Below are positions 1 through 64,000 of a stretch of 64,000 bases of DNA, in pieces. The DNA is taken from positions 12,330,011-12,394,010 of the forward strand of contig JACBWW010000020.1 of assembly GCA_020086605.1 (NCBI GenBank), given 5' to 3'. The notes beneath the pieces were generated by a model. It ran no database searches. It saw only the letters and a list, made by a program, of their open reading frames with translations, and was not told the DNA's origin. Source of the stretch: Lanius collurio. Its lineage: Eukaryota > Chordata > Aves > Passeriformes > Laniidae. The position numbers and the translations under genes are program-made. The stretch's first letter is position 1. Each line of letters opens with the position of its first letter.

Positions 1-189
1 TCTCACTCAGGGCTGGAACTCTCCTGTCTGAGAAACCTATTTCACTGCTTAAATGATTCTCATTTTAAAATTTAGTCTCATTAAATGACAAAACAGTGTT
101 TTCTCTGTACATTACTTCTATTTTTAAAGTAACAGAGGAAGAGAAAAATAACAGAACAAATGATAGTGAGTAAAAATAAATTGGCACAC
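1..189. other. AT-rich unique sequence
   Basis: No gene or recognisable repeat is seen here. It precedes the 3' end of a CR1 copy. Confidence 0.5.
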
Positions 190-690
190 AGAATTACAGA
201 ATCATTCAGGTTGGAAAAAACCTTTAAGAGTAACCAAGTCCAACCATAAACCTAACACTTCCAAGTCCACCACTAAGTGGTACACTTAAGTTCCACAGCC
301 GTAAGCACCACATCTACACATCTTTTAAATACCTCCAAGTTTGGTGACTCAACCTCTTCCCTGGGCAATCTATTCCAGTGCTTGCCAACCCTTTCAGTGA
401 AGAAGTTTCATAACGTTCAATTTAAACCTCCCCAGTTGCAACTTGAAGCCTATTCCTATTGCTAATTACCTGTGAGAAGAGACCGACTCCCACCTCACTA
501 CAATCTCCTTTCAGGCAGCTGCAGAGAACAAGTTCTCCCCTGAGCCTCCTTTTCTCCAGGCTAAACAACCCCAGCTCCCTCGGCTGCTCCCCATAGGATT
601 TCTGCTCCAGATCCTTCACCAGCTTTGCTCTGGACACACTCCAGCACCTCAGTGTCTTTCATGTAATGAGTGCCACCAAGCTGATATTTC
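190..690 (-). mobile_element. CR1 LINE, 3' fragment
   Basis: Read on the plus strand this is the antisense of a CR1 3' end: AATCATTCAGGTTGG followed by text related to 'aagtccaaccataaac', 'ctgggcaatctattcc' and 'ctccaggctaaacaacccc'. These are hallmark phrases of avian CR1 copies. The element therefore lies on the minus strand with its 3' terminus near 190 and a 5' truncation near 690, as expected from incomplete reverse transcription. The two ORFs in it (277-465 and 422-637) are not genuine genes. Boundaries are by eye and may be off by about 20 bases. Confidence 0.9.
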
Positions 691-3600
691 TAATGGGCTA
701 AATGCTACATACCTTGGGACTAGTGTGCAAAGAAAAAGTTGTTACACCAACACCCTCTTATGTTTGCCTGACATTAGAACATACACACCATACAAATGCC
801 AGTAGAACTGGGTGTGAGCCACTTCGCAGTGAGAAATCACCAGGGGTTAACTTGAAATTGCCTTAGGAAAAGAAGTCTAAGAACTTTAGAAATATTATCT
901 GTGGGAAGTTCCACTATGAATGATCAGCCTTTTCTCAGGTTTTTGGGGGTGCTGAGGAAAGCCTTTCTTATTCACATTCTTTCATCTTACAGATAGAAGA
1001 TTCACTAAAGAGTAATGAAAGGAAACCGCTTTCTCTGTTCAGTTTCTTTGTTCCACTTGAGATGAGAGAAAGACAGCTAGGTCCAGTGTCTTGTGCCATA
1101 CTCTCCTTTGCATTCCGTTTTCTTCCCACTATTCTTTAACATCTTACAGCCTTTTGACTGTCTCATGATTGTTTTATTAAGCAAAGTACCTGCAGGATCT
1201 GATCTTTAACAATCATGAATGATCTGGGAAAGAGAGTGAGCAATGTTTTTAAAACTCTTGCAGATAACAAAATATATTTTAAAATTTGGACTCAGCTGTA
1301 AAGCATCTGGCAATCCTGAGTACCCACATAAGGAATTGCATGCAGAAAATTTCACATTGGGGGAAGAAATATCTCTAACTAAAAAAGAGAAAACTAACTA
1401 AAAAAAAAAAACAAACACCACCTGAAAGATCCTTGCTTCTTATAATCTTTATATTAGAAATTGCACTGAAGCTTCAGCTGTATAAAGGTTATTGGCAATT
1501 CTTCTATTGGTAATATTGAAAAAGACTTAAACTCCTCAATCCTGGCTTCAACTGACATTTTATGCCTTTGATGATTTTAGTCTATTTAAAGTTTATTACA
1601 CAATATGTGACACAAGGGAGTCCACAAAATGTGCCTCAAATTGGATTTGCATTGTTTTCTGTCATTTAGAAGTTGAAACAATTAAATGCCTGCAGCTCAT
1701 ATTTAGAACTAAAGCTCCCTTCCTGTAAAATGTATAATTAAATTGGTGCCCTTATTATCTCTGTATTTATTGGTTACTACTTTTCTACCGCATAATCCTT
1801 CAGGTAACACCATTGTTCTTTTTCTGTTATTTCTGCTGTATTAGAACTGTTGAGGTATCTTTTTATTAGTATATTTCTTATGTTACTGCTTCACTTGACA
1901 TATGAAAGTCAGGAAAATAATCAAGAGTACAATAAATATGTGGAATCTTTTTAAGTCCTAACTTTTAGCTGGTTTAAATTAATGGAGTTCTGTAGCAGTT
2001 CCTATTAGCATAATTTTTCAAATTAGTTACTAGATTTCATAAATATTATCTTGAATACCAAAAATATTTTACAACCCAAAAATAAATGCTAAAATTCTAA
2101 GCTCATAACAGAATTAGAAGTGTCAAGTCTCATCAGACTTTCGCAGAAGTGCTCAGAGCACAATTCCAACAAGCAGAGAAGGATATTTCTTACAGATGAT
2201 GGGCCATGCTGCACTTTTCAGTCAGTTTTCTAGCTTCCTTGCAAGTATGTGTTTTTCTTTCACTAAATCCCTGGTTAAATCTCTGTGAAGGTCACCTTAA
2301 AAATCAGGATATTGGAAAGTCGAAGGGGGATCTTCCACACAGGACTGTAGAGACTCCAAATGTTTTTTTGAAGTGAATGGGTTCTGTCTGACCACATTTT
2401 TTTTCTACATTTATTTAATGAAAGCATACAAGTTAGAATATATCATTTAGAATCTATGATCCTAAGTGTCAAAGGAAATTAAACTGTATACAATGACCAA
2501 AATTCTGAAAATAAAAATTAGTAATCAGATGAAAGGCCTTTAAATTCTGTGACATCATATTGAGAGGCTGCATGTATATCTAATTTCTCAAATAAAGTTG
2601 TGATAAAAGAGGGGGAAACAGATTATTGTATTATTCATAAATGTCACAGTTCATTCTGATTTACAGAAGCAATTTTTCTCCTGAGCACTAGTAATTTTTG
2701 AGGAAGTGTTATTAAATAAATATTCAAAAATATTTTAGGAAAATAAAAGATACAAAAGTAACATGAGTTGTTGGGGGGTTTGTTTGGTTTTGGTTTTTTT
2801 TAATGAAACTAGAGTATTTTTAAGAAAGCATGTTCTAACAGTTCTAAATGCCATGTAAAATAAGTCAATACTGCTCTTGTACTAATTTCCACACAATAAA
2901 ATGCGATGCAGTGACTTTTCATTATATTTGAAAATAAATGGGGAGACTGACAATTATTCATTAAATATTCCCATACTAGTGAACCCAGTGTTTTATCACA
3001 ATCAGCAAAGATGGATCAACAGAGAATTTGCAGGTCTTCCTCTGGTGTATAAGTGCAAAATAAAACTAATGCACTCTACAATTCTGTGAGCAGGAAAATT
3101 TCCATAAACTTTAATAGTACTTTCTAGAACTGTGGCTTCAAGGAGTGGTGTGTGTGCAGCTAAAAATATTTTTCAGTGAAAGCCAGGACAAGGAAAAGGC
3201 TGATTAATAACACAGGCTTCCAGAACTCTTCAGCATGCAAGTTGCACAAGACATTATTACTTCCTCTATGCTTATCTGAGTACAGAGTCAGATTGTAAAT
3301 CCTGGGTACAAGATTATATTACACTTCACACAAGAGGTAGGGAATGCTTCTGCCAATATATAATCAGTGTAGCTAGGCTAAAAATAAGCAAACATAATAA
3401 CAGAACAAGGTTATATCTAGGCAGCATAAAGTCTATGAGATTTCACTCCTGTGATTCAAAAGTCAATCAAGTGAGTTTACTACCTTTTATTTACATACAC
3501 TGTTTGTTTCATCGGTTTTATTTTTAATTTGCCACTGCCTGGTGCTACAGTGCCAGTGTAAACAAAGCAAAGGAAAAGCTTTCTACAGGGGCAGCAGGTA

Positions 3601-3913
3601 AATAAGCAGATTGTCCACTACACAGAGCATTTTTATCAATTTCAGCATGAAAACATGTAACACTACATGATTGAAGAAGGTCAAAGAATGATGAAGTTGG
3701 CAAAAATAGCTACAAATCTCCTACAGTTTTCCTGTTAAAACAGGTGCTACAACTGTAATTGTGACAGGTTTGTTATTTAAGTCTTTGAGGTTCCTTGGTA
3801 CAAAATTTTAAATTAAATAAACGGAAAACATCAATATTAGATGATCAATTGCATTTGCAACTGTTACATTGGCACCTTTACAAAGCTAAGTGAGCTCTTT
3901 GTGTATGATCACT
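691..3913. other. AT-rich unique DNA, no gene seen
   Basis: About 3.2 kb of AT-rich sequence with short A and T runs. I find no convincing exon, RNA gene or transposon here. The 62-residue frame at 2901-3089 has no recognisable motif and is likely chance. Confidence 0.5.
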
Positions 3914-3976
3914 TCCCAAGGTTGAACTCAATGATCTTGAAAGTCTTTTCCAACCCTAATGATTCTATGAGTCTAT
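3914..3976 (+). mobile_element. CR1 LINE, short 3' end
   Basis: The segment reads 'ggttgaactcaatgatcttg ... tcttttccaaccctaatgattctatga'. This is the last ~60 bases of a CR1 copy in sense orientation, including one ATTCTATGA terminal unit. Almost all of the element is missing. Confidence 0.8.
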
Positions 3977-4047
3977 AATTTAGCAAGTCACACATGGCAA
4001 CAGTGACAATACCCATCACTCATAATCACAAAGACAGAACCTGCTTA

Positions 4048-4053
4048 CTGTAC
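4048..4053. repeat. Target-site duplication (left)
   Basis: CTGTAC immediately before the LTR is repeated exactly after it at 4347-4352, giving a 6-bp duplication. Confidence 0.9.
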
Positions 4054-4346
4054 TGTCGCCCTGGTTTCTAGAAATCTCTTAGCCTTCTGATATTTACATT
4101 CTAGTTACACGCTTTCCCATGCCTTGTTCTGTAAACACCTAGTTGTTTGCATTCCTTCATAGAGGTGGAGAAGGCATGATGGATTGGTAATCTGTCCAGT
4201 GCCATGGGAGAGGTGGCCCTTTCTCCCTCCAATGCCCTGTCTCTTTTGTAAAACTATAAGTAGTGGAGTCAGATAATAAACTTCCTCTTTTCACCCTCAC
4301 CTTCAGCTGTGTGAACACACGTGTGCTTCCGTGTCCTACCGCGACA
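4054..4346 (+). mobile_element. Solo LTR, ERVK-type (6-bp TSD)
   Basis: A 293-bp segment begins TGTCGCCC and ends CCGCGACA, giving inverted termini TGTCG...CGACA. It is bounded by exact CTGTAC duplications. TATAAG (4255-4260) is followed about 15 bases later by AATAAA (4275-4280), then a T/C-rich tail, which fits a compact U3-R-U5 on the plus strand. No internal viral sequence remains, so this is the product of LTR-LTR recombination. A 6-bp duplication is typical of betaretrovirus-like (ERVK) integrations. The family is not the same as the Y-box element below; the equal length is a coincidence. Confidence 0.88.
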
Positions 4347-4352
4347 CTGTAC
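4347..4352. repeat. Target-site duplication (right)
   Basis: Exact copy of CTGTAC at 4048-4053. Confidence 0.9.
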
Positions 4353-5799
4353 TATTATAACATTTATTGGGCAGTATCCAAGATGCAGATTCTTATATAA
4401 CTCTAAGACTGCCCGGCTCAACTGCTCAGCCCCACCAAAAAAGCCTCTTCCACAGGTAAAGGTGGATTTTGTTCAGAAATCTAATTTAAATATGCCATAA
4501 GTGACCATAACATCTCTTGACATCCCCCGCATTCCCATTTCTGTGAAATTTGCAGAACTGTACTATCACATTTACTCTAAGCCGATTTCTCAGAGACAGG
4601 CTCTACCTGCCTCTTGCTAGAGGCAGGGAAAACATGCAGAAAACTCCAAACCAAAACTGACTGCAACTGTATTACTTCCCCACCATCACAGGCCTTACAT
4701 CTGCCCAGAAGTCTTTTAACAGATCTTCCTTTTCATCTAATTTTTTAAAATATATTGTTGGGTTTTTTTCTATTGCTTTTAAACAACCAAAACCACTTCA
4801 TATACATTTGTTTCCATCTATATTAAATGAAAATAGAGCATGTCTAGAAGCCAACACCTAAACTAATCAAACGAAACTCTTCCTTCACAAAACAGCATGG
4901 TGAATACTCTCTTCTCCTTTTGGTCTACCAGGAAGCTACAAAGATGCCTCTGACAACATGAAGCAATGCACTTCAGTCAGGACTGAGAGGATGACTACTT
5001 GTGTTGTTTGTCTGAAATACCCTGTTACCCTCACTTACTACAGGTCAGAGAAGCCATCATGGCTGACAACAATTGAGAGAACCGAAGAAACAGGGTTTAC
5101 TGTTCCATCATGGGGTTCACACACACAGAGCTGACTCATGATAAAGTTGAATATCTCTGAATGTAACACATTGCTGCTGTTGCTTGGTCTTCCACTTTTG
5201 CACTACAACGCACAAACAGTTAAGGGGGAAGTTACCTAGTTTGACTCATACAGCCATAGATTGATTTAATTTCTTTCTGTGTTTCTTTACAAAACACAGT
5301 AGGGGTGAAAAGTTCCAAATTTCTATATCTAGATTTATCCATTAATGGAATTTAGTATCTTATGAAACATAAAGGGAAAACAAACAAACAAAAAACACCA
5401 AAAAGCCCAAATAGAAACTGAGACCAACACAGCCATAAACAAGATAATGAAGAGTTCACAGAATGCACTATGACACAAGATTTAAAGCTCATTTCTGAAT
5501 GCAGTCTAATTATGTTAACTAAGCTTCCTAACTCACAGTTAATGAGTTATAGCTAGTCATGGCTTGTTAATCCAGGTGTCAGATCAGGGAATTCAGGTGG
5601 ACTGCATGTGGACCTACACTGACTTCTACAGTTACCTCCAGCAGCTCTGCAGCCTCCTGTGTGGAGGCCTGACAGAACAACCACAGATGCCACTGCTCTT
5701 GCTGGGGTGTATTATCTCCACAAGCTCATTAGAACAAATGATTTCTTGTCACATGAAAGCAGAGGATCAAATACAGTGAGGTTATGCTTTAGTTTACAG
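4353..5799. other. AT-rich unique DNA, no gene seen
   Basis: I see no gene or clear repeat. The ORFs at 5564-5779 and 5659-5853 overlap each other in different frames and lack motifs. Confidence 0.45.
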
Positions 5800-6385
5800 C
5801 TGTCACCCTGTCATTACAGGCCCTGGAAAAGTCTTGCTCCATCTTTCTTGTAAGCTCACTTTAATGACAGATGCGATAAGATTTCTTCCTCAGGCTAAAC
5901 AAACTCCAGTTCTTTCAGCCTTTGTCCACAGGAAAGGTGTTCCAGCACTCTGATCATTTTTGTGGTCTTCCTCTGAACCCACTCAAACAAGTCAATGTCT
6001 TTCTTGTACTTGTGGGCAAAAGCTCTGCAGCTGGGGTCTCACAGAAGCAGAAGGCCAGAATCACTTCCCTCTTGATGGTCACACTTATCTTGATGCAGCC
6101 AGGGTGCAGTTGGCTCTCTGGGTCGTAGGCCCACATTGCCAGCTCATGTCCAGCTTTTCAGCCACTGGAATTCCCCAAGCCCCCCTCCACAGGGCTGCTC
6201 TAAATTCATTCATCACACATCTGCACTTATATTGGGTTGCACTGACCCAGGTGTGGGACCTTGTGCTCAGCCTTGCTGAATTTCCTGAGTTTTTCATGAG
6301 CCTACTTCTCTAGCCTGTAAAGTTCCCTCTAGTTGTGAACCCTTCCCTTCAGCATATCAACTGCTCTGCCTAACTTGGTTGTGGG
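5800..6385 (-). mobile_element. CR1 LINE fragment (3' UTR and ORF2 end region)
   Basis: The plus strand reads as antisense CR1: 'tgtcattacaggccctgg', 'caggctaaacaaactcc', 'gttccagcactctgatcat', 'acattgccagctcatgtcc', 'gggctgctctaaattc'. The order matches a minus-strand copy running from the C-terminal part of ORF2 into the 3' region. It is diverged, with many substitutions. The 117-residue frame at 5960-6313 and the two opposite frames are shadows of this repeat. Confidence 0.85.
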
Positions 6386-9300
6386 TTGTGTATTCGTGTT
6401 CTACAATGCACATTTAAGTACACTAAACATTGTTTTTGTACCTGTGTGCTTCTGAATTGATCTGGCTACATCTTCGGCAGATGCAAGCAGGTTATTCTGT
6501 AAGCTTACATCTATAGATGCAATTAGGGGGACTGCAGACTAAGCCTATATACATCAGGCCTCAGCAGCAGTTATTCATGCATTGTCAACCTTAATTTAAT
6601 GTCCTTGGGGAATAAGAGATGGCTGATTGTTCTCTTGTATGAGCAGCACAGGTAGCTCATTAACGGAGCTGCACTGCCTGTTTTGTCATTCTGCTCACAG
6701 TGCCTTAGGCGATAGTTACAAGAATAAAACTTAAGAAAAACTAACAATTCACAGAACCTGTCAAAACCCATTACTGTGACTTGTGCAGGTCTGTATCCCA
6801 TCACTATCAGCTATCAGAGCTCACAAAGGCCAGTAAGCTGGCATGTATCTCAGCCTGGTGGGCAGTCAAGTACACCAAAATCTTTCTGATGCCGCAAAAC
6901 GCAGCTGACTCTAACAGGACAAAAAATGAAACTGGAAAACTAATGGTAAAGGAATAAATCTTAAAACATAAAACCAGTTGTAAAACTGTGAGGGAAATTG
7001 AGTGGATATTTCTTGAATCTTAATTCTTATGTTTCTCACACAGCTGCATTTATTATAGATGAACCACAGGAAAAATCCAGAGTGCTAAAAGCTGCTGTTA
7101 ACATACTGCTCCAAGTCTGTAATCATTATCCATCAAGTAATATAAAGTAATTTATTGTACACTAAGTGCTTAGTGTTGCTACTTTCACTTCTAGAAATAG
7201 CTTTGGCTCATTTGGGCAATATATTCTACTTTTGATTAAAATAACTGCTTGGGACTTGATTGATGTGAGAGTTTGAACAGATAGCAATTGCCAACCTGGG
7301 TTGCTCATCAAAAGCCAGCATTTAGAAAAAAGTTCATTCACTTAATGGAAAGATTTGTGCTCTGTGAAAGGTTATGATGCATAACACTGTGACTAGACAT
7401 GACCACCATTCTATACCATGAAGAGCCAAAGATATTGTGCTAAGACAAAAGAATTTTAATTACACCAAATTCAGCTATAAGGTATCTGTTTCTTGTATTA
7501 TCATCCAGAATAGATGGAAAGAGCAAGTACTGTATACAGTGACAAAATTATCATAATAAATATTCCTCAGAAATCTGCAGGCCAACATTTTGTAAATTAT
7601 GGCTGCTCAGAAGCAGGCCGTCCCTTGACCCTAATTATTTCATTTTATTGTTCACTGATACACTTGGAAGATAATTAGATCTTCTAATCTATTTGTTAAT
7701 CAGTAGGAATGCTTTCTCTTTTGCCCTATGAACTGCTTTTGTAGAAATATTAGTGAGTGCCAGTGGGAGAGGCCTTCTACTTGCCTATAAAAATCTCAGG
7801 GTATAGGGTAGCAGCTGAGGTAGAATGGTACAGCTACATGTAATTTTGTAATAATTATAGATCCTAATTACATGTCTGTTATTCCATTGTTCTATAAATT
7901 TCCACATAGCCTAATGAGATTGCAGATTACAGTACCACATTTTAGATATGCCTACAGAATTAAGTTTACTCATTTAAGTATTTTAATGTGATCAGTTCAA
8001 GAACTTAAATACACACAAGCTTTTGCAGAACTGAGACTCGAGAGCTTCATTCTACACTTAAAATTACTTGGAAAAGAAATTTTATCTGGAGCTTAGGGAG
8101 CAATATCACAATTATGTATAGACTATCCTTTTAGAAACTGTGAATAAAACAATTATAAACTGAAAGAGAAAACAAGGAAAGTGAACTTCTAAATGTTCTT
8201 TGGCAAAAAATACTTCATTTTACTTCTATGTATTCTAATCTAAGCAGTTTTGTCTTCTATAATTTAAGTTACAATAAGACTATATCACAAGTATATACTA
8301 CAAGGAAATCAAGGTAATAATTTAATTTACATTTCATCAACATTTACACAAAAAAAGGTCTAGCATATCAAGAAAGTCATCTCCATAATGGGATCAATTA
8401 CTGGATTTTAGTTTGTATCTTTCAGTTGAAACTAAGTGAAGTTTCAATCCAAACCATCCTACAGTTGTTTCATATGAACAGTGACAACTTGTTCAGTATT
8501 TCCTCTACTGTACTCTGACCTCAGCTACCTGTGTCAACCCTACTAAGTGAAACTTGCTAACTGCATTAGTTAGGATAAGAAGTTTAAAGAGGTTTAAATA
8601 AAATGAGAATATTGATTTCTAATTTCCTGCTAAATTCACTGAAAAAAGGGTTAAGGAAATGTTTAGATAAATAAATGGTTGAGAAAGTCCTTAAATGTCA
8701 GGAAAATAACATGGTTTCCTATAGGAGGAATCCCTTAGCAAGGAACAATTGCAAATTACTGCAAAATACTTACAAAGGAAGCTCATTGTCATGTTGCTTT
8801 CCTTACAATAGCTACAAATATAGCCAGTGAAAACAGGCATGGCTTAGCCTACCTTAAAGACAGCATTTGGTTTGGGATCTATTGACAAAAGAGACAGAAA
8901 AGAAACAAGAAAGGAACTACTGCCTGGCTTACTGCCATACATGTCAATGATTTCTCAGAAACTATCAGCTGTAAGAAAAAGAATTCTGTAGCCAATCCAT
9001 CACAAGGAAGAAATGCAAGAGAATAGAACACAGTTTAAAAGATTTGCTCAGCCGGCATCATGTTTTAATTAAAGAAAATAAGAGAGACCATAGCAACATA
9101 CAGCACTCCGTAGCTACTGTGCATCTCAGAGGAATTACTGCAGGTGGGAATCAATATCTGTCTGCCTTCAATGCAGAACAATGCAGGTGGTTTGACAGAG
9201 AGTTAAAATGTGCTCTATAATGAGTTCAGTAGAGCCATTGGCACTTCAATTTGAGTTAAAGCTAATTCAGGACTTCTGACCAGAAACTTTGCAGTATTGA

Positions 9301-9747
9301 AGAAAAATTAAAAATACTGTTCATCTCTCTTTTCAATAAGGATGAGGTGCAAAATTTTCTTTAGCATCTTTATCAGCCCTCAACTTCTCCAACAAAGTCT
9401 TGGAGCAGAAATAACTCCATCCTGAGTACATGTTTAATTTTCCACACTTATCTCTAGAAACCTGACACAATCAAGACTCGTGTTTACTGAGCAAGATCTG
9501 TTACTCACATGCTATGACTCCAGCACATCCATGGATCTTGCTGACCAAGCACCTATGTGCCCTGTGGAGTCACAATGGATCCAACACCATTCCAGATCAG
9601 CTGGAGTCAGTGTCCAGTCACACTACACATGTCTAATGCTCTGTTGCATAGTTAGACAGATAAACAGACAAATGCACCATGCTAAGACACATGGTACAGA
9701 TAAAAAGCAGAATCTCCCTAAAAAGTAGGAAAACCTCCTTCTGAATA
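6386..9747. other. AT-rich unique DNA, no gene seen
   Basis: About 3.4 kb without a recognisable gene. The 77-residue minus frame at 6571-6804 and the 82-residue frame at 9480-9728 have no identifiable domain. A 10-bp inverted repeat (ACATGTAATT at 7836-7845 and its complement at 7866-7875) is the only small structure noted. Confidence 0.45.
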
Positions 9748-9802
9748 GGCTTCTAGTATGATCCTTGTGGGTCCCTTTCACCCCAGAATATTCTGTGAAA
9801 GT
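9748..9802 (+). mobile_element. CR1-like 3' end remnant
   Basis: The text 'tatgatccttgtgggtcc', 'ctttcaccccagaatattct' matches the 3' end of a CR1 subfamily whose ending reads 'gatccttgtgggtccc...ggatattctatga'. It is only about 55 bases long and diverged. Confidence 0.65.
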
Positions 9803-11977
9803 TAAAGGGTCTGTGAATTCTATCCAAGCCATAAAATCAGAGCCCCTGAACGAGTCCCTGAGAACTTGTACACTATTTCTGAAATGATCTGCCCCTATAT
9901 GTTTTCAGGTTACTAGGGTAAAATAGGATATATCCTCCTACATCACACTGTTTAGAAAAATCAAGCAAGCTAGGAGACCACTGCCCTCCAAACAGAAAAT
10001 AATACCTGCTATTCCCAACTGGTAACCGTAGGAAACAGGAGAATTGATCGATACAGGTAAGTGAACAAAAATGAAAGAGTTGCTATTGGTTTTTAAATAG
10101 TTGCTTAAAATATAAATTAGAATTCCAGCAAATTCTCATCCATGACCCTTGGATTCTCAATTTGTTTCTTCACAAATCTCTTCTTACAGCATTTCCCCAT
10201 TTTCTTTTCTTTCTTTAATTTTACAGTAAGCGAGGAGATATAGCACAAGTCCCAGCAAGTCAGAGATTAATTATTTCAATAAAATATACAACTGAGACTG
10301 TTTAGGACTGAGATTAAGAAAAACAAACTATATCTCCAGCAGCTTTCTGTTGAATATTGTCAAGATCACCAGCCCTTAAGCCTCAGTGGCAGTTGAAGAT
10401 AGAGGACACATCCAACAGAGAGATTTGTAGAAAGACATATACCCTTTCTGTCCAGTCCTTGAGTCCACCAAGCATGAGTCAGCTCTAACCAAGGAGCTAG
10501 GTAACCATGCCAACACAGCACTAAGGTGGCAATAACATCCCAGCTCTCAACAAGATGCATTCTTTCACCTCTGGCTTTCCCTCATCTTAGAATAGCCACT
10601 GTCTGCCTTGTTTTCATCCTGCAGGAGAGGAAGACACATGACAGCTGCTCTCAGATGGACAGACACTAAGATATTCCTTGCTCTTCAGTATTCCAGTCAG
10701 TAGCTAGCCTAGATCCACTGTCTGATATGGGGTTTATGATTTCATTGTTGGCAGCTCTAGGAACAAGCCTTAACAGTGTTTTGAACATTCACCTGGTGTG
10801 AAGAGCCAACCTTGTTCAAGTTTTCTTGGTAGGACTACCAGATATGTATTTTGAGAGAGAATAAAAACATATATGCTTTTAATCTTACAATGGTAGTATT
10901 CATGAACAAATTTGTATAAGCAATATTTTAATACATGCGGAATTTCACATTTTTTTAAATTTCCTAAATTTAATAATGTCAAAGTATAGGTGGGGTTGTA
11001 TGTGGATATGAGCTACCTGATTTTTATAAAATTCAGAAGAACTCTTATATTTCATGTTCATGTATTGATATTAAAAGGTGAAGAAAAGCACATTCAAATG
11101 GCTTTTAATTTATGAATGATTAAAGAGGAATTTTTTGTTTATTAGCTACTTGAACATTATAGCTCTTAGAAAAGGCCTTTTGGAAAAAGTGAAGTTTAAT
11201 TTGACACGTGGAAGAAACATTAAAATAAAAATTTGTAAGCAATTGTTTCTTTTCTGTACATTCTTAATACTAATATAAATTATTGCTCCTTAAAGTATCG
11301 AAAAATCTCCTACAACACATTATAAACTAAAAAGACACCAAATTAATATCTAAAAAAACAACCAAAACTAGAAAGAAAATATTTTATGTATTTATATTGA
11401 AATTCTAATACTTATTTTTGATGCAGATTAATTACTCCTATTTAATTATATTGAATTCAAGGGAGCATGTAAACTAAAATGAAAGCAACATGTTAGGGGT
11501 CAAAAGTAACCCCTCTAATACTGTCAGCATAAACCTCATTTCTGAAGGAACCAAATTGTCCCTACAAGTGGAAGGAAGGAAAAGAGGCCTTCGAGAGAAT
11601 GAAAAAAAAATAGGAAACCACAGCCACTTTCTTCAGAGCAAAACTGTTCAATTCTAAATCTCACTATTTTCCATGGCAAAAGAAAAGCACATGCCTTTGG
11701 GCTTACCTTTAAGCACAGTCTATATCACAGCAAGGATAAACATAAGCAAACAACATAGCATACATTTAAATAAACATCTATTATTTTTTTCCTAAGAATG
11801 AAGAATAAGGGAGACATTTGAAATGTGCCTGGATAACTGAAGACAGTACAGAGTTTGGTTAAGATCAAACATGCCATTTTCTGGTCACTATTCACACATC
11901 AGTGCTTTGGACTCTGTGTGTTCTCAAGCTGGAGAGAATGATGTTTACCAGAGTTATTGGCAATTGCAGCTTCAGCA
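9803..11977. other. AT-rich unique DNA, no gene seen
   Basis: No repeat or gene recognised. The frames at 10366-10560 and 10770-10982 carry no known motif. Confidence 0.45.
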
Positions 11978-12175
11978 CAGAATTTTCAGTGAATGGCTGA
12001 GTTTGGAAGAGACCACTGGAGGTCATTGGGTCCAAATCCTTGCCCTAGCAGGGCCACCTACAGCCACTTGTCCAGGACCCTATCCAGACATACCAAGAAT
12101 ATCAAGAAGGAGGGAAGCTCTGCAAAGTCCCTGGGCAGCCTGTGCTGGTGGTCACTCAAACCTCACAGTAAGTGA
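11978..12175 (-). mobile_element. CR1 LINE, 3' fragment
   Basis: The plus strand gives antisense CR1: 'gaatggctgagtttggaag', 'gaccactggaggtcattggg', 'tgggcagcctgtgctggtgg'. The 3' terminus is on the left. The 157-residue frame at 11871-12344 runs through this repeat and is not a gene. Confidence 0.82.
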
Positions 12176-15100
12176 TGCACCTGCACCCACACAGACAAAC
12201 ACTTCCTTGCCCCACCATTTACATTTGTGGCTGACAGATGAAAAAAGATGCACCCTTCTAAGAGTATTATTTATTGAAATGTTTTATGTTACCACAAGAC
12301 CCTGTTTACCCAGTTTAACCACATCCCCACCAGGTGAAACATAATCCTTGGGGAGGCATCAGTGGGCATATATTTGATGGGGTCACTGAACTGTGTCATT
12401 CTGTTTTGTGCTTCTTTTTTGCCCTGGCATTTTTTTTTTTTGGTCCTGATCTACACTCCTTAGACTTTTCCTGGTGAGTTGCTTAGATATATTGACTGTT
12501 CTCCTCTCCTTAGCCCTTATCTATACTCTTCAAACTTTTATCTATAAGTTGCTCAGATATATTGAGTGTTTTCAGTACTGATCTTTGACAAGAAGCTGAG
12601 ATTCATCTTGCCAAATTCAGCCTTATAGAACACTCATATCAGAATAGTTTATTTAATGGCTTTTCAGTTACTAGCTGAAAAGCTTCAGTGCTTGTTATTT
12701 TCTCTTTTATCACCTGTTTGTTGGACGACTGTGTCTGTATATTTATCACTTGCCTGGTTATTCCCTTTTTACTCTGTAGTCCTTGACCAGTTAACTTAAT
12801 GAAGCAGACATTCACATGTTCCAGATACCATTACAGATTTCATCAGAAACATACCTTGCTTAAGAACTGTTTCCCTAACTTGCTATCTGTAGTGACCCAA
12901 GAGAGATGAGAACTGTAGCCAAAAAACCCCTCTAAGTAGTTGCAAATTAACCAAACCCAGAGGGGAGTACATTTCTAAACTAGCAAACAGAATGGGAAAG
13001 GGTGAGATACTTGAAACCTGAGAAAACTTACAAGGCTGAGTAAGAATAGTCTTCATACTATTGTTTTATTGCTGAATTGAAACCAAATTATGTTTATTTT
13101 GATGACTCAAGGGAAAAAGTGTCAGACAACTCCAAAACTAGGAAACAAATTTGTCACCATAAATACTATTCAACACTAGAACAATGTGATAAACAATGAA
13201 AACACACTTATTTCTGCAGAAGTAAGGAACAGGTAGCAGTTCACCACTTACCATGCAAGAGCTTGAAAGGAATTTGCGTTACTAGAGAGCATGGTTGCTA
13301 AAAAATGCAAATCAACTCATTTTCCCAAAACAGAGATGAAATTTGTCTAAATTATATGCATGGCTGTTATAGATGAGATACCAAAAGCATTTTATACATT
13401 ATCCATTTATGATAAAAATTACACTGTTTTTTCCATAAAATATACCAATTTCCAACACATTGTTGCTCTCATTAACACCTGACAGTAAAAAACTTTTGTT
13501 ATGAAATTGTAAAAGGCATAACAATTTTCTGCCATCTTTTTATATCATCAAAAGACTACCTTCTGGGGAAAAAAAATTAGAATTTTTCTCTTTCTGGAAG
13601 AAAAAAGTACTGATTTTCTGTGAATAATATGTTAATCACAAGAATTAATCTGGGAGAAGTAGGTTTACAGTCACAATGTTAATGTGCCAGCTCACATGTT
13701 AACATATCACTTTATATCCATCTGAACTGATAAACTGCCAAATTCTAGTTCTTTTTTGTGGTTGTTTTCTGATGCTATTTTTGCCTTTTTTCTGTTCTAC
13801 AATAGATGGGATTGATGATATAAATTCTTTCCAAAGGTTAAGACAAAAGGATTTACTGGTCAGATTGAAAGAAAAATTATGAAACACTCCTAAAAAAATT
13901 TTAAAATAGTTTGGTTTTAGCAGATATGCAGAGTTCCAGCTATGTGGACTTCCCCAGCTACCTGAATCTTTAATAGGGTAAAAGTTTCTTCTTCTCACTG
14001 GCTGCCAAACCACTTTTAAAGACTATGACACTCTTTTTTATTTATTTGTAATATCATCAAGTGAAAGAAAATCAAAAGATTAAAAGGATCTGGAGGTCTT
14101 CCAGTCTACTGTTACTCTCCCTTAAACTGAACAATGATTTTGAAACTTAATTTACATATGAATAAATTTCACTTCGCTGTTAAAGAGAGGGTAAGAGCAA
14201 GAAATCAGATTAAATGAAGAGCACACTCTTCACTGCCTTCTTCCACTGACTTAAAACCTTTCTTCAATGGACATCAATGTGCCAAAAATGGCCATTTCCA
14301 AGAGCCTATATTGGCTAGCAGCCCACAACATATAAGGGTAAAAAGATAACCAAGTTCATGAACCAGCTCCACCTATTAAAACCCTTCCAGATGTTTGTGC
14401 AATTTGTGGAAAATTATTCCAAATGCTTCTCCAAATTTAAGTCAATTAAACATTTCTGTATGAGAATAGGAACTACTGTGATGGCCAAGAGGCCTTATGC
14501 CAGAGGAAAGCTAGGATTCAAACAGAGATAATCACAACTCTTGAAAAGGTAATTACCAGCTACTGTGAAGTGCTAAAGCACTTCCCTTCTATTAATATCC
14601 AGAAAAGCTTCACTTTCCCAGAAAACTCTACAAAATTGCTGCTTCTATATGCTCATTATTAATTTTGAGCTGCTCTCAAACCAAACATTTCCAACAATAC
14701 TTCCAGCTCATCATAATGAGGACACAGGTCAAAATAGAGGAACATGATGATACTAAAATAAATAAGAAATACACATGAGTGATATGTATGGATATCTCTT
14801 TTTTCCCCATAATATTCTCTGAAAGATCAACCCTTAAAAAGTCTTAAAATTATAAACCCCCTTCATAAACTGAGCAGAGAGAGAAGCTGTTCCAAGCAAA
14901 ACATATACTTAGAAGTGTAGTTTTCAGTGATTATTGTTCATGGGATTTGCATAATTTGAATCTTCTGGGATTTATTTCTTTTTAGCACTTCCTAAAATTT
15001 TTAAAAATAAGTTCATATTTTTTACTTTGTAAAACAAAAGTCAAATTATATTCCTGATTATTGTGGTTATTCCTAATCTCATGTGCAAATCACCAGTCTT

Positions 15101-18100
15101 TTTTTTTCTGTTTCTCTTTTTTTTTTAATAAATATTTTCCACTCCAAATAGAAGACTTCTAGGATGTCTGATATTTTCTCTCTAGGTGTTTTCTTCCTGA
15201 CATCTCTCTCTTACTGAACTTCACTAAAAATTAAAAATAATAAATAGCAAGCCTGTAATAGAAAAGCTATTTATTGAGATGGACCTCTTCATAAATTCCT
15301 TAAATAATTTCCTTCAAATTTCAAAAAATACCAAAAGATCTGGCTGCAAGGTTATAGTCTAATCAGGCTTACAGGTATCTAAATTTATCTGACCTTGATT
15401 ATAAAATACTGTTTTCTGACTGAATTACAATATTTGTGTTCTTCCAAAAGAACTTTTAGTTGCTAAGCAGTTTTATTGCCTTTTTGTTTAAGGTAGTAAT
15501 ACATGACATTTTTCTTTCCCTCCATCCTTGTCATTGTATGGAACTGAGGTAATTCTTTTGTGTAGATCTTTAAGGAAAGTTTGGGTTAATATCTGGTGTA
15601 TTGATTTACCTGAAAAACTAAGATACATTCAATTTTTACTAAAATGAGATGCCTTAATACACCACTATTTTCTCAAAAATTTTTGAGACAACTAAAATCC
15701 TTACCTTTAAAACTAACACAAGAAAATGTATCATGAAATCCCATGTCTCATCTATTGTGTAATGTTTACTGTTATTATTTGTTAGTCTGTAGCAGTTAGA
15801 AGATCAAAACAGGGATGACAGCTGTGGACAAAAGACAATCTGTTTTCCAAAGAGCTAAAACCACATATTTTTAATTTAATCAAATTTGTTATTTTAAACT
15901 CTTGGCACAGACCACAGAGACTCTCACAAAAGCCAGAAATAAAACACATCCCAGCAGGAGAAGAAAAGCAAAGGGAAGAAGCAAGGAGGCTTGAAGGAAT
16001 ATTCACTAGAAAGTTAAGAGGTTGGGCTGTTGACAAAGTGAGAGAGCAAGAAATTAGATTTAATGAAATAGAGAAGGAAAACTACACAAAGAAGTGACAA
16101 TTGCTTCAATTTTGAGAATCATTCAAATGCAATATATCAGCTGTGACATTATTATATGAGAAGAGATGGATTGGAAAAACTTGGCAGAATATTTATCCAC
16201 ATCATGATTTTCAGTTATGTCCCTTGCTTACCTGGACTGGGAGACCTCTCAGAATATGTTTTGGCTTCCTTCTTCTCATATAGTGTTTTAACTGAAACAG
16301 TGAAGAGGAAAAGTGGGGAAGGCTGCTGAGAGGTGGGTAGCTGCACCTTGACCTGAATTGATCAGGCTGCCAGGTTCCCTAAGATACACTGCCAAGTTCA
16401 GAGGTCTTTACTCTTACAGATTTTAAAGGTCTTATCTAATTTGTAGCTGTCAGTTTACACCTGCTTCTAAGTTTTTTCGGGATCAGCAGCTTGGGTGTTG
16501 GAGATAGAGTGTGGAGTTACTAAAAAACAGACTTCTCAGATGGTTTGCCCAGCTTGCAGAAACTGTGGTCTTGAGGACACAAGAGTTGAGACACCCACCC
16601 ACACATCACCGTGCTCTGTTTTAAGCACTGGGCTACAGCACAATCTGAGTAAGCCATCCAGTCCGGTGGCTTGCTGTGCATGTTTTCTGAGACACCCTGG
16701 TGTGATGAGCTGTAATTTCAAAGCCCTCAAAGGTATCTCAAAGATTCTTTGGGCAGGTTTTTTTGCATGAGCATAACCCCCTGGTTACATATTATTTCAG
16801 TTTTGTATGCTACAAATTGACTTTCATCTTCAAAGTTACTTCTAAGAAACAAAGTCAGAGGCAGAGAATTGTCACTGTACAAGCAGCAGCAGCAGACATG
16901 ATAATATGCCTCCTACAATAGCATGAATAATTGAAATTGCCCTATCATAGATCATGTGCCACTTGACTTCAGACAAGTTCCTTGATTATCAAATCATGAT
17001 AATCAATGCAAGGCCCATTCTTTTCCCTAGTGCAGTTTTACATCCTTTCAGACTTTTCTACTGTTGGCTGAGAAGATCAGAGCTATAAAGATGAAATATG
17101 TTTTTTCAGACTTAGCTGCTGCTGACTTTGGCACTGCCATGCAATAAGCAAAACTCATGTGAAAAGAACGATTCTTAAGAAGTAACGACAAATGCATGAT
17201 ATCCAAAAGAAAAATTCAATGCAATCTTTTTAACACAGTTATACACATATTTTCCAATACTGAAAAAATTAAATACTAAAGAAATAATAATATCTAGTGG
17301 GGTGGAAAAAAAAAAGTTTTAAAGTCTATGTTCCATCTATGCTACAGTAAGACTACAAAATAATCAGAGCAAGAGGAATTTTCCCCCTTTTTGGTTGTTT
17401 GTTTCTGAACTCAGAAGAGCAAGTGATGTTCAGGAAGAGCACTTATTTTTCTGTTTCTACAAGAAAAAGGAAAGAAAGGCACTATGACTTATATCCAAAA
17501 AACCATCAGGCATTCAAAGTCTTCATAAAGTACCATAGTCTATATTAGTAATTCAGTAAGAATAGCAAATTTACCATAAGGCATTTGAGGGGGCAAAAAA
17601 AACACCTACAAAGATAATTTCCATTTCAAGCATAGTTTTCAGTCTGTATCTAGGATTAAATAGCAGTTTTCATATTTCAGATATTGCAGAATAATAATTA
17701 CACATAGAATGGAGACAACCTTGGACAATTCACAAAGGAGAGACAATCCTTAGAAAATACCATTAGAAAAATCAGTTTTAAGTTAGTAAAAACAGAAGTT
17801 TCAAATATTTCCCATAGTGTCTATATTTCCCATAGTACCTATAAAATAGTCTCTAGGCTGAATACTATTTACTTCTTAAAAATATAGCATACATTCCCAA
17901 AAATATAAAACTTATGTTTAACTACTATCTTTCTATTTTGCTGGCTATACTCTAAACAGTAAGGATACCTTGATTGCCAAATAGGTTTCTGAAACTGTCC
18001 AGCTTGATAGGAGCACAAGTCTACAGGTCTTGTATTTCAATAATAGCCAATAATAACCTGAAGCATTTTGGTAAAACTAAGAAATCTGTCACTTAGTCAT

Positions 18101-18242
18101 GAATTATTTATCAAAATAATGCATTATATTTTTATTACAAAACATTTTTGCCTCCCTATAGGCCAGATGGCTCAACCAGCTTTTGGAGAAAACACATACC
18201 AAGCGTGTTTGCAAAGAAAGAGCAATACGTGCTCCATATTGG
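12176..18242. other. AT-rich unique DNA, no gene seen
   Basis: About 6 kb with homopolymer runs (for example T-rich near 12428-12441 and 15110-15127). No exon, RNA or transposon could be supported. The frames at 13699-14013, 15782-16036 and 16495-16770 lack motifs. Confidence 0.45.
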
Positions 18243-18283
18243 AAAAAAAAAAAAAAAAAAGAAAGAAAAAAAAAAAGAAAAAA
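18243..18283. repeat. A-rich low-complexity run
   Basis: About 40 bases almost entirely A with a few G. It accounts for the poly-Lys and poly-Phe stretches in the frames at 18068-18427 and 18172-18498. Confidence 0.95.
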
Positions 18284-19858
18284 CCCTCACAAAAAAGCAG
18301 GTGTAAAATATTTTGCCTGTGCAGGTTTGACCTACTAAATACACCTTCTTCCACCTCTTTCTCCTCCTCAGCCCCCAAGCACACTAGGATTCCTCCTTCC
18401 TTCAGTCTTTCCTCCACACAGACGTAATCATATGTTGTGAACAAAAAAACCATAAAATTCTTTGATTTCTGTGAATCTTCAATATTACTTGAGTACAAGC
18501 CTAAGTTTCTGCATTGTGATACAGGTACAATATGATTGGAAGGAAAAACAGATTTCCAAGAGAATTATTGCCTCTGGGATGCATCTGCATTGATGCCATT
18601 TCCACAGGAAGACTGCACTGCATATGTTTTTTACCTCCGAGAATAACCTTAATACTCTTCAAGTCTGTTCTAATTATTCTTTACAAAACCTCTTAGAGCT
18701 TAAGATTTAATATCATGTTTTGTTATGATTTCAAGGGCTACACATCCTCATGTGTGTATCTAAATTCCTTGCTTCATTCATTGTACGAACTACAGAACCT
18801 CAATTTTCTGAACAATTCCTTTCTGTGTTTTCCATAATGATTTAAAAACAGTTCCCTTTCTTCTCTAATGCTTCACTGAACCGCTCATCTACTTAAGGAC
18901 CATATGAGACTACAAATAGTTTTTCTTTACCAATATACTTTCTTAGAAGCCCACCAAAATAGCATTTGTAGGCTATTAGAACTGTTCAATAAGTCAATTT
19001 TTATTTTGGCAAAAGAATTATCCCTATATAAATAGTGAGTATTTTCTATCATTCTAATGAGCTCACATAACAGTAAAAAGCTAGTATTTTTCTAAGCAGA
19101 ATCATTTTTCTTAACCTTAATTTTCATTACTTCTTGGCTTTAAAAAGTCTGCCTATCAGCTCCATCTTCTTTTATTATTTACATTGGCATAGGCAATTAA
19201 TAGTGAATACATTCAGTCCTATACCAAAAAGAATGTTCTTTCAGAGTAGCAATTAGATAAGAAGAAAATGGAAATAGTCCAACATGCAAGGCATGTTGAC
19301 AGTTCAGGAGACCTTCTTAGCTATTTCCTGACAAAAGTCTTCAAGAAGTCAATTGTGTGACGTACCAAACTGTATCATTTAGAAATGCCTTATGAGCATT
19401 ACACATTGTAACTAAAAAGGAATTTCACTTACATGTTGGTAAATCAGCTTTTGAAATCGTTTATAGGGAGCTCATACTGGATGAGAACATAAGAAACACA
19501 TCCAACAATCCATGTCAAAACAATATAATTCTTTCACTTTTACTCCCTGCTTTATTATGAAAAGATATAAAACATTTAAGTCAGACCTTCACTTCCCAAA
19601 ATTTCAGCTTAACCTCTGATGACTTTACTGTGCAGAAATTTGAGAAATCTGAGGGAATTTTAGGATACACTATTGGAAGCCATGCTAAACTTGTCCCAAG
19701 TGATTATTTATAAAGCATCACTGTTTTATTCAGAGTACAAAGACTTAGGAAATCAATAAAGTGACAAGTGTTATGTGGTAGCCATATTTTCATGACCTTT
19801 GTCTGCAACTACAATAATAGAAATATCCTTTCCTCAAGGATAAATGAAGCAATATATC

Positions 19859-19875
19859 TTTTTTTTTTTTTTTTT
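19859..19875. repeat. Poly-T run
   Basis: Seventeen consecutive T residues. No element body could be attached to it. Confidence 0.9.
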
Positions 19876-20727
19876 AAACGTATCAATCCAGTGACTGATC
19901 AGGCCATCACAGGCATCTGCTTCTCTGTTTTCCCCATATAGATATTATGTGGTTACAATTTTCCCTGAAGCTGTTGAAAATTTCATTACTCTGTCACATT
20001 AAGCACATATTCAACAGGAGAAACATTAGGAAAGACCTAAGCATGTCCAAATTTTGTCTCTATATGTGATGGGGTGTTTGATTTTTTGCATTTTGGTTTG
20101 GGGGGTGGGGGGATTAATATGATAATAAATGTGTTTATCCTTATCTATTTAGCACCCAAATAGACTTTCTGAGGCTGTTCTTAAGGCTTTACAGCCAGAA
20201 AGCAGTAGTCTGCAGAATCTTAAGATCTACAGAAGTTGTAGTACACTCCAAAATGTTCAATTACTATCCACTATGACTAAATCCTTACTCAAAATACTGG
20301 TGACTTTTGTGTCAAAAAGGGAAACCCCTTTGTCTTCCTCAAACCAAGACAAATGCATTATCCCTTAAGCTTAAGGATGGGATAAGACAGCAAGCAAGGC
20401 CAGAGGTAACTGAATGAGCCTTTAAAACAAATTTCACCTAGCTACAGCAGTTTCTAAGTTTGAATTCAGCAGGAGGAGATCTGAGGAGTTCTTAAGTTCC
20501 ATTTTTTGCCATCAACTTCTGTAACCCCATAACTTGAATTCAATTCCTTGTTGACTTAACCACATGATCTAGGATCTGCCATTCTGAAGACATACTGACT
20601 TTTTCTTACTTTTTAAAATTATCTTTAATAATTTCTATCACTCCTTAATTAGTATTTTTTTAACCAGTAAACAGTATATTTAAAAAATACCTTTCTCCTG
20701 AGAGGGAGAAGATAAGATAGGAGCAAT

Positions 20728-20793
20728 GTACATATACACATATCTGTGTGTATTTACACAAATATAGCACTGTGTGTGTGCGCATACACATAT
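20728..20793. repeat. Interrupted CA/TG simple repeat
   Basis: Alternating purine-pyrimidine sequence with CATATACACATAT, TGTGTGTGTGCGC and ACACATAT tracts; a degenerate microsatellite. Confidence 0.8.
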
Positions 20794-23700
20794 AAACTGC
20801 AACGTCAATTATAAGGTGTTTGATTATGAATATAAGAAAGTTACAAAAAAATCTAAGCTTGCTTAGCAAAGAGTTGGTTTCCACAGAATGAACATGTATA
20901 ACACTTCTGTCAATCCCAGCAGTCAGTATTTTTCTGTCAGAACAAAAGAATTAATTATAATTTACCGTGTTTGTTTCTCATTTGCACTATGACCTGCAGT
21001 TACGTAACTAAAAGTTTCAGAAAACTTCTAAGATTTTGAAAAGAAAAAGTTGCCAACTAAGTGTTCAAGCTGCAATTCTGTGGTCTTAAATACCAGATTT
21101 GTGCACTGTTGTAGCATAAATTTGACTGATGTCAGACAAAAATAAATTGTGTTTCTAATCATCAGGCCTGTACAACACCCTTATAACCACCTCAACTTTC
21201 TATATCATCTGTGTTCATAGCAGTGTACTCAGCAAATCTCCATCCAGCAAAATATCACCCGTATAAAGTTAATTTTTCAGTATTTTTGGAGGTGTTTGAA
21301 ACAGCAGCATATGGCGATACTAGATCAGAGTTTTATATAATTTCATTAAGGACTCCTAAAGCTACAGGTGCTCTATAATCAACCCGCAGTCTCACACTGC
21401 TGCAATTTATGTCACCCTACCAGAAGCTGCTCTAAACTAAACTTACTTGACATACCAAAAATAGAGACCTGGGTGAAGGAAAGTGAACTATTTTCTCTCC
21501 TGTGATTTTTCATCATTATATGAGCCACGACTACTTTGAACAACAACTCTCAGAAAGTAGGAAATTCTTAGGTAACTTCTCTGCAGGCGTTATGCTGTTA
21601 AACAATTTGTGTAATAATGTGATTTTTCACACAACAATGGGAAAAGCTGTTGGGTATTTTTCTGAAGAAGGTAGAAGCATATCCACTAAAAATCAGACTA
21701 GAAGTTTGGAAGAGGGAGCATACAAATAGATCCAACCATTGATACAACAGATGGCTATATAAATGGTAAACTATTTAGTTTTTTCCAAAACTAAGGACTT
21801 TCCATTTTAGTTCAAGCCATGGCATGATTATGTAAAGTTTTTAGTGAACTGATTTGGACTGCTTTCGTGAAAACCCGTAATATAAAATACAGCTTCTGTT
21901 CATTTAAGGTAACAAATTAGATATATAAGGCAGCACTTCATCGACCACTGAAGTGCAGCCATCTGTTTTATAGATGGCATTTATACAGAACAGTTCAAAA
22001 ATTAAGAAAAATATTACAGCAAACTGAGAAGAAAAACTGAGAAAAATTGAACAGAATGCTGAGAACAGCTTCCCTCAAGCAGTCAAGAAGTGCATTTCCC
22101 ACAGCCCAAAGCCAGTGATTACAAACTTGGACCCTAAAAACTGGGTACACAAATCCATACTGAGACAACTAAATACATTACTGTATTTCTGAAGCTGTTG
22201 TGCATCATTTTTTTCCAAGAGAAGATTGTATATGTCACTTCCTAAATATGGAGTCAAATCAGTTCACTTTGTTTCCCCCACTCTCTAAGGCTGCAAACTT
22301 GGTCCCCACTGGGGTACACAAGTGTATATGATATGATATTTCCTCTCCTCCCATTTAGGAGCCCACACAGTTTTGTTGTTTATAGTGAAGGACACTTTCA
22401 GGTGTCTGTCATGGATCTTGTTTGTGTTATCTAACTGTGTCAGTCACTATAGCAGAAATGAACAGACACAGTATTATGTGAAAACTGATGTAGAAAAACT
22501 GCTTTTTACATCATAGCCTGAGAAAACAGGGTTTTAAGTTGTTTTTCATAAAATTTTCCACCTAAAAAGGAATTTTTATTTTCTTCTTTAGCAATATTAA
22601 ACAACTTTTCATCAGCTTGTCTCAGAAACAGATGCTTAGTGTAAAGCCTGACTGAAAATATAGATGAATAGACCATAAATATTTTTATGAGTAACTAGAA
22701 TATGTTTTTAACAGCATATTAAAATTATTATCCGAAAGGAAGACAGTGGGACTTTAATTATAGACTTATTAATCAGGAACTTAGACTCAGTATTTTATTT
22801 CTCTATAATTTGTTGTTTCCACTGGTTGGATATTACTGTGACTCATGCAAATACCTTAGCACATCATAGATTTAAGTGTGGTATATGCATGTCAAACCAA
22901 TTCTTTCTTTAAAACCCACTGTAACAAAAGAGAAGTTCAGGTAACCACAACAGCAGATACAAACTTATGTATATGAGGGACCCTACTTATTTCTAGAAGC
23001 TCTAAACCTCAAGTGGAAATAATTTTTTTATATATAGAAAAGCGGCAATGTTTTTTTTAATGGTTTTTTTTTTAAAGAAAAAAGTTAGGAAGCTCACAAA
23101 ATTCAGTGCTTGCATCAATTTCTGAATGATGACAAAGCATAAATCTAAAGAGAACATATTGTGATGTAACATCTAGCAAGTCAATGCTACTTGAATGAAC
23201 AGAATGAAAACCTGACAGCCAAGCATGCTGACCTATGGAACTGAATCAGCTGAAGTAATCACAGACCAAGAAGGCCCCCATTTTTAATTCTTGAATTGAC
23301 TTTAAAGTATTTTGCAGATATGGCACACATCCTGGCTGCAAACCCTGTTGTCATTGGCAACCACTTCCAGGATAGAAATTGTGTAACCACACGTCAGTGA
23401 TATTTTGCTTGACTGAATAAACTCACTCTCAAGAGTGTTGATTGGCTCAATCAAAATATTGTGGTAACAGAGTTATAATATTCCTTACCAAAATTAAGAG
23501 GTGACTCAAGATGACCCGTCTGAATCTGGCCAGCTCTAAACTTAAGTCTGTCTAAAAAGGATGTGGTTTCAGAAACACAGGTAAACTCACTCTGGGTATA
23601 TCTTTGTGCTGTTTGGGAAATTACCCATTGCCCAAACTAAAAGGAAGTATGGTAGTCCCCACTCACAAAGTGTTGATGTTCCTGTTTGAAAAACTTATTA

Positions 23701-26110
23701 ACTAAGGAAAAGGGCGTATTATGTAGTACATATGGGGGATTTTAGCTGGTCTTCCCCATTGGCTTAGGTCACAGGATTTCTGACCTGGCATGCACATTAA
23801 CCAATAATGTTTCTGTTTTAACAATACCAGAAAGTAAGGGAACCACACAAGTCTCAAACTACATATGTAAATAAATTAAAACGATAGTATTTTACATTTT
23901 GATGTTAAGCCTGCTTCAGGGTTTGTTGCCCATTTCAGATAGACCTACACTCTTCTTGGCAAGAAGTTTAGGCCATGGTAACTGTGCCCTGACTTTGCAA
24001 GCCAAGCAATACCTGATATTGAGAAGTTTGTTTCTGGCTATGCATTCTATCACCAGACAAAACATAATTCAGCCTGATAAGTAGAATGCATCCGGAATAA
24101 TAAAAAAGAAGCAGCAAATTTGGGGAACTATATAGGGGTTTTTTGGTTTTATTGGGGGGTGTATTTGCTTGGGATTTTTTCCTATTTAGACAATTTTATT
24201 TCTTTACTTGTTTTTTGAAAGATGAACCAGTTCAAATTGAATAAAGTGATTCAAAGTTTTTTTCTGACAGTTGGGCTGAAACCAGCCATCTATTTGTATT
24301 TACAGCATTATAAGAGATTATAATAGATTGATATATAATTCACAGTGGAATAAAAATGGAGTTATAATCCTTTTTTTCAAAATTCTTTTAAGTTAATTCA
24401 GGCCCAGAAAAAAAAAAAGCACACAAAAGGAAAGAATAGTATCAATAACTGGAATAACTGTAATTGGGAAATTTTATTCTGAACAGTAGAAACTCACATT
24501 TTGCTCTTTCCCTTGAATACTGCACTAGGATTTAACAATAACAAAAGAGAAACTTTATAAATTCTGTACTTTGTCATTTTATCCCATACTTATTTTTCTG
24601 ATTGCTGGAGTCTTACATAAAACATAAAAATTGATATTAAAACACTAATGGTCTATTAAAATGATTACTTGGCACAGAGACACACAACATCAAAAAATAT
24701 GCAGGCCACAAAGTGTCACCTTCACATAGAAGGAAATCCCTGCAGTGAAACTGGCAAAGCTCAGCATAGTCATGAGTCATGCTAAAGATTCATTTCAATT
24801 ACTGGAGGGCATCCAACCTATTTAAAAGTCTGGCTACAGGGTATAACATGTTGCATTTTTGTCTTAGTCCTGATGTATTGGAACATAACTAGATCATCTC
24901 TTCACTTCTGATCTTCCCTCCCACCCTTGCCGAAGTATACTCAAGTGATATTCCGCTTACCTATCAATTCCTCTCCTTGACTCATTGTCTTGTCTCTTAC
25001 ATCTACTTAATTTGCATCCCCCTGAAGATGTTTCTGCTCGGAAGACTATTAACCCTACCACTGTGTATCAGTTTTTTGAGAGGACCTCACAATTATGAAG
25101 ATACCAGTCTGATATGGGAACATTCAGTATTTTCTGGTCGTGTGTTAGAAAGAAAAAACAACAGAAATAACGCAACCAATATTCCCAAGGAGGCTGTTAT
25201 CACATCTCAGCAGTACAATAAGAATCTCTTGGGTATGAGTGTCAGTGAAGAGATTATCTGCTGACTGCTGTGTGATGCAAAAGTGATTGCTCTGAGGAAA
25301 ACAGCACATGTTATGTACTACAATTACAAGACCACTGCAGCTCATTATCTTTATGTCATATCTTTAAATATATATATATGGTTTGGCTGAATGTTAGCTT
25401 GTAACTCTTTGACTGTGTCTCAGTGCTAAAATGAGTAAAGACTTGTTTACCTGCCAACATTTTCTCACAGCTGAAAAAAATTAAAAAGGATGGAGCTTTC
25501 GAGTTGAAAAGAACAAGCTTGTATCAAAATTTCCTATTCAATAGCCATATTTTAACATAATTATTTTCCCATGCCTCAAAAATTTCAGCCCAACCATAAC
25601 TTTTTATTCCCTGAGGAAAAGAGCTGGTGCACAAACTGAAGAAAAGAACAGTACTCTGCTCCCACATGAAGGGCAAGATGGAGACATTTGAAGTGCGATG
25701 TGAGGTCAAAGAAAAACAGCAGTGATATCTTAAACTGATGTGATTGTCCAAAATGCACACAGGCTTTAGACTGCAAAATGTGTTTTAAAAATCCATTATA
25801 TTTTACCTCTAGTAATTTTTCTGTCCTCTTTCAGCATCTCTGGAAAGATAATAGACAAGCTCTGTCTTTCAGCAATAGAAACTAACAGGACAGAGTGCAT
25901 AAGCAATGTATTTCTTAACTAGCCACAAAAAATTGTGACCAGCAACTCAGTTTCTGAAAACTATTTCTCCAGAGCAACTAAAGTAATGTTCTTAAGAAAC
26001 AAATGAAAATAATTAGTTGTGGTACCACCCTCCTTACCCAAGTCCAATCACCTAACAGTGAGATGCCTGAAGTCTAGCATTGAGCCTGAGCAATCAATAG
26101 AAAAGTATAG

Positions 26111-26152
26111 ATTCATGCCCATTGATTCATCCCCATTGATTCATGCCCTTGG
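26111..26152. repeat. 14-bp tandem repeat, three units
   Basis: ATTCATGCCCATTG, ATTCATCCCCATTG and ATTCATGCCCTTGG follow each other directly. Units differ by one or a few bases. It is a small minisatellite-like duplication with no evident function. Confidence 0.85.
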
Positions 26153-29100
26153 CTCCTGGGGAACTATTTGTCACTCAGCTAGCTACACAGGACACCCAGC
26201 TTCCAGGCAGCTTAAATTTGCTTGGAGAAATTCCAAACAAAGCTTTATAAAGTTTTAGAAACTGGGGATGGAAAAACCAATCCCATATCTAGAATCCAGC
26301 TCTCCTGACAGTGTTGATTTGCAGCAATGTTGTGGGGCTAAAAAAACCATATTCAGAATACTAAGTAAAATAACATGATTAAGTGAGAGAAGTACAGTTT
26401 AGTAGATTGAATGACTGATCACTGGTTCTGTGTTCTTGGCTCTGACCCACACATTATGTTCAAATGGCAAACAGCTGGTATTAGCAAGACTATTCAATAT
26501 TCTGACTAGGTGAACATATGATGTGCCCAAATCTGAACACACAGAAAAGCCTCAAGGGAAAATAACTTCACATCAGACTACTAAAGGACTAACATCCTTA
26601 TGTGCTTTATCAATTGTCCCTTTTGTACTCAGTTTCACAGTCTTACCAGTTCATTTGTTAGATGTATTACACTTGTCCATGAATGATCTATCAAAGAACT
26701 GAAATAATTTTGCAGCTTCAGAAAGTTGGACAAGTAAGCCCCTTCTGGATTCCTATTTGTAATGACCTATACTGTGAAGTATAACATACCAGCATGTTTT
26801 GAGAATAGCACTCAAATCTGTCCATGCTTTTGTTCCATACTCAGTGCCATACATCTGATAACCCTCTGTTTGCTTGTGTGCAAAGGTACTGTGTGAGCAT
26901 TGAGAAAATTTTTACTTACCTACAGAAAAAATAGTTTTAGACTAAAGTCAAACAATGAATCATCCTCAGTAAGTCACAGTATTCTCATTTACTTGACTGC
27001 TCAATATTTAGTACTTATTCTAGTGCTAATGGAAGTAGTCATAAATCCTAGTAATCCTTTGGGACCTATTAATGCTGGCTTTTCACTGACACAGTCCTTC
27101 TCTGTTCTCCATTTGATTCCCCACACAATAAGAGACATACAACAGACTATGCAACATAAATGCATTTCCTAAGAGAGAAAATTAAAAGCAAGCATAACAG
27201 ATAAAAAGAGCAAAGCATTAGAATGGAAGAAGATGATTTAAGACCAGAGAAACAAAGGCAAACCCCTATCTAAGTAGGCCACCCACACTGTTAATGTGGA
27301 TAAGTGAATAATTTTAAAGAGGAGCATAAATGTTAGCATGTTTGTATTACAAACTGGTAAATGCTCCAGTTACTGCTTCCCAAAATAGCGAGGAAGTGGC
27401 ACATCTCTCCTCAAGAGATCTCAGCATCACACTCTGAGCTATGAGATAAACTAGGTTACACAGGTTTATTGGAAAGTCTGCTTATTGCCATTGGGAAAAG
27501 AGCATTTAATGGACTTGGCTAATAAAGAGGCTGCAATACTGAAACAGGTCATATGAATACAAGTAAAATATACCTCTCAGGGTATTTTTACCTTCACCAT
27601 GATTAAAAGGGTAAAAATTCTCAGAGATTCCCCCATAATGATTCCATGGATACTTAAACAAAATTTCGAAACAATGAAACTTCAAAACAGAAGGCTTTCT
27701 GAGATTTAAACATACAATAACTCCACCGGGAAACTTAATGTATTGCATGCTACTGTCTCACTTAGAGATATTTTGAACTTTCAGTGCTGTAGAATAGTTG
27801 AGTACATCTGTATTTGGGTGTTTGACAGCCGCTGTAAAAATGCAGTGGTTAAGAATGCAACAGCCTCTTTTATTCAGGGCTCATTCAATGAACATCAATT
27901 GTTTGGATGTTCAGAGGAAAAGCAATTACCATCTCTATGTCTTCAATGTCTTTGGCTATGTAGCTATAATTTCACCATCCCCAGTTTTATGCACCTTGAA
28001 TGAAATACAATACAGATGGCTCTTTTGGCATGTGCTTCACATTTCTTTATCATGATGAGGTGTGCTGGTACTCTCCTTGACAGAGGGGGCCTACTCCTAA
28101 AGCCAGATGACCACAGGATCATTGGCTAATTGAATCTCCAGAATCCCTTAAGCCTTACTCTAATCAGATGTAATTATTCTCTTCCTTTCCTAATGTAACA
28201 CAGAACACATCTTTTCCATTTCCATTGAAATGGGCACGAAAGATGTCATTATTGAAAAGTATTATATCATTCACATAAAAGAGACAGAAATGTAAGGTGA
28301 AACTTCAGAGAGAAAACCTGAGCACAGTCATCTTGCTTGTTTATTTAAAAGAGTGAAAACTGTGAATCATCTTGATTTTTAGGTCATTTGACTTCTATTG
28401 CTTTTGTCTTCTGTCCTTCTGTGATCTTTTTTGACGATTATTTTATTAAACATTAAGGAAAAAAATTTATCTGGAGTTTCTATATCCTAGGATATGTTCA
28501 GAGGAGACTTCCACCTTATTTAGACACAGTAGATTCCCTGACACAAGTGTTCAAAATCATACAAATATTCAGGAAGAAAAACTTTTTTATTACCTTTTCC
28601 TTGCTACACTAATCTGATTAGACTAATAAACTGTAAAGAATGAAAATTGGTAGTTATATCAAATTAATGTCACTGAAACTATTGCAAGCCAATCACAACT
28701 ATTCAATATCCAAACTCATTTTATAGTTTTTAGGATAATCATCCTAATAAGAGGTTGATCATCTTCAATTACTTTCAAACTGCATGTCAGAATATTTCTC
28801 CTATTAAGTTGATTAAAACAGCATCATCATCTTCCAAAAGGGCTGTGTTTACAGTAGAAATGCCTAGATCTACTCAAATCAAACATAGCCCTTAAAATCC
28901 AGAACATGGATTCATGAGCACAAAGCTCAGTTCTTTCTTGTTCATTTAGCAGCACTGTTACAATTCTGTTGGCTTGAGCCGAACCTCTTTGATGTAACAG
29001 AAAGGAATCCAAAGCTCTGTGGAAATTTATTCTAAAAATGGGCTTGAAATATTACAGAACAACTAAAATTCAGTTCTTTCAACATCTGTCGGATCTCTTC

Positions 29101-29843
29101 AGGAATTTGTACTGCTTCTTTGTGTAGCATGAGGGACTTAGTGCTTTCTGAATTCCCACAGGGCTGCCTAAGAGCAGTCCCCATCGCTGCCCGAGCAGGG
29201 CTGCAATCTATGCTCAGAAGCCCCAGTCAACAGTGCTTCTATATGAGAGGGGAAGAGGTCCTGCCACTGAAACCTCAAGTCTGCAGTACTAGAAGAAAAG
29301 TTACAAATGGAGAATGTAATTTCAAGAAGCTCTAGCTGAGTATTACAGTATAGATCATTTACCTGAGCATTTTGATGGAAGATATTTCTATATTCCTAAG
29401 ACAGAACATGAGCAGTGTTAATTGTAACTCCAAGATGAAAAAATTAAGTTTCACTAGAACTGCTTCCTACTAGTTTGTTAAATAATGTCAAACCCCAGAG
29501 GAGATTATGTACCTGTAGCTCGTTTATACTTGGGCTTTGTACATGCATTCATTGTCTGTTCTGGACTAAAATACAAACAGTAACCATCACAGTGAAATTA
29601 TTCACGAAACAGGAAATAATCAGCCTAATTTTACTGACTTTTAGGCAGCCATGTTGATATTTGACATGTTATACCTACTCAGATCAAGAATGAACAGCTT
29701 GCAAGGGACTGTTTTGGTTTGGGGTTTTTGCCCTGTCTTCCCCTACAGACTTACAGTAACATTCATCATGGAGCCCAAGACTGTTTATGTTCCTAGAGCT
29801 GGCAGTAAAATAAAAGTCAAACTCAGTTGTCTGCAGTCTCTAA
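26153..29843. other. AT-rich unique DNA, no gene seen
   Basis: No exon, RNA gene or transposon recognised. Frames at 26900-27172, 27743-28055 and 29120-29335 have no known motif. Confidence 0.45.
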
Positions 29844-29885
29844 TTAAAAGAAGGAAAATGGTGTTTAAAAGAAGGAAAATGGTAT
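29844..29885. repeat. 21-bp tandem duplication
   Basis: Two adjacent 21-base units beginning TTAAAAGAAGGAAAATGGT differ by a single base near their ends (GT versus AT). A recent small duplication. Confidence 0.9.
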
Positions 29886-30855
29886 TTAACTAAAACTGGT
29901 TTAGACACAGTTCTGTTTTCCAGCTGAACGAAAACAAAGGTTAGCATGAAGCAGCTGCACATCCAGGACGAAGGTTTAAGAAACAAAGATAGTATCATCT
30001 AACTATTTTAAAATTCATACTGTACCAATGAAAGAATCCTTGAGCTGCAGAAAAAGATTTTTGGAAAATAAAGTCTGTTTTTCCCAGAACTACTTTATAA
30101 TGAATACCATGCTCCATGTAAAGAGCTAAACCTAAAAATAATGAAAGCACCAAAATTAAAATCAAACAAGACCACTGATAAGAAGCTCAAAACCAGAAAA
30201 CCTTGTACCATCATGACAAAATACTAGCTGACAGACACAAGGCATATTTGGAAGAAAACAATACCTCTTTCTCACCATGAGGGGAGAAGTAATGGGAGAT
30301 TTTTGCCTTCTCATTCATAAGAGAATTAACTCCTCCTTTTCATTTTTCTTTTTGTTTCTAGAAAAAAATCCCTCCAACTGTAGTTCACTTTCTACATGAA
30401 GCAGGAGAGAAAAGAAAGTGGTGGCAGGAGATTGTTTTCTTCCATCATAACTCTTACAGCTTAATACACACAACAAAACAGGCCCTAGACATCCTGAAGC
30501 TAAACTTCAGGTCATTCACCTCTGCTGTTTGCAGAATTATATGCCAACTCAGGTGAAAAAGGATAAAAAGACAAAATAGTTTCACAGATGATGTGAGCAG
30601 GAGAACACACCAAAGTGGCTCAAATAAAGCTATCTTGCTCAGCTTCGGAGGTCAGTCTTTTCATCTTGGTCTATAGATAGTAAGATTCCCTGGGAATGCT
30701 GCCAGGGAAAATAGAAGCACCAAAGTTTAAAAGAGAAAAATGTTTAAAAAATCACAGCTAGCTAATCACTTCTGAGGCAGAATGCAGAAAACTTTCCCCG
30801 AGAAAATCTTGAAGCAATAATAGACTTAACGAATTTCTAGTTTTTTACCTATTTC
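29886..30855. other. AT-rich flank of the Y-box element
   Basis: Nothing recognisable. The last six bases, TATTTC (30850-30855), form one side of the target duplication of the element that follows. Confidence 0.5.
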
Positions 30856-30951
30856 TGTTGTAGTGCGGGGAATCCTTACAACACCATATAAGACAGCGAT
30901 GGACTTGGAAGGACAGATGAAGCGGTATTTTTGTAGATGTTCAGGGATGAT

Positions 30952-30957
30952 TTTATT
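30952..30957 (-). promoter_or_regulatory. Poly(A) signal in 3' LTR
   Basis: AATAAA on the minus strand about 95 bases before the LTR end. It is conserved in all three LTR copies seen, so it is the likely cleavage signal for the element transcript. Confidence 0.75.
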
Positions 30958-31037
30958 TCTCCAGACGCAGGGCTGGAGTTCCCAAGCAGACTCCTGGGAC
31001 CCTGCTCTCTCCTAGAGCCCCCAGGCACCCCAAACCA

Positions 31038-31047
31038 CCCAATCAGG
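31038..31047 (-). promoter_or_regulatory. Y-box (inverted CCAAT) in 3' LTR
   Basis: On the minus strand this reads CCTGATTGGG, containing CTGATTGG. That is the core of the Y-box element after which YBX proteins were named, and also an NF-Y site. The same motif is present in the 5' LTR and in copy 2. Confidence 0.7.
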
Positions 31048-31062
31048 AACAGGTATGGGGCA

Positions 31063-31068
31063 CACGTG
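31063..31068. promoter_or_regulatory. E-box CACGTG in 3' LTR
   Basis: Palindromic CACGTG in U3, retained at the same place in the other two LTR copies (33178-33183 and 62299-62304). It is a possible site for bHLH-zipper factors of the USF/MYC type; no function is shown. Confidence 0.5.
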
Positions 31069-31153
31069 ACATGGGGACAGGGACAGGGACAGACTGGTAC
31101 CCTTCAGGGTCCCTCCCCCTGGGACTTCAGGGGAGAGGCACCTCCACAATACA

Positions 31154-31162
31154 CCCTTTCTT
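31154..31162 (-). other. Polypurine tract candidate
   Basis: AAGAAAGGG on the minus strand lies five bases upstream of the 3' LTR start, where plus-strand DNA synthesis of an LTR element is primed. It is short, hence moderate confidence. Confidence 0.55.
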
Positions 31163-31373
31163 ATTAAATAAAATAACATGGGAAATAGTTAGATAAACAA
31201 CAAAACAATTTGAAAGGCAAGGAAGCCACTATCTTGAGTCCCCAAATGTCCAAACAGATTTCCTTTGGAGCATCAGAAAGGAGACAGGACTTGAGCACGC
31301 TTCAGATGGAAACTGAGGAAGGGATTTTCCTTTTTGTACTTGTTGGAATCTTAGAAAATGACAGTTAATTTCT

Positions 31374-32456
31374 TCACTCCCTCCTTTTCATCCCCCTCAT
31401 CGGCATTGCAAAGGGATTAATGGCAAATGAAAAGGACTGGTTTTGTGAGGGGAGCCAGAAAGGGAAATTTGGGCTGGGTATATATGGGAGATAAAGGAGC
31501 ATGGGATAAGGAGAGGGGAAAGGATAGGGATTATGGAGATATTGTCCAGCGTATCTACTACCTTTCAAAGGAGCAACCCCAGGGCCTGTAACACGTGCAG
31601 CCTGTGGGCCCTTCCTTCCTTGCACAATTTTAAATTCTAGTCTTTCTCCTTCTTCTAAGCTTGGAACATCACCTTTGGGGTTATTTTTTACAATAGCAGA
31701 TTTATGGACAAAAATACTTTCTCCAGTATCGTTTTTCCCCAAGAAACCGTAATTTTTCTTTACATTATACCACTTTACAGTTCCAAAAACCCTAGCTGCG
31801 ATAACTTTTTCATTTTTCTGAGTTCCTTTGTTCTTGCTTTCAGCTTTGCTTGCTCTCACATCAGAGCTGCCACAGCCAGGACCGCTGGGGTCGGGGCCAC
31901 CAGCACATTCCTGTCGCAGGGTCTGGACTCCTCGGGATTGCGTGTGGGGCCGAGCGCCATTTGGCGCTGTGCTCGCTTCCCCTCTGGAGCTCTGTGTGAC
32001 TGCTCCACGCTTTCCGGGCATTCCCGCAGCTGCACGGCCATGCCCTGTGAGGCGTTCGCGTGTGCGCGGCTTCGTATCGCCGGCACTGCCACTGCTGCTG
32101 TCGTCGGCTGTGTGGCCGTGGGCTAGCACGGCTCCCTTCTCACCCCCATGCCCCTCTGGCTCTGCTCGGCGTGGCTCACCACAGTCGCCATAGCGACTGC
32201 CACAATTGCCGCTGCCTTTCTCACTGTGGGGCTCAGACTGTCGCTCACCACACGGCGCGGGGCGGCCATCACCGGGACACGCCTCGGCCGCCACCGCCCT
32301 CGCCACTGCCTCAGGGCGAACACTACCGGGCCTGCGCCGCCGCGCTGCTCCTGGCTCCACTCGCACTGCCTCCGGTCTCCCCGCCGGCTCTGCTCCCGCC
32401 CTGCCTGGCCTCACTGGCTCTCCCACTCGCAGGAGCTCCCTCGCCGCCGCCTGCAA
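31374..32456 (-). CDS. Element-borne Y-box cold-shock-domain protein
   Basis: A 360-codon open frame. Residues about 1-215 are Arg/Gly/Pro/Ala-rich and probably disordered. Residues about 217-303 form a cold-shock domain: GTVKWYN (225-231), YGF in the RNP1 position (236-238), IFVH in the RNP2 position (248-251), then KNNP (257-260) and VTGPG (289-293), ending GSRYA (299-303). The aromatic and His residues that contact nucleic acid in YBX1 are all present. The NNP-containing insert separates it from LIN28 and bacterial CspA types. The tail (304-360) is rich in Pro, Tyr and Phe and ends MKRRE; it replaces the long basic/acidic-repeat C-terminus of YBX proteins. The listed start is TTG. The first ATG in frame is at 32019-32021 (residue 146) and would give 215 residues. 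Upstream the frame stays open to the stop at 32607-32609 and then continues as the Gag-like segment, so the ancestral product was probably a Gag-cold-shock fusion. Likely role: RNA or single-stranded DNA binding. Expression is unproven. Confidence 0.85.
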   Translation of the reverse strand: MQAAARELLRVGEPVRPGRAGAEPAGRPEAVRVEPGAARRRRPGSVRPEAVARAVAAEACPGDGRPAPCGERQSEPHSEKGSGNCGSRYGDCGEPRRAEPEGHGGEKGAVLAHGHTADDSSSGSAGDTKPRTRERLTGHGRAAAGMPGKRGAVTQSSRGEASTAPNGARPHTQSRGVQTLRQECAGGPDPSGPGCGSSDVRASKAESKNKGTQKNEKVIAARVFGTVKWYNVKKNYGFLGKNDTGESIFVHKSAIVKNNPKGDVPSLEEGERLEFKIVQGRKGPQAARVTGPGVAPLKGSRYAGQYLHNPYPFPSPYPMLLYLPYIPSPNFPFWLPSQNQSFSFAINPFAMPMRGMKRRE

Positions 32457-32560
32457 TGCACTCGGTGCCCACGGCTGGGGCCACGCAGTCTCTGGGGTGG
32501 CAGAGGAGCCCCCTGCAATGCGCGCGCTGCTCGACCACGTGTTCGCTGCTGAAACCTCAG
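31860..32560. other. CpG-rich island inside the element
   Basis: This segment is strikingly rich in C, G and CpG compared with the AT-rich surroundings. It coincides with the Arg/Gly/Pro-rich part of the open frame. It could derive from the CpG-rich 5' exon of a host gene. All the long plus-strand frames here (31704-32126, 31828-32193, 32060-32686, 32148-32552, 32206-32604) are open because stop codons are rare in GC-rich DNA. Confidence 0.8.
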
Positions 32561-32606
32561 CAGGACACAGCCCATATTGCTCAGCAGTCTCTGAAATCAG
32601 GTAATA

Positions 32607-32870
32607 TTAATGGAAATAGTCCTGCATCGGCATATTTTTTGATTCGGACATTAACTGTGTCCAAACATTCTTCCAAAAGTCCTTGATAAGAATCAAATCC
32701 CAAGAAACATAGAAGAAGTTTTTAAACAGCCATGCCAAAAAGTGTCTTAGCTCTTTCTGAGCTTGAACTAAGCTAAAGTCTACATATTGCTGTTCCCGAA
32801 CCTTTTTTAGCTTAAGGTAAATGTCTCTTTGTGGTTTGGACAGCCATGAGTCCTTCCATGAGTCCTCCAT
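32607..32870 (-). pseudogene. Gag matrix-like N-terminal segment (copy 1)
   Basis: Eighty-seven codons begin with ATG at 32868-32870, about 100 bases after the 5' LTR. The frame has an amphipathic, Trp- and Phe-rich pattern: KELRHFLAWLF, then DFWKNVWTQL, then QDYF. The position straight after the primer-binding site, and the motif spacing (Leu/Phe-rich helix, Trp-containing helix, Tyr pair), recall the matrix domain at the start of betaretroviral Gag. This is a resemblance judged by eye. TAA at 32607-32609 ends it. The next codons remain in frame with the cold-shock ORF, so the stop is the only break between the two in this copy. No capsid or nucleocapsid part exists. Confidence 0.6.
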
Positions 32871-32950
32871 CGTTCAGAGATGGGACAGCAAAACGAAAGC
32901 AAGAAGAGATATTGAGAGTTACTCATGAATTATCTTCTCCAGGGATCGTT

Positions 32951-32968
32951 TGCCCACATTCTCCACCA
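32951..32968 (-). other. Primer-binding-site candidate
   Basis: Two bases after the 5' LTR end the minus strand reads TGGTGGAGAATG and onward. A TGG start is expected for pairing with the CCA end of a tRNA primer. I could not assign the tRNA with confidence. The first 12 bases are identical in copy 2. Confidence 0.6.
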
Positions 32969-33066
32969 ATTGTTATAGTACAGGGAATCCTTACAACAAT
33001 ATATAAGACAGCAATGGACACAGAAGGAAGGATGAAGCGGTATTTTTGTAGATGTTCAGGGATGAT

Positions 33067-33072
33067 TTTATT
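33067..33072 (-). promoter_or_regulatory. Poly(A) signal in 5' LTR
   Basis: AATAAA on the minus strand, at the same LTR position as in the other copies. Confidence 0.7.
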
Positions 33073-33152
33073 TCTCCAGCCGCATGGCTGGAATTCCCAA
33101 GCAGACTCCTGGGACCCTGCTCTCTCCTAGAGCCCCCAGGCACCCCAAACCA

Positions 33153-33162
33153 CCCAATCAGG
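33153..33162 (-). promoter_or_regulatory. Y-box (inverted CCAAT) in the promoter LTR
   Basis: CCTGATTGGG on the minus strand in U3 of the 5' LTR, about 80 bases upstream of AATAAA. This is the promoter copy, so it is the site that could respond to NF-Y or to a Y-box protein. Confidence 0.7.
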
Positions 33163-33269
33163 AACAGGTATGGGGCACACGTGACATGGGGACAGGGACA
33201 GGGACAGACTGGTACCCTTCAGGGTCCCTCCCCCTGGGATTTCAGGGGAAAGGCACCTCCACATATTTT

Positions 33270-36200
33270 CCATCCTCAAATGAAAGGTACAGTTCAGTAA
33301 TAAAAAACCTATAACCCAAGACTGTGCTAAGTTAGAAACAAGGAAAGATTATGGTCTACAGTAGTGGGCCAGTAAGGTACCATTTGCAACACCTGTCATG
33401 TATAGCCCTGTAACCACAGTGGGACCACAAAATTCTCCCTACTGTTTTGCAAGCATGCTCTGCTACTATGAACAGCCATGATTAGAGGTGATATATTAAT
33501 ATAATGCGGGAAAAACCCGTGAGGGAAAAACAAATCACTTCATCACCATCACCTTTTCCTGTAACATGTACAAGGCAACTTCAGCCAACAGCTTATTTCC
33601 TAAGAAGAATCTGAAATACAATATAAAATAGATTCTGACACAGAAACACATTAAACAGAGAAAATGCATACTCTGCAAGTCATGGATGGATGCACAGACA
33701 TACAGATGGGAAACTGATGAGTGTTTTTATTGGCACCCTGTCATTTATCAACCAGTACCTCATAAAACCAACATCAGAAAATCTACAAATTATGATGCTA
33801 CTCATAGCTGTACAGGTCTTCAAGGGTTTGTGAAGAAAAATCTTTGTTCCTCATCTGGTGTGTTTCTTTTGTGGCATCTTTCTCTTAAGAACTGTCCAAA
33901 AAGCTTGCCAGATTAAGTTTATCTTTTGCATTTCTTACCCTTAGAAAATAGCCTTGTACTTAGAAATATAAATTTCCTTGGAAATCTGAAGGAAGTAATT
34001 CAGTATGCAAACAGCACAAGATCAGAGGCAACACACACAGTTTTACAAAAAGTTTAAAATTCCTATGTATCCTGTGATCCAATTTTCCAAATGCAAAGTC
34101 ATTCCTACCAGCATCCTTAATAAACTGCTGCACAGACACTTATGTCATTGAAGGAGATGTCCACAAAAAGCTGCCTTTGTTACCAAAAGGACCTTCAACA
34201 AGTATCTTCAGACCTAAGTCATTGTATACTTCCAGTGAAAAGTAAAGCTTTCCAAGAACAGTATCTACATAAGAAAGAAATCTTAGAAAAGTAAGAAAGA
34301 GCCAGAGGATTTAACTATTCATACTTCCTTTCTTTTTTACTTGCTTGATAAAATGTTCTGTGAAAAAGCCTTATTATGACCAATCTAAAAGTGAGTACTA
34401 TTACAGGATCATTAGAGCAGAAGGCAGCAATTCTTGAGATACTGATTTTGTCTGGGCTGCTGCCAATATCGTTATCCCTGTCATTAGCTCAGCTCTGGTG
34501 GCATTAGTAATGACATTTGCAGAGCCTCACTGGGCTGTTACAATGCCCTGCCAGTTGTTTGTGCCTACTGCAGCTACCTGAGGCATATCTAGTAGTCACA
34601 TCCTCCTTTCATTGGGTAGTGTTTACAGAAGTCAAGTGAGAAGAGAGCTTTACACCCTCCATCATCACTATCGTATATTTTGCTTGCTTTTTACTTCAGA
34701 CTAAATCTGTTTGAGGGATATTCCTCAGTGGTTCCTCAGGTTTCCCTCTTTTCAACAGTCTTTCTTACAAAAAGTTATCAGAAATGAGAAGGTTGCCAAG
34801 ATTAGAGATACTTATTTAGACTCCAGAAGAAGCTTCTCCAAACTCTTGGTCTCCTTCATGTTCAGATTTTGCTACTGTTAATTTAAAAGCTGAGAAAGAG
34901 TAGGTGTTTTTAAACAGTGAAGAAGCCAAGTGCATCAAAAGCCTCTGACTGAAGAGAATATTTTGGCTGCTATTCAGAAACTACTACCGTAATTCAATTA
35001 TTTTAGCTCCAGCTAGGCTTCAGCATTTTGAAAGAAAGACTGGCACAGGGAGGAGAAACATAGCACTAGAATAGAAAAACTCAAACCCAAATTACAGAAG
35101 AAGAATATGTCTCCAATAAAATTAAAATATGTTTCACAGCTAATGACAATAAAGCAAGGCTTTTACTACTTTAAAGTTCTCACTCTACTTGAAAAGTTTT
35201 CCAATACCTAAGCCATTAACTCAACAGACCACAGAACAGAAGTAAATTCTGGATGTACATTCCTTGAGGTTCTGAATAATACTTTCCATTTCGTATTCTG
35301 ATTTTTTTCTGGATCAAATTTCTTATGATTTATACAAATGTAAACCACAGTGTAGTCTGTGAATTAGAGGCTCAATACAGTATTTTTATCTACTAAATAA
35401 AACATAAGCCCTTCACTGTCTTATTTTGAAGCACATTCTTGCAAGTACCTAGAAAAAAATTAAACTGAATATTGAACATTTTAGAGTATTTGCATGATAA
35501 ATCGATAATAAAATTAGAAAAAAAAATTTCTTCCTTATTTCTCAGGTACTATTTTTATTCTTTTAAAGCCAGAAACTAGGGATGTCAGGGTTTTTTTCTG
35601 TTATGAAGGCTATAAATAGTGATTGTTGATGAGATCAGAAGTTCTATTCTGTGAGCTACTTCATACAGTTAATGGAGACTGATTTGTTAAGCAAAGCTTG
35701 ACAGGAAATTGCATAGGCAGAAGAAAGAAAGGAAAGCTCTTTTCCTTTTACTGTCTTCCTCCTTCTCTAATAAACAACCACATTTGGCTACTTAGATTAG
35801 ATTTAAAGGATAAAGTTTTTTCTCTATCTTTATCAATAGCATGTAAGGACACGATTCCCTTCCACACTCATGCAATACCCTTCCACGTGTTTTTTTTTTT
35901 TCCTTGTGCTTCCTATGAAGCACCTCATTAAGGCTGAGGCAACCTTTGGTCACCTGAAGTAGCAGAGCCTTTCATTTTTTCCTAAAACATTTTCTGTCTA
36001 TTCAGTCTGGTTTTCATCACACATTACTCCTAACTTTTGCTGTCCTACCTTCTAGTGACATCACATCTCAAGATTCTCCCTGTGAGGGAGTCACCTCAGT
36101 TCCTGTTTTATTAACTTCCAAGAGGTAAGCCAAAACATTTTCATTTTTTTTTACTCAAACGGCCAGAATTTCCACTCTGCAAAAATCCAGAAGTTTCAGA

Positions 36201-36586
36201 CTCTTGGTGTGCATGGGTATGAAAACCAATCAATGGAAGATGATAATTTCCCATGAGCTGGATATTATAAATTTCATTAATTTCTCCTGTGTGGGATATA
36301 TACTGTTGGCCCAATATGGGCAGATTAGTGTTTGCTTGGGGAGAACTTTTCCTCATGTTGCTCACACATCTGTGAAAAGGTCAGGTGTCCCAGACAAGCT
36401 GACCTGAACCCTCCTCTGTACTACAATATATTTGTCCATTTGTCAATACAAATACAGCAAACCAGAACCAATAAAGTTTTTTAATATAAAGGAAGTGAAA
36501 ACAAGTGGACAGGCCAATACTTCCATCTCATCTCGTACTGAGATAGGTAGAACTAATAATTTTTTAATACCAAATAGCAACAATAC
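33270..36586. other. AT-rich unique DNA, no gene seen
   Basis: No gene or clear repeat. A stretch around 34440-34600 is less AT-rich than its surroundings, with no open frame or repeat match that I recognise. Frames at 33686-33916, 35698-35931 and 36141-36365 have no motif. Confidence 0.45.
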
Positions 36587-36591
36587 GGTAT
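36587..36591. repeat. Target-site duplication (left)
   Basis: GGTAT just before the LTR, repeated exactly at 37219-37223. Confidence 0.85.
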
Positions 36592-37218
36592 TGTCCTGGG
36601 TTGCAATGTAAAATGTACCCAAAAGTCTGTATTCTGTCACCATCTTCATAAACTGTTAAAACTGGTGGGACAGTGTTCCCCACCTCCCTCATGACTCATC
36701 CCTGATAAGCTCATGAGGCTATCTTCTGTTAATGGGCCAGCTGTTGACACCAGGTGGGACGGAGTCCTTTATCTCTCCTATACTATCTCCTGCTAATGGG
36801 CCATCACCGCATGACTGATAAGACTATATCACCCATTGTGAGATGCTCCACCCAGAGGGAGGAACCAAGCCTTCCAGCCTGGATATAAGGGGAGATTTTG
36901 AACACCACAGGCAGCCTTTCCACTGGATTCTCAGAGGAAGACCAGACCCTTCTACATCGGCACTGGACCTTCAGAGGAAGACGAGACCTTCTCTACAGAG
37001 CCACTGCTTCAACGGAACCATCACTTCAGGAGGACTGCAGCCACCATTTAAATTGGACTGCTGCTAACCCCCTGACTGTCAGGGGGTCAGGTTTGTACTC
37101 TGACTCTGTCAGTGGGTTGTGGGGGTTTTTTTGTACTATTACATTTATTTTATTTCTTTCTTATTAAATTGTATTTCTGACTTGAAGTCCCTCACTAGTT
37201 TGCTTTAAAACTAGTACA
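36592..37218 (+). mobile_element. Solo LTR, ERVL-type (5-bp TSD)
   Basis: A 627-bp segment begins TGTCCTGGGTTGC and ends CTAGTACA, with exact 5-bp GGTAT duplications, the size usual for ERVL. TATAAG (36884-36889) and ATTAAA (37163-37168) give a promoter-to-poly(A) order on the plus strand. It contains two similar blocks reading TCAGAGGAAGAC (about 36928 and 36971). No internal viral genes remain. The frames at 36843-37067 and 36898-37167 are LTR sequence, not genes. Confidence 0.88.
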
Positions 37219-37223
37219 GGTAT
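37219..37223. repeat. Target-site duplication (right)
   Basis: GGTAT, exact copy of 36587-36591. Confidence 0.85.
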
Positions 37224-38601
37224 TCATTAAAGCTAATAAAAAAGCCAAAAAAATTTTTCCAATTCTTACATATAGAGTGATAACTTTCATTAAATTCATG
37301 CCCCTGTGTAAATATCAGAAAAATTCTCTTAGTCTAAAGTAAAGAGAAGGAAAGACACCACAAAGTAACCATACACATTCAGAAGATATTCAGCTTACCT
37401 ATGGACAGTTTCTAATTCTTAACACAGTAGCTATACTAGATTGTGGTTTTCCATGGAAGAAAAAATGTCTGGTTTAATCAAAATGAAGAAACGCCAAAGA
37501 TAAATGACTTCATGATACAGAATTTTGTCTCTCTCACTTGCAACCTTTTCCTTACACTTTTCTGGTAAATGCCGTTCTCAAAAACACATGAAAAACATAT
37601 ACATGTTTCTTAAAGTACACACACTTCACACAAAAATGTATTTCAAAACTGCTTTCAGGCATTTTATTCACTGTGTTTTCCACCATCTGACAACATTTTT
37701 AAGAAAATCCAAGTTCATGCAAAACAGTTGCAGGACCCAGCTCATGCTAGATATGCAACCAGACTAGTCCAATAACTTTTTTGCACCCTCTCAAGCAATT
37801 TCATTCAAGATCCAAAAATAGTGTTCTTTTGCCATTATTTTAATGTCTATTTTGGTACAATTCAAGTTGTTTGAAAGAAAAGAGTAATTTTAAATGGCTA
37901 CAAAAATTCAATCATATTCAGTTGGATAAATATACGAAAAGGTTAAATCATCATTACAGGCTTTCATTTTTACTCCTGCTGATGGCAAAATGTCAGCAAA
38001 AGGTTCCCAGCAACACTTCTAAAATGAGTGCTATTCAAAAGACTAATTCTTGAATGTGAGAGTGGAATCACATCCAGCCTAAGCAGAAGAAAATCACTGC
38101 TCTTTCTTCATCTATACAGAAAATAGCAAACTTTCTTGCTATGTTTAAAAGACTGAAAGGTGCTGGCATCACACACAAATCTGCAAGAATTGAAATGTCA
38201 TGTTCACTCTGGGAGAGAAAAGAATCCTCAGGTGCTCATTACTACTAAAAAGTGTTCCCACAGAAACCACACCCCAGGCTTTCTCTACATGACCAACTTT
38301 TAAAGGTTAATTAACAATTGGAAGTGGTAAAAATTTATAACCTACTGCTTATAATTTTTTAATGGTGTGATTTCCAATCTTTTATCATTGGGCTCACACT
38401 TGAAATCAAAGTCCCATCTGCTCACATCTCATAAAACCCTGGGGAAAAAAAAGTAAAATTTAATATTCTAAACCTTTTACTCCATGCTGGAGATACAGAA
38501 TTCATTTATTTTCCATCCACGTGCCCCCAGGATGCAGATTCTAAGCACCTTTGAAATAAAGATCCTTGAAAGATCTCTGTCATAAGTTATAACATTTAAG
38601 C
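37224..38601. other. AT-rich unique DNA, no gene seen
   Basis: No gene or repeat recognised. The frames at 37525-37767 and 37871-38053 are without motif. Confidence 0.45.
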
Positions 38602-38620
38602 AAAAAAAAAAAAAAAAAAA
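38602..38620. repeat. Poly-A run next to an LTR
   Basis: Nineteen A residues ending 13 bases before the LTR at 38634. It may be chance or the tail of an older insertion. Confidence 0.9.
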
Positions 38621-38633
38621 TTTGGAAACAGTA

Positions 38634-39225
38634 TGTCATGGCTTAACCCCAGCCAGCCACCAAGCCCCACAAAGCCACTCACTCAGTCCCCTACCATTAG
38701 GAACATGGAGAGAATACAAAGGATAAAAGCAGGAAAATCTGTGGATTAAGATAAAGACAGTTTAACAGAAAAAGCAAAAGCAGCACATAAAAGTAAAGCA
38801 AAACAAGGAATTAATTAATTGCTTTTCATGGGCAGGCAGGTGTTCAGCAATCTCCAGGAGAGCAGGGCCCCATCACAGGTAACTGTAACTTGGGAAGACC
38901 AACACCCTTACTTCAAATGTTCTCCCCTTCCCTCTCCTCTCCACTTTACACACCGATCATGATGTCACATGGTCAGGAGTATCCCTTTGGTCAATTTGTG
39001 TCACCTGTCCTGGCTTTGTCTCCACCCAATATCCCAGGCACCCCCAAAATCCTTGCCAATGTATCAGTACAAAAAGCAGAAAAGGCCTTGGCTCTGTGTA
39101 AGCCCTGCTCAGCAATAACAAAAACATCTCTATGTTATCAAGCCAGTGATTAGTAGAAACCCAAAACAGCCCCACACCAGCCACTGTGAGGAATTTTAAC
39201 TCTACTGCAGCCAAAACCAGCGCCA
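38634..39225 (-). mobile_element. Solo LTR, avian ERV family shared with 58 kb
   Basis: The plus strand starts TGTCATGGCTTAACCCCAGC and ends with CAGCCAAAACCAGCGCCA. This matches a widespread bird LTR family whose sense strand begins near TGGTTTCAGCTGG and ends GGTTAAACCATGACA; it therefore lies on the minus strand. Length is about 592 bp. I found no convincing target duplication, so the outer end may be eroded. The frames at 38890-39153 and 38957-39226 belong to the LTR. Confidence 0.82.
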
Positions 39226-42200
39226 ATAATTCAAAAAATATCTATTACTAGGTCACTTTTGCAATTCAAGGTATATTTCATGTAGAAACTTTGTTATCTT
39301 ATAAGACTGTTTTAACTTATTTTCTTCCATACAGTAAACCTTTTTTCCAGTAACTGAGAACTCCAAACTTGAGGCCTTGCATTTGTTATTTTACATGTGA
39401 GTGTTGCACGAATCTGCACATGCATGTAAGGCACTGCAATTGTGCACAAGAGAAAAGCAACCAGAAATCTCTAGTCCTGAGAGAACGACTCTGTTCTTCT
39501 AGTTCGTTGCAACTACTCATGGCTTGAAAACATTCATCTACATTATAACATTGACTTGCACAATGACTCAACAAACATCATTTGCAAGTTAATTTTCAAC
39601 CTGAAAACAGTGGCCACCATGCAGATATAATTCACTGGAAGCGCCTGAACATTCACCACAGGAGGGCAATGCTGATACTACAACAGAAAGGTGTGCACCT
39701 GCGTGGGCTCTCATGTCCAGGCTCCCCTCACTTTCATTTGACTGGATGCAGTTGGCACACTGGAAGCTGTGTCCTCATCACCAATGTGATGATCATGAAA
39801 AAGAGTGCTTTTTAACTGAGGATCACTGTTATAACAAACTTTCCTTTGGCTCCCAGACTTCTTTCTAGATAGTTCAGGGCATGGACAGAGGAGCTCTTCT
39901 GGAAGGGTTAGTGTTGGTTCTGCAAGTGTGTTTAGCCAAAAATACTGAGAACCATCTATGTGACCAAGTTACAATGCAAAATTTCAAATATTTAATAGCA
40001 GAACATTCTTGATATCAATTCAAATCCTAACCAGGACATTGCCATAGGGCAAACAATCAGATAAAAAAGGAATAAAAATTTCTGTATATTAGCAATCAAG
40101 TTTTCTGAAATGTCTCAACTCATAGAAAAATTACCTCTTCACAAATATAAGTGGAAGAATTTATTCCTTCCCTATATTTTGATGGTTCCGTGGACCTAAG
40201 TGAACAATTGTACCCCATTTACTTAAGCTGGTAAAACCAAAAACACTTTGCTTGCATCTCATCTCTAGAATATATTTTATAGTGAAAGGTGTGATATATT
40301 TTTTTCAAGAGCACTAACATTTTGAACCCATGGATATCCATTAGATTTCTACCAAGCAAAACAGTTAAATACTTCTGCTGAAACTTTCATAGCCTAAAAA
40401 TAACATCACTCCCTACTGCCACCAGTGATCTCCACTAAAGGCAGAGTTTGGAGCTTAGATTAGAACAAAATATGGTCAAACTTGAATCTCCAAAAAGCAA
40501 AAGATAGAGTATTACAGACCTCAGACCAAGTCAGCAAGGGAGCTCTGAAACAAGCAACCTACCTTCTCGTGAAGATGTTTCAAAAAACAAAGAGGACACG
40601 TCACCTTATCCCACCATGAAAGCATTTACTCAAATCACAGCAGTAAGAAGTAATATTTAAGAAAGTTTGTAATTTTTTACATTCTACTGGAAACAGAAGT
40701 TCCACTTATGATTAATAGCATAATCCTGGTGCCTTCTGATCTCACATCACTATAATCTGACATTACCTGACTTCAGCAGAGCTATTATTTCTTGTTTTCT
40801 TTTGACTACAGGCAGTCATGTTATTTAAGAATTAAGAGCTTACTGCTTTTGCATTTCCCTAATATGGCTACTCAGCATAACACTTTTTTTGTGTCTCATA
40901 TCTATGTTATTTTCTTTAAGTGCTTGGAATTCAGACAAATGCATTTTGAAATGCCAGGTCTTAGCAGTATATATATGCACACACATGTACCCACTCACGC
41001 ACTCTGTGCTTACACAGAAGCAGAGCAAGCATACAAAACAAAACTTTTGCTTTCGGGCACCTTTCTGGTGCAAGTTGTCAGAAAACTGCAGTGAAAGGAT
41101 CCTGTTCAAGGGTGCTGCATTAAAGTTCAGTGGCCTCCAAAGGTCACTTGGGCTCTAGGTCTGCCCGCAGGGCAGTCATTCCATAGAGAGTTTCAAACTC
41201 TGTGTAAAGTGGGATATATTTTGGTGCACTGTGACCCCTTCCATGTATCTGACTCCTCCTTGTAGAAACCAGGCCACAAAGCAGTAGGGAGGGCTGCAGA
41301 GAAGGAGCAGCACACATTTATGTTAGATACCTATCCATGTTCTTAATATAGACATTACATCCTCGGCCTGCCCCTGTGTCAGGCTGCCTGACAATATCCC
41401 AGTAGATTCCCTATATCCAAAGAAACTTTCCTATTTAGGTTGTTTTGCTTTGAACTTGAAAAAAAAAAATTCACCTTTGCTTTCCATGCAGGCTAGGCAT
41501 TCTAGGTGTGTGCTATTTCAAGGATCAGAACAAAAAAAATTAGTTAAAAATATACCTAACCCAAAGGTATTTTTTGCAGCAACTGAAATCTTCATTACAC
41601 AAGGACAAGGGGAAGAGTGTTGAATCTCAGAGTATCTTTATTTTTAGATGACGGGTACTAATCCCATTACTAATTTTTGAAGTATGGGTAGCTTTAAACC
41701 CAGGAGTTGTTCAGCAATGTATCTTTTGTCTGAATCTATTACGATTCTACTTATCCTACAAAATATCATAAATTAAAAATATTATTCTTACAGAATTATA
41801 TATTAAGACTCTTGAATTTGTTTTTTTTTAGGGGATTTTTTCTACAGTACCATTGTTTTTTGTACATTTTTTCTTTTGCAGATAAGTCAAGAATAACTAA
41901 AAATCTGAATACTGTGTTCTGAACATTATCACAACAGCCAATAGACCTCAAGGGAAATCTGCAACAAGCATCATGGTTTTCTTCCCTCTCTATCACTCTC
42001 AGCCATGGGATCAAAAGTTGAATCTTACAAGACAAAGGTGACATGTTCATTTTAGGGACAATGACTTCATAAACAATGCATCAGGCTTTTCTTTTTGAAA
42101 GGATTTTCAAGTAGACTAGAAGACATTACTAACAGTGTTTTAGAGCAAATACACTGTTTTTCTTGACTTGTGTGTGCCTTAAACAATCATGAGTTTTGTC

Positions 42201-43049
42201 TCAAGTTATGTTCATCCATAACATTTTTTTTCCAAATCTTTTCTTTATTCACTGGGAGATGTAGATGGATTCTCACCTTCTGCCTGAAGATGTCTTGATA
42301 TTTTTTTATGGAGAGGAAAGTGTGCAAAAATGTGCATCTGCTTCCTGTGTGGCAGAACAGGCTTTTCAGAGTGTGAATATAGTGAAGACTAAAGAAAACT
42401 TTCATTATTGTAGATCAGCAGTTTCTGATACCCACAGCTGCCAATAAATACATTTCTTTTTTCAGGTAACAACACTACATTGCTTTAAATCACTGAAGAG
42501 TACATTTCTTTCCAAATTTGGGAAGTCATATTATGAGAACAGTAACAGAAGTAACTGTCAAACCCAGCTACTTATTTGGTAACTTACATTGTTTATTACT
42601 GCTGACAAGCAAATCACGATTTCTTTTCAGTTTCATAAGTGACACCTCTACAGGTTTTCATCTTTTATAATTTTTTCTCCCCTCTTTGAAGACAGACGTC
42701 TTCGTAACAGCATTCAGAACTATAAATGCCTTATGTTAAATCAATATCTGTCCATGAGGTTCATTTAATAAAATCTTCTAATAACATTGGTTTTCTTCAT
42801 AATCACAGCTGTTCAGTCTCCAGGAAAAATAAAGCAAGTGTTAACTTTAATATTAGTAGTACAGAAAAGTAAAATACATGTTTTATTCAAGGTTGTTACT
42901 TCCAACTGATATAAGCAGGACAGGTCCTTCATTTAAAAGGCTCAGAAGTTCCCACAGTGAATAAAATGGAAGTCCACCAGAAGGTGACTCTGACTGATTA
43001 AACAAAACTGGGTAGAATAGAGAGTCTGCTGCACTGCATAAGTGGTTTG
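39226..43049. other. AT-rich unique DNA, no gene seen
   Basis: No recognisable gene or transposon. A 7-bp perfect hairpin (GTCAGGC-T-GCCTGAC) occurs near 41380. The overlapping frames around 40792-41158 lack motifs. Confidence 0.45.
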
Positions 43050-43795
43050 TGCAGCAATTCAGAGGGATCTCAACAAGCTGGAGACATAGGCTAACAGGAA
43101 CCTCCTGAAGTTCACAAAAACGTGCCAAGTCTTGCACCTGGGGAGAACAACCCCAGTTCCCCAGTACTGACAACTGACTGGCTGGAAAGCAGCTCAGCAG
43201 AAAAGGATCTGAGGGTCCTGGTGGACACCAAGTTGAACATATGCCAGCAATGTGCCCTTGCTGCAAAAGAGACAAACAGTGTCCTGGGATGTGTCAGGAG
43301 AATGTTGCCACTGCTAGTAAGCCCAAACCTGGGCTGAGTTCAGTTTTGAGTTCCTCTGTACAAGAGACACATGGTCATACAGAATCAATTCCTGTAAGGA
43401 GCCAAGAAAATGTTGAAGGGGTGGGATCATGAGGAAAGTCTGAGAAACCTGCACTATTTAGTCTAGAGAAGGCTCATATTTTGTTTTATTTGTGTATAGA
43501 TCTACAGGAAGAGAGGGTGCAAAGGGGACGGAGTGAGGCTCTTTTCTACAGTGCTCAAGTAACAGAACAAGAGGCAAAGGACATCATCTGAAACAGAGAA
43601 GGCTCCAAATGAACATCAGGAAGTCCCTTTTCACTGTAAGAGTGACTGAGAACTGGCACAGGTTGCCCAAGGAGGTGGAGTCTCCCTCTCTGGAGATATT
43701 CAACAGCCATCTGAATACAGTCTGGGGCAACTGGATCTATGTAGCCCTGCTTGAGCAGGCATCTGACTTCCAACCTCAACCATTCTGCAATTAGA
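43050..43795 (+). mobile_element. CR1 LINE, 3' portion
   Basis: Sense-strand CR1 phrases occur in order: 'agagggatctcaacaagctg', 'gatctgagggtcctggtgga', 'gtcctgggatgtgtcagga', 'ctggcacaggttgcccaagg', ending 'caacctcaaccattctgca'. The ORF2 C-terminal region and 3' UTR are present but broken by indels. The 130-residue minus frame at 42883-43275 is antisense to it. Confidence 0.88.
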
Positions 43796-44854
43796 AGTAG
43801 AATCAAAACACACTAGCAAAATCATGTAATAGTTGAATATGATTCAAAATTTCTTATCTTCCAGTAAAGTCACAGAACAGTAACTTTGAAAGTGTGGCAG
43901 TGCTGCTTTTTGTCATGTTGATGGGTAGATCACATTTGTATCTGCAAGTATCTGGAAAGTTTAATTACATATAAACCAGAATCACCCTTAAAAATTCAGA
44001 AGTATGGAATCCTCAGTCTTTCCCATTCAGCTCTTCTCTATAGGCAAAGATGAGCAAATTAATAATGTGATCAGTCATCTGAAAACCCAGACTTGGATAA
44101 AACAGTGAACTAAATTAATTCAAACATCTTTAGCACAGTGCAGGGAGAGTGAAAGGAATAAGCAAAATCTCTAACATTTAACTGTAGAACTGGCTGTTTT
44201 TACTGTCCATTGTGATGAGTGAGAGGTGTCAGATATTCCCATTTATGGACAGCCAGACATTTTGCCCTCAACTGCACCAGTTCCTTTTTCTGGCATGTTT
44301 CGCCCATTCTCCCTGAGTTTGACACGCAAGTAAAATTTGGACTGTGAATCTGTAACTGTTTAAGAACTTTTTTATGCTAGGGGAATTAAAACCACAGCAA
44401 TTTTGAAACACAGACAGGAGAATTCATATTAAGCACCCAATAAAGCTACAGTGAATGAGGTGAATACAGTGTCTACTTGGGTGAGATATCTCCACAACAA
44501 AAGGTTTTTCTCTGAGCTGGAAAACAAAGATGAATTAAAAATTGTGATTTTTTAAAATACCAAAAAAGGGAATTGATTTTCAAATTTTCTGCCAACCTCC
44601 CAAGGCAAGGTTTGCGAAGTTGCAGATTTCATGCAGTTTGTCCACCTACAATTAGCATTAATGGCAATAAATAACCTCTACTCCTATTAATGATATCCTG
44701 GAATAGCCATAGGCTCTATAAAAGTACTCCTTGAAGAAAAATAAATACAGATTTTAAAAGTAATCTGAGTTGATTGATACAATTATGCACAAAGCAAAGA
44801 AACAGCATGGGAAGGATCTTAAACTTCCAGAGGGGAAAAAGCCAGCAGCAAAAA
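43796..44854. other. AT-rich unique DNA, no gene seen
   Basis: Nothing recognisable between two CR1 copies. Confidence 0.45.
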
Positions 44855-44944
44855 CAAAAAATACCACAAAACAAAACAAAAAAAAAAAACCTACAAACCA
44901 ACCAAAAAAAAAAAAAAGAAAAAAAAAAAAAAAGAAAAAAAAAA
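44855..44944. repeat. A-rich low-complexity tract
   Basis: About 90 bases of A interrupted by C and G. It explains the poly-Lys frames at 44770-44997 and the poly-Phe frames on the minus strand. Confidence 0.95.
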
Positions 44945-45289
44945 CAACCAAGGAAATAAAATTTTCCTACAAAAACCACAAGTGTAAAGAAAAATAAATA
45001 TACTGATTTGCCTTGCACAAGTCTTATTAACAAGGGAGCATTCTTATTTTGAATCAAAACAATATGTTAGTACTCTCAAGCCTAGAAGAACTGGATTAAG
45101 AGGGATTTTGCATCTTAGTAGTCTCCTGAAGGAAAATACTGGCTGTCCAAGACCTGTCAGTGAGAACTACCATGCCAGAAAGGCTGAAATAATTGCTGAC
45201 AATAACCTATGTCCCCAAACAAGACACAGAGAAAAGAGTGACAGAAAACACAGAATATAAGTAAAGGAAGACTAACCAAGTGGAAAAAA
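44945..45289. other. Unique DNA, no gene seen
   Basis: No gene. The 68-residue minus frame at 45157-45363 runs partly into the adjacent CR1. Confidence 0.4.
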
Positions 45290-45895
45290 AGCCAGCAATG
45301 TGTCCTGGTGGCAGGAAAAGCTAACATTGTCCTGGGCTGTGTTAGCAGGAGTGCTGCCAGCAAGTCAAGGCAGGTGACCCTTGTGACCCTTTGCCTCTGC
45401 TCAGCATCAACCAGTCTTGAAGTGCTGGGTCCAGTTTTGTGTTCCCCAGTAGAGAAGAGATAAGGACACGCTGGAGAGACTCTTGTGAAGGACTATCAAA
45501 ATGATGAAGCAACTGGCACATTTCTCATATGAGAAAAGGCTGAGAGATCCTCTTATTGTTGTGTAGATATCCCTGAAGAGGGAGTGTGTAGAGGACAGAG
45601 CCAAGGACAGAGCCAAGGGTTTCAGTGGTGCACTGTGACAGCACCAGAGGCAATGGGCACAAGCTGAAACACAAATTGAACATCAAGAACCACTTTCTCA
45701 TTGTGAGGAGGACTGAGCACTGGCACAGGTTGCCCAGGGAAATTGTGGACTCTGCATCCTTGGCGAAATTCCAAAGTTTCTGAACATCGTCCTGAGCAAC
45801 AGGCTCTGGATGACTGTGCTTGAGAAGCAGCACTGGATAACTTCCAGAGGTCCCTTCCAACCTCATTCATTCATTGACTGTGATTCTGTAGCATT
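45290..45895 (+). mobile_element. CR1 LINE, 3' portion
   Basis: In order: 'gccagcaatgtgtcctgg', 'cattgtcctgggctgtgtta', 'aagtgctgggtccagttttg', 'gaggactgagcactggcaca', 'ggtcccttccaacctcattc', 'gtgattctgtag'. It is a sense-strand copy that is 5'-truncated and ends in the normal CR1 terminus. The overlapping minus frames of up to 113 residues at 45525-45866 are shadows. Confidence 0.9.
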
Positions 45896-48800
45896 CTTAC
45901 AGTGTACTAAAGACTAACACATTTTGCTTCATACAGGCTGATTTTGGTTGGATTCGGGGCAGGAAACAGGGAAGGCCCAACCAGCCAGCAGACATCCCAG
46001 CTTGAAAACAGAGAACCCTCACACATCTCCAGCCACAAGGCATTACACCAGGCAGTATCATTCCAACAGACATGAAGATAGTGAAAAGAAAGTTTTCAAA
46101 TAAATGCACTCAAAAAGGACAAAAGTAATCCAGTGTAGAGACCTAGAGGGACTAATGACCCAATATATTAAGATTAACGTTAAACTCAAGGCTTACTTCT
46201 CATTTAGATATTGAATTAGGCGGCCAGATGTTGGCATTAAAAAGAATGAAGCATGATCAATAGCTACACTTCTAACTACTCTATATTCTAGGGAACAGCA
46301 GTCTTATTTTTAAGCAAAAAATATCCAAAATTATTTGGTTTCAATCTTGCCTTCAGAGTATATACAGTACATTTTTACTGAGAGGCTTGGGTTTTGCTAT
46401 AGGTTTTGGTGATTTTCTTTTTCTTTGGCAGAGGAAAGAAGTATGTAGTTGCATCCTCAAAAACAACTGCAGAACCGATTACAATATTCTAAGTAACTAC
46501 TGTCATTACTACAAATACTATTTTTCCTAAAGCTTTAAAAAACTTTCCTAATTATATATGTACCTCAGAAGCTATTCCATCTTCAAGAAGCACTTAGAAT
46601 GCCTTGGTTTGATCACAAAGCTTTCCTTCTCTTTCTCATTCTCTAATTACTCAAGTGGTCACAATTGCAATTGAAAGCCTTATGTAGACATTTAGATTAA
46701 TTTTAAAATGAAACAAAAAAAAAATCCATTCTTGAGAAAGGCTTTGCCAAAAGTAATGAAAGTGAAATGGAAATTATTTCATTCATGTGGATTTTTTAAA
46801 TTTCTCTAATGTAGTCTACTGCCACTAGCTATCAATTTAGCATCCTAATTTTACCACAAGGTTCTTATAAACTCCTGTTGTTCTCTTCCATCCGCAGCGA
46901 GAGTACTAATGGTAATTTTACAGCATTTATTAGTGCCCCATTTCTCAAACAACCTGAGACAGAAATAGCTTCTGGAGGGTATGGACCTTTGACATTTAGA
47001 TCCCTCCTTCACTGGCTTTAATTAAAATTATCATATCCTAAAAGTCTAACAGACCAAGTGTATTCCTGTAGATGCTCATCACCCAACCCACCCTCATGGG
47101 GATTCTAATGGGAGCTCTCTGCAAGGAAATAATGGAAATTTGATCACCATCTTCCCAGATCAATTCACACGGGGAATGTCAATCAGAAGCCAGACTTTCA
47201 ACTTTGAATCCATAACAGGATAGTCCACAACAGGATAGCAGGAAATTCTGTGCTTTCTGTACAAGTGGTCAACATTTCAAATTATACTATTTATTCACAA
47301 AGGAAAGGAGTATGTATTTTCCAGACTCTTTCATGTGCCTTGAATAAATTGCACGTGTGATGAAAAAATACTTCTGAAGCCATAATATTCATAAAGATGC
47401 TATGTCTGGAGACTGTGGCTCTCTGGGTTCTGCACACAATGCCCAGAAAAAGAAATTAAACAAGTGAGGAAATGCCAGCATTTTTACTTGCTCCTAGAAT
47501 CACATCTGATACCACCTTGGGAGACAGAGCTTTTGTTTGATATCCACCTGTTTGACCTGTCAGAATAAAAACACAGCAGTTGCAGCAGATGTGAGACAAA
47601 GAGAAAATATCACTGACAGTGACATCTTTGTCAGGAAGGACAACTTTCCTGCTGAGAGAGTTATGCTAATTACCTGGAAATTCACAGCTGTTGAATCAAC
47701 CTCAAGATGTTTGAAAGCAAAACCAGATATTTTAAGAAAAAAAAAAATTATGGTACTTTGTACCAGTAAATCTGGCTTCAAAGCAAAAATGTAACCAGCT
47801 CTTCTTGAAATCCCTTAAACTTCAGCCAGACTTTTACATTGACCTGCAGTACAGCTGATGCCTAACAAGACAAACCAATCTGCTAAAAATTAACAAGCTC
47901 GCCTCACTTGCAATTTATCACATATTTATCTGAAATCTATGTTTTTACTTTCAAGGAGATGCAAAATGGCTTAATTTAGAAAATAATTTTGAGCACTTGA
48001 GAAACCACTTAATGCTGCTGAAGCCAGCTCTGAAACAAGGTTCTGTACCAATAGTTTAGAAAGATAATTACATGAATGAGTAATGGCCTGTCACAAGTCT
48101 TGTTCCCTTGACTAAAGAGCAGTGGATATTTGCATATTCAAAATAAGGTAATCGCACACTGTCTCCATTTCAGCCCTGGTCTCAAGACAAAACCAAACAG
48201 GCAATTTTGAACTCAACAGTCCATCAAAAGACTCAATCTTCCACAATTATAGGAAATATGTAGCTTAAGCTGTGAATGCTAACACAAGGGTGTGTAACTG
48301 GGGAGAGGAGGTGGTGGTGGTGGTGATGTGTAAGGAGCGAGTGAACATCCAAAACACAATTTCTAAACTTTCAAGTCTACTTGCTACTTGCATCCAGTAT
48401 GGGCTGATTGCCTATTTTGATAACATCTGCATAAAAGAAGCACATCCTGAATTCACCAACTCACAAACAAAGAGATGAGACATAACCCCAGATTAGAAAG
48501 CTCATCATGGATTTTGCTTCTGCACAGAGACTGTCCAGACAAGGACAACCAGGGACCTGAGATTCTGTAAAGAGGCAAAATGGAAGGGTTCTCAAAAACT
48601 GATTGTCTAGAAAACAAGAGAGCTAGGAGACACAAAGAAACTGTTCCATGCTGGGAAAAAAACTGGAGATGAAGGAGGCATGAAGACAAATGCCAGTGGT
48701 TCACAGGGACATTGGTCTTTAATACTGGGACTGCAACTGTGTAACTGTGAGCATCCCCACAGCAGCAACCACAGCCCTGGACCAGCAACCTCCCTGGACC

Positions 48801-49826
48801 AGCAGCAATCTCTTTGCCAGGAATGGAAGGAGAATCTAGAGAATGCAGCCCTGTGTATGAGTAAGGAAGCTCATGTGAGAGCTAGCCAAGCAGGGCAAAA
48901 CCTCTCAGCTCATCTGTTCTTAGATAAACCCACCCCAGCATCAAGATCTGCGCTAAGTTTACTTTGCCTAATCCATGACAAGATACTTTTCAGTCCAGCT
49001 CCAAATCCTGCTCATTTTTCCATATTTTTGGGAGGTTTAGAAGGTCTATTACTGAAACTCACTCTGTCAGGATAGCCGATACATTTTCACCTTTTTTCCA
49101 CTGATTTTTCATCCTTTAAAACCTAGGGCTTATCCAGATCAAATGTATGTAGTGAGTGACTAATATACCTGCCTTACTAAAATAGTGACATCTACATATC
49201 ACACTACAGAATGGCTGGTTTTAATTGAAAAATCCAATATTCAGATTAATATCAGCACAACAGCCTAGAAACCTGGATAAAAAGATCCAGACATCCATTT
49301 ACTTTTAGAACAGACTCTCCCATTTTTGTGTAATCTCTTTTTTTCCTCATCTATCTTTTCCCCTGTAAATAAAGTCTCTACAGCAGAGATCAAGATTTAC
49401 ACTACATATCAGAGAATATTTAACATGTATTCAGAATAACAAGTTTATGTTAACCACTTAAAGTTATTTTCCATTTTGTTTTCAGTGATTTCTCATTGCA
49501 GTTGTAGACAAAGCGAACATCACTGAGAAGCTAGGAAGAAATAGAACCATACTTTAAGAACATCTGTTAGTGTCTTTAAATAAAATACCTTTCTAAAATA
49601 GAGTCCAAAGAGATGGATTAGGTTGCCATTTCAGCAAGAAGAAAAGGTTAATCTTATGAAAACCTTCTCTCTTTCAATAACTGAAACAAACATGTATGAT
49701 GAGATGAGAGCTTGGAAACTATTAAGACTCCAAGGTATAATCCCAGGCAGATTTACCTATAACTTTAAGTCACATTTACCAGTTTGCACAACCAGCCTTT
49801 CCTATCTACTTAAAAAGCATTTTAAC
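45896..49826. other. AT-rich unique DNA, no gene seen
   Basis: No gene. The frames at 47537-47794, 48453-48788 and 48680-49075 (131 residues) have no recognisable domain. Near 47660-47680 the text TTATGCTAATTACC contains homeodomain/POU-like cores, which is weak evidence for an enhancer. Confidence 0.4.
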
Positions 49827-49889
49827 CAAAAAAAAAACAAACCAACAAAAAACCAAAAAAAAAAAAACCAAAAACCCAGAAAAAAACAA
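49827..49889. repeat. A-rich low-complexity tract
   Basis: A runs separated by CC and CAA. It gives the Lys/Asn-rich end of the frame at 49623-49901. Confidence 0.93.
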
Positions 49890-50714
49890 CCTATGAATTA
49901 AAATCTTTTCAGCAAGTACTATATCTGCATTTATTACTCACTGAAACTTAAAAAAAGTTGTAGTACACAGAGAAACACACTAAAGCAATAATTCCTCACC
50001 ACATCTGAAAACTGATTTGATCTGCTGCCAGAACATTTCATGCTTTACTTATTTCATTCAATACTACTTTGCACTGCTTTTTGTGTCTCCATAGATGAGT
50101 TATTTCATATAAAATGACTAGGATAAGTAGCTAAGTATAAATAAAGGATTATTATTTCATTCACTCTCTTGGTTACATACTGCAACTGTAAATAAAGGCT
50201 TTTGTCACAAAAGTGCAATGAAGCAGATGTGCTAAATATTACTCCAGAATAAAGGATAATTTTTTTTACTGTTCTAATTGAACATCATTTCACTGAAGGC
50301 AGGGCCATGTCAGTTTCCAGCAGTTGAAAATATGATCAATATATTTGAGATTTGAAATTGCTGTCATAATATCTGTGCTTGTAAGAGAGGGAATCTGCAA
50401 GGCAGATCATTTTAGCTAGTTCTTGAATAACAAAGAGAAGCCACCATAAAACTTCACAAAGCATCATTTCTCTTTGAAATATCAATTTACAAACTTTATA
50501 TTCTTAGTGTTATTTGTATCAAAGATAGCCTGCTAAAATGTAGACTGGCTTTTGGTCTTACTCATGTTATATTAATGTCTGCAGTCCTCACTACTATATT
50601 ATTATTATTATTTCCAACTAATGAGCTGCTGGTTAGTAACAGAAATTCCCTCCAGCTACTGGAGTGAGTGCATTGCTGGAAAAAATAAGAACAACTGATA
50701 CCATGACATCTACC
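49890..50714. other. AT-rich unique DNA, no gene seen
   Basis: Contains a short (TTA)n-like patch near 50597-50612. Otherwise nothing recognisable. Confidence 0.45.
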
Positions 50715-51815
50715 TTAATTTCTCTAAAGCCGTTGACCCTGTCCCACGAATTATCCTTGTCTCTGAATTAAAGGCATAGGGATTTGATGGATGGACTATT
50801 TCATAGAGTATAAGGAATTGACTGGATGGTCATACCCAAAGAATTGAGGTCATTGGCCCGATGTCCAAATAGAGAACAGTAACAAGCAGTGTTCCTTGGG
50901 GGTCTGTATCAGGACCAGTACTACTGACTGTCTTCATTAGTCACATTGGGGTATTGAGTACAACCTCAGCAAGTTTGCAGATGACACCCAGCTGAAGGAT
51001 GCAATTAATACATTTGAGTGAAGAGATGATGTCCAGAGGGACCTTGACAGACTTGAGAAGTGGACCAACATGAAATTCATGAAGTTCGAGAAGGCCAAGG
51101 GCAAGGTTCTGTACTTGGACTGAGACCAGGCCCTGCATAAGTACAGACTGGGTGATGAATTACATGGAAGCCGCCTCCCAGAGAAGGTTTAGGGACACCA
51201 GTGGATGAGAAATTGGACATGCTCCAGCAATGCACACTCATATGCCAGAAATTCAGTTATGTCCTGGGCTGCATAAAAACAAGCATGGCCAAAGTTTGAG
51301 GGAGATGATTCTTCCCCTCTTCTCTGCTCTCAGCAGAGTCCACCTGGAATACTGCATCCAGCTTTGAGAATCACAGGACATGGACCTGGTAGAGCAGGTC
51401 CAGAAGAAGGTCACAGAAGTGGTTAGAGGGCTGGAGTGCCTCTCTTATGAAAACAGATTGAGAGAGTGGGGATTGTTCACCCTGGATGAACACCAGGGAG
51501 ATGTTATTACAGGACTTGAATAATTAGAGGGTATGTAATAAAGGTGTAACAAGACTCTTTACCTGGGTCTGTAGTGATAGAACAAGGGCACCAATTTTAA
51601 ACTGAAAGAGAGGAGATATAGGGAAGAAATTCTTTATTAAGATGGTAGTTGCCCAGTGAAACTGTGCATGGCCCATTCTTGGAAGCTGTCAAGGTCAAGT
51701 TAGATGAGGCTTAGAGCCATCTGGTCTAGTGGAAAGTTTCCATGCTTATTGCAAGGGTGTTGAATGAGAGGATCTTTAAAGATCCTTTCCAATAAAACCT
51801 TCTTATGATTCTATA
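50715..51815 (+). mobile_element. CR1 LINE, longest copy, with RT remnant
   Basis: About 1.1 kb of sense CR1. Near 50885-50940 the text resembles the region coding VPQGS-type and GPVL motifs of the CR1 reverse transcriptase, broken by stops and indels. Downstream come 'agggaccttgacagactt', 'gtcctgggctgcataaaa', 'ggctggagtgcctctctta' and the 3' end 'ttatgattctataac'. It is the most 5'-extended CR1 copy in the window. No intact ORF2 remains. Confidence 0.9.
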
Positions 51816-54800
51816 ACTTCTTCCTTCAAGTGGATAATCTAAACACTTTGTATTTCTCAGTCATATTTCCTTATTAATAACATAAAGGTCTTTGTACAAT
51901 TCTTGATTGTTCTTCATATTTCCTTCTGCATTGAACATGCCTCTCCATATGCAAGTGGTTCTTATATATAGGTATTAAAATCTATATAAATAAACATTCT
52001 CATGTGGTCTGTAAACAAACCTTAATTCATCATCATTGACATTTATGTCTATTTTTATTCATGTTTCCATTCTTATAGGTTATTGCATGGCACCACAGCC
52101 CACTCAGCACCTCCAGCAGTGTTTCACAACAGCTGTTCTGCTGTGCCTAAGGGAGCTGGTGTTCCAGATAGGGAAAATTTCTCCATTTCCAAGTTTTTTT
52201 CTTCATACCCGGATGTCACTTTTAAGAAATGTAGATAAATTAAGCACAGACCACTGCCGGGTGCTTGATTTTTGTCCCAGATATTCATGATTAAATATTT
52301 CAGAAAAAAACCTATATAGGTGTAGGTAAATTTAAATACTATTTGGAAGTATTGTCCACACAAGGAAAAAGTTGGGACTCCTCATTCTAAAAATACATGT
52401 TCCAATTTTTCAAAGGTCTTTAAGCAGAATTGACTGACAATTTTTGGGTTTTAACACGTATTTTTGTAAAAGGGCTATATAGGGTCAAGTCTCAAAAAGA
52501 AAAGTACACAGAACCTCTAATAAAAATTCTCATCTCCTTTTCCCAGCCGTCCTAGAGCATCCAGGTGTGGTCTCCCACAACTGGCTTAATACTCTTCTAA
52601 GTTTTCTCATTGCCTTTTCATAACAAAATGACAGTGGATTTCTAGAAAAGTGGGAGACCTAAACCTGAGTTTCCAAACCTTTACATTTCATTGAAGTACT
52701 TATGCACAAATGAAAAACACTAACTCTCTAAAACTGACAGCAGAGGTTATCTAAATGAACTATTGACTGTGGTAAATGTCATGATGCAAAAAAAAAAAAC
52801 CAAAAAAAAAAAAATTAAAATCAAGCATAAGAGGAAGACGACCCATCAAGCAGATGGAAGAATAGTCTCCCTCCTATCTGTTGTCAGACATTTACATGGG
52901 TAATTCAAATCCCCAGGAAGACTTATCCATTTCCATTGTTGGTAAAATAAACAAAACAAAACAAATTTTTAAAAAAACCTGTATTTTAAGTCTTCTAAGC
53001 AACTAACCAAAACCATAGGAACAAGCACAAAAAGAAAGTACAAAAAAATTAATGTGCACAAATTCTGCCCAAAAATGCAAACTGTGCTATTAGGAAATAT
53101 TAAGTCAGACTGGATAACTGATAAACATTTTTTGTTACATTTGGTTCAGTGATTTAACGTCATCCTACCTTGTCAGGGACAGAATTTGTTTTCACTTGCC
53201 ATCTGTTGAGTGGCTTTTCTGCAGCATGTCAGTGATCTCTACCAATTTCAAGAGCTGATGTGTCTCTACCACAGCACTCTCTCAGATGCCATTTGACAAA
53301 GCATCTTGTAACCAGACCCAGGCAGAGCAGATGTTTCAGATTTTTCTTTTCCACCAGTAATTCCTACAAATAAGATAGGGTATATATGAGTGAATTACAT
53401 GTACAGAGCTGTTACCAAGGATGTCAAATTTTCGTTGATTTCACAGGAGTATGAAGCAGAAGGCACAGGTTCATCACTGCCTCCAAGCAGTGTGCTACAA
53501 TGAACAGCCATGGGAATTGTTACAGCCATCATTTACACAGGACAGAGTTGCAGGCCTTACCTGGTCTTTATCACCAACTGCAAGTGCCACTATGGCTCAG
53601 GATTATCAGGGTAGCACCAAATCTTCACACTGCCTTGCAAACTTTTTGTCAGTCTCTAAGTCTGCTTTAAAAAAACCCATGTACATAAATGTAAAAATGA
53701 AACTCTCTGATAAGATTTAATGGTTTAGTAACACTATTTTTAAATGTTTTTTAATGGAATATTATGGTACATAATCTTATAACAGGCACTACTTGAAGCT
53801 TGCTAAAAGCCTTTAGTAGGCTTGTTGTTTCTGCAGAAAATGGAGATAGGTATGTTTATTTGATTGCCTTCAGTCTCTTTCCATTCAAACCACATTTAAA
53901 ATTGCATCAGCTTTTTGTCAAGAAATGTAATGACATAAACATACAGCTTTTTTATTTAAATTAAATGGCAGAGGTGGAAAGCAGTTGAAAAAGGTAGACT
54001 GTTTTTATCTTTGTAGATCTTTAACAACAAAACTGAGTGGAAAAAGAGTATGTAAAACCTGAATTGTGAAACTGACATAATTAGGTATAAGGAAAAAAGG
54101 AAACTATAACATTATCTAAATTCATAATTGCCTTAGTTGGAATGTGCTCAGGTTCTTCCATCTTCACACATTATTTTTCTTCCAGGAAATCTTCAGGTTT
54201 TTATTTATAGTGAAGTCAAATCTTCTGGGCAAGGAAGAGCCAGCTCTGCTTCAAGAAAATGCTATGTAATCATTGATACAGAGCTGTGTTAAATACCACA
54301 GTTTTATCATCCTCTATTCAGGGCTTTAAATGTACTTCTGAGCTGGTTGAAAGTTTGAGACTGAGGCAAATCACTTGGCTGACATTTGTGATACAAATTC
54401 TGATGCAAATCCCTCTCTTGATAGGTAGGATCCTTCAAGTGCAGAAGGGCAAGGTCCAGACACCAACAGAACTTTTGCCCTTAGCTTGAGCTGATCTCCT
54501 TAAAAGGAACACACAGTGAAATATCAGCAGGCCCAAAGTAGGGCCACTGACAGCGTGTACACATCCCCCCATGCCTGGTCACAAGCAGCACAAGAAGCCA
54601 AGACTGTGCAGTTCTGGTGCAGATGCCACAGGAAGAACCAGAACTCTAAATGGGACCTCTGTGCAACTCCAGTGGATAAAAAGGTCTAGATATCACTCCA
54701 TGGAAAGTACTGACCTAGCAAAAACTAAGCTGGAGGAGTATTTTCCATTACCATAGAGAAATATGAACCCATAAGGCCTGAATTTACCTACAGGTTTTCA

Positions 54801-57730
54801 TAATTCAAAATACATTTTTTCAGGTCTTCAGTGTTTTAACAGCTTTGCTTTAATTAGTTTAATCAAATGGTATTTCAAGTAAAGTATTTCTCTTAATACA
54901 ACACAAGACACATTCATCTCTCCTGTACACGAGTTAAGGATTCACAATACCACATATAACATAAGGCAAGGAAAGACCAGCCTGAACTGTGATGTGAAAA
55001 TAGGTAGGTAACAATGGCTGCTGGGCAGTAAAATATTTTAAATTCAATTTTTGCTGTATCTATCCTAAGAACTTACAAGTATGCTGCTTCTCACCTATTG
55101 TGCTCTTATTTGACAGTCTCCCATCTCTGCTTTACTTCTTAGATTTCTAAAGCCTTTGCACCTATTAGTTTATGTAGTCTCTCCTTTGTCAGCTAACACA
55201 TGTCCTGGATGAGCAGCAGCAAGCCAGAGCTGTGTGGACAATATACCCCTTTTTGTTCTCACATCATCCCATTCTGCATTTTTCCATTCCATGTGCCTGC
55301 TTTGCTTTTTCCTAATTCCTATCTCACAGAGGTAAAATGAGTAAGAGATGATTTGAGCTAAAGCACTACACATTCCTTTTGACAAACCCTTTATTGTCAC
55401 CATTATTTAATTTTGCAGCACAACAAACCCTCACACTTCCATTCACATCTCATTCACTAAACTTTTATCAGCATAAAGGATAGCTAAGTTTTCTTTGTCC
55501 AATGGCCTTTAGAATTCACCCCCACTCAAAACATTAAAACTTCATCTCAGTACTCACAGCACTGCTTTCTGGAAACTCTAATAAACATCTGTTCAATCTC
55601 TCTCTTTATTCAAATCACATCCTTCCTTCAAATGTCTACAGTACTTTCTTCCTCATTGCCATATCAGACCAGGTCTAGTCTTAAAGGTTTACCATCCCAA
55701 ATTATCCCTTGGACCTTGCCTCCTGTCACAACAACTTAGTCAGAAGCACCCATTTGTCTCCTTCTCCTGCTACTTTTTCACACTCCCTCCATGCTGCCCA
55801 CTCTGCTAAAGAAAAAAGCCTTCACACTCCAATATGCCATCCCCCTCCCCCACACATGCACTCTCATTCAAAATCCTCTTGAGGTCTATTTTTGATGAGT
55901 CCTAAGAAAAGTCACAGTTCTTCAACCCCAATGTTGACCTGAAAGTATCCTGAAGATCTGAAGGGGAAATTTAGGTACAAATAAGCTCTTCTTTCCATTA
56001 TGCCAGAGCTTCTCCTTGTAGCCAGCTTCTCATAAAATCTCTGCTCCATCCTCATGTCCTCTATAAATGATGCAGTTCTCACCTTTTCTGTGCAGTCACT
56101 ACTGTGCCAATACATAAATCACTTTAGAAGATGTACTTCTGAAATGCTGCTTTTATCCTGTCTCAAAACTGATTTGTGATTTAGCTAAATTGTTATAAAA
56201 CTCACTTCCATAACTGGTACTGAAGTTTTCAAAACCAGAGACGATTTCCCACTTTTGTTGAGATAACGGAGATATGATGTGCATTTCAAGCCCATCGTGT
56301 CTATATTTTTCCCTCCTTTTATTGCATTTTATAGTCCTTAAACTTTTTTTGAAGAGCCAAACAGCTATAACATAGTCAATGAGAAATAAGAGACAAATCA
56401 AATTACATTCCCAGCTGCAGAGGTAGATTCTTTTTAAAAATCAGACCAATAAATGTTCTAGAAAGATTAACAGAAATAAGCAAGTGTTACTTCAATAAAG
56501 GTTAGGCAGTGGCTTTAGATTAAATCACTGTATGTTTAATTTTACTGAAAAAAAGAAATACATGAGTAATCAGCTGACCAGTGAGAACATACAGTCTTGG
56601 ACTACAATGTATAGACTATCGTGGTTTTTTTCAGTCTTCCAATATGAAAGCTGCTTATTTCTACTAAGACTGAAGTGAAAGATGTCCTTTCTCATTTGCA
56701 TTGTAAATGCCCACAGCTACTCCCACACTCAGCACCAAAAGCAAACCTGTATAGCAATTCAGAATAGATTTCCTTGCTGCAGCAAACTCGGTGCCCGCTG
56801 TCACTGCAGCAGGCTTTCCTGAAGTGTTACTAACTGACAACTTAGAACCAATTTTGAAATAATCCTATTAATATATAACAATTAAAATTAAGTCCATTGT
56901 TTTTGCAAATCTATGAATTCTCTATGAATTTCTTTGTTAGTAGTTGGAAGCCACTTTCATGTTTAATCTCAGGAGGAATAATTATTGGGAATTACCTCAG
57001 TCCTCCCACAAGTTCTCAAGAGAGGTACAGAAGGCCCCATGAGAGTGTGCTCCTTCTCTTTCCTGGATGGACAGCCAAGTGAAATGTAATACAAACCAAA
57101 GACAGTATGTTCTAAAGAGAGGATTTCATTACCTCTTTAGTCATATACTGATTCAGAAAAGATTTCTGTCTATATTTCTGTTCATGACTAAGTATCTTGA
57201 CTAAAAATAAATGCTTTTGCTTTACTACTCCTGGTTTTTGGCTCAGAAGGGCTGCTGAGACCTTATTTAAAGGAGTTCTCATGTATCATAAAAATTTTGC
57301 TATGAAACCAACTGTAATTACATGACTGAAGGTCAACAGCATTGCACATCACATTTCCTTACAGGAATAGTTTCTGAATGTTTTCCTTCACTTGTAAGAC
57401 TGTAATTTGAACAGGCTCACAATGCACCTAAAAATTGCTTATACTCTGAAATCACTGGTATCTCAAATCAGCGGCTAAGTTGATGCTATCTGTGAGCATT
57501 CAATACAAAAGAAAGCATTTCTTTTCTGCATAAGTTTTCTGCAGCCATTGACTGCACTTTTTCAGACGTATTCATCAAGAACACATGGATTCAATACACA
57601 TATCTAATCTTGTTTTCACAGAGAAACTCAGAAGTAACAGATTTATTCTAAATGAAAATTTATAAAAGATGTCATTCGTCTTAATTTATAGCTATATATT
57701 CCATTTCTCCCTGGTAACCAGTGACAGAAT
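51816..57730. other. AT-rich unique DNA, no gene seen
   Basis: About 5.9 kb without a supported gene. It contains an A-rich tract (52788-52820). The frames at 52036-52290, 53451-53720, 54286-54489 and 56153-56401 lack known motifs. Confidence 0.45.
52788..52820. repeat. A-rich low-complexity tract
   Basis: Two A runs separated by CC. Confidence 0.93.
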
Positions 57731-57985
57731 CTGAGGGAACGGCCTGAAGTTGTGACAGGAGAGGTTTAAGTTGGATATTAGAAAAAAGGTTCTTCACTGA
57801 GAGGGTGGATGGGCAATGGAACAGGCTTCCTGGGAAGATGGTCACAGCACCAGCCTGACAGAGTTCCAGAAGCATTTGGGCAGTGCTCTCTGGCACATGA
57901 TGCAACCCTTGTGGATCATTCTCTGCAGGGCCAGGAGCTGGACTCTATGATCCTTGTGCATCCTCTCCAATGCAGCTTATTCTAC
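57731..57985 (+). mobile_element. CR1-like LINE, 3' fragment
   Basis: In order: 'acggcctgaagttgtgacag', 'gaggtttaagttggatatta', 'ggttcttcactgagagggtg', 'gggccaggagctggactcta', 'tgatccttgtgcatcctctc'. These mark a CR1 subfamily with a 'gatccttgtgggtccc' type ending. The frames at 57681-57905 and 57809-58081 are incidental. Confidence 0.85.
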
Positions 57986-58108
57986 AACTTAGGTACATCC
58001 AAACACTTGAGTAAGACACACTATTTCTTATGGAGATATGCAAAACACATTTTCCTGGTTGGTCTTTCATCATCAAAATGAGTGTCTGCCATGCATAAGC
58101 TGCCCACC
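57986..58108. other. Short unique spacer
   Basis: Nothing recognised. Confidence 0.4.
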
Positions 58109-58680
58109 TGTCACGGTTTAACCCCGCTGGCCAACAAGCCCCCCAAAGCTGCTCACTCACTGTCCCACCTGCAGGATCAGAGGGAGAATCCAAAGGGTAA
58201 AAGGTAAAATACTCATGGGCTGAGATAAAGAAAGTTTAATAGGGAAAAGAAAACCTGCATACACAAGCAAAGCAAAACAAGAAATTAATCCACTGCTTCC
58301 CATGGGCAGGCAGGTGTTCAGCCATTCCCAGGACAGCAGGGCCCCATCACATGTAACACTGACTTGGGAAGACCAATGCCATCACACCAAACATCCCCCC
58401 CCATTGCTCCTTCTTCTCCCCACTTTATACACTGAGCATGATCCCTTACGGTCTGGAATATCCCTTTTGTGAATTCACATCACCTGTCCTGGCTGTGTCT
58501 GCCCCCAACCTCCCACACATCCCCAGTTTGTAATACGTCATTACAAAAAGCAGAAAAGGTCTTGGCTCTGCGTAAATTCTGCTCAGCAATAACAAAATTC
58601 TCTCTATAATCAATCCAAAACATATCCACATACTAGCCACTGTGAAGAAAATTAACTCTAACCCAGCTGAAACCAGCACA
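58109..58680 (-). mobile_element. Solo LTR, same family as 38.6 kb
   Basis: The plus strand starts TGTCACGGTTTAACCCCGC and ends AGCTGAAACCAGCACA; 572 bp. It shares long matching phrases with 38634-39225, such as 'gggcaggcaggtgttcagc', 'agcagggccccatcaca', 'acttgggaagaccaa' and 'gtacaaaaagcagaaaagg'-like text. ATTAAA on the minus strand (58235-58240) fits a poly(A) signal near the end of the sense LTR. Flanks CCACC and CAACT match at only three of five positions, so the duplication is eroded or absent. Confidence 0.85.
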
Positions 58681-61600
58681 CAACTTCATAATCCCCTCAG
58701 TAGTGTCATGAGGCTACCAGATGTTTGCAAGAAAGAAATGCAAGTAAAACCATTAGAATTATTTATTTACCTGTTGACCCTCTTCCTGAGGAGATCTGAG
58801 ACTCCTCTGAAAATCATGAGAATAATCCTAATGAGATTTTCTAGAAGATAAATTATCTGCAGAGGCAGACAGTACCACTCCACAATTAAAGAAATAAAAG
58901 AGCAACAAGTCACTTAAAGATACGCACATTCCTTCTCACATTAATTTACAGTGAACAGGCATTTATTACGCTTGACATTTTTAAAAATAAATGCAAGCAG
59001 CTGGTTGCTATTTATTTGAAGTACTCAGCATGAAGTTTTCCACGAAGTGACTGTCTCCTAACAAGACATGAAAGCAGCAGGTGTGGAGACCTGATCTTCC
59101 TCCTCCCAGCATGCAGTATTGTTAAATAAAAAAACATTGTAATTTTGAACTTACAACATTAGAACAAATCTGTTACTGTGTTGAAAGCCAAACAACTTAA
59201 ACAAGAGAGGCTTGACAGCTCCTCAGGTACTTTCACTTCAGTGCCTTTTGGGAAGAGACCAAGAAAGGCAGAGCTACAGCCGTTTTTCCATTGTTATTCC
59301 TTGGATTTTATGGCTTTATGCAGTATGGGAGGTTTGGACAGAGAAAGTAGAATTAACCAGGTAGAACATGGACCATCAGTATATTTTAGGGCAGGGCTAG
59401 GATTTGTGATCTTTTATATGGGCTAAGAGACTGCTGCATGGTGCCTGAGCCACACACAGGAGTGGGGCTGAGTGCCCCTGGTTCTGCAGCGGGCAGCTAA
59501 GATCATATCCATGAACAACTCTCCAGCACAGGAAATTTGATCTTGAGACAAGTTCATTCATAATGATTGACCAGCCCTCAGAAGAAACTGACACTTGAAA
59601 TATTCCAATTTATTAATAACACTAATCATATTTTAGGTTTTTCTTCTCTACAATGTTTTAGGCCATTAGCAATGCACACAGGAGGACAGCACTGACATAC
59701 CATGGCAACACTGCTGATGTTACAGATTACTTGATTGTCCAAAGGCATTGTACAACATTGCTCCTGGCGACAGAGACAGCAAAATCTGCCTCACATGCCT
59801 ACAGTCACATCCTGTAACCACTGGAAAATGAGAAAACACAAAAAACCCAAGGAGTTGTCAGACAGCTACTGCACAGCTCACATCACACAAACAAATGCTG
59901 CCTGATGTCTCAGCAGATCTCTTGTATCAGAAGGATTATCTCTACAGTGTAAACTCAAACATCTTTGATCTGTTAGAGCAATGTATTGAGCTTAAATTCA
60001 AAAGGAAAAAGCACCTTCTCTTTAGCTTTGTTATGTGTAGAGTTATAAGCAGGACTTCATAAAGCTTTATATTGGCCTTTTACCATTTCAGTAAGAGCAC
60101 CTGGCCTCAGCTTTACCAATATAGCTTCCCTCTTCCTTTGTGCATCACTTTGAAAAGGTTTGCAGAGCACTAATGATACAGCTTTTGCTACCACAGAGTT
60201 TCTGTTGTCAGCTACAGTGTCACAGCTATCCCCCAGCTAGCACTTCATGTTGCAGGAGTTTTATAGAGTGTGTGCAAGACTTACTTCCTTGCTATTGTAA
60301 AGCCACAGGAGGTTCATATCTTATGCAGGAGAAAAATTATGAACTGAAGAAGCAGGGACCTGGCAGAACATCTCCTGACTTCATGGGTAACAGTGTCTCC
60401 AGCATGATGGTATAAGGTGGTAGCAAGATAGCACTGATTTCCTCAACTAATGTGTTTCTACACCTGTTTTTCAATGCCGAGGAATGCATCTGTGTCTTTG
60501 TCCATCTCCTATTCTCCTGTCCATATCCTGTATCTGAGCTCTTGCTCTTTTTCATGGTACTTTTTACTTTCAATGGTATAGCATATTCAAAAAAAAATTT
60601 AAAAGCTTTCATTTCCACTGTTCAGCCATTTCTACAGAAATTAGAAAGCGCAATATAATCACTTATATATTGATTATAGCATAAGTCACCCTGACCTTCA
60701 CATCAGATGCTTCCCAGTGTCCTTATTAATTACCATTTATTCATGGTCATAGCTATGAAGCATCCAATAATTAATATTTTATATTTTGCTGTTCCACTCC
60801 TGAAAGTCAGTCTTCCTTTTTTGCTTTTCAAGTCTCTGGCATCTCTATTGGAAAATTTCAGGTTCAGAAGAAACTATTTTTCTTTCTTTCTTTTGCAGTA
60901 ATCCCTCCCATCCCTCACATTATTTTTATGCTCTACCTACAAGGTGCATATTTGGTAAGTTTTCAGACACCAAAGGCACTTTTTTAGGAACACAAAAGAC
61001 TCATTATAGAAACCTCATATTAAATCTTGGTTTTTGTTTCTTGCCAATGTCATTACAAAGTCTCAAGCACATGGGAACGAGAATCCAGGCATGTGCTAAC
61101 ACATAGCAAGGTCCAAGATTGGTATCCAAGAGGTTCCTATTTTACTGTTGCAAGTTCCAGTGCTGATACTAACAGCAGACTCATTCAGAAGAACCTAGAA
61201 TAGGTTCATGTACTTACTTGTGTTTTAAAGATGCAGTTTGTTACAGCAGAAATTATGCCTCAGCTCTCAGCAACATTTTTGCTTACAGTTTACAGAGCAA
61301 CTGTGAAAAAAAAGTTTCAATTAGGAGAACAGCCAGAGGAATCTGTCATAAAAGTCAAGAAAAATGCCTTATACAACAAGTCATACTATTCTTTATATTG
61401 GTTATGAAACTATGACTATATTTTGATAAATGAGACTGAAATAAACAAATATGAAAGAAAAAGCATCTAATTTTAAGCAAAATAATTCTCAAAGCAAGTT
61501 TGATTAAAGAAAATAAAGAAGGATAGTGTACATTGCTGAGCATAACCCTCTCAGACTATTCAATCTAGAAAAAATATAGGAGCAACATGATTGATTCATA

Positions 61601-62265
61601 ACATGAATCAAGAAATCTAGTAAAGAATAAGGAACAGAAAAATTACAGTAGCTGAAGTCATAGAAGTCCTGAGGGCTCTAAGATATGATAAAATTTGGCT
61701 TGACATACAGTATCTGTTCTGTGAAATGAAAAAGAGTACAAACTGAAAGAGTGAAACAGTACATGTTCATTACAATAATGCACGTAATATTTCAAACAGC
61801 CTAGATTTCATTCTTTACATCTCTTACATAGTCTGAGAAGTAACAGAAACTTGTAATTTCAAAGAAAGCTAAAAGGATATCTCTTCCTGTTTTGAACATT
61901 ACAGTCAATTTTCAAAGGGTTTAGAGATTATAACATCCCTACTTTGAGCTTCACTTCCAATACAACACCACAGTCCCACAACATATAGTAGATAAACCTC
62001 ACTGCTTGTTAAAAACAGTTAAATACATTGTAAAATTAAGTATGCTGGGGCCTTTACAAAAAAGAAAAAAATATTTGCACATTCTTCTATACAATAAGAC
62101 TACAGACTGTTCAGTCTTCTGTAAGCATTAACATTTATTTATTTATATCCAGGTTAAGTTAGTGGCTACTGGACTTTTTAAATTTTTTTGGCCCTATGCA
62201 AGAGTAAATGTAGCAGTAGAACCAATATATGCCTTAAGTTATAGATGAGTTTGCTCATGCACAAG
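58681..62265. other. AT-rich unique DNA, no gene seen
   Basis: No gene or clear repeat. The frames at 59178-59426, 60140-60415 and 60337-60618 have no recognisable domain. Confidence 0.45.
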
Positions 62266-62320
62266 TGTGGAGGTGGGTCCTTGTCCCTGTCCCCAGGTCA
62301 CGTGTGTCCTATATCTGTTC

Positions 62321-62329
62321 CTGATTGGG
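62321..62329 (+). promoter_or_regulatory. Y-box (inverted CCAAT) in LTR
   Basis: CTGATTGGG in U3, preserved exactly relative to copy 1 although the surrounding LTR has diverged. Confidence 0.7.
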
Positions 62330-62408
62330 TGGTTTGGGTGCCTGGAGCTGGGGTGGGGGAGAAGGTCCAAGAGAGTCTGCTCGGGAACTCCGGCCATGTG
62401 GTTGGAGA

Positions 62409-62414
62409 AATAAA
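62409..62414 (+). promoter_or_regulatory. Poly(A) signal in LTR
   Basis: AATAAA at the position equivalent to copy 1. Confidence 0.7.
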
Positions 62415-62511
62415 ATCATCCTTGAACATCTACAAAAATACCGCTTCATCTGTCCTTCCAACCCCATCGTCGTCATATATATTGTTGCAAGATTCCCCAC
62501 ACTGCAACAAA

Positions 62512-62529
62512 TGGTGGAGAATGCTGGAA
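62512..62529 (+). other. Primer-binding-site candidate
   Basis: TGGTGGAGAATGCTGG begins two bases after the LTR end. The first 12 bases match copy 1, then the copies differ. Confidence 0.6.
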
Positions 62530-62598
62530 AACGATCCCTAGAGAAGATAATTCGTGAGTAACTCTGTATATTTCCTCTTACTTTCATTTTGATGAACG

Positions 62599-62814
62599 AT
62601 GGAGGATTCATGGAAGGACTCATGGCTGTCCGAACCACAAAGAGACATTTACCTTAAGCTAAAAAAGGTTCTGGAACAGCAATATGTAGATTTTAGCTTA
62701 ATTCAAGCTCAGAAAGAACTAAGACACTTTTTGGTATGGCTGTTTAAAAACTCCTTCTATGTTTCTTGGGATTTGATTCTTACCAAGGACTTTTGGAAGA
62801 ATGTTTGGACATAG
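62599..62814 (+). pseudogene. Gag matrix-like N-terminal segment (copy 2)
   Basis: The ATG lies 89 bases after the LTR. The product is nearly identical to copy 1 over its first 71 residues. TAG at 62812-62814 stands where copy 1 has CAG. After it the frame continues through the matching Tyr-rich part until a one-base loss and a TAG near 62876. Copy 2 lacks the TAA that breaks copy 1 at the corresponding site, so that stop arose privately in copy 1. It is non-functional as it stands. Confidence 0.6.
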
Positions 62815-62899
62815 TTAATTTCTGAATCAAAAAATATGCTGATGCAGGACTATTTCCGTGAATATTACCTGATATAGAGGCTGTTGAGCAATATCGGCT

Positions 62900-63620
62900 T
62901 TGTCCTGCTGCTGTATCAGCAGCGAACACGTGGCTGAGCAGCGCGCGCGTTGCAGGGGGCTCCTCCGCCATCATGGGGACCGCGCGGCCCCGGCCGAGAC
63001 CGCCCAGTGAGTTGCGGGCGGTAGCGAGAAAGCTCCCGGGCGTGGGAGAGCCAGCAGTGAGGCCAGGCACGGCGGGAGACGGGGCGGCGGCGAGAGAAGA
63101 GGTGGTGGGAGTAGAGCCAGGAGCGACGCGGCAGTGCGGGCCTGGCGGTGTTCGCCCTGAGGCAGCGGCGAGGGCGGTGGCGGCCGAGGCGCGACCCAGC
63201 GATGGCCGCCCAGCACTGCGTGGTGAGTGACGGTCCTCGCCTCACACCGATAAGGGCGGCGGCGATTGTGGTAGTCGCTGTGGCGACCGTGGTGAAACAC
63301 GCCGAAGAGAGCCAGAGGGGTGTGGGGGCGCGAAGGGAACCGAGCTAGCCCACGGCCACACAGCCGACAGCAGCAGCAGCGGCGGTGCCGGCGGTACGAA
63401 GCCGCGCACACGCAAACGCCTCACAGGGCGCGGCCGTGCAGCCACGCAAATGCCTGGACAGCGTGGAACAGTCACGCGAAACTCGAGAGGGGGAGCGAGC
63501 ATGACACCAAATGCGCCTCCGCCCCACACACGATCCCGAAGAGTCGAGACCCCAAGACAGAAACGCACGGGCGGCCCCGGCCCCGGTGGTCCCGGCTGCA
63601 GCAGCTCCGACGTGAGAAGA
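62900..63620. other. CpG-rich island inside copy 2
   Basis: GC- and CpG-rich counterpart of 31860-32560. The long minus-strand frames here (62780-63070, 62916-63245, 62971-63411, 63242-63631, 63345-63761) are shadows created by low stop-codon density. Confidence 0.8.
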
Positions 63621-64000
63621 AGTGAAAGCAAGAAGAAAAGAACTCGAAAAAATAAAAAGGTTATCGCAACTAGGGTATTTGGAACTGTAAAGTGGTATAA
63701 TGTAAAGAAAAATTATGGTTTCTTGTTGAAAGATGATACTGGAGAAAATATTTTTGTTCATAAACCTGCTATTGTAAAAAAGAACCCCAAAAGTGATGTT
63801 CCAAGCTTAGAAGAAGGAGAAAGAGTAGAATTCAAAATTGTTCAAGGAAGGAAGGGCCCACAGGCTGCATGTGTTACAGGCCTTGGGGGTGCCCCTGTGA
63901 AAGGCAGTAGATATGTTAGACAATATCCCCATAATCCCTGTTCTTTCCCCTATCACACTTTCCCCTTTTATCCCATGTCCCTTTATCCCCCATATATGCC
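62973..64000 (+). pseudogene. Y-box cold-shock-domain reading frame (copy 2)
   Basis: The frame begins at ATG 62973-62975. It runs through the Arg/Gly/Pro-rich part to TGA at 63228-63230, where copy 1 has CGA (a CpG-type change). It then stays open to the window end. The cold-shock domain starts near 63658: GTVKWYN, YGF, IFVH, VEFKIVQG and GSRY are all present, so the binding residues are intact. Against copy 1 I count about 22 base differences in about 249 (8 silent, 14 amino-acid changing). The tail is Pro/Tyr/Phe-rich as in copy 1 but differs more. An ATG downstream of the TGA (63427 in this frame's numbering by eye) could still give a cold-shock product; the end of the gene is outside the window. 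Confidence 0.85.

What the first reader, a model, noticed from the sequence alone, without database searches (positions are those of the whole stretch)
30856..33263. An LTR retroelement that has captured a host Y-box cold-shock gene
Two 293-bp LTRs with a near-perfect 6-bp target duplication enclose a Gag-like start and a Y-box cold-shock domain with all key aromatic/His residues, and no pol or env. Known from biology: acutely transforming retroviruses make gag-host-gene fusions lacking pol and env. Inference: this is a germ-line relative of that process in a bird, where a nucleic-acid-binding protein that packages mRNA was captured. I do not recall this being described, but could not search.
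Basis: partly seen in the sequence, partly recalled or inferred. Interest (0 to 1): 0.93.

Follow-up and report, generated by a model that had tools for sequence, protein, structure and literature searches.

The report
Jumping element carrying Y-box RNA-binding gene
In what is probably a songbird genome, a retrovirus-like jumping element has taken up part of a host RNA-binding (Y-box) gene, copied the joined gene many times around the genome, and shows signs that the borrowed protein part was kept working while the element spread.

Summary
Confirmed and enlarged. Window 30856-33263 is a complete LTR element (sense minus): 293-bp LTRs 95% identical, 5/6 target duplication, primer-binding site, one broken gene, no pol or env found. 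The gene holds a true Y-box cold-shock domain (CSD E 2.4e-20; 49 of 88 residues as YB-1). A second copy lies at 62266-64000. The window's own 1.1-Gb genome gives 3281 (LTR) and 1042 (CSD+tail) first-look candidates, 40 scored each. Of 30 loci picked by the N-terminal domain, 29 also carry the Y-box part; 6 keep a ~505-codon frame across all parts. Six other insertions have perfect, different 6-bp duplications. In the CSD, variants shared by many copies are mostly silent, private ones mostly not (p 0.005); 11 control tests show no such shift below 0.05. A crow has a relative. The 'Gag' label finds no profile support; no pol-bearing parent was seen. Best mechanism (inferred): a non-autonomous element whose fusion protein binds and packages its own RNA with borrowed polymerase. 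New variant of a known kind (ERV host-gene capture).

The parts
32971..33263 (-). 5' LTR of copy 1 (sense strand minus)
   Evidence: 95% identical to 30856-31148; matches elsewhere in the genome
30856..31148 (-). 3' LTR of copy 1
30850..30855 (.). target-site duplication, left (TATTTC)
   Evidence: 5 of 6 with the right copy
33264..33269 (.). target-site duplication, right (TATTTT)
32951..32968 (-). primer-binding site, 2 nt after the LTR, 16 of 18 to tRNA-Ala(AGC) (tRNA sequences recalled); 15 of 18 in copy 2
32610..32870 (-). N-terminal domain of the fusion gene ('Gag-like' by position), from ATG to an in-frame stop in this copy
   Evidence: 50 deduplicated copies compared; no significant Pfam or PDB match
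31830..32606 (-). GC-rich (67%) coding block, CpG o/e 0.76; its first ~15 codons still belong to the conserved N-terminal domain of relatives
31545..31814 (-). Y-box homologous segment (Pfam CSD core 31584-31784)
31374..31544 (-). Pro/Phe/Tyr-rich C-terminal tail with stop, also present in the crow relative
31149..31373 (-). 3' non-coding part with a purine run (AAGAAAGGG, about 31154-31162) next to the 3' LTR
62266..62509 (+). 5' LTR of copy 2 (short form of the LTR)
62599..64000 (+). copy 2: N-terminal domain, GC-rich block, Y-box segment (about 63650-63930) and start of the tail; frame broken; runs off the window

Best explanation
A non-autonomous, high-copy LTR retroelement family of a (probably passerine) bird. 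Its one recognisable gene is a ~505-codon fusion: a conserved ~100-residue N-terminal domain, a GC-rich low-complexity block, a Y-box cold-shock domain of host type, and a Pro/Phe/Tyr-rich tail. SHOWN: structure, mobility (different target duplications), linkage of the parts in many copies, and uninterrupted frames in several. SUPPORTED by statistics: purifying selection on the cold-shock part during spread (and, less firmly, on the N-terminal and GC-rich parts). INFERRED: capture through a host Y-box mRNA, and that the fusion protein is the element's own RNA-binding or packaging protein. The cold-shock domain would coat the element's RNA and the N-terminal domain would bring that complex to particles of a helper retroelement, which supplies reverse transcriptase and integrase in trans.
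For: Two copies in the window joined over LTR and internal parts. Genome: LTR query 3281 first-look candidates, the 40 scored 89-100% identical; CSD+tail query 1042 candidates, the 40 scored 90-100%. 23 of 30 CSD-picked loci show an LTR on both sides within the fetched stretch; 6 have a perfect and different 6-bp TSD, 2 have 5/6. 29 of 30 loci picked by the N-terminal domain carry the Y-box part. 15 of 150 scored N-terminal matches sit in an open frame of 499-518 codons; in 6 of the 30 loci read that frame spans all parts. Selection: CSD nonsynonymous+stop 55/68 in private variants vs 8/18 in variants shared by 5 or more copies, p 0.005 (CpG-free 53/65 vs 8/18, p 0.005); N-terminal 42/62 vs 4/12, p 0.047; GC-rich 88/121 vs 64/109, p 0.027. 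None of 11 control tests (two wrong frames of four coding pieces, three frames of the 3' non-coding part) fell below 0.05. Among six long-frame copies pooled pairwise dN/dS is 0.10 (N-terminal) and 0.33 (CSD), no significance test. Crow protein 44% identical over 218 residues through CSD and tail. Precedent: MMTV Gag associates with YB-1, and YB-1 knockdown is reported to lower particle output (PMC4486188, passages).
Against: No helper or pol-bearing parent was identified. The N-terminal domain matches no Gag, matrix or other family significantly, its AlphaFold model is weak (pLDDT 62), and the fold search never ran. The N-terminal selection test is marginal (p 0.047, 0.051 under the stop rule, CpG-free 0.23), and an earlier, unfiltered set of 31 showed none (p 0.75). 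The tail shows no purifying selection within this genome (11/13 replacement among shared variants; dN/dS 1.75 to the window copy). The 3' non-coding part is as conserved as the CSD (mean p-distance 0.077 vs 0.085), so raw conservation proves nothing. Most copies read have broken frames in the GC-rich block. RNA binding, packaging and expression are untested.
Confidence: 0.6

Rival explanations
1. Passenger: the Y-box segment was transduced by chance and rides along; only LTR, leader and 3' end matter for mobility.
For: Many copies have broken frames: free of stop and frameshift are GC-rich block 9 of 48, CSD 38 of 56, N-terminal 31 of 50, tail 36 of 56. The 3' non-coding part is equally conserved. 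The tail shows no constraint.
Against: Shared variants are enriched for silent changes in the CSD in the correct frame only; dN/dS 0.10 and 0.33 among long-frame copies; ~505-codon frames persist in several copies; a crow relative keeps CSD and tail at 44% identity.
Confidence: 0.15
2. The fusion protein serves the element by regulating translation, stability or silencing-evasion of its RNA in germ cells (as Y-box proteins do for mRNA), not by packaging.
For: Y-box proteins package and mask germ-cell mRNA (recalled); constraint is clearest on the RNA-binding domain.
Against: No expression data; nothing in the sequence tells this apart from packaging.
Confidence: 0.2
3. Domesticated: the host uses the protein and the selection signal comes from one or a few host-serving copies.
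For: Uninterrupted frames exist.
Against: The signal lies in variants shared by many dispersed insertions, which host use of single copies would not give.
Confidence: 0.05
4. Not an LTR element but a Y-box gene that happens to lie between repeats.
For: None beyond the single locus.
Against: Second copy in the window, many complete copies, several with different target duplications.
Confidence: 0.01

Closest known systems
Crocodilian ERVs with captured KIT-ligand (CrocERV29) and nectin3 (CrocERV31) (PMC4299795: abstract, outline and passages seen)
   Same: Endogenous LTR elements carrying a host mRNA-derived gene, multi-copy, with purifying selection reported on the captured frame
   Different: There the captured gene is a ligand (no ERV domain lost) or an adhesion protein (at the expense of env); here it is a nucleic-acid-binding domain fused into the one recognisable gene of a 2.4-kb element without pol or env
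Acutely transforming retroviruses (recalled)
   Same: Host sequence fused behind a 5' viral coding start, pol and env lost, helper needed
   Different: Those are single recent isolates with oncogenes; this is an old germ-line family of many copies, and its 5' part is not recognisable as Gag
Songbird LTR family TguERVL2 with an odd extra domain in the gag frame (PMC6523648: passages)
   Same: Songbird LTR element with unexpected sequence in the first frame
   Different: That element keeps GAG, AP, RT and RH domains and its odd match is a weak herpesvirus glycoprotein C similarity
Vertebrate Y-box proteins (YBX1/YBX2)
   Same: Cold-shock domain with Y-box-type flanks, 49 of 88 residues identical to zebrafish YB-1
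   Different: A Pro/Phe/Tyr-rich tail instead of the YB-1 C-terminal domain (the latter recalled); 29 residues changed in common in both window copies
MMTV use of host YB-1 in assembly (PMC4486188: passages)
   Same: Retrovirus assembly helped by a Y-box protein
   Different: Host protein recruited, not encoded by the virus

Membership tests
LTR retroelement (ERV-like) | Paired LTRs with TG..CA ends | tested here: met
LTR retroelement (ERV-like) | Target-site duplication of fixed length | tested here: met
   6-bp, perfect in 6 of 23 two-LTR loci and 5/6 in 2 (window copy among them); the other 15 gave 4/6 or less or none, many with LTR edges unclear or cut by the stretch; edges were slid by up to 8 bases with TG and CA required
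LTR retroelement (ERV-like) | Primer-binding site next to the 5' LTR | tested here: met
   16/18 and 15/18 to tRNA-Ala(AGC) among 15 recalled tRNAs, next best 11/18; letters of the tRNAs not checked against a database
LTR retroelement (ERV-like) | pol (reverse transcriptase, integrase) | tested here: not met
   No such domain in three sense pieces or six other frames of the internal part; it can only be a non-autonomous member
Retroviral Gag protein (matrix, capsid, nucleocapsid) | Matrix/capsid profile or zinc knuckles | tested here: not met
   No Pfam match in N-terminal or middle part (only a GyrI-like match at 0.029 under its cut-off), no relevant PDB match of the profile; fold comparison never ran
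Y-box protein family | Y-box-type cold-shock domain with aromatic/His RNA contacts | tested here: met
   (which residues contact RNA is recalled)
Y-box protein family | Long C-terminal domain of alternating basic/acidic clusters (recalled) | tested here: not met
   57-codon Pro/Phe/Tyr-rich tail with stop instead
Acutely transforming retrovirus | gag-oncogene fusion with transforming activity | not testable with these tools
   Gag part unproven; no activity data

The most novel reading that the evidence does not exclude
The host cold-shock domain has become the element's own nucleocapsid: a capsid-type gene whose zinc-knuckle RNA-binding part was replaced by a Y-box domain. The resulting lineage has spread through passerine genomes over millions of years as a parasite of pol-bearing retroelements.
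Probability: 0.33. Interest if true: 0.92.

Novelty: new variant of a known kind. Interest (0 to 1): 0.8.

Why it matters
Host genes caught by retroviruses are usually seen as accidents or oncogenes. Here a captured RNA-binding protein part appears to have become a working, selected part of a very successful mobile element. That makes it testable whether a selfish element can swap in a host RNA-binding domain for its own packaging function, and it offers a natural system for how non-autonomous LTR elements are packaged. It also warns that some Y-box gene models in bird annotations may be mobile-element genes.

Tried and rejected
Expected a pol-bearing parent by searching with the N-terminal relative P0006: 29 of the 30 loci read carry the Y-box part and one (L066) does not show it in its stretch; none of the 30 was scanned for pol, and 120 scored and 996 unscored candidates were not read, so a parent is not excluded. 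P0006 itself turned out to resemble a diverged subfamily (L043), so my early idea that it showed the uncaptured Gag was dropped. A pair of LTRs 4.1 kb apart (L042) held no gene by eye in its listed frames, and four of them had no Pfam match. IMG/VR scans gave nothing for the N-terminal domain and one distant 35% match for the CSD. Rfam found nothing in the window at gathering scores. Raw conservation as proof of selection was rejected because the 3' non-coding part is equally conserved. The two-copy dN/dS test was only borderline for the CSD (0.46, p 0.059) and its frame+1 value was also 0.46, so it is not relied on; the pooled frame-0 contrast (p 1.4e-4) includes the CpG-rich block and is not relied on either. 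The neutral-decay stop simulation was weak (P of no stop 0.11-0.44). The models of the N-terminal domain (pLDDT 62) and CSD+tail (48) are too poor to rest anything on. Literature searches for a Y-box or cold-shock gene in an endogenous retrovirus or LTR element (PMC open-licence texts only) listed no title or abstract start describing one; Repbase and Dfam could not be searched.
Full report
WHAT IS THERE. The element of the finding occupies 30856-33263 and reads on the minus strand. Its LTRs (32971-33263 and 30856-31148) are 293 bp long and 95% identical, with K2P 0.057. Six-base flanks TATTTC/TATTTT match at 5 of 6. Two bases inside the 5' LTR lies a primer-binding site, 16 of 18 to tRNA-Ala(AGC) and 15 of 18 in the second copy; the best other of 15 recalled tRNAs reached 11. 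A purine run stands before the 3' LTR. The internal part holds one recognisable gene: an N-terminal domain of about 100 residues, a GC-rich block (67% GC, CpG o/e 0.76 against 0.13 in the flank), a cold-shock domain, and a Pro/Phe/Tyr-rich tail. In the window copy the gene is broken by a stop near the end of the N-terminal domain. No Gag, pol or env family was hit in three sense pieces or six other frames of the internal part; shorter frames were not scanned.

THE COLD-SHOCK DOMAIN IS Y-BOX. Pfam CSD E 2.4e-20, above the curated cut-off. The best PDB matches are Y-box proteins (YB-1 up to 1e-30, YB-2 about 1e-29), well ahead of bacterial cold-shock proteins (about 1e-13) and Lin28 (about 1e-8). 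It aligns with YB-1 without gaps, 49 of 88 residues identical for each window copy. The two copies share 74 of 88 with each other and 29 changes from YB-1 in common, which points to one capture and a long common history. Which Y-box paralogue was the donor is not resolved; the host genes were not located. The CpG-rich block followed by an AT-richer cold-shock part is what a Y-box mRNA with its first exon would give (inference from recalled gene structure).

IT IS A FAMILY. A blastn of the window against itself found a second copy at 62266-64000 on the plus strand, about 85% identical over LTR and internal parts alike. The genome that holds the window (G000, 1.097 Gb, no name given) yielded 3281 first-look candidates with the LTR; the 40 that were scored are 89-100% identical. 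The 456-bp CSD+tail gave 1042 candidates; the 40 scored are 90-100% identical. First-look candidates are not confirmed copies, so several hundred to a thousand Y-box copies is an estimate. Of 30 loci fetched, 23 show an LTR on both sides in the 3.5-kb stretch. Six have perfect 6-bp duplications, all different (CTCTAC, GTTAAG, TCTCCT, CAACAC, GAAAAT, GGTTGA); two have 5/6 (the window copy is one); the other 15 have 4/6 or less or none, many of them cut by the stretch or with unclear LTR edges. LTR-LTR K2P runs from 0.017 to 0.140; with a recalled bird rate of about 2-3.5e-9 per site and year this spans very roughly 2 to 35 million years, the window copy about 8-14.

LINKAGE WITHOUT CHOOSING BY THE COLD-SHOCK DOMAIN. 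I searched with P0006, an unnamed ENA protein 72% identical to the N-terminal domain. 150 of 1146 candidates were scored, matching at 65-79%. Of the 30 best loci fetched, 29 also carry the Y-box part; one (L066) lacks it in the stretch, and one of the 29 (L043) is a diverged subfamily with CSD 74% identical. Two of the 30 (L056, L059) are nearly identical and one (L058) is a locus already in the first set. Fifteen of 150 matches lie in an open frame of 499-518 codons. In 6 of the 30 loci read, that frame covers N-terminal domain, GC-rich block, CSD and tail; the other nine I know only by frame length. So the parts form one fusion gene, and intact frames exist.

SELECTION. Sixty-one sequences (30+30 loci and window copy 2; window copy 1 is L010) were reduced to 59 by dropping L058 and L059. 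Per piece, copies with 85% coverage or less, or 78% identity or less, were dropped, leaving 50 N-terminal, 48 GC-rich, 56 CSD, 56 tail, 56 3' non-coding. Variants found in one copy approximate neutral decay after insertion; variants shared by five or more reflect the replicating lineages. CSD: replacement-or-stop 55 of 68 private vs 8 of 18 shared (p 0.005; CpG-free 53 of 65 vs 8 of 18, p 0.005). N-terminal: 42 of 62 vs 4 of 12 (p 0.047; CpG-free p 0.23). GC-rich: 88 of 121 vs 64 of 109 (p 0.027; CpG-free p 0.039). Tail: 32 of 47 vs 11 of 13 (no shift, p 0.31). The 11 controls (two wrong frames of each of four coding pieces and three frames of the 3' non-coding part) gave no p below 0.05; the lowest was 0.084, for GC-rich frame +1; under the control script's slightly different stop rule the N-terminal value is 0.051. 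Only the CSD result survives correction for four tests. Copies share ancestry, so the p-values are guides. Among six long-frame copies (chosen for lacking stops) pooled pairwise dN/dS is 0.10 for the N-terminal domain, 0.33 CSD, 0.61 GC-rich, 0.75 tail; against the window copy 0.28, 0.47, 0.69 and 1.75; no test was made. An earlier test with 31 sequences chosen by CSD similarity and without the coverage filter gave the CSD shift (p 0.035) but none for the N-terminal domain (0.75), GC-rich block (0.11) or tail (1). Many copies are decayed: free of stop and frameshift are 31 of 50 (N-terminal), 9 of 48 (GC-rich), 38 of 56 (CSD), 36 of 56 (tail).

RELATIVES. A profile of the two window CSD+tail segments found an uncharacterised protein of Corvus moneduloides (P0007, E 3.5e-44) and unnamed ENA proteins (P0008, P0012, P0016) that share the tail as well. 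P0007 matches the window frame at 44% over 218 residues, from the end of the GC-rich block to the tail. Of 361 hits 120 were listed, and most of those look like ordinary cold-shock proteins. The named bird relatives are passerines (the crow; a Lamprotornis Y-box fragment, P0014), which with the genome size supports a passerine host; the species is not known to me. A narrower search had given only five cold-shock proteins without sign of the element.

HOW IT MOST LIKELY WORKS. Without pol the element must borrow reverse transcriptase and integrase. It nevertheless keeps a protein with a conserved N-terminal domain and a selected RNA-binding domain. The simplest reading is a packaging or RNP protein acting on the element's own RNA. 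[quoted passage not shown] 2014, which is not held). An HIV paper reports YB-1 as a cofactor of early and late steps (PMC6040738, start of abstract in the listing). Whether the N-terminal domain is a matrix-like Gag part is open: no significant profile match, a weak all-helical model, and the fold search never ran.

NOVELTY. ERV capture of host genes is known: crocodilian ERVs hold KIT-ligand and nectin3 with purifying selection (PMC4299795, abstract and passages). A Y-box domain inside the gene of a high-copy LTR family was not described in the titles and abstract starts listed by my searches. Three bird LTR/ERV papers do not contain the word Y-box in the main text and two of them, where I also asked, not cold shock (term searches only). 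Repbase and Dfam were out of reach, so the repeat may already be catalogued without its gene being recognised.

Noticed in passing
window 62554-62559: Copy 2 has a splice-donor-like GTGAGT in its leader, between primer-binding site and gene start, as in many retroviruses (recalled); the motif is not present at that place in copy 1.
   Followed up: no
window 38634-39133 and 58109-58607: A second dispersed repeat, two direct copies about 77% identical over 510 aligned bases; not identified.
   Followed up: no
window 45525-45866 (minus): A 113-codon frame that resembles translated avian CR1-type repeat sequence (resemblance recalled, not tested).
   Followed up: no
L056 and L059 (G000 C18 near 4.77 Mb and C19 near 4.76 Mb): Nearly identical element loci at similar positions on two contigs, perhaps haplotypes assembled apart or a duplicated stretch.
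   Followed up: partly
L043: Diverged subfamily: N-terminal domain 84% identical, different GC-rich block, an AT-rich stretch before the Y-box part, CSD 74% identical.
   Followed up: partly
P0014 (Lamprotornis superbus, 99 aa): A Y-box fragment close to YB-1, with YB-1-like residues after the CSD (recalled); may be a processed copy of the host gene.
   Followed up: no
family LTRs: Two LTR forms, a full 293-bp one and one lacking about 50 bp at the 5' end; all six loci with ~505-codon frames carry the short form.
   Followed up: partly
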